DNA of 37,508 nt, from contig JASLLM010000013.1 in assembly GCA_030747035.1 (NCBI GenBank), forward strand, positions 1 to 37,508, in the 5' to 3' direction. The first letter of the stretch is position 1, and the number at the start of each line of letters is the position of its first letter. Shown here piece after piece: positions 1-37,508 of the stretch. This DNA comes from Alphaproteobacteria bacterium. GTDB taxonomy: Bacteria > Pseudomonadota > Alphaproteobacteria > GCA-2731375. The position numbers were made by a program, and so were the translations under genes. A model generated the notes under the pieces. That model had not been told where the DNA came from and did no database searches. It worked only from the letters and a program-made list of their open reading frames with translations.

Positions 1-91
1 GCTGATTGATGGTGATCAGCCCGCACATGGCAATCAGAACACGGCGTTCGATACCCGGATCCGCGCGATCCTTTGAACTTGCGTCCGTCAT
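1..91 (-). CDS. Start of an unidentified gene, cut by the window edge
   Basis: An ATG at 91-89 opens a reading frame that runs off the left edge after 30 codons. It follows the stop codon of the Lon-like gene (100-98) by only 6 bases, so it is probably the next gene of the same operon. The visible protein starts with a polar stretch (MTDASSKDRADPGIERR) and then turns hydrophobic (VLIAMCGLITI), which may be the start of a membrane segment. Too little is visible to assign a family. The start is supported only by its position and by the uninterrupted frame. Confidence 0.5.
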   Translation of the reverse strand, partial: MTDASSKDRADPGIERRVLIAMCGLITINQ

Positions 92-97
92 GGATGC

Positions 98-1420
98 CTA
101 AGGCAAAACCTCGTGCCGCAGGCTGATGGAACGCCGCTGGCCCGCATCTTCGCCCTGGCCGGCACGGATCGGCCGGTCGGAGATTGTCAGCGTGAGTCGA
201 TAACGCACTATGCCCCGATCCCCGCGAATTCGGTGCGGCAGATCCAGAGCCCAGTCCCTGCGCCCCGTAACCAACCGCCGTCCACTCAAATCGGGCGGCG
301 GCCGCAAGGCACCGACCAGACGCCCTTCCTCGATATCCAGCGCCACCATGGCATAAAGTTCCTCCCCTCCCAGCTCTATACGCAGCAGTATGCCACATAG
401 ACTATCACCGCCAGAAGATTTGAAACGCCCAGGCGCCGCCAGCGGCACGGGGCGCGTATCCGCCTCCGCCTGGCCGAAATATATCTGCGCACAGCCCTGG
501 CCCGGCGGGGCATGACGCTCGATCACGCCCAGGGCCGGCAGCTTGGACGGCAGGGGAATGGCATTGACAGCCTGGCGGGAGACGGACGGTTTTGCAGCGT
601 CGTTTCCCGGCATACGTGGTTTAGGCGCCGGCTTTGCGTCAGGTTTTACCTCCGGGTTCGGCGGGGGTGGGCTGATACTGACGACCTTTGGCGCCGGCAA
701 TGGCGCTTTTATATCCGCTACGTCATTGGACGGGGTTTGCGAGAACAGCAGAACCGTACCGGCGGCCAGGACGAACAACAGCGCGGCATACGGCCAACGC
801 CTTTTCGGTTTTCCCGATACCGGTTCAGACGTGGGCTCGACCGACGCCAGGGCAATGCCCAAGTGCTGGCATAGCTCGCCCACATTCGCCGCTGCCAGGA
901 TTGGCACGCCCTCGGGCGGATCGGCATTCAGCAGGCGCTCGTGGTCCGCACCCCGAGGCACCGCAAGCAGGGGTGCCACACCGCCCGCTACCCATTCACG
1001 CAACCGCGCCTCGACCGCGTGCAGCTTTTCCGGGATATGGCCGACGCCACCGACCGCGCCGTCAAAATCCACCAAGCCGGTCAGGCAGACGATCTTGTCG
1101 GCTTCCTCAACCTCGCGGCAAAGCGAGCAATCTTCCGCCGCCAGGACGGCGTGGGCGATGAAGGCCGCCAGCTGCCAGCTGTCGCCACTGTCGATGGGGC
1201 CGGATACTTCCAGGCGAAAACCGCCATCGGGGAAGGGGCCGAGAAAACGTTCCACCGGTCCGCCGCCGGGATAAACAAAATCGTCATAGCGCTCGCTGAC
1301 CGGCAGCCGTTCCGAACCCCGGCCCAGGACCATCATGGACAAAGGCGCCCGTTCCCGGGTGATCCGCTGGATCTGCACCAGACCACCGGTGGTCATGACG
1401 AAAATGGCGAATGCCGTCAC
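98..1420 (-). CDS. Membrane-anchored protein with a degenerate Lon-protease-like (S16) domain
   Basis: A 440-residue protein starting with GTG at 1420; its first bases overlap the TGA of the upstream gene (GTGA), which suggests translational coupling. Residues about 65-190 align by eye with the proteolytic domain of Lon: a GDSWQLA stretch sits where Lon has its GPSAG serine, LTGLVDFDG matches LTGEVTLRG, GHIPEKL matches GGLKEKL, and a VPRGADHERLL segment matches the later strand. The serine position (Ser81) is kept, but the lysine of the Lon Ser-Lys dyad is replaced by Pro130, so the domain is probably not a peptidase. Residues about 211-227 form one membrane segment after a KPKRR cluster, implying that the Lon-like domain is cytoplasmic. 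A proline-rich linker (about 240-272) and a C-terminal domain of unknown family would then lie in the periplasm. The fold call is by eye and needs a profile search. Confidence 0.75.
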   Translation of the reverse strand: MTAFAIFVMTTGGLVQIQRITRERAPLSMMVLGRGSERLPVSERYDDFVYPGGGPVERFLGPFPDGGFRLEVSGPIDSGDSWQLAAFIAHAVLAAEDCSLCREVEEADKIVCLTGLVDFDGAVGGVGHIPEKLHAVEARLREWVAGGVAPLLAVPRGADHERLLNADPPEGVPILAAANVGELCQHLGIALASVEPTSEPVSGKPKRRWPYAALLFVLAAGTVLLFSQTPSNDVADIKAPLPAPKVVSISPPPPNPEVKPDAKPAPKPRMPGNDAAKPSVSRQAVNAIPLPSKLPALGVIERHAPPGQGCAQIYFGQAEADTRPVPLAAPGRFKSSGGDSLCGILLRIELGGEELYAMVALDIEEGRLVGALRPPPDLSGRRLVTGRRDWALDLPHRIRGDRGIVRYRLTLTISDRPIRAGQGEDAGQRRSISLRHEVLP

Positions 1421-1974
1421 CGCAGCAGCGCCTCCGTCCGGGGATCACGCAACAGGGGCAGGATCGGATCTTCCGCGGTGACGATGAATTGAATGACCCC
1501 GCGGTGGGGGCTGGGCAGGGCAAAACGGAAACAGCGGTCATCCCGGTCACACAGCAGCAAGGTGCCGGGCGCCGCCCGCGCTCCTTCGCCGCCGCCATCG
1601 AGTTCCAGGATGACGATATACTGGCCCGCTTCCGCCTGGGACGGCTCAACCGTGATGCGGCAGCCGTCGCCGCGCCGTGGCGGGATCTGTTCCGTGCTGG
1701 CCGCAATCACCTCGCCCAGGCGATAGACGGCGGCCCCTGCCAGATAGCCGCGATAGACCCGCCGCAGCGCCAGATTACCTTCCAGGGCAGCATCCAGCGC
1801 CGTATCAGGGACGGGATTGGGCGCCACCGCATGGGCGTATAGGCGCCCGGCCGATATGGCGGTGGGCTGCGCCTTGGCCACGCCATCCAGCAGGGTGCGG
1901 CTTTCCGACAGTTCGGCAAAACGTTCCCGCGCCGCCGCCAATTCTGCATCATCCGGCATTTTGATCTCGATCAT
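1417..1974 (-). CDS. Unknown protein, 185 residues
   Basis: The start chosen is ATG 1974-1972, giving MIEIKMPDD, because GGAG lies 6 bases upstream; another in-frame ATG sits four codons earlier. The gene starts inside the 3' end of the 550-residue gene (26-base overlap) and its TGA overlaps the GTG of the Lon-like gene. The protein is soluble, with an N-terminal helical half and a C-terminal half of likely beta strands (GQYIVILELDGG, GTLLLCDRDD, GVIQFIVTAED). There is no signal peptide or membrane segment. I do not recognise a family. Tight coupling on both sides suggests its product works with its neighbours. Confidence 0.75.
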   Translation of the reverse strand: MIEIKMPDDAELAAARERFAELSESRTLLDGVAKAQPTAISAGRLYAHAVAPNPVPDTALDAALEGNLALRRVYRGYLAGAAVYRLGEVIAASTEQIPPRRGDGCRITVEPSQAEAGQYIVILELDGGGEGARAAPGTLLLCDRDDRCFRFALPSPHRGVIQFIVTAEDPILPLLRDPRTEALLR

Positions 1975-3601
1975 TTCCCACTCCATAAAGCTTGCCGAAT
2001 TCCCTGGCAAAGACCGCCCGGTCCGCCGTGAATAATGCCTCCAGACCCGCATCCTGGTCCAATCGGCCCAAACCGCCAAGGTAGCCGTCCAAGACCTCGC
2101 CCAAGGCCGACAATACCCCGGCACCGACGCGAAAGCCTTCCTGACGGTCTTCGTCATCCAGGGCTTCCGCTTCAAAGCCGCGTCGGGAGAGTTTGCGGAA
2201 GACCGCCGCCGCCTCCTCCCGCAGGGCCGCGATTTGTTCGGCGGAGGGATCCGGCGCATGCTCCACCTCGCGCCTGGCCGCCTCGAACAGGCGTTCCGGC
2301 GTCATTGCCGTCAACAAGGCGACGCCGTCGTCATTTTCCAACGCGGCCTGGTGCCCCGCCTGGGTCAAGGCATGAAAGGCGGCGTTGTGCAGCCGCTCAA
2401 GATGTTGCCGCAGTTTTTCATAAAGCTGCCGCCGTGCCGCATATGTCTCCGCGCCATCGCAGCTCAACAGCCGCGCCTCCACCCGCCGGCCGGGATGAAA
2501 CTGCAGCGCCGTGGTGATCGCCGCCTGCACGGTGCCAAAGGCGAGATAGCGCAGGAATGCCAGGGGCAAGCGCCGGGCGAACGGGCCAAACAGCGCCAGG
2601 GGTGCCAGGGGGTCGCGTTCGCCAGCCTGGGTAAAGAACTTGATCTCCGCCGCCGGGCCGCTGTCCAATAACTCCAAAGGGTCGGTCCAGACGGCCAGGT
2701 CGTCCAAGCCGGCCGAAGAATGGCGCAGATCGTCGGGTTCCTCCTCGCCCAGATCCCGCGCCCCGCCCAACGGCGCCGCGCTTTCGCCATGCCGGCGGGC
2801 CTGGGTCGTGGCCATGGCGGCGGTGAAATCGGCGAAACGGGTAAAGGCCTTGCGGTAGGTGCGGAAATCCCCGTCGTTGTGGCGGCGCCAGAATTCCAGG
2901 ATATCGTCATCATGGAAACTCAGGTCTTGTCCCCCGGCCCCGGCATCGGCTTCCTGGCGCAAATAGTTCAGGATTGCCATGAAGGCATCGTCGTGCATGC
3001 CCTGTTCCAAATGGGCGCCCCGGTACTGCCGCATGGCCGATGCGATGCGGTTGGCGCCATCCTGGATCGCGCGCAAATTGTCGCCCTTCGCCACCATGTC
3101 GTCGAGAATGTCATTCAGTTCCTGGTGAAAGACAAACGCGTCCATGCTGGCGAGAAACTCGAACAAGGCCAGCAGAAACGGCATGCGGCCGAAGGTGACC
3201 GTGAAGGCGTCATCGCCATAGTTGGCCAGGGCGCCATTTTCGGCCCATGCAAAACCGCCGTGGCGCCAGCCCGAGCGCGCCTGCAAGGTCTGTAGCTGCT
3301 GCCGGCAGCCCGCCGCCGTTACCTGTTCCTGCCCCAGGAAGAACTGCCAGCGGTCGCCTAAATCGCCGCCATCAACATCATTGCCGGCACCGGCAACGAT
3401 ATTGACCAGATGACACAATTCGAACAACGGCGTGTCACGGTGCCCGCCGCCGCCCTGGCCGACCAGGAACAGCGCCAGCCCCTGCAGCACCCGGGCGCTG
3501 TACTTGGCATCCCCCGTTGCCGACGTTGCCTCAGCCAGAGCGCGGAAATCAGCCAGAAACTGGCCGTCGGCGCCGCTGCCCAGCAGTTGTTGTTCACTCA
3601 T
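1949..3601 (-). CDS. Large unknown protein, 550 residues
   Basis: Starts with ATG 3601-3599, overlapping the stop of the preceding lytic transglycosylase gene by 8 bases (ATGAGTGA). The protein is predicted mostly helical and soluble, with several acidic and charged helical stretches and no signal peptide or clear membrane segment. The N-terminal part contains a glycine-rich stretch (GQGGGGH) and a His/Asp-rich region. The C-terminal part has long amphipathic helices, for instance YEKLRQHLERLHNAAFHAL. No motif allowed a family assignment. The base composition and codon use match the neighbours, so there is no sign of recent transfer. It is the largest member of the cluster and may be a cytoplasmic scaffold or effector, but that is only a guess from context. 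Confidence 0.8.
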   Translation of the reverse strand: MSEQQLLGSGADGQFLADFRALAEATSATGDAKYSARVLQGLALFLVGQGGGGHRDTPLFELCHLVNIVAGAGNDVDGGDLGDRWQFFLGQEQVTAAGCRQQLQTLQARSGWRHGGFAWAENGALANYGDDAFTVTFGRMPFLLALFEFLASMDAFVFHQELNDILDDMVAKGDNLRAIQDGANRIASAMRQYRGAHLEQGMHDDAFMAILNYLRQEADAGAGGQDLSFHDDDILEFWRRHNDGDFRTYRKAFTRFADFTAAMATTQARRHGESAAPLGGARDLGEEEPDDLRHSSAGLDDLAVWTDPLELLDSGPAAEIKFFTQAGERDPLAPLALFGPFARRLPLAFLRYLAFGTVQAAITTALQFHPGRRVEARLLSCDGAETYAARRQLYEKLRQHLERLHNAAFHALTQAGHQAALENDDGVALLTAMTPERLFEAARREVEHAPDPSAEQIAALREEAAAVFRKLSRRGFEAEALDDEDRQEGFRVGAGVLSALGEVLDGYLGGLGRLDQDAGLEALFTADRAVFAREFGKLYGVGNDRDQNAG

Positions 3602-4088
3602 CGTAAGTACCTTTGCGAACCATGCGGCGATAGTTTAACCGAAGTTTCCCAACCTTGCGCACATAGGGATAGGTGGCGGGAATAATCCGGGCCCGGGGCA
3701 AATCGCCCACGGCCGAACCGCCATTATAGTAGGACAAGGCCAAGTCGACCCGCCCTCGGTAGCGGTGCAGCAGGCGTTTCAGGAAATGCAGGCCGAGGCG
3801 TATGTTGATGCGCGGCTGCCAAAGCTGATCCGGGGCGATGCCATATTCCTCCCACGCCGTGCGCGGCATGATCTGCATTACGCCGCGTGCGCCCGCGTGG
3901 CTCAATACCCGTGGATTGAAGTCCGACTCGGCTTGGGCCACGGCCAGGGCAAGACCCGGTGGGATACCCATGTTGCGCGCCTCGGCCACGACCAGGCGCT
4001 GGATCGACAGCCGCCCGCCGTCACCGGCCTGCACCGGGCCCACGGCGGTCAAGGCCATGGCAATCGCAAGCGGAGCCAGAACACGCAT
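3594..4088 (-). CDS. Secreted lytic transglycosylase (SLT domain), short form
   Basis: A 164-residue enzyme predicted to cleave the glycan strand of peptidoglycan between MurNAc and GlcNAc in the periplasm. Residues 1-21 form a signal peptide ending in VQA. The SLT (goose-lysozyme-like) domain fills the rest: the catalytic Glu is in AQAESDFNP (about residue 54), followed by GARGVMQIMPRTAWEEYG, and then LALSYYNGG. An in-frame GTG at 4091-4089 directly before the ATG could be the start instead. The gene lies 6 bases after another transglycosylase gene and overlaps the following gene by 8 bases. Such small SLT proteins often open the cell wall for trans-envelope machines, which fits the cluster. 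Confidence 0.9.
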   Translation of the reverse strand: MRVLAPLAIAMALTAVGPVQAGDGGRLSIQRLVVAEARNMGIPPGLALAVAQAESDFNPRVLSHAGARGVMQIMPRTAWEEYGIAPDQLWQPRINIRLGLHFLKRLLHRYRGRVDLALSYYNGGSAVGDLPRARIIPATYPYVRKVGKLRLNYRRMVRKGTYDE

Positions 4089-4094
4089 CACGGA

Positions 4095-4916
4095 TCAACC
4101 CCGCCGGCCCGGGACCCGTCCCCGGAAGGGAGAGAAGTCGTCAAGATCAAGGCGATCGCCGTCATGGGCCCAGTCATGATCATGAAGCCGCCGATGCAGC
4201 CTTTCGGCCTGGCGGCGACGTCGATGCTCGGCCCGGGCGGCGGCGCGTTCGGCACGGGCCTGGCGGCGCAGGGCGATCCGGCGCAGGCGGCGCCAATCGA
4301 TCGACGCCGCAGATTCTTCATCTGCCGAGCCCGCGGCTTGATCCATGGCGGGCCTGGTGCGGGCCGGCGTCCAGCCGTCCGCCGACTTTTCCGCCGTCGC
4401 GTCGCGCCAGACGACCTCCTGGCCGGCATAACGTTTCTGCCAGCGTAGCACCAATTGAACATAGCGTCGCGTGAAACCATGGGCCTTGGCCGAGGCGCCG
4501 GTGCCATGCAAGGTGCCGCCATTATAGTGGGAGAGGGCGAGATCCCAGCGGCCGCCGTAGCGGCTGATCAACTGCTCCAGAAAACTCAGCCCCAATTGAA
4601 TATTCAGACGCGGTTGCCACAGCTCATCAGCCTCGACGCCGAATTCCTGACGCGCGGTCCGGGGCATGATTTGCATCACACCACGCGCGCCCTTTTCCGA
4701 TAGCGCCTTGGCCTGAAAATCGGATTCAACCTTCGCCAGGGCCAAGGCCAGTGACGGCGGGATGGTTGTCGCCTCGGCCTCGGCTACCACCAGGCGCTGG
4801 ATCTGACGTCGATCCGGCACTTCGGGCGCGGTGCGCGCCTCGGCGCCTTGGATCAGTGTGCCAAAGGCCAGGGCAAGGCCAAACAGCAATGCCTTTATCA
4901 TCAGAATATGGATCAT
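4095..4916 (-). CDS. Secreted lytic transglycosylase (SLT domain) with an arginine-rich tail
   Basis: A 273-residue paralogue of the next gene. Residues 1 to about 27 are a signal peptide (ending GAEA). The SLT domain follows, with catalytic Glu at about residue 64 in AKVESDFQAK, then GARGVMQIMPRTARQEFG and LALSHYNGGT. Unlike its shorter neighbour it carries an extra C-terminal region of about 85 residues that is very rich in Arg, Ala and Glu (for example RRLRRIALRRQARAERAAAR) and then His/Asp, probably a charged helix. The ATG at 4916 overlaps the TGA of the upstream gene (ATGA). Two adjacent SLT genes of the same length up to the tail suggest a tandem duplication followed by divergence. Confidence 0.9.
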   Translation of the reverse strand: MIHILMIKALLFGLALAFGTLIQGAEARTAPEVPDRRQIQRLVVAEAEATTIPPSLALALAKVESDFQAKALSEKGARGVMQIMPRTARQEFGVEADELWQPRLNIQLGLSFLEQLISRYGGRWDLALSHYNGGTLHGTGASAKAHGFTRRYVQLVLRWQKRYAGQEVVWRDATAEKSADGWTPARTRPAMDQAAGSADEESAASIDWRRLRRIALRRQARAERAAARAEHRRRRQAERLHRRLHDHDWAHDGDRLDLDDFSPFRGRVPGRRG

Positions 4917-5371
4917 TTTTCGCGCTCCCTAATGGCTTCAAGCCAGTGTTGGTTAAGGGTGGTCACCGTCAGACCGGGCAATGCCAGGCGCTTCTTCGCC
5001 GCCATCACCCGGGCCATGGATAGTTCGGGAGATACCGCCAGGACAGGCCGGGTCATGGCCGTCATGGCGGCGCGGTCCAGGAGTTGCAGCTTGTCGTCCA
5101 GGAAGCGACCGCCGCTGAAGATGATCAACTGGCGCGGCTTTATTACCCGTGTGGCGCCGGCATCGGTTTTCGCTGCCTCCTTGTCGCCGGAAGGCAGCAT
5201 GCGCAGGCCAGCGGCCGGCATCCCGCTGTTGGTTTTCCGCGCCATCTGAGCGGCCGTGCCGGACTGCCCCCCGCCCATGGAGACCATGGTCAGGATCATG
5301 ATGGCAAAAAATGCCATGGCCAGGGCCAAGGCAATCTCCGTCATCGCATTGCCGCCGTCATTGCCTGTCAT
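4913..5371 (-). CDS. ExbD/TolR-like single-span membrane protein
   Basis: The start chosen is ATG 5371-5369 (152 residues), preceded by GGAAGG and GGGGAA purine tracts; the frame is open to 5479, so a longer form of 188 residues cannot be excluded. One membrane segment lies at about residues 13-32 (IALALAMAFFAIMILTMVSM) near the N terminus, directly after Glu12. The C-terminal part (about 70-150) has the strand-helix-strand-helix-strand rhythm of the periplasmic domain of ExbD/TolR (RQLIIFSGGRFLDD, then RPVLAVSPELSMARVMAAKK, then LPGLTVTTLN). In ExbD, TolR and MotB a membrane Asp carries protons; here only a Glu is near that place. This family call is by pattern and is tentative. It is the first gene of the envelope cluster, and its last bases overlap the next gene. 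Confidence 0.6.
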   Translation of the reverse strand: MTGNDGGNAMTEIALALAMAFFAIMILTMVSMGGGQSGTAAQMARKTNSGMPAAGLRMLPSGDKEAAKTDAGATRVIKPRQLIIFSGGRFLDDKLQLLDRAAMTAMTRPVLAVSPELSMARVMAAKKRLALPGLTVTTLNQHWLEAIREREK

Positions 5372-5495
5372 TTCCCCGGCCTTCCTCTGTTGCAAGAACA
5401 TTCCGGCATTGTGCGGAACAGTTCTGGTTATGACGGGGCCAGATGCGGTTTTGCCCGCCGGTATGACGGGTTTCTCCATAAATTTTGCGATGAAA

Positions 5496-5543
5496 TTCTC
5501 TTATAAATAGTTATTTATATTTATAAAACCCATTTTAAGAGAA
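5496..5543. repeat. Nested AT-rich inverted repeats in a divergent intergenic region
   Basis: TTCTCTTA at 5496-5503 is matched exactly in reverse complement by TAAGAGAA at 5536-5543. Inside it, TATAAATA at 5502-5509 and TATTTATA at 5512-5519 form a second perfect inverted repeat with a 2-base gap. The stretch is strikingly AT-rich for this DNA and lies between the divergent envelope cluster and gltB. It could be a regulator or IHF-type binding site, or serve promoter opening in both directions. There is no direct evidence for one role. Confidence 0.6.
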
Positions 5544-5567
5544 AATTGCTTGTGATCGACGCTACGA

Positions 5568-5597
5568 TTCACGCTTTCGGGAAATTTGTGCTATAGA
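5568..5597 (+). promoter_or_regulatory. Possible sigma-70-type promoter for gltB
   Basis: TTCACG at 5568-5573 and CTATAG at 5591-5596, 17 bases apart, give a moderate match to a housekeeping promoter. Transcription would begin near 5603 and leave a leader of about 190 bases before gltB. The leader holds a 5-bp hairpin (GGCTC 5686-5690 with GAGCC 5696-5700) and two short open frames. Confidence 0.4.
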
Positions 5598-5663
5598 GGC
5601 GCGCACGCCGCACCTGCCGGGTTGGGCGAACGCATGACTGCGGACTTGACCAAGCCGGCATAA

Positions 5664-5771
5664 ATGACGATGAAGCGCGGGAAACGGCTCGCCCAGAGCC
5701 AGCGCAACGAAGAATTCTTGGAAATCCGTGGGCACGGTAAGTGGAAGCGGATTTCGGCGTGTTGGGAATAA
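5664..5771 (+). CDS. Possible small leader ORF before gltB
   Basis: ATG at 5664-5666 opens a 35-codon frame ending with TAA at 5769-5771, 21 bases before the gltB start. The peptide is very basic at its N terminus (MTMKRGKRLAQSQRN). Its start directly follows the stop of an even shorter 9-codon frame at 5634-5663 (TAAATG). No good ribosome binding site precedes it, so it may be chance. If translated, its position suggests a leader peptide affecting gltB expression. Confidence 0.25.
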   Translation: MTMKRGKRLAQSQRNEEFLEIRGHGKWKRISACWE

Positions 5772-5792
5772 ATTGTTATTGGGAAGTAAGAT

Positions 5793-8700
5793 ATGAAAGT
5801 TAGGGGCTTGCCAGAGCCGCAAGGCTTATACACCCCGGAAAACGAGCACGAAAATTGCGGCGTTGGGTTCTTGGCCAATATCAAGAACCGCAAGAGCCAT
5901 GAAATTATTCGTCAGGGGCTGCAGATTCTCGTCAATCTGGACCATCGGGGCGCGGTTGGCGCCGACCCGCTGGCCGGTGACGGCGCTGGCATCCTACTGC
6001 AAATTCCCGACCGGCTGTTTCGTGAGGAATGCGCCGGCATCGATATCGATTTACCCTCCGCCGGCGACTATGCCGTCGCCATGGTATTTCTACCGCGCCA
6101 GGAAGACACCGCCGCGGTCTGCGCCGCCGCGGTCGAAAAAGTCGCGGTGGATGAAGGGCAGGTCTGCCTCGGCTGGCGGGATGTGCCGGTGGACAATTCC
6201 TGCCTGGGCGAAAGCGTAAAACCGGACGAGCCGCTGATCCGGCAATTCTTCATCGGCCGCGGCCCGGAGACACCGGACCAGGACGCGTTTGAGCGCAAGC
6301 TGTTTGTGATCCGCAAACAGACCCACAAGGCGGTCTGGAAAAGCGCGGCGGAAGCGGCTGACGCCTTTTACATCACCTCCATGTCCAGCCGGACAATCGT
6401 CTACAAGGGCATGGTGCTGTCGGGCAATCTTAGAAACTATTATCTCGACCTGCGCGACGAGCGGGCGGAATCCGCCCTGGCCCTGGTGCATCAGCGCTTT
6501 TCAACCAATACATTCCCGTCCTGGAGCCTGGCCCAGCCCTTCCGCTTCTTATGTCATAACGGCGAAATCAATACGGTGCGCGGCAACATCAATTGGATGG
6601 CGGCACGGCGTCAGACCATGAACTCGGCCGTGTTGGGCGATGATCTGGACAAACTATGGCCGCTGATCGGCGATGGCGCCTCGGACTCGGCGACCTATGA
6701 CAATGCCTTCGAGCTGTTGGTGGCGGGCGGTTATTCCCTGTCCCACGCCATGATGATGATGATCCCCGAGGCCTGGAACGACAACGCCTTGATGGATGCG
6801 GACCGGCGTGCCTTTTACGAATACCATGCCGCCTTGATGGAGCCATGGGACGGCCCCGCCGCCATTGCTTTCACGGACGGCCGCCAAATCGGTGCTACCC
6901 TGGACCGCAACGGCCTGCGGCCGGCCCGCTATGTGGTGACGGACGATGATCTGGTGATCATGGGTTCGGAAGTCGGCGTGCTGGATATCCCGGAAGAAAA
7001 GATCGTCCAGAAATGGCGGCTGCAGCCGGGCAAGATGTTCCTGATCGATATGGAAGAAGGCCGCATCATCGGCGACGAGGAGATCAAGGCCTCCCTGGCG
7101 CAGGCCAAGCCGTATCAGAAATGGCTGGACGAGACTCAGATTCACCTTGAGGCACTGCCCGACGAAGTTGGACCCATGACGCCCGATGCCCGCACCTTGT
7201 TGGATCGGCAGCAGGCCTTTGGCTACACCCAGGAAGATACCAAGTTTTTCCTCACGCCAATGGCCCTGACCGGGCAGGATCCCATCGGCTCCATGGGTAT
7301 GGACGTACCCCTGGCAGTACTTTCGGACCGGCCCAAGCGGCTGTTCGACTATTTCAAACAATGTTTCGCCCAGGTAACCAATCCACCGATCGATCCGATC
7401 CGGGAAGAGCTGGTGATGTCCTTGGTCTCGCTAATCGGCCCCCGGCCCAATTTGCTGGACGCGGACGATGCGGGCACGAAAAAGCGCTTGGAAGTGCGGC
7501 AACCGATCCTCACCAATATGGACCTGGAGCGGGTGCGCCGGATCGAGAACCAGGTGGGTCAGGTCTTCCGCACCTATACATTGGACATCACTTATCCCTC
7601 CACCGAGGGCGCGGCGGGCATGGCCAAGGCCCTGGACGATCTGTGTCAGCATGCCCAGGAAGTGGTGGAACGGCCCTATAATATCTTGATCCTTTCGGAC
7701 CGGGGCGTCGATGCCGACCACGTCGCCATTCCCATTCTGCTGGCCACGGCCGCCGTCCACCATCACCTGATCCGCACCGGACAGCGCACGGAAGTTGGCC
7801 TGGTGGTGGAGACGGGCGAGGCTAGGCGGGTGCATGATTTCTGCCTGCTGGCCGGCTACGGCGCCGAGGCGGTCAATCCCTACCTGGCCTTTGACACTCT
7901 GTCGTCACTGCGGCTAAGGCTGCCCGAGGATTTGGACGACGCGGAACTGCACCGCCGCTATATCAAGGCCGTGGACAAGGGAATCTTGAAGGTGATGTCG
8001 AAGATGGGCATCTCCACCTATCAGTCTTATTGCGGCGCTCAGATTTTTGACGCGGTAGGATTGAGCCAGGATCTGCTGGACCGCCATTTCACCGGCACCA
8101 GGTGCGCCATTGATGGCGTCGGCCTGGACGAAATCGCCGAGGAAACAGTGCGCCGGCACGTGCTCGCCTTCAAGGATGTCCTGCCCTATCGCGACACCCT
8201 GGATCCCGGCGGAGAACTGGCCTACCGGCAGCGCGGCGAGGAACACGCCTGGACACCGGAAACGGTGGCGCTTCTGCAACATGCGGTGCGCGCCGGTGAC
8301 CGGGGCAAGTATCAGGCTTATGCCCGGCAGATGAATGAGCAGGACGAGAAGCTGAAGTGTCTGCGCGGTCTGTTTGATTTCAAGTTCGCCGAGCAGCCCC
8401 TGCCCCTGGAAGAAGTGGAACCGGCCAGCGAGATTTTCAGACGCTTCGCCACGGGTGCGATGTCCTTCGGCTCCATCAGTTGGGAGGCCCATACCAACCT
8501 GGCCATTGCGATGAACCGCATCGGCGGCAAATCGAACAGCGGCGAGGGCGGCGAGGAAGCGGAGCGTTACCGGCCCCTGAAGAACGGTGACAGCATGCGC
8601 TCGGGCATCAAGCAGGTCGCCTCGGGCCGGTTTGGCGTGATGGCGGAATATCTGGTCAATGCCTCCGATATTCAGATCAAGATGGCCCAGGGCGCCAAGC

Positions 8701-10454
8701 CCGGCGAGGGCGGACAATTACCGGGTCACAAGGTCGATGAATGGATCGCCCGGGTGCGCCATTCCACGCCCGGCGTCGGCCTGATTTCGCCGCCGCCCCA
8801 TCATGACATCTATTCCATCGAGGATCTGGCGCAGCTGATCCACGATCTGAAGAACGTCAACCCCGACGCGCGGATTTCGGTCAAACTGGTATCGGAACTG
8901 GGCGTGGGTACGGTGGCCGCCGGCGTCTCCAAGGCGCACGCGGATCATGTCACCATTTCCGGCTATGACGGCGGTACGGGCGCCTCGCCCATAACCTCGA
9001 TCCAGAATGCCGGCAGTCCGTGGGAAATCGGTCTGGCGGAAACCCATCAGACCCTTGTGATGAACGGCCTGCGGGGCCGCATCGCGGTACAGGTAGACGG
9101 TGGCTTGCGCACCGGGCGGGACGTGGTTGTCGGCGCCCTGTTGGGAGCGGATGAATTCGGCATCGCAACCGCAGCACTGATTGCACAGGGCTGCATCATG
9201 ATGCGCAAATGCCATCTGAACACCTGCCCCGTGGGCGTGGCCACTCAGGATCCGGAGCTGCGGAAGCTGTTTCCGGGCCAGCCGGAACACGTGATCAACT
9301 ACTTCACCTATATGGCGGAGGAAATCCGCGAACTGATGGCGAAGCTGGGCTTCCGCACTTTTGACGAGATGATCGGCCAGCGGGACCGGCTGGAAATGCG
9401 CAAGGCGGTGGATCATTGGAAGGCCAAGGGCCTGGATCTGGGGCCCCTGCTGCATATGCCCGAGCCGGGCCCCGGCGTGGCGATCCGCAACTGCGAAGTC
9501 CAGGACCACGGCCTGGACAAGGCCTTGGACAATCAGTTGATCGAACTGGCCGCACCCGCGATCGAAACAGGGCGGGAGGTGCGCATCGACCTGCCGATCA
9601 AGAACATCAACCGTACCGTCGGCGCCATGCTGTCGGGGCGGATTGCGGAAAAATACGGCAACGGCGGTCTGGAAGACGGCACCGTGCAAGCCAAGTTCAC
9701 GGGCAGTGCCGGACAAAGTTTCGGCGCTTTCCTGAGCCATGGCGTGACCTTCGAATTGGAGGGCGATGCCAACGACTATGTGGGCAAGGGCCTTTCGGGC
9801 GGGCGGCTGGTGATTTATCCGCCCAGGGTTTCCACCATCACGCCGGAGGAGAATATCCTGATCGGCAACACCGTTCTGTACGGTGCCATATCAGGTGAGT
9901 GTTATTTTCGGGGCGTCGCCGGCGAACGCTTCGCGGTACGCAATTCCGGCGTTACGGCGGTGGTCGAAGGCGTGGGTGACCATGGCTGCGAATACATGAC
10001 CGGCGGCGTGGTCGTCGTGCTGGGCGCGACGGGGCGCAATTTCGCCGCCGGCATGAGCGGCGGCATCGCCTATGTGCTGAACGAAAGCAGCGATTTCCAT
10101 CTGCGTTGCAACATGTCGATGGTGGAGTTGGAACCGATCGCCGACGAAGACCAGGCGCTGGAGGATCTGGATCACCAGGGCGGTGATCTGGAAACCCATG
10201 GCCGGGTCGATCTGGTGCATGACATGACCCGCTATGACGCCCAGCGTCTGCACGGCCTGATCGAAAATCATCTGCGTTACACGGGCAGTGACCGGGCGCG
10301 GCTGATTTTGGATAACTGGGATGATTATCTGCCACGGTTCGTCAAGGTGATGCCGGTCGATTACCGCCGCGCCTTGCAGGAGATGCAGGCGCAGGCACGC
10401 GCCGCGGCGGCGGAGCCCCGCACCGGTGTTTCCGTCGCGGCGGGAGGTGAGTAG
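5793..10454 (+). CDS. gltB: Glutamate synthase (NADPH) large subunit
   Basis: GltB makes two glutamates from glutamine and 2-oxoglutarate, taking electrons from GltD, in the cytoplasm. The 1553-residue protein has the standard order. A short propeptide ends before Cys22 (EHEN-CGVGF), which becomes the N-terminal nucleophile of the class II glutaminase domain. A central domain follows, then the FMN-binding synthase domain with the GGTGASP-type stretch near 8970-9000. The 3Fe-4S cysteines are at about 1134, 1140 and 1145 (C-x5-C-x4-C in GCIMMRKCHLNTC). The C-terminal glycine-rich beta-helix domain ends the protein. The start is supported by GGAAG 7 bases upstream. gltD follows 6 bases after the stop. 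No disrupting change was seen. Confidence 0.97.
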   Translation: MKVRGLPEPQGLYTPENEHENCGVGFLANIKNRKSHEIIRQGLQILVNLDHRGAVGADPLAGDGAGILLQIPDRLFREECAGIDIDLPSAGDYAVAMVFLPRQEDTAAVCAAAVEKVAVDEGQVCLGWRDVPVDNSCLGESVKPDEPLIRQFFIGRGPETPDQDAFERKLFVIRKQTHKAVWKSAAEAADAFYITSMSSRTIVYKGMVLSGNLRNYYLDLRDERAESALALVHQRFSTNTFPSWSLAQPFRFLCHNGEINTVRGNINWMAARRQTMNSAVLGDDLDKLWPLIGDGASDSATYDNAFELLVAGGYSLSHAMMMMIPEAWNDNALMDADRRAFYEYHAALMEPWDGPAAIAFTDGRQIGATLDRNGLRPARYVVTDDDLVIMGSEVGVLDIPEEKIVQKWRLQPGKMFLIDMEEGRIIGDEEIKASLAQAKPYQKWLDETQIHLEALPDEVGPMTPDARTLLDRQQAFGYTQEDTKFFLTPMALTGQDPIGSMGMDVPLAVLSDRPKRLFDYFKQCFAQVTNPPIDPIREELVMSLVSLIGPRPNLLDADDAGTKKRLEVRQPILTNMDLERVRRIENQVGQVFRTYTLDITYPSTEGAAGMAKALDDLCQHAQEVVERPYNILILSDRGVDADHVAIPILLATAAVHHHLIRTGQRTEVGLVVETGEARRVHDFCLLAGYGAEAVNPYLAFDTLSSLRLRLPEDLDDAELHRRYIKAVDKGILKVMSKMGISTYQSYCGAQIFDAVGLSQDLLDRHFTGTRCAIDGVGLDEIAEETVRRHVLAFKDVLPYRDTLDPGGELAYRQRGEEHAWTPETVALLQHAVRAGDRGKYQAYARQMNEQDEKLKCLRGLFDFKFAEQPLPLEEVEPASEIFRRFATGAMSFGSISWEAHTNLAIAMNRIGGKSNSGEGGEEAERYRPLKNGDSMRSGIKQVASGRFGVMAEYLVNASDIQIKMAQGAKPGEGGQLPGHKVDEWIARVRHSTPGVGLISPPPHHDIYSIEDLAQLIHDLKNVNPDARISVKLVSELGVGTVAAGVSKAHADHVTISGYDGGTGASPITSIQNAGSPWEIGLAETHQTLVMNGLRGRIAVQVDGGLRTGRDVVVGALLGADEFGIATAALIAQGCIMMRKCHLNTCPVGVATQDPELRKLFPGQPEHVINYFTYMAEEIRELMAKLGFRTFDEMIGQRDRLEMRKAVDHWKAKGLDLGPLLHMPEPGPGVAIRNCEVQDHGLDKALDNQLIELAAPAIETGREVRIDLPIKNINRTVGAMLSGRIAEKYGNGGLEDGTVQAKFTGSAGQSFGAFLSHGVTFELEGDANDYVGKGLSGGRLVIYPPRVSTITPEENILIGNTVLYGAISGECYFRGVAGERFAVRNSGVTAVVEGVGDHGCEYMTGGVVVVLGATGRNFAAGMSGGIAYVLNESSDFHLRCNMSMVELEPIADEDQALEDLDHQGGDLETHGRVDLVHDMTRYDAQRLHGLIENHLRYTGSDRARLILDNWDDYLPRFVKVMPVDYRRALQEMQAQARAAAAEPRTGVSVAAGGE

Positions 10455-10460
10455 AAAAAT

Positions 10461-11912
10461 ATGGGTAAGCCTACAGGTTTCATGGAGATCGCCCGGCGGG
10501 ACCATTCCTATGCCCCGACCGAAGAGCGGCTTCGCCACTACAACGAGTTCACCAACCCCCTGACCGAGCCCGAGGCCCGGCAGCAGGGCGCGCGCTGCAT
10601 GGATTGCGGCATCCCCTATTGTCACAATGGCTGCCCGGTCAACAACATCATTCCGGAATGGAATGACATGGTCTATCAGGGTGATTGGCATGCGGCGCTG
10701 CGCATTTTGCAATCGACCAACAATTTCCCCGAATTCACCGGCCGTATCTGCCCCGCGCCGTGTGAGGCCGCCTGCACCCTGAACATCACGGAACAGCCGG
10801 TGACCATCAAGACGATCGAGGTCTCGATCATCGAAAAGGGTTGGGCCGAGGGCTGGATAACGCCGCGGGTCGCCAAGCACCGTACCGGCAAGACCGTGGC
10901 CGTGGTTGGTTCGGGCCCGGCCGGCATGGCCTGTGCCCAGCAACTGGCCCGCGCCGGCCATAGCGTGGTGCTGTACGAAAAGAACGCCCGCATCGGCGGA
11001 CTGATGCGCTACGGCATCCCCGATTTCAAGCTGGAGAAGCATTTCATCGACCGGCGCATGGCGCAGATGCGGGCCGAGGGCGTGGAGTTCCGCCCCAACA
11101 GCCATATTGGCGTCACCATCCCGATCGAGGAAATTCAGGAAAAATTCGATGCCGTGGTGCTGACCGGGGGCGCCGAGCATCCGCGCGACATGCCGGTGCC
11201 GGGGCGGGAGTTGGATGGCGTGCATTTCGCCATGGATTTCCTGACCCAGCAGAACCGCCGCCTGGCTGGTGAGCCCCTATTCGCGAATGGGAGCGATGGG
11301 CCGGAACTGCTGGCCACCGGCAAGCATGTGGTGGTGATCGGCGGCGGCGACACCGGTTCCGACTGCGTTGGCACCTCCAACCGCCAGGGCGCGGCTTCGA
11401 TCACCCAGTTGGAGATCATGCCAAAGCCGCCCACGCTCGAGAACAAGGCGCTGACCTGGCCGAATTGGCCGACAAAACTGCGCACGTCGTCCTCCCATGA
11501 CGAGGGCTGCAGCCGCGATTGGTCGGTGCTGACGAAAAAGATCCGCGCCAAGGACGGCAAGATCGACGCCTTGGAACTGGTCCGCGTCGACTGGGATCAG
11601 GACGGCGGCGCCATGAACATGAACGAGATCCCCGGCAGCGCGTTCGAACTCAAGGCGGATCTGGTTCTGCTCGCCATGGGCTTCGTGCATCCGACCAAAA
11701 CGGGCATGCTGGAAACGCTGGGCCTCGAACTGGACGACAGAGGCAACGTCAAGGCCGACACCGAGAACTACCAAACGTCCATCCCCGGGGTTTTCGCCGC
11801 CGGCGATATGCGGCGGGGGCAATCCCTGGTGGTCTGGGCTATCCGCGAAGGCCGGCAATGCGCCCGGGTGGTGGATCAGACCCTGATGGGCAGCACCATC
11901 CTGCCGCGATAG
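10461..11912 (+). CDS. gltD: Glutamate synthase (NADPH) small subunit
   Basis: GltD takes electrons from NADPH through FAD and iron-sulfur centres and passes them to GltB. The 483-residue protein has the two N-terminal cysteine groups for 4Fe-4S centres (C46, C49, C54, C58 in [13 protein letters not shown], and C97, C101, C105 in CPAPCEAAC). The FAD fold begins at about residue 147 ([10 protein letters not shown]) and the NADPH fold carries GGGDTGSDC. The C-terminal FAD motif lies in [12 protein letters not shown]. It starts 6 bases after gltB, so the two genes are clearly one operon. Its length is normal for the family. Confidence 0.97.
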
Positions 11913-11921
11913 ACGCGAGCA

Positions 11922-12818
11922 TTGGCCAAGCCCGACAATCCGGCTGGCGGGAAAGCGCCCCAATCGAACGTATTCGGCGCCGCACTTTGGATGCTGGGCG
12001 CGGTTTTCTCGTTCTCGACCATGGCCGTGGCGGGACGGGCGGTGTTCGAGGAACTGGACGTCTACCAGTTGATGTTCTACCGCAGCGCCATTGGACTGAC
12101 CCTGGTGCTGATCTATGCCGCTTGCACCAGGGGCGGTTTCGGGAAATTCAGGACCCAGCGGATCAAGCTGCATATGGTGCGCAACATGTCGCATCTGGTG
12201 GGGCAGTTCGGCTGGTTTTTCGCCCTCGGCCTGATCCCCCTGGCGCAATTGTTCGCCTTGGAATTCACCACGCCCTTATGGGTCGCGGCCCTGGCGCCGT
12301 TGCTGCTGGGTGAACGGCTGACAAAAATGCGGCTTGCCGCCGTCAGCCTGGGTTTCATCGGCGTCCTGGTCGTCCTGCGGCCGGGCCTGGAAGACGTCAG
12401 CCTGGGCTCGATCGTCATGCTGATCGGGGCCGTGGGCTTCGCCGGCGCCATGATGGGAACCAAGCGCCTGTCGACCACGGAACAGCCCGTGACCGTGTTG
12501 TTCTATATGGCTCTGATCCAAACGCCGGTCGGCCTGCTGCTGGCCATTAACGAACTCCACTGGCCGACCCTGGTCACGGGGCTATGGCTGATCCTGGTGG
12601 CTGTTCTTGGTTTTACGGCGCATTTCTGCATTGTCCGCGCCGTCAGCTTGGCGGATGCGATCGTCGTGGCGCCGCTGGATTTCATCCGTCTGCCACTCAT
12701 CGCAGTGGTTGGCGTGGTGCTGTATAGTGAGCCGCTGGAGCTTTGGGTTTTCGTCGGCGGGGCCTTGGTATTGCTGGGCAATTACGGCAACCTGGTGGCG
12801 GAACGGCGAAACATCTGA
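11922..12818 (+). CDS. EamA/DMT-family membrane transporter
   Basis: A 298-residue inner-membrane protein with about ten hydrophobic segments arranged as two similar halves, typical of EamA (drug/metabolite transporter) exporters. The first half contains FYRSAIGLTLVLIY and LEFTTPLWVAALAPLLLGERL. The second repeats the pattern up to ADAIVVAPLDFIRLPLIAVVGVVLYSEPLELWVFVGG. The frame is open from TTG 11922-11924, 9 bases after gltD; the next ATG is inside the first membrane helix, so the TTG start is preferred. The substrate cannot be told from sequence. It may be co-transcribed with gltBD, but a functional link is not shown. Confidence 0.85.
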   Translation: MAKPDNPAGGKAPQSNVFGAALWMLGAVFSFSTMAVAGRAVFEELDVYQLMFYRSAIGLTLVLIYAACTRGGFGKFRTQRIKLHMVRNMSHLVGQFGWFFALGLIPLAQLFALEFTTPLWVAALAPLLLGERLTKMRLAAVSLGFIGVLVVLRPGLEDVSLGSIVMLIGAVGFAGAMMGTKRLSTTEQPVTVLFYMALIQTPVGLLLAINELHWPTLVTGLWLILVAVLGFTAHFCIVRAVSLADAIVVAPLDFIRLPLIAVVGVVLYSEPLELWVFVGGALVLLGNYGNLVAERRNI

Positions 12819-12849
12819 GGCGCCGCCCGCCGCCGCAAAGAATGGCCTC

Positions 12850-13671
12850 ATGGAACGCATTCTAAAACGGGACCGGATCCTGGTCATCATGGCCTTGGCC
12901 GCCTTGAGCCTGCTGGCCTGGGTCTATCTGGCTATTTTGGCCAAGGATATGGCTGCCGGTGATATGCGCCTGATGGGCATGCCGGTAGTGGGAGAAACGA
13001 TGGCTTCCGGGGCCATGGGCGCCATGACCGCCAGTGTGATGCCGTGGACCCTGACCACGTTTGTCCTGATGGCGGTCATGTGGTGGGTGATGATGGTGGG
13101 CATGATGGTGCCGTCCGCCGCGCCGATGATCCTGCTGTTCGCCACTTTAACCCGCAAGCAGGCTAAGGATGCGAACCCGGGCCTGTGCATCGCGCTATTC
13201 ACCTCAGCCTATCTGCTGATCTGGGCCGCTTTCAGTCTGGCCGCGACCCTGGCGCAATGGGCCCTGACCCAGGCCGCCCTGCTCTCGCCGATGATGGTGG
13301 GGACCAGCCGGTGGCTGATGATCGGGTTGTTGCTGGCCTGCGGGATCTATCAACTGACGCCTCTGAAACAGGCCTGCCTGGGCAAATGCCGCTCACCCTT
13401 GAGTTTTCTCATGGTCAAATGGCGGCCCGGGCGCTTGGGTGCGCTTGAAATGGGCCTCTCCCACGGGGCCTATTGCCTGGGCTGTTGCTGGCTGCTAATG
13501 GCCTTGCTGTTCATCGGCGGTGTCATGAACCTGTTCTGGGTTGCCCTGATTGCCATCGTGGTGCTGGCGGAAAAAGTACTGCCCCGCGGCGATCTGTTCG
13601 GCAAGGCCGGCGGCGTGGTGATGATCGTCTTGGCCGCCTACATGGCCCTGCCGCGGGACCTGTTCGCCTGA
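12850..13671 (+). CDS. DUF2182 integral membrane protein (predicted metal-binding)
   Basis: A 273-residue membrane protein. The frame is open well upstream but overlaps the exporter gene there, so ATG 12850-12852 is the sensible start. It has an N-terminal membrane helix, a methionine- and alanine-rich linker, then WWVMMVGMMVPSAAPMILLF, several more helices, and the short motifs CLGKCRSPLSF and GAYCLGCCWLLM. These match what I know of DUF2182, called a predicted metal-binding membrane protein and often seen near genes of unknown function. The Cys, Met and Trp residues could bind metal ions. The gene starts 31 bases after the exporter gene and may share its transcript. Confidence 0.85.
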   Translation: MERILKRDRILVIMALAALSLLAWVYLAILAKDMAAGDMRLMGMPVVGETMASGAMGAMTASVMPWTLTTFVLMAVMWWVMMVGMMVPSAAPMILLFATLTRKQAKDANPGLCIALFTSAYLLIWAAFSLAATLAQWALTQAALLSPMMVGTSRWLMIGLLLACGIYQLTPLKQACLGKCRSPLSFLMVKWRPGRLGALEMGLSHGAYCLGCCWLLMALLFIGGVMNLFWVALIAIVVLAEKVLPRGDLFGKAGGVVMIVLAAYMALPRDLFA

Positions 13672-13750
13672 TCCACCAACGATATATTGTTGATCGGTTC
13701 CGATTGAGAGATATTTGCAGCCCCGGCGTCTTAGCAAATTGTATAATTTC

Positions 13751-13766
13751 GGTCGGTCGACCGACC
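13751..13766. promoter_or_regulatory. Perfect 16-bp palindrome, possible repressor operator
   Basis: GGTCGGTCGACCGACC reads the same on both strands. It lies 4 bases after a TATAAT-like hexamer (13742-13747), in the 218-base gap between the convergent DUF2182 and CobW genes. Perfect palindromes of this size and composition are common as TetR-family operators. No regulator gene and no properly spaced -35 box are next to it, so the role is open. It may be a relic of a lost gene. Confidence 0.4.
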
Positions 13767-13889
13767 TGATTTTACCTCATTGCGATTGTCTGTGGCGAAA
13801 ATTCTGCAGGGTCATGATGATCGGGGCTGAAACGGAACGCGGACGATCAGGCATGATCGCGCGATGCGCCGGAGCGTGCCGGCGCTTTC

Positions 13890-14822
13890 CTACAACGCGT
13901 CGAGCAAATCACGCAACGCCGCCTCGTCCGGCATTTCCGGCGTTCCGAGAAAGACCAGGCGATCATCGGACGGGGTGCCGTCGGCGGGACGGAGTTCATG
14001 GCGCCGGCCGACCAACTGAAAAACCCATTGGCCCGGCTTGTCCCGCAGGCGGATAATTCCCTTGGCCCGCAGGATCGATTCCGGCAGGCCCGCCACGAAG
14101 CGCAGAAACGCCGCCTCCTCCAACTCCCGCTCCAGCTTCAGGGAGACGGAGCGAAAGGCGTCCGCGTGCGCATGGTTGTGATTATGGCCATGATCGTGTC
14201 CGACGGGCACGCTTTCGTTAGCCGTTTCCGCGCGCAGGGCCGCGCCCAACAGCAACGAGGCCGGCACCTCGGCATGTTGGGCCCGCACAATTCCGGCGTT
14301 GGGCGCCTGATGCGCCAGCCAGCGGCAGACTTCGCCCTGATCATAATCATCCAAAAGATCGCATTTATTCAGGATCACAAGGTCGGCGGCAGCCAGTTGC
14401 CGATGGATCGTATCGCCGACATATTGATCTTCCGCCTTTTCCTCGACCAGTTCAGCATCGGCCAGGACCACCACGGCATCGCGCTCAAGTCCGGGATGCA
14501 GGACAGCGATATCGGCGATGGGCCGGGGATCGGCGACGCCGCTGGCCTCCACCAAAATGTGCTCGGGCGGATCGTCACGGCGCACCAACTGCATCAGGGC
14601 GAGAAGCAAATCATCCCCCATGGTGCAGCAGATACAGCCGTTGGCCAGCGTCACCGTGTCGCCGCCATGGGCCGCCAGCAGATCGCCATCCACCGCCAGA
14701 TCGCCGAAATCATTGACCAGCACGGCGAAACGAAGCCCCGTATCCTGAGCCAGCAGGTTATTCAATAGGGTCGTCTTGCCAGCGCCCAGAAAACCGCCGA
14801 TAACGGTCAGGGGGATGGCCAT
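13890..14822 (-). CDS. CobW/COG0523-family metal chaperone GTPase
   Basis: A 310-residue cytoplasmic G3E GTPase of the kind that delivers metal ions (zinc, cobalt and others) to target proteins. Walker A is GFLGAGKT (residues 10-17), the family metal-binding motif is GCICC (62-66), and the G-protein motif NKCD is at 152-155. A histidine-rich stretch HDHGHNHNHAH (209-219) is a second likely metal site. The C-terminal CobW domain follows. ATG 14822-14820 directly abuts the MITE. Before that insertion the start codon would have touched the stop of the amidohydrolase gene, so the two were probably one operon. With the insert, no clear ribosome binding site precedes the ATG, so expression may be lower. 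Confidence 0.92.
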   Translation of the reverse strand: MAIPLTVIGGFLGAGKTTLLNNLLAQDTGLRFAVLVNDFGDLAVDGDLLAAHGGDTVTLANGCICCTMGDDLLLALMQLVRRDDPPEHILVEASGVADPRPIADIAVLHPGLERDAVVVLADAELVEEKAEDQYVGDTIHRQLAAADLVILNKCDLLDDYDQGEVCRWLAHQAPNAGIVRAQHAEVPASLLLGAALRAETANESVPVGHDHGHNHNHAHADAFRSVSLKLERELEEAAFLRFVAGLPESILRAKGIIRLRDKPGQWVFQLVGRRHELRPADGTPSDDRLVFLGTPEMPDEAALRDLLDAL

Positions 14823-14825
14823 CTA

Positions 14826-15091
14826 GGGCCTGTTGACAATTATCACGCCGCCGTGGCGGGAGCGATTTTTCGCCCACGGTAGGAGCGGCCGGCGCCTTGT
14901 GGCAGGCCCCACATAAGCCGGTCGCGACACCGCGTGGGCGAAAAAGCGTCCCGTCCCAAAGGGATCCGGCCCAATTGGCCCATGGCTACGTCGCTTGTCG
15001 TCGAATATGCTTGGCATGTCCTTCCTCCTCGCTCCTTGCCATGGGTCAATTTGGCTCGGACCACGATGGTGTGATAATTGTCAACAGGCCC
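14826..15091. mobile_element. MITE-like element, about 266 bp, IS5-like ends
   Basis: The element is bounded by perfect inverted repeats: TGTTGACAATTATCAC is within 14823-14846 and its exact reverse complement is within 15071-15094. Counting the flanking CTAG, the match is 24 bp. The ends plus a TA or CTAG target duplication resemble IS5-family ends (IS427/IS1031 type). There is no transposase; only short frames are present. Inside are two imperfect inverted repeats, 14858-14879 with 14930-14952 and 14968-14986 with 15038-15056, so the whole element could fold into large hairpins. It would have to be moved by a transposase encoded elsewhere. Confidence 0.85.
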
Positions 15092-16734
15092 TAGTCCCCA
15101 TCCCGCGCGGGGAAAATTCTGCCGCCGACGACCGTGCCCCAGACCGGCACCTCCCGCAGGTTTTCAGGCTGGGCGGTGCTTGGGTCTTCGTGCAAAACAG
15201 CGAAATCAGCGCGTTTTCCCACCTCGATGCTGCCGATTTCATGATCAAGCTTCAGGCTATGGGCCGCGCCAAGGGTAATGGCGCGCAGTGCCGAGGCGAC
15301 GGAGATCCGCTCGTTCGGGCCCAAAAGATAGCCGGAAGATGTCAGGCGGTTGACCGCGCACCAGGCCGTGAACAGCGGGCCAAGCGGGGTCACCGGCGCA
15401 TCGGAATGAATGGCGAAAGGCACGCCCAGACGCTCGGCCGTGGCGGTTGCGTTGGCGCGCTTGGCCCGGTCCGGCCCCATGGTGATGGCCCGGTGCTGAT
15501 CACCCCAATAGTAGATATGATTGGCGAACAGATTGACGCCAATACCCAGGGCGGCCATACGCCGGAACTGGCTTTCGTCGGCCATCTGGCAATGTTGCAG
15601 GGTATGGCGGTGATCGGGCCTGGGCGCGCGCGTCAGCACCGCCTCAATCGCATTGATCGCGACTTCCGAGGCCTCATCGGCGTTGGTATGGATGAAAACC
15701 TGTAATCCGGCATCGTGATAGGTCTGGATCATATCTTCCAGCTGATCGGGGCCGGTGTTCCAGATCCCGTTTGGGGCGCCGTTGTAATAGCCGGGCCACT
15801 TCAGGCGCCCGGTCATGCCCTGGATGGAGCCGTCCGTCATCAGCTTGACAATGCCAAATCGCAGCTTGTCATTGTTCAGCTTCTTCAATTCCGCGACCCG
15901 TTCCACGCCTTGAGCCGCCGGCATGCTGGAGCCGCCAAAGGCGGGCACGATGCGAAAGCGAAAATCTTCCCGGGCGGTCCAGGCAGCCAGGTTCTGAACC
16001 GCTTCCTCCGGCGCGGCGTTGAACAGATCGGTCGCGGTGGTGACACCGGTCTGGCAGGCGATGCGGCCGAAGTTATCCAGGGCCAGCTTCTCCGAAGCCT
16101 CGGTGAAGTAATTCAAACCGATGCTGTCCAGGGCCATGAATTTAGCGGCCATCTCCTGCAATTCACCGGTCGGCTCGCCCTTGGCATCCTTGGCGATACC
16201 CTCGACGTTGGTTTCGGCAGTGATATTGGCCGCCTGCAATACCGCGCGGGAGGCGTTCAATAAATGCCCATTGGAATGCAACACCACCACGGGCCGGCTG
16301 GTGGAGACCTTGTCCAGATCGCCCATATCCATGCGCCGGCCGCCGAAATAGATCGGATCAAAGCCCCAGGCCACCAACGGCGCATCGCCATCGGGCATCG
16401 CCGCCTCGATCCGCGCCAGCTTGTCCGTGACCGCATCGATACTGTCCAGGCCCTCGTGCACCGTTCCGTCGGGTCCGGTGCGGGCGTGGTAACCAACATA
16501 ATGATAGCGCCAGATGCTGCCTTCCATCAGATGGCAATGGCCCTCGACAAAGCCGGGCATCAGCACCATCTCGGCGAAACGGTCATCCAGGCGATGCTCC
16601 CCCCAGCCGGTCAAATCGTCCAGGGCGCCGACTCCAAGGATCCGGCCATCGCGCACCGCCACATGAGTGGCCTCGGCCTGGTAGTTGTTCATGGTGATGA
16701 TCTTGCGGGCGGAATAGATGACGGTTTCGGACAT
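15091..16734 (-). CDS. YtcJ-like metal-dependent amidohydrolase
   Basis: A 547-residue hydrolase of the amidohydrolase_3 type, acting on an unknown amide or cyclic amide in the cytoplasm. The start is ATG 16734-16732, with AGGAGG 5 bases upstream. The metal-binding TIM-barrel motifs are visible: MPGFVEGHCHL near the N terminus, HSNGHLLN, the later histidines in VFIHTNADEAS and HTLQHCQMAD, and AIHSDAPV with the catalytic Asp. DGSIQGMTGRL is typical of the YtcJ group. It follows the LLM-class gene by 19 bases and once directly preceded cobW. Its TAG stop lies in the target site of the MITE and was kept intact. Confidence 0.92.
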   Translation of the reverse strand: MSETVIYSARKIITMNNYQAEATHVAVRDGRILGVGALDDLTGWGEHRLDDRFAEMVLMPGFVEGHCHLMEGSIWRYHYVGYHARTGPDGTVHEGLDSIDAVTDKLARIEAAMPDGDAPLVAWGFDPIYFGGRRMDMGDLDKVSTSRPVVVLHSNGHLLNASRAVLQAANITAETNVEGIAKDAKGEPTGELQEMAAKFMALDSIGLNYFTEASEKLALDNFGRIACQTGVTTATDLFNAAPEEAVQNLAAWTAREDFRFRIVPAFGGSSMPAAQGVERVAELKKLNNDKLRFGIVKLMTDGSIQGMTGRLKWPGYYNGAPNGIWNTGPDQLEDMIQTYHDAGLQVFIHTNADEASEVAINAIEAVLTRAPRPDHRHTLQHCQMADESQFRRMAALGIGVNLFANHIYYWGDQHRAITMGPDRAKRANATATAERLGVPFAIHSDAPVTPLGPLFTAWCAVNRLTSSGYLLGPNERISVASALRAITLGAAHSLKLDHEIGSIEVGKRADFAVLHEDPSTAQPENLREVPVWGTVVGGRIFPARDGD

Positions 16735-16753
16735 GGGCGCCTCCTGGGTCAAA

Positions 16754-17590
16754 TCAGCCGTGCCAAGGCTGCAGTAACGTCCACAGTCCCTCAACCGCGC
16801 GCAGCCAGTCGTCCAGACCGCGCTGCCGAGGTTCCATGATCAGGCTGTCGATGCCGGCGTCGGCATAGGCCTGGGCCGTGGCCTTCAGTGTATCATGGTC
16901 ATCTTCCAAGGGGTCCCAGAAAACCCGCATGGTCAGGAGGAAGTCCGGGCCGCGCGCCGCCCGCAGCTCCGCCGTCATGGCGCCGATCTCCTCCACCGGC
17001 ACGCGGGTGCCGTGCCAGCCGTCGCCCAGGGCAATGGCCCGGCGCCGGGCCGGGGCGGAAACCCCACCGACCCAGATGGGTATCTTGCGGCCCGGTTGCG
17101 GCAGGGTGCGGATGCCGTCCAGTGCCGCGCCGACGACCTTGGGCTGATAGGTGATGGGATCCTCGGTCCAGCAGGCGCGCAGGATGTTGATGATATCATC
17201 GGTGCGCGCGCCCCGGTCGCCGAACGGCACGCCCATGGCATCGAACTCACCCTCCATCCAGCCGACGCCGATACCCAGGATCAAACGTCCCTCGCTCAAC
17301 AAATCCAAGGTGGCGAGTTCCTTGGCCAGATGCGCCGGAATGCGTAGGGGCAGCACCAGGACAGAGGTACCCAGCTTCACCCGGCTGGTCGCCGCCGCCG
17401 CCCAGGTCAAGGTGATCAATGGTTCGTAGAAGCTCTTCGACGGCGGATAGGGCGCATCATGAGGGATCGCCAGATGGTCATTGACCCAGATGCTGTCATA
17501 GCCCAGATCCTCGGCCTGGATTGCGCCCCGGCGCACCGCCTCCGGCCCCGCCTTGCGCCCGATCTGTGGGATATGTATGCCAAATTTCAT
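16754..17590 (-). CDS. LLM-class flavin-dependent oxidoreductase (F420-type family)
   Basis: A 278-residue luciferase-like TIM-barrel protein, resembling the group annotated as probable F420-dependent oxidoreductases. The start is ATG 17590-17588 with GGAGG 7 bases upstream; the frame stays open for six more codons. Typical features are KFGIHIPQIG at the N terminus, EDLGYDSIWVNDHLAIP, LGTSVLVLPLRIPAHLAKELATLDLLSEGRLILGIG in pieces, and GRKIPIWVGGVSAPARRRAI. Whether it uses FMN or F420 cannot be told. It is the first gene of the minus-strand unit that continues with the amidohydrolase, and it is divergent from the selenoprotein gene, with 133 bases between them. Confidence 0.9.
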   Translation of the reverse strand: MKFGIHIPQIGRKAGPEAVRRGAIQAEDLGYDSIWVNDHLAIPHDAPYPPSKSFYEPLITLTWAAAATSRVKLGTSVLVLPLRIPAHLAKELATLDLLSEGRLILGIGVGWMEGEFDAMGVPFGDRGARTDDIINILRACWTEDPITYQPKVVGAALDGIRTLPQPGRKIPIWVGGVSAPARRRAIALGDGWHGTRVPVEEIGAMTAELRAARGPDFLLTMRVFWDPLEDDHDTLKATAQAYADAGIDSLIMEPRQRGLDDWLRAVEGLWTLLQPWHG

Positions 17591-17665
17591 GCTGCGTCCT
17601 CCCGCCAAGTTGCGGTGTCATCATGGCATGGCTCGACCCAGAATCTCCAGGCGGAACCTGCAGTC

Positions 17666-17694
17666 TTGTGCCGCCATACAAGGCCTGATGTAAT
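17666..17694 (+). promoter_or_regulatory. Possible promoter of the selenoprotein gene
   Basis: TTGTGC at 17666-17671 and TGTAAT at 17689-17694, 17 bases apart, match the housekeeping pattern moderately. They lie 30 bases before the ATG at 17724, which has GGAAGGA 7 bases upstream. Confidence 0.4.
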
Positions 17695-17723
17695 TGCCAC
17701 AATTGACTCGGAAGGATGAGAGC

Positions 17724-19382
17724 ATGGCACGCGAATTGATGAATCCCTGCGGCATTGTCGCCAACGAAGACACCCCCCTGGCCCCGCGCCGGCAAATCAG
17801 TGACGAAACGGTGGTAATCGGGCTGTTTTCCAACCAAAAGGCCAATGCCGATCTGTTTATGGACAATATGGAGCAACTGCTCACCGAACGCTTCGCCAAT
17901 GTGGAAATCATGCGGGGATACAAGGCGGCCTCGGTGCCGGCGGAATTCTCCGCTGAGTTCCTCGATCGCTGCGACGTTGTGGTCGCGGGTTTCGGCGATT
18001 GAGGCTCATGCACGTCGTGGTGTATCCATGACAGCATAAAATTGGAACAACTGGGCATTGCCACCGCTACCGTGTGTAGCGACGAGTTTTACGCCCTGGG
18101 CAAGGCGGAAACCCAATGCCTCGGCATGCCAGGCCTGCCCATCGCCGTGGTGCCCCACCCGGTGGCGAAACTGCTGCCCGATGAAGTCGCCGCCGTTGCC
18201 CGCGACGTGCTGGACGAGGTAATCCACCTTTGGCAGGACGACGCCGAAGACCTGCGCGCGGAGTTCAAGGAAAAGGCGCCACCAACGAAATCGCGCCTGC
18301 GCTACCGTTCCCTGTTCGAGGGTAATTTTTCCGCCCCCGATGCGCCGGAACGGATCAACGGCCCGGACGATCTGGAAGGGGTCAACCGCCTGTTCTACAG
18401 CCGGGGCTGGACCGACGGCCTGCCAGTTATCCCGCCGACGCCGGAGCGTTACGAAAAGATGCTGGGTGACAGCGGTCTTGATCCCAGTGAGCTTTTGGCC
18501 CGGATCGAACCACGACAGGGCGAGGCGACGGTGGCCAAGGTGGCCATCAATGGCGTCATGGCCGGCTGTCTGCCGGAGCATCTGCCGCTTCTTGTCGCCG
18601 CCGCCAGGGCCTTGGGGCAACCGGCCCTGAACCTGAAGGCGTTGAACACCACCACGCATCCCTGCACCGTTCTGGCCCTGATCAGCGGCCCGATCACAGA
18701 GGCCATAGATGTCAACAGTACCTATAACGCCATGGGTCAGGGCAGCCTGGCCAATGCCGCCATTGGCCGGGGCATCCGATCCATACTGCTGAATATCGGC
18801 GGCGGCACGCCAGGTATTCTGGACCGGGCCACCATGGGCACGCCGGCCAAGTACAGCTTTTGCTTCGGCGAGAATTTGGCGGAAAACCCCTGGGGCGAAA
18901 CCCTGGCCATGGAACGGGGCCATGGGGCGGAACAAAGCACCATCACCCTGTGCGGCGTGGAAGGCCCGCATAACGTCAACGACCACTACGGCAAGACGGC
19001 GGAGGAAATCCTGCAGACCATCGGCGGTACCATGTCTTCGCCTGGCCTGAACAACAGCTATCTGGGCGGCGAAATCATGCTGGTCCTGGGCCCGGAGCAT
19101 GCGGAAATCATCCACAAGGACGGCTTTTCCAAGGCGGACATCAAGAACTTCCTGATCGAGAAGGCCTTTATTCCGGCCCATGTGCTGTCCGAGCCGCAAC
19201 GCGTCATCATGCGGCAATATGTGCCCGAACGGCTATTGGCGGATGGCGACGAGGGCGCGCGGATCGCCATGTCCCATGACGACATCCAATTGGTCGTCGC
19301 CGGTGGGGCGGGCCGCCATTCCGCCATAATCCCCTCGTTCGGCAATACCCGGGCGGTGACGGAGGTGATTGAAACCACATGA
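17724..19382 (+). CDS. UGSC-family selenoprotein, selenocysteine encoded by in-frame TGA
   Basis: Read as one gene it gives 552 residues, with selenocysteine at position 93 (TGA 18000-18002). Both halves are in the same frame, and the bases right after the TGA encode GSCTSW, so the motif is FGD-U-G-S-C, the signature of the UGSC (seleno)protein family. Sec93 and Cys96 form a UxxC pair like the CxxC of thiol redox proteins. The N-terminal domain (1 to about 180) looks alpha/beta (VVIGLFSNQKAN, DVVVAGFGD, TVCSDEF). A large second domain of unknown function begins near residue 210 (YSRGWTDGLPVIPPTPE). Start ATG 17724 has GGAAGGA 7 bases upstream; the last bases overlap the next gene (ATGA). A hairpin directly after the TGA fits a bacterial SECIS. 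The reaction is unknown; redox chemistry is inferred. Normal annotation would split this into two false genes or call it a pseudogene. Confidence 0.9.
18000..18035 (+). promoter_or_regulatory. Selenocysteine codon and candidate bacterial SECIS hairpin
   Basis: The TGA at 18000-18002 is followed by TCATG (18006-18010), which pairs perfectly with CATGA (18027-18031). GC at 18004-18005 can extend the stem with GC at 18034-18035 across a two-base bulge. In the 16-base interior CAC (18011-18013) can pair with a GTG (18017-18019 or 18020-18022), giving a small G-containing apical loop. Bacterial SECIS elements lie just downstream of the UGA inside the coding region and are bound by SelB, which this position fits. 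Confidence 0.7.
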
Positions 19383-20185
19383 AACTGGCCGGCCTGACCA
19401 TGTACGACCTGGACCCGGTGCGCTGGGCCACGGACGCCTGGTGGGCTGGTCTGGCAAGGGCCTGCCGGGAAGAGGGCCTGGACGGGGTGCCCGATGAACT
19501 TTGGCGTGGCGGGCCGCGGGAGGATCTATGGCGCTCGCCTGATCTTTTGTTGAGCCAGACCTGCGGCTATCCATTGCTGAAGCATTTCATGGATCATCTG
19601 ACCCTTTTGGCGACACCAATCTATGGCGCGCCGGGCTGTCATGGCGCGAATTATTGCAGCCTGATCGTCGTCGCGGCCGCTAGCGGGGCGGAGACGCTGG
19701 AAGACCTGCGCGGCGGCATTTGCGCCATCAACGATTGGGACTCCCAATCGGGCATGAACGTGCTGCGCCATACCCTAGCCCCCCTGGCCCGGAACGGCCG
19801 CTTCTTTGGCGAGGTCAAGGTGGCGGGCAAGCATCAGCATTCCATCGCCATGATCGTCCGGGGGGAGGCCGACGTAGCCGCCATCGATTGCGTCACCCAT
19901 GGCCTGATGTCCCGCCACGATCCGGACTCCGTCGCCAGCACCCGCGTGCTGGCGCAAACCCAGGCGGCCCCGGCCCTGCCCTATGTTACCGGCAAGCATA
20001 CCTCCCGCGCCGACCACGCCCGCCTGCGCGCCGCCCTGAACCGGGCCTTGGAGGATGCGGAACTGGCGGAGGCGCGGGATGTATTGATGATAAAAGGCTT
20101 CGCCGATCCAACCCTGAATGACTACAAGATTATGCTGGAGATGGAAGTCGGCGCGGCAAAGGCGGGTTATCCACGTTTGCAGTAA
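19379..20185 (+). CDS. PhnD-like substrate-binding-domain protein without signal peptide
   Basis: A 268-residue protein with the fold signature of the PhnD family (phosphate/phosphonate ABC transporter binding proteins): ETLEDLRGGICAINDWDSQSG in two pieces, then FFGEVKVAGKHQHSIAMIVRGEADVAAIDC, a pattern conserved in PhnD proteins. Unlike transport PhnD proteins it starts MKLAGLTMYDLDPVRW with no signal peptide or lipobox, so it should stay in the cytoplasm. No permease or ATPase gene is nearby. The ATG overlaps the stop of the selenoprotein gene by 4 bases, so the two are very probably translated together and may work on the same substrate, perhaps as a binding or sensing partner. That role is inferred. 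Confidence 0.85.
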   Translation: MKLAGLTMYDLDPVRWATDAWWAGLARACREEGLDGVPDELWRGGPREDLWRSPDLLLSQTCGYPLLKHFMDHLTLLATPIYGAPGCHGANYCSLIVVAAASGAETLEDLRGGICAINDWDSQSGMNVLRHTLAPLARNGRFFGEVKVAGKHQHSIAMIVRGEADVAAIDCVTHGLMSRHDPDSVASTRVLAQTQAAPALPYVTGKHTSRADHARLRAALNRALEDAELAEARDVLMIKGFADPTLNDYKIMLEMEVGAAKAGYPRLQ

Positions 20186-20199
20186 GAGTGTCAGAAGCA

Positions 20200-21795
20200 A
20201 TGGCGGAATTTGACTACATCATCGTTGGCGGCGGTTCCGCCGGCTGTGTGCTTGCGGGACGTCTGTCAGAGGATCCGGGCGTCAGTGTCTGCCTGTTGGA
20301 GGCCGGACCGACGGACAAATCAGGGTTCATCAAGGCCCCCTTGGGATTTGGCGCCACAGTGCCGAGCAAGCTTTTCAATTGGGCCTTCGAGACGGTGCCG
20401 CAGCCCGGTCTGAACGGGCGGCGCGGCTATCAGCCCCGGGGCAAGGTGCTGGGCGGCTCGTCCGCGATCAACGCCATGATCTATACCCGCGGGCACCCGT
20501 GGGACTATGACCACTGGGCCGAACTGGGCAATCCGGGCTGGGCCTTCGCCGATGTGCTGCCCTATTTCAAGCACTCGCAGAACCAGGAACGGGGCGGCGA
20601 TGACCATCACGGCACCGGCGGGCCATTGAATGTCGCCGATTTGCGTTCACCTAATCCCCTGGCCCGGGCCTTCGTGGATGCGGCGGCGGAAATGCAGCTA
20701 CCCCGCAACGACGATTTCAACGGCCCGGAGCAGGAGGGCGTGGGCCGATACCAGGTCACGCAAATCAACGGCGAACGCTGCTCCGCCGCCCGCGCCTTTC
20801 TAACCCCGGCGTTGGCCCGGGATAACCTGGCGGTCCTGACAGGTGTGCAGGCGACCAGGGTCGTCCTGGAGGGCAGACGCGCGGTTGGTGTGAACTATCA
20901 CCGGAACGGCCAGGCGCACGAGGTGCGCGCCAACCGCGAAGTGATCCTGTCGGCGGGCGCCTTGCAAACACCGCAATTATTGCTGCTGTCGGGCATCGGC
21001 CCCGGCGAAGAATTGCGGCGGCATGGCATCGCCGTGGCGCATGAACTGCCCGGTGTCGGGCAAAACCTGCAGGATCACATCGACATCATCATTCCCTATC
21101 TTTCATCCTCGCCCCATGCCATGGGCCTGACCCTGGGCGGTATCGGCAAATTGATCAGGGGTATCTTCGAATGGCGCCGGTCACGTACCGGGATCATCAC
21201 CTCCAACGCCACCGAAACCGGCGGCTTCGTGAAAAGCCGGGCCGGTCTGGCCATTCCGGATCTGCAATTGCACTTCAACGCCTCCATTGTCGACGACCAC
21301 ACCCGCAAGCGGCATTTTCATCGCGGCTATTGCGCCCACGTCTGCGTCCTGCGCCCCAAAAGCCGGGGCAGTGTCAGCCTGAACAGCGCCGACCCATTGG
21401 CGCCGCCGCGGATCGATCCGAATTTCCTGGCCGAGGATGAAGATCTGCAAGGCCTGGTCGCCGGCTTCAAACTGACCCGGCGCATACTCGAAGCTCCGGC
21501 CCTGGCGCCCTATCGGGGCCGGGAGCTGTTGACGGCGGAGGTCCAGACCGACGGGCAGATCACCGAAGACATCCGCAACCGCGCCGACACCATCTATCAT
21601 CCCGTCGGCACCGCCAAGATGGGCTCCGACCATATGGCCGTGGTCGACAGCGAACTGCGCCTGCACGGCCTAACCGGCCTGCTGGTGGTCGATGCCTCCA
21701 TCATGCCGACCCTGATCGGCGGCAACACCAACGCGCCGACGATCATGATCGCGGAGAAGGCAGCAGAGATGATCAAGGGCGCGCAAAAATCCTAG
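20200..21795 (+). CDS. GMC-family FAD oxidoreductase (choline dehydrogenase-like)
   Basis: A 531-residue flavoenzyme that oxidises an alcohol. The FAD fold is at the N terminus ([18 protein letters not shown]), followed by the GMC signatures [19 protein letters not shown] (GMC 1) and [16 protein letters not shown] (GMC 2). The catalytic His is in [10 protein letters not shown] and the partner Asn in GGNTNAPT near the C terminus. ATG 20200 gives the usual [12 protein letters not shown] start; a GTG at 20188 four codons earlier is possible. It starts 14 bases after the PhnD-like gene, so it is probably the third gene of the selenoprotein operon. The substrate is unknown; GMC relatives oxidise choline, glucose, long alcohols or polyethylene glycol. 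Confidence 0.93.
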
Positions 21796-21817
21796 GAGCT
21801 ACCACGCACGCAATTCG

Positions 21818-22762
21818 TCAGCCAGCCGCCTTGTGCAGTGTGCGGCGGACATAGTCTTTCTGCTGCAGCACTTCGCGGTGATAGACCGTGTTGAACAGGC
21901 TGTATGAGCCGCAGCGGAAACAGTCGGCTTCATTGCCGTAGCAGCATTCAGGCCGTTCGAAGGAACCGTTCTTGCCCAAATAAAGGGGCAGAATATCGAT
22001 GTTCACGCATTGGCCGCCCAGATCGCCCGTGTGTTTCTGGCAGACGTCCGAAAACATCATTTCCAGCACCGGAATTTGCGCCTTGACCAGGTCGGGGTAG
22101 GTCTGCTTGACGGCGATGACATTGCGGATGGCCTCGTCACGGTCCTTCAAATCGTCCCAGGCCAGACCGGTTTCATCATTAACAATCGGGATAAAGAAGG
22201 TAAAGGCGACGCCGTCGATGGGCCAGTCCTTCACCGTCTCAACGAATTCGGCGACCGTGTGCGTATTAATCTTGGTCACGGTCATTTGCAGCATCAAGGT
22301 GGTGCCGTCATCGGCATCCCGTTCGGCGATCGCCGTCTTGACCTTTTGGAAAACGCCGGCGCCGCGCATGGCATCGTTCGGCCCCTCGGGTCCGTCCAGG
22401 GACACCGTAACCAGGCCGCCGGGAAAACTGGGAATACCATAAGTGCCGTTGGTGACGATGGAGGGGTTTTCAAACAGTTTCGCCGCCTCCATGACCAGGT
22501 CCTTCCTGATCATCGGCTCACCACCCATGAACAGCATGGAACGGATGTTGTGCTTGTCGCGCAGCACCTGCAATTGATGCAGCATGGTGCGGTCATCCAT
22601 CTTGTCGCGGGCATTGTTCGGATTGTCGGCGCGGAAGACAAAACAATGGGCGCAATCCAAGTTGCAGACGTTGGTGACGTTGACCAGCGCGCTGACATAA
22701 TCGCCGTCGCCAAAGTCGGTCGGTTCACGCAGCGGCAGCCCGCCGTCACTATTAGTATTCAT
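21818..22762 (-). CDS. Radical SAM protein with extra C-terminal cysteines
   Basis: A 314-residue radical SAM enzyme. The 4Fe-4S site for S-adenosylmethionine is CNLDCAHC (C33, C37, C40), followed by MGGEP, which contacts SAM. The C-terminal part has cysteines in VCQKH, GQCVN, ECCYGNEADCFRC, in an arrangement like SPASM or twitch domains, which hold auxiliary iron-sulfur clusters and are common in enzymes that modify peptides. No small precursor peptide was found nearby. ATG 22762-22760 is the start, with GGAA about 9 bases upstream; a TTG five codons earlier is less likely. The gene is downstream of the dehydrogenase gene and convergent with the GMC gene. Confidence 0.88.
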   Translation of the reverse strand: MNTNSDGGLPLREPTDFGDGDYVSALVNVTNVCNLDCAHCFVFRADNPNNARDKMDDRTMLHQLQVLRDKHNIRSMLFMGGEPMIRKDLVMEAAKLFENPSIVTNGTYGIPSFPGGLVTVSLDGPEGPNDAMRGAGVFQKVKTAIAERDADDGTTLMLQMTVTKINTHTVAEFVETVKDWPIDGVAFTFFIPIVNDETGLAWDDLKDRDEAIRNVIAVKQTYPDLVKAQIPVLEMMFSDVCQKHTGDLGGQCVNIDILPLYLGKNGSFERPECCYGNEADCFRCGSYSLFNTVYHREVLQQKDYVRRTLHKAAG

Positions 22763-22856
22763 TGTGCGGATTTCCAATATTGAGATCTACTTCACATCGA
22801 AGCTGAAAATAGCCAATTTCTCCCGCCAATGCCAAGGGAATGGCGCTTGAATCCGT

Positions 22857-23936
22857 CTACAGTGCGTCCGCGATGGCCTGGGCCAGGGTATCGGTATTGG
22901 CCTGGCCGCCCAGATCCGGCGTACGGACCGAACCATCCGCCAAGACCGCCGCAATGGCCGCCTCGATGGCGCGGGCCGCCTCGCCTTCGCCCAGGTGATC
23001 CAGCATCATGGCGCCGGTCCAGATCTGCGCCACCGGATTGGCGATGCCCTTGCCCATGATGTCGGGGGCGGAGCCATGTACCGGTTCGAACATCGAAGGA
23101 TGTTCGCTTTCGGGATTTAGATTGGCGGCGGGTGCCAGACCCATGCCGCCAACCACGGCGGCCCCCAGGTCCGAGAGGATATCGCCGAACAGGTTGGAAC
23201 CGACAACCACATCGAACCAATCCGGATGCTGGACGAAATGGGCCGAGAGAATGTCGATATGAAACTTGTCCGTTTCAATCTTGGGATATTCCGCCGCCAT
23301 CAACTCGAAACGCTCGTCCCAATAGGGCATGGTATGGATAATGCCGTTCGATTTGGTGGCCGATGTGACGCGGCCGGCCCGCCCGCGCTCGGCGGCCCGG
23401 CGTTTGGCCAGCTCAAAGGCATGGCGGAGGATACGGTCAACGCCCTGGCGGGTAAAAACGCTCTCCTGGATGACGGTTTCGCGGTCGGTGCCGGCATAGA
23501 TGCGCCCGCCCATTTCGGAATACTCGCCCTCGGCATTCTCGCGCACGATAACCATGTCGATGTCGCCGGCGCCACGGCCCGATAGCGGGCTTTCGACCCC
23601 TTCGAACAATTTCAGTGGCCGCACATTGGCGTACTGATCAAAGGCGCGCCGAATGGGGATCAACAGGCCCCACAGCGAAATGTGGTCGGCAACGCCGGGA
23701 TAGCCGACGGCGCCAAGAAAAATGCCGTCGAACGCGCGCAATTGCGCAACGCCGTCGTCCGGCATCATCTGGCCCGTCTTGCTGTAGCGCTCGCAACTCC
23801 AATCGAATTCCGCCCACTCGAACGAGAAACCGAACCGTCCGCCGGCCTTTTCCAATACCCGGGCCGCCGCCGGCACCACTTCGTGGCCAATGCCATCGCC
23901 GGGGATCAATGCGATCCGATAGTTCCCTTTGCTCAC
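22857..23936 (-). CDS. Tartrate/D-malate-type dehydrogenase (isocitrate/isopropylmalate dehydrogenase family)
   Basis: A 359-residue NAD-dependent decarboxylating dehydrogenase. The family pattern is clear: ALIPGDGIGHEVVPAA at the N terminus, the substrate region GLLIPIRRAFDQYANVRP, the VIVRENAEGEYSEMGG motif, and the metal- and cofactor-binding stretch NLFGDILSDLGAAVVGGMGLAP with EPVHGSAPDI. The LWGLLIPIRR and VRENTEGEY-like details fit the tartrate/D-malate branch better than leucine biosynthesis LeuB. The GTG at 23936 is the start, with GGAG 7 bases upstream. It lies 94 bases before the radical SAM gene on the same strand. Its exact substrate is inferred. Confidence 0.9.
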   Translation of the reverse strand: MSKGNYRIALIPGDGIGHEVVPAAARVLEKAGGRFGFSFEWAEFDWSCERYSKTGQMMPDDGVAQLRAFDGIFLGAVGYPGVADHISLWGLLIPIRRAFDQYANVRPLKLFEGVESPLSGRGAGDIDMVIVRENAEGEYSEMGGRIYAGTDRETVIQESVFTRQGVDRILRHAFELAKRRAAERGRAGRVTSATKSNGIIHTMPYWDERFELMAAEYPKIETDKFHIDILSAHFVQHPDWFDVVVGSNLFGDILSDLGAAVVGGMGLAPAANLNPESEHPSMFEPVHGSAPDIMGKGIANPVAQIWTGAMMLDHLGEGEAARAIEAAIAAVLADGSVRTPDLGGQANTDTLAQAIADAL

Positions 23937-24099
23937 TTGCTTGCTCCAATTTATTGCGGGCTGGCCGCTCCAAGGGTCTTGTCGTATCTAGTATGGCAAC
24001 GATATGGCGTGAGGGTTGGGGAGGCAACAGATCCCATCGCCTCGCGCCAATGGCACTGGGCAGGCGGCACATTTATTGAATATTCGCCACCGTTACGCA

Positions 24100-24129
24100 T
24101 TAACAGCGGTAGGGCCGGTTTGCTATAAT
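24100..24129 (+). promoter_or_regulatory. Promoter for the transporter-stress protein pair
   Basis: TTAACA at 24100-24105 and TATAAT at 24124-24129, 18 bases apart, are a strong match to a housekeeping sigma-70 promoter. They lie 40 bases before the transporter ATG. Confidence 0.6.
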
Positions 24130-24169
24130 ATGGATTACCGACTCGCAGAGTGTATCGAGGGGAGCCCGG

Positions 24170-25717
24170 ATGGCGTCGTCTGCATCCGCGTTGGTCACCA
24201 TGAGCCTTCGGGCCTACGAGCCCCGTCTCGACTGGCGCGCGCGCATTCGGGTGACCGGATTGCGCCGTGCACAATCCATTATCCGCTATCTGAACCTTTA
24301 CTATTTTTGGGAAAAGCGCTGGTTTTTCATCGCCATCGCTATTGGCACCATCCTGTTTACACTGCCCAGCCCGGAGGGACTAAGCCGCGAGGGGCAAATC
24401 GTGCTGATGATGTCGGTGGTGGCGACCATTCTTTTCGTGACCGAGCCGGTGCCGCTGCCGACCGTGGCGTTGATCATCGTGGTGGGTCAGGTATTGCTGC
24501 TTGGCATTGAATCGACCACCGTCGCGCGCAGCCTGATGACGGATAGCGTGCTGTTCATCATGGGCTCGCTGATGCTGGCGGTGGCAATCATCAAGCAAAA
24601 ATTGGATAAGCGGATCGCCTGGATGATCGTCCGCGTCACCGGCACCAGAACATCACGCATCTGTTTTGGTATCTCTGTGGTTTCCGGCGTCCTGGCCTCC
24701 TTCGTTGGCGAACACACTGTGGCAGCGATGATGCTGCCGGTGGGCATCACCCTAATCTCGTTGACCTCGGATGACCGGGCCAAGGTCAGGGGCCTGGCCG
24801 CGGTGCTGTTGTTCTCGATCTCCTATGGCTGTTCGGTTGCCGGGATCGGCACCCCGTCGGGCGGCGCCCGCAACGCCATCATGATCGGCTATTGGAAGGA
24901 GTTCTTTTTCGATCCGACCAATCCCGAGACCCAACGCTTCCTGATCGACTACATGACATGGATGGCTTACGCCTATCCGATGTTCCTGCTGCAGTTGCCC
25001 CTGGTGACCGTGATACTGTTTCTGACTTTCCGCCCCGAATATAAGGATCTGTCCCGGGCCTGCATGAAATTGCGCCGGCAAGTGCGCCAGGAAGGGCCGC
25101 TAAAACCGAGCGACTATGTCGCCATAACGTTTTTCTTGCTGATATTGATCGGCTGGATTTTCTTTTCCTCCGGCATCGGGATGGGCACGATCGCGGTGAT
25201 GGGCGCTGCGATGTTCCTGATCGCCGGCCTGGTGCGCTGGGAAGATGTCAACAATGGCGTCAACTGGGGCGTTGTGCTGCTGTATGCGGCGGCGATTTCG
25301 TTGGGCTTTCAGATGAAGGTCACCGGCGCGGCGGAATGGGTGGCGCAAAGCTTCCTGGCCCTGCTGGAGCCGGTCGGCGCCGACCAGGGGTTTGGCCTTT
25401 GGGTTTCAGTATCGACGCTGACGACCGTTGTCACGAACACCATGTCCAACGGCGCGGCGGTGGCGGTGCTGGGCCCGATCGTGCTGAAAATGGCGACTGT
25501 CGCCGGCGAAAGCCCCATCATCATCGGCTTTATCACCGCGATCTCGTCAGCTTTTGCATACCTGACCGTGGTCGGCACGCCGGCCTGCACGATTGTCTAT
25601 GCATCGGGGTATTTAAAAACAACCGACTTTCTGAACGTTGGCTGGCGGATGGCGCTGATGTCCATCATCGTCATGCTGTCAGCCGCCTGGATTTATTGGC
25701 CCCTGATTGGGGATTGA
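24170..25717 (+). CDS. SLC13/DASS-family anion transporter
   Basis: A 515-residue inner-membrane protein with about twelve membrane segments, of the divalent anion:sodium symporter type that imports dicarboxylates, sulfate and similar anions. The repeated hairpin motifs that bind substrate and sodium are seen in the first half as GVLASFVGEHTVAAMMLPVG (S-x-x-x-x-N-T-like position) and GIGTPSGGARNAIMIG, and in the second half as TTVVTNTMSNGAAVAVLGP and LTVVGTPACTIVYASGYL. ATG 24170 is preceded by AGGGGAG. The universal stress protein gene follows 33 bases later. Its substrate is unknown; the nearby tartrate-type dehydrogenase suggests a dicarboxylate but this is inference. Confidence 0.9.
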   Translation: MASSASALVTMSLRAYEPRLDWRARIRVTGLRRAQSIIRYLNLYYFWEKRWFFIAIAIGTILFTLPSPEGLSREGQIVLMMSVVATILFVTEPVPLPTVALIIVVGQVLLLGIESTTVARSLMTDSVLFIMGSLMLAVAIIKQKLDKRIAWMIVRVTGTRTSRICFGISVVSGVLASFVGEHTVAAMMLPVGITLISLTSDDRAKVRGLAAVLLFSISYGCSVAGIGTPSGGARNAIMIGYWKEFFFDPTNPETQRFLIDYMTWMAYAYPMFLLQLPLVTVILFLTFRPEYKDLSRACMKLRRQVRQEGPLKPSDYVAITFFLLILIGWIFFSSGIGMGTIAVMGAAMFLIAGLVRWEDVNNGVNWGVVLLYAAAISLGFQMKVTGAAEWVAQSFLALLEPVGADQGFGLWVSVSTLTTVVTNTMSNGAAVAVLGPIVLKMATVAGESPIIIGFITAISSAFAYLTVVGTPACTIVYASGYLKTTDFLNVGWRMALMSIIVMLSAAWIYWPLIGD

Positions 25718-25750
25718 GAACATAGAGAGTTGAAGCGAAGGGTTCCGCCG

Positions 25751-26737
25751 ATGTCGCTGGATGACTATACGGACGACGAACTCGCCGAAATCGAACGGCG
25801 CAGGAACCGGTTCCGTGTTCTGGTCTGTCTCGACGGCTCGGATGAGGCCTATTGCGGCGTCCGCCATGCCGGTCAGATCAGCCATAGCAACGATGTCGAC
25901 ATTATCATGCTGTTCGTCCGCCCAATTGATCAGGGCCTGCGGACGGGCGGGCTGCAAATCCGCCTGGCGCGGGAAAATATGCTTGAATGGGGCCTTTCGC
26001 TGCCGGGCCCGCAAATATTGCAACAAGGACTGGACACCCTCACAGAGGTCAAGAAGGACGTTTACAATCCGGATGATTGGATGATCTCCTCGACCCATGT
26101 CGATATCGAGGGCGACCCCCTGGGCGACAACAAGGTCATCCATCGAAATCAATTCGACAAGACCGTGGTCCTGAAGCTGAAAACGGCACCGGATTCAGCC
26201 AGCGGCATCCTCGATCAATACGAGCTTGGCCCCTACAATCTGATGATGCTGGGCGCGCCGAGCCATTGGGCCAGCCGGTTCGGAACCTTGCTGGGGGCCG
26301 GTCCGGCGCAACGGGTGATCATGATGGCGCCATGTTCGGTGATGGTGGTGCGCGGCGATCCAAAACCGAGCGGCCACTTCATTACCACCGACGGCTCGGA
26401 AGTCTCGCTGGATGCGGTGTTGCGTCATGCGGTACTGGCGCATCATTGCAAACAACCGATCACCTTGTTTTCGGTGGCGCCCAGCGTTGACCTCAAGAAA
26501 CCGGCGGAGGAAGCCCTGCGGAAAGCAAGTGATCTTTTGCAGGCGCACGATATTCCCATCAGCGATGGCCAAATCGGCATCGGCAAACCGGTCGATCAGA
26601 TCGTGCACATGGGGCGCGACTATTCGGTCATCGGCGTATCGCATCATAAACATGCGCACGCGCGGGCCGTATTTGGCGGCTCCGTGGCCTATCAGGTGAT
26701 GGCGAAGGCCGCGACCTCGGTTCTCAACGTACGTTGA
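25751..26737 (+). CDS. Tandem universal stress protein (UspA-like) domains
   Basis: A 328-residue cytoplasmic protein made of two Usp-type domains. The first starts at FRVLVCLDGSDEAYCGVRHA and is unusually long, with an inserted region rich in Asp. It ends at DLMMLGAPSH-like NLMMLGAPSHWASRFGTLLGAGPAQRVIMMAPCSVMVVRG, the usual nucleotide-binding and phosphate-contact motif G-x2-G-x9-G. The second starts at HFITTDGSEVSLDAVLRHA and ends with HHKHAHARAVFGGSVAYQVMAKAATSVLNVR. The start is ATG 25751, with GAAGGG upstream; a TTG at 25730 also opens the frame. It shares the transporter's transcript and may regulate it or respond to it. Confidence 0.85.
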   Translation: MSLDDYTDDELAEIERRRNRFRVLVCLDGSDEAYCGVRHAGQISHSNDVDIIMLFVRPIDQGLRTGGLQIRLARENMLEWGLSLPGPQILQQGLDTLTEVKKDVYNPDDWMISSTHVDIEGDPLGDNKVIHRNQFDKTVVLKLKTAPDSASGILDQYELGPYNLMMLGAPSHWASRFGTLLGAGPAQRVIMMAPCSVMVVRGDPKPSGHFITTDGSEVSLDAVLRHAVLAHHCKQPITLFSVAPSVDLKKPAEEALRKASDLLQAHDIPISDGQIGIGKPVDQIVHMGRDYSVIGVSHHKHAHARAVFGGSVAYQVMAKAATSVLNVR

Positions 26738-26764
26738 GCCGGCACAACGATATGTTGCGCGACG

Positions 26765-28147
26765 CTATAGCGCCTTGACGATATCCTCGACCATCTTTTT
26801 GGCATCGGCAAACAGCATCATGGTGTTGTCGGCATAGAACAGCTCGTTATCGATGCCGGCATAGCCCGGCGACAGGCTGCGTTTGACGAACAGGCAGGTG
26901 CGCGCGCGGTCCACGTCCAGAATGGGCATGCCCGCGATGGGGCTGCCAGGTTCATGCGCCGCCGGGTTGGTAACGTCGTTGGCGCCGATGACGAAAGCCA
27001 CATCGGTGTTGGAGAAATCGGAATTGATCTCCTCCAACTCGAACACTTCGTCATAGGAGACATTGGCCTCGGCCAACAGCACGTTCATGTGGCCCGGCAT
27101 GCGGCCCGCCACCGGATGAATGGCATAGGTCACTTTCACGCCATGCCCCTTCAAAAGATCACCCATTTCCCGGATCGAATGCTGCGCCTGGGCCACGGCC
27201 ATGCCGTAGCCGGGAACGATGATCACGGAAGAGGCGTTCTTCATGATGAAGGCGGCATCGTCGGCGCTGCCGGACTTCACCGGCTTGTCGCTGCGCGTTG
27301 TGGCGACGGCGGTATCGCCGCCAAAGCCGCCCAACAGGACCGATATGAAGGAGCGGTTCATGGCCTTGCACATGATGTAGGACAGAATGGCGCCCGATGA
27401 ACCAACCAGCGCGCCGGTAATAATTAGCGCCGTGTTTTCCAGGGTGAAACCAATACCGGCGGCGGCCCAGCCGGAATAGCTGTTCAGCATGGAGACGATC
27501 ACCGGCATATCGGCACCGCCAATGGGAATGATCAGCAAAAAGCCAAGCACGAAAGCCAGCAGGGTCATGCCCCAGAACCATTCCGACTCGGGCCCGATGG
27601 CGAACAGCACCACGAGAAGGACAATAACAGCCCCCATCAGGGCGTTCACCGCGTGCTGGCCGGGAAAGACAATGGGATTGCCGGTCACGATGCCCTGCAG
27701 CTTGCCAAAGGCGATGATCGAACCTGAAAAGGTTATGGCACCGACCACAACGCCGATGCCCATTTCGATCCGGCTGGCCAGCTTCAAGACACCGTCCGCA
27801 TCGGCGATGCCATAGGCGGCGGGATTGTAGAAAGCGGCGGCGGCGACCAGAACCGCGGCCAGACCCACCAGGGAATGAAATGCCGCCACCAGTTGCGGCA
27901 TATCGGTCATGGCAATACGCCGGGCGATGATGGCGCCGATGGCGCCGCCGATCACCATGGCGGTCAGAATCCAGGTGTAGGAGACCACTTCGGGATTGAT
28001 CACCGTGGTGATCACCGCGATGGCCATGCCGATCATGCCATAGACGTTACCGCTGCGGGATGATTCGGGTGAAGAGAGGCCGCGCAGGGCCATGATGAAT
28101 AGGACCGAGGCGATCAAATAGGCCAGGGCCGTCAGGTTTGCCGACAT
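26765..28147 (-). CDS. pntB: NAD(P) transhydrogenase subunit beta
   Basis: A 460-residue inner-membrane subunit of the proton-translocating transhydrogenase, which drives hydride transfer from NADH to NADP+. About nine membrane segments form the N-terminal two thirds, and the C-terminal domain III binds NADP(H) (GYGMAVAQAQHSIREMGDLL, then the VIGANDVTNPAAHEP motif and KRSLSPGYAGIDNELFY). It is 12 bases downstream of pntAB. The gene is convergent with the stress protein gene. Confidence 0.97.
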   Translation of the reverse strand: MSANLTALAYLIASVLFIMALRGLSSPESSRSGNVYGMIGMAIAVITTVINPEVVSYTWILTAMVIGGAIGAIIARRIAMTDMPQLVAAFHSLVGLAAVLVAAAAFYNPAAYGIADADGVLKLASRIEMGIGVVVGAITFSGSIIAFGKLQGIVTGNPIVFPGQHAVNALMGAVIVLLVVLFAIGPESEWFWGMTLLAFVLGFLLIIPIGGADMPVIVSMLNSYSGWAAAGIGFTLENTALIITGALVGSSGAILSYIMCKAMNRSFISVLLGGFGGDTAVATTRSDKPVKSGSADDAAFIMKNASSVIIVPGYGMAVAQAQHSIREMGDLLKGHGVKVTYAIHPVAGRMPGHMNVLLAEANVSYDEVFELEEINSDFSNTDVAFVIGANDVTNPAAHEPGSPIAGMPILDVDRARTCLFVKRSLSPGYAGIDNELFYADNTMMLFADAKKMVEDIVKAL

Positions 28148-28159
28148 TATCTTGGGCCC

Positions 28160-28459
28160 CTACTGCTTTTTCTTGTACATGGCCAGCATGCGCTGGGTGA
28201 CAAGAAAGCCGCCGAATATGTTCACCGCCGCCAGGCCGATGGCCACGGCGCCCAGAACCTTGGACAGAGACATCTCCACCGGACCGGCGGCGATCAGGGC
28301 GCCAACGATGATCACGGAGGAGATCGCGTTGGTCACCGACATCAGGGGCGTATGCAACGCCGCCGTCACGGACCAGACCACGTAATAACCGACAAAAATC
28401 GCCAGCACGAAAATCGCCAGACGATAGATGAATGGATCGATGCTATTCGCCACATCCAT
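28160..28459 (-). CDS. pntAB: NAD(P) transhydrogenase subunit alpha part 2
   Basis: A 99-residue membrane protein with three hydrophobic segments (LAIFVLAIFVGYYVVW, NAISSVIIVGALIAAG, LGAVAIGLAAVNIFGGFLV) and the TPLMSVTNAISS motif. It supplies the membrane part of the alpha subunit that in enterobacteria is fused to PntA. The stop lies 12 bases before pntB and the start is 3 bases after pntAA. The split into three genes is as in Rhodospirillum rubrum. Confidence 0.96.
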   Translation of the reverse strand: MDVANSIDPFIYRLAIFVLAIFVGYYVVWSVTAALHTPLMSVTNAISSVIIVGALIAAGPVEMSLSKVLGAVAIGLAAVNIFGGFLVTQRMLAMYKKKQ

Positions 28460-28462
28460 TGC

Positions 28463-29623
28463 TTAGGACTCCTTTTCGCTCAACATCGGATGGATAATGG
28501 CGCCGTCATGGGTCAGGCAAACACCGGACACGGTTTCATCCTCTAGATCAAAGGACAAGTTGCCATTTTCGCCATCGATATGGGGCGATAGAAAATTGAA
28601 CAGGTTACGGGCATAAAGAGCAGAGGCATCCACCGCCAGACGGGCGGGAAAATTCGAATGGCCGACGATCTTGACGCCGTTGGCCTCGACCACCTCACCC
28701 ATTTTCGACAGCGTGCAATTGCCGCCGTTCTCCACCGCCAGATCGACGATGACAGAGCCGGGCTTCATGGACGCCACCATGGCTTCGTCGACCAGGGTCG
28801 GCGCGGCGCGGCCCGGAATGAGGGCCGTGCAAATGACGATATCCTGCTTGGCGATGGTCTCGGCAATAAGCGCGGCTTGTTTCTTCTGATATTCCTCGCT
28901 CATTTCCTTGGCATAGCCGGCGGCGGTTTCCGCCTCGGCGGTCTCCTCATCCTCGACCATGACGAAGTTGGCGCCCAGGCTCTCCACCTGCTCCCTGGCC
29001 ACGGGGCGGACATCGGTGGCCGAGACCACGGCGCCCAGCCGCCGCGCGGTGGCGATGGCCTGCAATCCGGCCACGCCGGCCCCCATGACGAATACCTTGG
29101 CCGGTGCGATGGTGCCCGCCGCCGTCATCATCATCGGCATGGCGCGGTCGTATTCCTCGGTCGCGTCCAGCACCGCCTTGTAGCCGGCCAGGTTGGCTTG
29201 AGAGGACAGCACGTCCATGCTCTGCGCCCTGGTAATCCGGGGCATCAACTCCATGGCGTAGGCGTCGATCCCGGCGGCGGCATAGGCATCGCAGTCGGAG
29301 CGGCGGATCAGGGGATTAAGCATGGCGATCAACGCCTGGCCCTTGGTCATCTGGACCAATTCGTTCGGGCCTTCGTCTTCGTCATCCATGATCGGGCGGC
29401 GCACCTTCAAGACCACATCCGCGCCGTCCAGGGCCGCGGCGGCATCGGCGGCAATCGTCGCACCGGCCTCTTGAAATTCACTGTCCGCGATATGGGTGTC
29501 GGCACCCGCGCCGGCCTCAACCACGACATCGACGCCAAGAGCAACGAACTTTTTAACGGTTTCGGGCGTTGCCGCCACTCGCCGCTCGTCAGCCCGCCGT
29601 TCTTTCATTACGGCAATCTTCAT
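28463..29623 (-). CDS. pntAA: NAD(P) transhydrogenase subunit alpha part 1
   Basis: A 386-residue peripheral subunit (domain I) that binds NAD(H) on the cytoplasmic side. It starts with MKIAVMKERRADERRVAATP, and the nucleotide fold carries KVFVMGAGVAGLQAIATARRLGAVV. The RAQSMDVLSSQANLAGYKAV stretch is typical of the subunit. The ATG at 29623-29621 is chosen because GGGAAG lies 5 bases upstream; the GTG at 29629 would place that site inside the gene. pntAB and pntB follow in the same transcript. Confidence 0.97.
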   Translation of the reverse strand: MKIAVMKERRADERRVAATPETVKKFVALGVDVVVEAGAGADTHIADSEFQEAGATIAADAAAALDGADVVLKVRRPIMDDEDEGPNELVQMTKGQALIAMLNPLIRRSDCDAYAAAGIDAYAMELMPRITRAQSMDVLSSQANLAGYKAVLDATEEYDRAMPMMMTAAGTIAPAKVFVMGAGVAGLQAIATARRLGAVVSATDVRPVAREQVESLGANFVMVEDEETAEAETAAGYAKEMSEEYQKKQAALIAETIAKQDIVICTALIPGRAAPTLVDEAMVASMKPGSVIVDLAVENGGNCTLSKMGEVVEANGVKIVGHSNFPARLAVDASALYARNLFNFLSPHIDGENGNLSFDLEDETVSGVCLTHDGAIIHPMLSEKES

Positions 29624-29740
29624 ATTCACTTCCCAACTCGTCAGACCGCACTAACAGCGGAATGGGATTGCAATCGACCTTCACGATACGGGGAACCACG
29701 CGGCAATGATCCTAGCCGCACTTTCCATGAGAACGCGCGG

Positions 29741-29768
29741 AATATAGCAAAGCCGGCGCGCCAATCAA
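29741..29768 (-). promoter_or_regulatory. Probable promoter of the pnt operon
   Basis: On the minus strand TTGATT (29768-29763) and TATATT (29746-29741) are 16 bases apart, a fair match to a housekeeping promoter. It lies about 120 bases before the pntAA start. Confidence 0.5.
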
Positions 29769-29833
29769 TGGATCGTTTCCGCCCCCCGTCATAATTTTGC
29801 CCGGGTTATAGCCGTCCGGCACGGTAGGCTGCC

Positions 29834-29847
29834 TTGACCTAAGTCAC
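29834..29847. promoter_or_regulatory. Possible FNR/CRP-type operator
   Basis: TTGACCTAAGTCAC resembles the 14-base FNR/FixK-type half-site pattern TTGAN6TCAA with one mismatch at the end. It lies in the 257-base gap between pntAA and the ABC1 kinase gene, roughly 100 bases upstream of the likely pnt promoter. Confidence 0.3.
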
Positions 29848-29880
29848 GTTGAAAATATCAATGATCGGTGCTTGGGAAAA

Positions 29881-31227
29881 TCAAGGCAGGGGCAAATCGA
29901 ACTTCTTCAGCAGGCGGGTCTGTTTTCGGCGCATTTTGGCGACGTCGAAACCGTCAATCAGCTCGTGAAAATGACGGTACCAGTTAATCTCCGCGCTCAG
30001 GTGCATGAACACCCCGCCCAGGCCAATAGCGGCCCGGTCCATGAAGACGAACTCCTGCGGTGGGCGCACGCCGCCCAATTCGCGCAGGCCGCGATGGACC
30101 TTTTCGGCCACATCCCGGCCATAAACGCCCGATTCCTGATCCTCGCGGATACGCCGGCTGCGATCTTCCAGCAAGGGGCCATAGACAAAATTGGCCCACA
30201 AATTCAGGGTCTCGATTACTTCCTTGCTTAAACCCGTGAAACCCCAGGTTTCGTAGGCATGTACCGCCAATTCCTCGTCGCCATCACGGATGGCCCGGTA
30301 CAGATCGATCACGCCTTGGACGAATTTCGCCTCGAACACCCGCACACAACCGAAATCCAGCAAATTGATGTCCAGATCGGGGCGCACCGAGTAGTTACCC
30401 AAGTGGGGATCGCCGTGAATAATGCCGGCATTATAAAATGGCACGTACCAGGCACGGAACATGTTCAGGGCGACGGTGTTCCGGGTCTCCAGGTCCGCCT
30501 CGCGGAAATCCAGCAATGGCTTGCCGTCCAGCCAATTCATGGTCAGCAGGCGCTTGGTTGACAGTTCAGGCAGGACATCGGGAATATGTATATGCCGCTC
30601 GTCCTTCAAAATATCGGCGAACAGGGCCATATGCCGGCCTTCCTGGTTGTAATCCAGTTCCTCGCGCAGACGTTCGCTAATTTCCTTATGCACATTGGAG
30701 GTATCGATGGTGCGGTCATAGCGGCCATAAATCGAAAAGATCAGCTTCAACTGCGCCAGGTCCGCCTCCACCGCAGAGTTCATATCAGGGTATTGCAATT
30801 TGCATGCCAGGCTGCGGCCATCCAGTTCGGCGCGGTGCACCTGACCCAACGACGCGGCGGCGGATGCCTCATGCTCGAAGGTGTCGAACTTGTCCTGCCA
30901 ATCGGGACCCAGTTCGGCGGCCATGCGGCGCTTTACGAACAGCCAGCCCATGGCCGGCGCGTTGGACTGTAACTGGATCAGTTCCTGAACATATTCCTGA
31001 GGCAGCGCCTCGGGGATCGTGGCCAGGATCTGCGCCACTTTCATCAAGGGGCCCTTCAGGCCGCCCAGGGCATTCTTCAGATCCTTGGCGTGGGCCGGCC
31101 GGTCGAGGGCAAGGCCGAACACCCGGTCGCCGGCCAGGCGCGCCGCCAGGCCGCCCACGGCGGTGCCGACCTTGGCGTAGCGGCGTACCCTGCCACCAAG
31201 TGTGTCCTCTTCCCCATCGCCGCTCAT
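29881..31227 (-). CDS. ABC1/UbiB-family atypical kinase
   Basis: A 448-residue protein of the AarF/UbiB/COQ8 family, which supports ubiquinone or lipid metabolism through an atypical kinase fold. Visible motifs: the family KxGQ-like stretch GPLMKVAQILATIPEALP, the Ala-rich nucleotide loop AAASLGQVHRAEL, the lysine in LACKLQYP, the catalytic loop IIHGDPHLGNYSV and the metal-binding DFG in LLDFGCVRVF. It lacks the C-terminal membrane helices of E. coli UbiB and looks soluble. ATG 31227-31225 lies 10 bases after the oligoendopeptidase stop, so the two genes are probably co-transcribed. The start has a weak ribosome binding site; the frame stays open to a TTG at 31263. Confidence 0.9.
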   Translation of the reverse strand: MSGDGEEDTLGGRVRRYAKVGTAVGGLAARLAGDRVFGLALDRPAHAKDLKNALGGLKGPLMKVAQILATIPEALPQEYVQELIQLQSNAPAMGWLFVKRRMAAELGPDWQDKFDTFEHEASAAASLGQVHRAELDGRSLACKLQYPDMNSAVEADLAQLKLIFSIYGRYDRTIDTSNVHKEISERLREELDYNQEGRHMALFADILKDERHIHIPDVLPELSTKRLLTMNWLDGKPLLDFREADLETRNTVALNMFRAWYVPFYNAGIIHGDPHLGNYSVRPDLDINLLDFGCVRVFEAKFVQGVIDLYRAIRDGDEELAVHAYETWGFTGLSKEVIETLNLWANFVYGPLLEDRSRRIREDQESGVYGRDVAEKVHRGLRELGGVRPPQEFVFMDRAAIGLGGVFMHLSAEINWYRHFHELIDGFDVAKMRRKQTRLLKKFDLPLP

Positions 31228-31237
31228 AACCGTACCA

Positions 31238-33024
31238 TCAGGATAATTCTTCCAACTCGTCAATGAAGCGTTCGATCACGCCCAGGCCCTGTTGCCAGAA
31301 GCCGGGATCGGCCGCATCCAGGCCGAACGGCGCCAACAGTTCCCGATGACGCAGGCTGCCGCCGGCACGCAGCATATCAAGATACTTGCCGGCAAAGCCA
31401 TCATTGGCGTCCTGGTATACGGCATAGAGCGAATTGACCAGGCAATCGCCAAAGGCATAGGCGTAAACATAGAACGGCGAATGGATGAAGTGGGGGATAT
31501 AGCACCAGTAATTGACGTATTCATCGTGCAGGCGGATCGCCGGACCCAGACTTTCGGCCTGCACCGCCAGCCAGATTTCCCCGATCCGTTCCACCGCCAA
31601 TTCGCCCTGGCGCCGTTCATCGTGCAGGCGGCGTTCAAATTCATAGAAAGCGATCTGACGCACCACTGTGTTCAACATATCTTCAGTCTTGCCCGCCAGC
31701 ATGGCCTTGCGCCGCGCTGGTGCGGTTTCACCGTCCAGCAAGGCGCGAAACGTCAACTGTTCACCAAACACACTGGCGGTTTCGGCCAATGTCAGTGGCG
31801 TATCCGCCATCAAGGGCCCCTGCCCCGCCGCCAGTACCTGATGCACCCATGCCCCAGTTCATGTGCCAGGGTCATGACATCGCGCACCCGGCCCTGGTAA
31901 TTCAGCAGCAAATATGGATGCGCCGAGGGCACGGTGGGATGCGCGAAGGCGCCCGAAGACTTGCCGGGCGCCGCCGGAGCATCGATCCAGGCATTGTCGA
32001 AAAAGCGCTGGCCGATCTCCGCCAGGGCGGGCGAGAACCTGCCGTAGGCCGCCAGCACCTGATCGCGCGCGGTCTGGAAAGTGAAACCCGCCTGATCCTC
32101 GTCCGGCAGAGACGCGTTGCGGTCCCAATAATCCAGCGCCTCAACCCCGAACCATTTCGCCTTCAAAGCGTAATAGCGGTGCGAAAGCCGCGGATAGGCC
32201 GAGGTGACCGCATCGGCCAAGGCGTCGACGACTTCATCCTCCACAAGGTTGGAGAGATGGCGGGCACTGTCGGGGCGGGCAAAATGGCGCCACTTGTCCT
32301 CGATCTCCTTATCCTTGGCCAGGGTATTGGTGATTAGTGCGAACAGGCCCTTCTTTTCTTCAAAGCCGACGCCCAGGGCCTTGGCCGCCGCCTGGCGCCT
32401 GGCGCCATCGGATTCCTGCAACAAATGCAGGGTCTGCTCCAACGAGCGTTCATCGCCATCAATGTCGAAGCGCATGTCCGCCATGGTTTCGTCGAACAGA
32501 CGCACCCAGGCGGCACGGCCGGTGACCTGTTTTTCGTGTAGCAGGCGCTCCTGCTCGTCAGCCAATTGATGCGGCCGGGCGGCGCGCACATCCCGCAGCC
32601 AGGGGGCATAACGGGCAAGATCCTGGTCCGCCGCCAACAGTGTCTGGAGGTCACCATCCTCGATCCGATTCAGCTCCAGCGTGAAAAAGATCAACCGGGA
32701 GGTTATCTCGCTCAACCGCTCCATGGTGGTCTGGTAGAAGCGCCCGACCTCCCGGTCCGAAACATTTGCCGCATGATACAGTTGGGCATAGCTGGCGATC
32801 CGGCCCAACAAATCCTCGTCATCTTCATAACGCTGAATGGCCCGGGCCAACTCCGCCGCTGGCAGATTGCCGACCTTGCCGCAATAATCACCATTGAAGT
32901 TGTCCGCCGCGGCCGCTGCCGCGTCCAGATCCGCCGCCAATTCCGCCGCCTCCGGGCCGCAATACAGATCGCCCAGATCCCATCGCGGCAGATCCCCCAA
33001 GTCCGGTTGGTCGCTAGAGTCCAT
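31238..33024 (-). pseudogene. pepF: Oligoendopeptidase F (M3 peptidase), disrupted by a one-base frameshift
   Basis: An M3-family zinc oligopeptidase of normal total length (about 595 residues) in two frames. The N-terminal part (33024 to about 31848) ends VMTLAHELGHG, the HExxH zinc site, then runs into a wrong frame (CIRYWRRG) and stops at 31810. The correct continuation, VHQVLAAGQGPLMADTPLTLAETASVFGE, starts exactly at 31846 in another frame and includes the third zinc ligand (Glu of LAETAS). One G is missing from a run of G on the coding strand at 31846-31848. This is either a true recent mutation or a sequencing or assembly error; both parts are otherwise intact and well conserved. ATG 33024 has AGAGGG 8 bases upstream. 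The gene lies upstream of the ABC1 kinase gene and divergent from the sigma-54 regulator. Confidence 0.88.
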
Positions 33025-33116
33025 TTATTACCCTCTGCTAAAACGGCCCTTGTCCCGATATGGCACAGAGGCTAGTGTATCCAGGCCATAAATAGTAAGC
33101 GAATGGATTGAGGGCA

Positions 33117-34523
33117 ATGGCGCAAACCGTGTTGATCGTCGATGACGATCCCACCCAAAGACGGCTGTTGGAGACGGTGGTCAGCCGCCAAGGCTATGAT
33201 CTGGAAATCGCCAAGGGCGGCGAAGATGCCGTGACTTTCATGCAATCGGATCAGGGAAACGGCATCGATTTGATCTTGCTGGACCTGGTAATGCCGGATC
33301 TGGATGGTTTCGAGGTCCTGTGGCAGGTCAAGCCCAGCCGCGCGGATCTTCCGGTGATCGTGCTCACGGCGCAAAGCGGCATCGACGTTATCGTCAAGGT
33401 CATGCAGGCCGGCGCGGTCGACTTCATCCCGAAACCGGCCAGCCCCGAGCGACTGCTGGTATCGATTGAGAATGCCCTGAAGATGAACCTTCTGTCCGGC
33501 CAGGTTTCGCGCCTTAGCCGGCAGGTGGATGGGCGTATGCAATTCGACGATCTGGTCGCCGGTTCCCCCGCCATGACCGAGGCCCTTGATCTGGCCCGCC
33601 GGGGCGCCTCGTCGAACATTCCGATCCTGATCGAAGGGGAAAGCGGCGTCGGCAAGGAAATGATCGCCCGCGCCGTACAGGGCAGCTCTGATCGCGCCGG
33701 CCGGCCCATCGTCGCCGTGAACTGTGGCGCGATACCCGAAAACCTGGTGGAAAGCATCTTGTTCGGCCACGAAAAGGGCGCCTTTACCGGTGCCAATGAA
33801 CGCCACGCCGGCAAGTTTCAGGAAGCCGACGGCGGCACGCTTTTCCTCGATGAGATCGGTGAATTGCGCTAGGACATGCAGGTCAAACTGCTCCGCGCGA
33901 TCCAGGAAGGCGAGGTCGACCCGGTCGGCGCGCGGGCCCCGGTAAAGGTGGATATCCGCCTGATTTCGGCCACCAACCGGGATTTGCAACAACAGGTCGC
34001 CGATGGCACATTCCGGGAGGATCTGTTCTATCGCCTGAACGTGTTCCCGATCCACATCCCGCCCCTGCGCGACCGCCGCCACGACATCGCGCCCTTGTCT
34101 GAGCATTTCATCGCCAAGCTGGCGGCCACGGAGGGCAAGGTGGTCCGCGGCCTGTCGGACGATGCCCTGGACCTGCTGCTGGGGTTTGACTGGCCGGGCA
34201 ACGTGCGGCAGTTGGAGAACGCGATTTTCCGCGCCGTGGTGCTGTGCGATGGTGATGAGTTGAGGCTGTCGGATTTTCCGCAGATCGCGCAAAGCATGGG
34301 TATGGACACGCCGATGTCCTTGAATGGCGGCGGCGAAGGCGCCCTGTCGGCGCTGAACGCCGAGGGCGATGTGCGGACATTGAACGCCATGGAAGCGGAT
34401 ATGATCCGCCTGGCGATCGACAGATATGACGGTCAGATGACCGAGGTCGCCCGCCGCCTGGGCATAGGGCGCTCGACCCTGTACCGCAAGGTCGCCGAGT
34501 TCGGAATAGAGGCGGCGAGTTAG
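33117..34523 (+). pseudogene. Sigma-54-dependent response regulator with an in-frame TAG in the AAA+ domain
   Basis: An NtrC-like regulator of 468 codons. The receiver domain has acidic residues D10/D11, the phosphate-accepting D56 (LLDLVMPDLDG) and K106. The AAA+ domain has Walker A GESGVGKE (174-181), the sigma-54 contact loop GAFTGA (221-226) and Walker B TLFLDEIGE (241-249). A Fis-type helix-turn-helix ends the protein (EVARRLGIGRSTLYRKVAE). Codon 252 (33870-33872) is TAG where relatives have a leucine or similar residue, directly after GELR and before DMQVKLLRAIQ. Both sides are in the same frame, so a TTG-to-TAG change is the likely cause. It would remove half of the AAA+ domain and the DNA-binding domain. 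Mutation, amber suppression or a sequencing error are possible. ATG 33117 is used; a TTG at 33108 also opens the frame. Confidence 0.88.
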
Positions 34524-34658
34524 CGTTGAGTTAGCGGCACGGCGGCAAGGTTTCCCTACGTCGTGCTATTCTGGCCACTGGTTTGCAAAATAGGTCAGAA
34601 CACCTTACCTTTATAGTTGCCGATGGGGTGGGGCGGTTGGAATAATTGAGGAACAGGC

Positions 34659-37508
34659 ATGACATCTGGCACCACGCCGCTCGCGAATGTTTCACTTGAT
34701 GACAAGTATGCCTTGGAAAAAGGCCGGGTTTTTCTGACCGGCACCCAGGCCATGGTGCGCCTGCCCATGTTGCAACGCCAACGGGACCAGGCGGCCGGTC
34801 TGAATACGGGCTGTTATATCTCCGGCTATCGCGGCTCGCCCCTGGGCGCGTTCGATCAGCAACTTTGGCAGGCCAAGCCGTTCCTGGAAAAAAACCACAT
34901 CGTCTTCCAACCGGGCGTCAACGAGGACATGGCGGCCACCGCCATTTGGGGCAGCCAGCAGTTGAACCTGGGCCCGAAATCGAAATACGACGGCGTGTTT
35001 GGTATTTGGTACGGCAAGGCACCGGGGGTGGATCGTTGCGGCGACGTGGTGCGCCATGCCAATAGCGCCGGCACCGATCCCAATGGCGGCGTCCTGATGA
35101 TGTGCGGCGACGACCATGCCGCCGTCTCCTCCACCGTGCCGGGGCAAAGCGAGCATAACCTGGCTTCCTGGATGGTGCCGATGCTGTACCCGGCGGGGGT
35201 GCAGGAATATCTCGACTACGGCCTGTTGGGCTGGGCCATGTCCCGCTTTGCCGGCGTCTGGGTCGGTTTCAAATGCGTCTCGGAAGTGGTGGAGAGTTCG
35301 GCCTCGGTGGACGTCGACGCGCACCGCCTGGATATCCAGTATCCGGACTTCGACATGCCTCCCGGCGGCCTGAACATCCGCTGGCCCGATGACCGCTGGA
35401 GCCAGGAAACACGTCTGCAGCGGCACAAGGTCTATGCCGCCCTGGCCTTCGCCCGGGCCAATGGCATCGACCGTCTGGTCTGGGACTCAGGCAAACCCCG
35501 CATCGGCATCGTCGCCGCCGGAAAATCCTATCTCGATACCCGCCAGGCCCTGGAGGATCTGGGTATTGACGAGGCCATGGCGGCGGATATCGGTCTGCGC
35601 CTGTACAAGGTCGGCATGCCCTGGCCCCTGGAGCGCGAGGGCATCCGCGCCTTTGCCGAGGGCCTGGACGAAGTGCTGGTGATCGAGGAAAAGCGTGCGG
35701 TCATCGAGAACCAATTGAAGGAACAGCTTTATAATTGGCGGGCCGACGTGCGTCCCCGCGTGGTCGGCAAGTTCGATGAGGACGGCCAGTTGCTCTGTCC
35801 CTCCGATGGCGAGTTGTCGCCGGGCCAGATCGCCCGGATCATCGTCTCGCGCATTGGTTCCTATGTTACCTCACCGACCATAGAGGAACGCATGGCGCAG
35901 TTGGACCGCAAGGAAGCGGCGGCGGAAAAGGCCGCCGCGCCGATCCAGCGCGCGCCCTATTTCTGTTCCGGCTGTCCGCACAATACCTCGACCCGGGTGC
36001 CCGAGGGCAGCCGCGCCATGGCCGGCATCGGCTGTCATTTCATGGCCCTGTTCATGGACCGCTCAACCGAAACCTTCACCCAGATGGGCGGCGAAGGCAT
36101 ACCCTGGCTGGGCCAGGCCGCTTTCACCGGGGAAGAGCATATCTTCACCAATCTAGGCGACGGCACCTACTATCATTCGGGCATTGCCGCGATCCGTAGC
36201 GCCGTCGCATCGGGCGTCAACATCACCTATAAAATTCTGTTCAACGATGCCGTGGCCATGACCGGCGGGCAGCCCCATGACGGCCCGCTCAACCCCTGGC
36301 TAATCAGCCAGCAGGTGCATCACGAAGGCGTCAGCAAGATCGTCGTGGTCACGGATGAACCGGACAAGTATCCAACCGGCACCAACTGGGCCCCCGGCGT
36401 GACGGTCCGGCACCGGGACGAGATGGAGCGGGTGCAAAAGGAACTGCGCCGGACGGACGGCTGCAGCGTGCTGATCTATGACCAAACCTGCGCGGCGGAG
36501 AAACGGCGGCGGCGCAAGCGCGGCACCTTCCCCGATCCCGACCGCCGGGCCTTCATTAACGAGGCGGTCTGCGAGGGCTGCGGCGATTGCTCGGTAGAAT
36601 CCAATTGCGTCTCGGTGGAACCGCTGGAGACGCCCCTTGGCCGCAAGCGGCAGATCAACCAATCCGCCTGCAACAAGGATTTTTCCTGTATCAGGGGCTT
36701 CTGTCCCAGCTTCGTGACCATATCAGGCGCGGTGCCGCGCAAGGCCCAGGCGGCCAACGCAGACGCCCTGGATGCTGCTGTATCCGGCCTGCCGGACCCG
36801 GATATTTCTTCTGCCCAGGGCGGCTACAATATTCTGGTTACGGGCATCGGCGGCACCGGCGTGATCACTGTGGGCGCCTTGCTGGGCATGGCGGCGCATG
36901 TGGAGGGCAAGGGCGTGACCGTGCTGGACTTCACCGGCATCGCACAGAAAAACGGCGCCGTGATGAGCCATATCCGCGTCGCCCCGAAGCCGGAAGATCT
37001 GCATGCGGTCCGCATCGCAGCCGGCGGCGCTGATTTGCTGTTGGGCGCCGATATGGTGGCGGCCGCTGCGCCCGATGCCCTGCGCAAATATTCGCGCGGC
37101 GGCACCCAGGCCATCGTCAACAGCCATCTTGCGCCAACCGCCGATTTCACCCTGAACCCGGACACTGATTTCCATGGCGAGGAACTGCGCAACTTGATCC
37201 GTGAAGGCGCCGGTGACAACCGCACCGAATTCGTTGACGCCACGGGCCTGGCCACGGCCCTGATGGGGGACGCCATCGCGGCCAACCTGTTCCTGTTGGG
37301 GCACGCCTATCAGCGCGGCGCACTTCCTGTTGGCGGCGAAGCCATCGACAAGGCGATAGAGCTGAATGGCGTCGCCGTGGCCATGAACCGCCGCGCGTTC
37401 GCCCTGGGCCGTCTGGCGGCGGAAGACCTGGATCAGGTCACCAAGATGGCGCAACCGGCCATGCCGGAACCCGCGAAGGCGGCGGAAACCCTGGACGAGA
37501 TGATCGCG
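34659..37508 (+). CDS. Indolepyruvate ferredoxin oxidoreductase, fused subunits, 3' end beyond the window
   Basis: A fused 2-oxoacid:ferredoxin oxidoreductase that decarboxylates aryl pyruvates from aromatic amino acids to acyl-CoA, passing electrons to ferredoxin. 950 codons are visible of about 1150 expected. The order is: an N-terminal pyrimidine-binding domain (GYRGSPLGAFDQQLW, then NEDMAATAIWGSQQ), the thiamine diphosphate domain near residues 430-560 (FCSGCPHNTSTRVPEG, GDGTYYHSG, FNDAVAMTGGQ), a cysteine-rich ferredoxin-like segment near 635-690 (CEGCGDCSVESNC, ACNKDFSCIRGFC), and the gamma-type domain from about 729 (GIGGTGVITVGALLGMAAH, DFTGIAQKNGAV). ATG 34659 has GAGGAA 6 bases upstream. 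Confidence 0.95.
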   Translation, partial: MTSGTTPLANVSLDDKYALEKGRVFLTGTQAMVRLPMLQRQRDQAAGLNTGCYISGYRGSPLGAFDQQLWQAKPFLEKNHIVFQPGVNEDMAATAIWGSQQLNLGPKSKYDGVFGIWYGKAPGVDRCGDVVRHANSAGTDPNGGVLMMCGDDHAAVSSTVPGQSEHNLASWMVPMLYPAGVQEYLDYGLLGWAMSRFAGVWVGFKCVSEVVESSASVDVDAHRLDIQYPDFDMPPGGLNIRWPDDRWSQETRLQRHKVYAALAFARANGIDRLVWDSGKPRIGIVAAGKSYLDTRQALEDLGIDEAMAADIGLRLYKVGMPWPLEREGIRAFAEGLDEVLVIEEKRAVIENQLKEQLYNWRADVRPRVVGKFDEDGQLLCPSDGELSPGQIARIIVSRIGSYVTSPTIEERMAQLDRKEAAAEKAAAPIQRAPYFCSGCPHNTSTRVPEGSRAMAGIGCHFMALFMDRSTETFTQMGGEGIPWLGQAAFTGEEHIFTNLGDGTYYHSGIAAIRSAVASGVNITYKILFNDAVAMTGGQPHDGPLNPWLISQQVHHEGVSKIVVVTDEPDKYPTGTNWAPGVTVRHRDEMERVQKELRRTDGCSVLIYDQTCAAEKRRRRKRGTFPDPDRRAFINEAVCEGCGDCSVESNCVSVEPLETPLGRKRQINQSACNKDFSCIRGFCPSFVTISGAVPRKAQAANADALDAAVSGLPDPDISSAQGGYNILVTGIGGTGVITVGALLGMAAHVEGKGVTVLDFTGIAQKNGAVMSHIRVAPKPEDLHAVRIAAGGADLLLGADMVAAAAPDALRKYSRGGTQAIVNSHLAPTADFTLNPDTDFHGEELRNLIREGAGDNRTEFVDATGLATALMGDAIAANLFLLGHAYQRGALPVGGEAIDKAIELNGVAVAMNRRAFALGRLAAEDLDQVTKMAQPAMPEPAKAAETLDEMIA

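Follow-up and report, generated by a model that had tools for sequence, protein, structure and literature searches.

The locus considered here raised two questions: whether an in-frame TGA breaks a gene or is read as selenocysteine, and what the read-through protein might do. The locus lies in the window, by which the whole analysed stretch of 37,508 nucleotides from an alphaproteobacterial genome is meant. A single open frame was found from 17724 to 19382, in which TGA 18000-18002 (codon 93) was the only internal stop before the terminal TGA. Under the standard code, translation from the ATG at 17724 stops after 92 residues, and an ORF of 446 residues begins at a TTG at 18042. A preliminary description made from the letters alone had proposed these two pieces, their joining through the TGA and the residues GSCTSW straight after it, and all of this was confirmed in the sequence. 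The GC content at third codon positions was 0.72 upstream and 0.78 downstream of the TGA, and the two gene halves matched the Pfam UGSC profile at adjoining positions, 2-92 and 94-171. The read-through protein scored 157.8 bits against Pfam UGSC (cut-off 25) and 141.4 bits against NCBIfam UGSC_fam (cut-off 125), with the Pfam match confined to residues 5-171. By these curated cut-offs the window gene is a member of the UGSC family (PF24696 / NF041046), as had been described. The features of the locus are listed in Table 1.

Table 1. Features of the UGSC locus in the window
Feature	Position	Strand	Basis
Complete gene, UGSC domain plus partner domain, 552 residues with Sec93	17724..19382	+	frame, family matches
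UGSC domain (residues 1-171), alpha/beta, GrdB/PrdB-related (predicted)	17724..18236	+	Pfam, predicted model, hhalign
UGA read as selenocysteine, residue 93	18000..18002	+	frame, homologue alignment
SECIS-type hairpin	18008..18037	+	stem 18014-18020 with 18026-18032, folding
Cys96 codon, second residue of the UxxC pair	18009..18011	+	frame, homologue alignment
Partner domain, residues about 215-552	18366..19379	+	profile matches, conservation
PhnD-like (Phosphonate-bd) protein, start overlapping the UGSC stop	19379..20185	+	ORF list, family matches
GMC oxidoreductase, choline-dehydrogenase-like	20188..21795	+	family matches
F420-type luciferase-like (LLM) oxidoreductase, divergent, kept in same-genus loci	16754..17608	-	family matches

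The genes for selenocysteine insertion were all detected in the window genome: a tRNA-Sec with anticodon TCA, selA and selB adjacent on one contig (C295), and selD, which has an in-frame TGA of its own. Six UGSC genes were identified in the same genome and each of the six had one in-frame TGA. UGSC was found in all 15 genomes of the window's order, and since 92 of the 93 matches held exactly one TGA, a chance origin of the TGA was excluded; the odd match was a fragment that lay at a contig start and covered 32 profile positions. Over the class, UGSC was present in 38 of 385 genomes with 102 matches, 97 of which had one TGA and five none; Cys stood at the Sec place in four of these five and the fifth ended upstream of it. 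selA scored over its cut-off in 35 of the 38 UGSC genomes compared to 21 of the 347 others (Fisher p 1.6e-31). The three UGSC genomes without selA over the cut-off were G337 and G373, whose sole UGSC copy was of the Cys form, and G025 (77% complete), which had Sec copies. When the 184 distinct UGSC copies in the fetched loci were aligned, the place of residue 93 was occupied by Sec in 176 and by Cys in six, with a gap in two truncated copies and no other residue. The presence of the Sec genes and the restriction of homologues to Sec or Cys support the selenocysteine reading of the preliminary description. Parsimony on a FastTree phylogeny of 182 copies (Sec column masked, midpoint root, one of the nodes with a support of 0.59) placed Sec at the root, with five changes.

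The window genome assembly is fragmented and incomplete (351 contigs, 84.7% complete), and the TGA could on that account be taken for a sequencing error or the stop of a pseudogene. However, the recurrence of the TGA at this codon in 176 of the 184 distinct copies, which come from many genomes, together with the 92 of 93 matches in the order, ruled this out for practical purposes, and the hairpin directly 3' of the TGA and the Sec genes in the same genome argue in the same direction. The window gene is almost certainly a real selenoprotein made of two halves. At least 13 genes with an in-frame TGA were counted in the window genome, namely the six UGSC genes, six GRDB-like genes and selD. In one fetched locus (L263, 6914-15121), a partner-UGSC-GRDB operon diverged from selA, selB and a selD-type AIRS-domain gene, and in three others (L264, L265 and L266) UGSC lay about 4-7 kb from selA.

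The hairpin of the window has the loop UGUAU at 18021-18025 and an outer stem pairing 18008-18011 with 18034-18037, with a z of -2.21. The mean folding energy of the UGA plus 42 nt was -18.0 kcal/mol for 174 of the 176 Sec copies (two were left out because their flank was too short), compared to -12.0 kcal/mol for windows elsewhere in these genes. An apical loop that contained GU and started 15-22 nt past the UGA was present in 145 of 165 distinct sequences versus 175 of 2436 control windows. The loop-closing pair was C-G in 102 and G-C in 53 sequences; 158 of the 165 were paired there compared to 88 on shuffling, and the excess of pairing was smaller at other stem positions and absent at some. 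The six Cys homologues also folded into hairpins (-13.1 to -19.6 kcal/mol), and because the loose loop criterion was satisfied by two of the six, the hairpin alone does not separate Sec from Cys copies. An Rfam search at the UGA gave chance-level matches only.

The preliminary description had further suggested that Sec93 and Cys96 form a redox-active UxxC site. Cys was found at the +3 position in 172 of the 184 copies, but the pair is softer than that description implied, with Ser in ten (and a gap in two).

The C-terminal half of the protein is UGSC's near-obligate, dedicated partner. Seven partner matches were found in the window genome, and every one of its six UGSC genes had the partner next to it or fused to it. 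In the class, the partner was detected in 39 of 385 genomes, comprising all 38 with UGSC and one more (G161) with a marginal match (E 2.5e-4); the Fisher p for this co-occurrence was 7.6e-52. Of the 59 loci that had been fetched by UGSC alone, 56 had the partner on the same strand, either fused or within 600 bp. The other three were L044, at a contig end, L082, with the partner 915 bp away, and L081, with none within 3.5 kb and a partner on another contig of its genome. Among the 184 copies, 62 were fused, 75 had the partner at most 1200 bp upstream and 44 at most 1200 bp downstream, one had it at 1351 bp and two had none within the fetched stretch, counts that are biased because the set was partly fetched through the partner. 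When loci were fetched through the partner, 65 of the 80 named ones (the best 80 of 565) held UGSC or part of it. The remaining 15, all titled Poribacteria, were without UGSC in the fetched stretch (L121-L124, L126, L128-L134, L140, L154 and L170), and 14 of their 15 partner-like genes were without the partner-model positions around 272-304. The Poribacteria gene may work with something other than UGSC.

None of four partner sequences had a Pfam match at E up to 1, and the partner profile gave nothing convincing against PDB sequences (best E 0.078). Comparison of 212 distinct partner cores showed D231, G322, R349 and E383 (numbered as in the window protein) to be invariant, with Asn at position 276 in 205 and Cys at position 282 in 200; none of the fully invariant positions was a Cys or Ser. 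It is this conservation that suggests a substrate-binding role, since the partner matched neither a pyruvoyl subunit nor any Pfam family at that threshold. A fusion of UGSC to a domain called 'Unknown_1' has already been reported (PMC2398784), and the window's partner is probably that domain.

The UGSC half is likely a distant relative of the Sec-bearing GrdB/PrdB subunit of glycine, betaine and proline reductases. In a comparison by hhalign of the 184 UGSC copies with 40 GRDB-like sequences (24 Sec, 16 Cys), 69 columns were aligned with Sec on Sec (probability 90.6, E 1.3e-6); an earlier comparison with eight GRDB-like rows had given a probability of 49.7 (E 1.7e-4) and was repeated with the 40. 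As controls, reversed profiles gave probabilities of 0.1-0.2, 100 column shuffles at most 1.4, and a thioredoxin-like domain compared with the UGSC profile 0.6, while masking the Sec motif still left 84.4 for UGSC against GRDB-like. The two families have in common the U-x-x-C motif and a Sec that follows a strand and opens a helix, and the UxxC site of the window protein looks more like the GrdB/PrdB kind than like a thioredoxin-like site. In the predicted GRDB-like model (pLDDT 86.8), strand 155-159 leads to Sec162 and helix 163-178, followed by strand 182-187, helix 190-196, strand 200-203 and helix 218-234; compared by element order, the strands and helices around Sec were the same in the UGSC and GRDB-like predicted models. 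Against the PDB, Foldseek gave nothing at E up to 0.001 for the GRDB-like model and its list differed from that of the UGSC model, and the GRDB-like profile gave nothing convincing against PDB sequences (best E 0.29).

The Pfam GRDB family (PF07355), which stands for selenoprotein B of glycine/sarcosine/betaine reductase and for D-proline reductase PrdB, was not matched by the window protein at E up to 0.001, at which UGSC alone was listed. The matches of GRDB-like proteins to PF07355 reached model position 344-345 of 347 and stopped immediately ahead of Sec; because the Pfam model ends about at the GRDB-like Sec, it does not cover the whole of the shared stretch. It is as though truncated proteins, ending at the UGA, had been used to build PF07355. 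In the window genome, six GRDB-like genes were found (L221, L229-L232 and G000:C61:9559-10356), each with a single TGA and five of them by Pfam GRDB, and GRDB/PrdB-like genes were found in 51 of the 385 class genomes. Of the alignments prepared, A9 held 36 of the 40 GRDB-like rows and A6 held 41 rows out of 162 full-length copies. Glycine and proline reductases have a pyruvoyl-bearing partner subunit (GrdE/PrdA), as which UGSC's partner is not recognisable. The clostridial enzymes are known from amino-acid fermentation (PMC10298544, available part).

The fold of the UGSC half was predicted by AlphaFold on the fused protein with an alignment of 58 rows, which included 57 of the 61 other fused copies (L145, L194, L186 and a truncated copy in L125 were left out); the model had a pLDDT of 93.0 and a pTM of 0.92. 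In the UGSC half, strands and helices alternated: strand 85-91 was followed by Sec93, helix 94-109, strand 113-119, helix 120-132, strand 140-143 and helix 152-171. Foldseek of the UGSC model against the PDB gave nothing at E up to 0.001. Among the 50 rows listed, glycosidase 4gyj was on top, many were of the flavodoxin type (3fni, 2a5l and 7r2o, probability 0.96-0.99) and thioredoxin was absent. Sequence searches of the PDB gave nothing convincing either for the whole protein (best E 0.78) or for the UGSC profile (best E 0.033). In the model, the UGSC fold thus looks alpha/beta, contrary to the Trx-like fold written for it in the available parts of PMC2398784 and PMC13188914; a thioredoxin fold was rejected on the predicted model, the Foldseek list and the profile comparison.

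Thioredoxin-like domains were found on the partner side. At least 17 of 216 distinct partner proteins carried an N-terminal extension with CxxC, in which C-x-T-C and VP were invariant in the alignment, and the extension profile found PDB thioredoxins (best E 6.6e-6). Two such fused partners are paralogues in the window genome (L021 and L022), and one cluster (L028) combined the fused gene with a further copy of the partner and a Pyr_redox_2 gene. The accessible text of the review PMC10298544 describes cleavage of a Se-C bond in glycine reductase and D-proline reductase; it gives thioredoxin as the donor of the former and rules it out as the donor of the latter.

In nine orthologue loci of the same genus (L187-L195), some of which end at contig edges, the LLM gene was present in eight, the PhnD-like gene in eight and the GMC gene in five. 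Operon neighbours in the named loci were assigned by Pfam for 122 of 148 ORFs, short ones and one very long one being left out. The raw counts, which carry no background rate, were TctC 18, SBP_bac_5 9, IMPDH/FMN_dh/NMO-type 5, MmgE/PrpD 4, SelB 4, CoA-transferase III 3 and enoyl-CoA hydratase 3. The TctC and SBP_bac_5 counts were taken to favour a catabolic setting for UGSC.

We propose that UGSC and its partner form a two-part selenoenzyme, and the whole chain of steps is given a probability of about 0.45. The partner would hold a small organic substrate, most likely through the invariant Asp231, Arg349 and Glu383, and the selenolate of Sec93 would attack an electrophilic atom of the substrate and break a bond. 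Cys96 would then displace the product and leave a Se-S bond; in copies with Ser at +3, the partner's Cys282 could take this part. The selenolate would be restored by a protein of the thioredoxin type, which some relatives have as a fused domain or an adjacent gene. Paralogues beside different binding proteins would serve different substrates, whose kind can be guessed at from those neighbouring proteins. Counting against the chain are the missing pyruvoyl or Pfam match of the partner, the missing PF07355 match, the differing PDB lists, the Ser at +3 in ten of 184 copies and the Poribacteria partner-like gene, which had no UGSC nearby in 15 of 15 loci; the exclusion of thioredoxin for D-proline reductase counts against it as the donor.

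The assumption in the literature is different, namely that UGSC is a general thiol-redox protein of thioredoxin-like fold which would reduce disulfides or peroxides through Sec93-Cys96. The UxxC motif in 172 of 184 copies fits this assumption, and UxxC is what UGSC has in common with the Trx-like and Prx-like selenoproteins with which the selenoproteome papers, in their available parts, file it. However, its predicted fold and profile do not match theirs: the model is alpha/beta, the listed structures are of the flavodoxin type with no thioredoxin among the 50, and the profile probability was 0.6. A near-obligate partner is also not expected of a general reductant, and we regard the assumption as unlikely, although UGSC may have a redox role on another fold. 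About equally improbable is a non-reductive enzyme, e.g. an isomerase, lyase or transferase acting on an organic acid, with Sec as nucleophile or base and the +3 Cys protecting it. The Ser found at +3 in ten copies and neighbours such as MmgE/PrpD, CoA-transferase III and enoyl-CoA hydratase (four, three and three of 122) are in line with such an enzyme, but the thioredoxin-like domains fused to the partner and the kinship with GrdB/PrdB point to a reductive cycle.

If the two-part selenoenzyme is taken together with this kinship, UGSC and its partner may tentatively be read as a GrdB/PrdB-related selenoenzyme class that extends over several bacterial phyla and is separate from the amino-acid reductases of clostridia, with a partner of unrecognised family without pyruvoyl and a thioredoxin-driven reductive cleavage of various small organic substrates, one for each paralogue. 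On that reading the window genome would run six UGSC-partner enzymes beside six GRDB-like selenoproteins. The family would then leave the thioredoxin-like class, and Sec-dependent substrate chemistry of the GrdB/PrdB kind would be common outside clostridia.

Both the UGSC family and a fusion of it with an unnamed domain have been in print since 2008, described from the Global Ocean Sampling survey as 'UGSC-containing protein' (PMC2398784), and the window gene therefore adds a member to a known family. The proteins of that survey share with the window protein the family by cut-offs, the UGSC motif and the fusion. The available part of the survey paper gives no function and assumes a Trx-like fold, whereas the window protein has an alpha/beta look and a near-obligate partner, and some partners found here carry a thioredoxin-like domain. 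That the role of the family is not established, as the preliminary description held, agrees with the accessible part of a 2026 review (PMC13188914). A relation between UGSC and GrdB/PrdB was not stated in the available parts of PMC2398784, PMC9312934 and PMC13188914, and neither the near-obligate partner nor the thioredoxin-like extensions were found in print, in a search of freely accessible literature (subscription papers and preprints lay outside it). What gives the locus its worth is the partner together with the link to GrdB/PrdB, since these open the family's function to testing: if UGSC is one of the GrdB/PrdB reductases and depends on a single partner domain, its activity can be assayed.

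Two minor observations were made along the way. Two fetched loci (L120 and L145) are on MAG contigs titled Bordetella parapertussis with environmental-looking isolate names, perhaps a naming error. In the window itself, an open frame of 1553 residues was found on the forward strand at 5793-10454.
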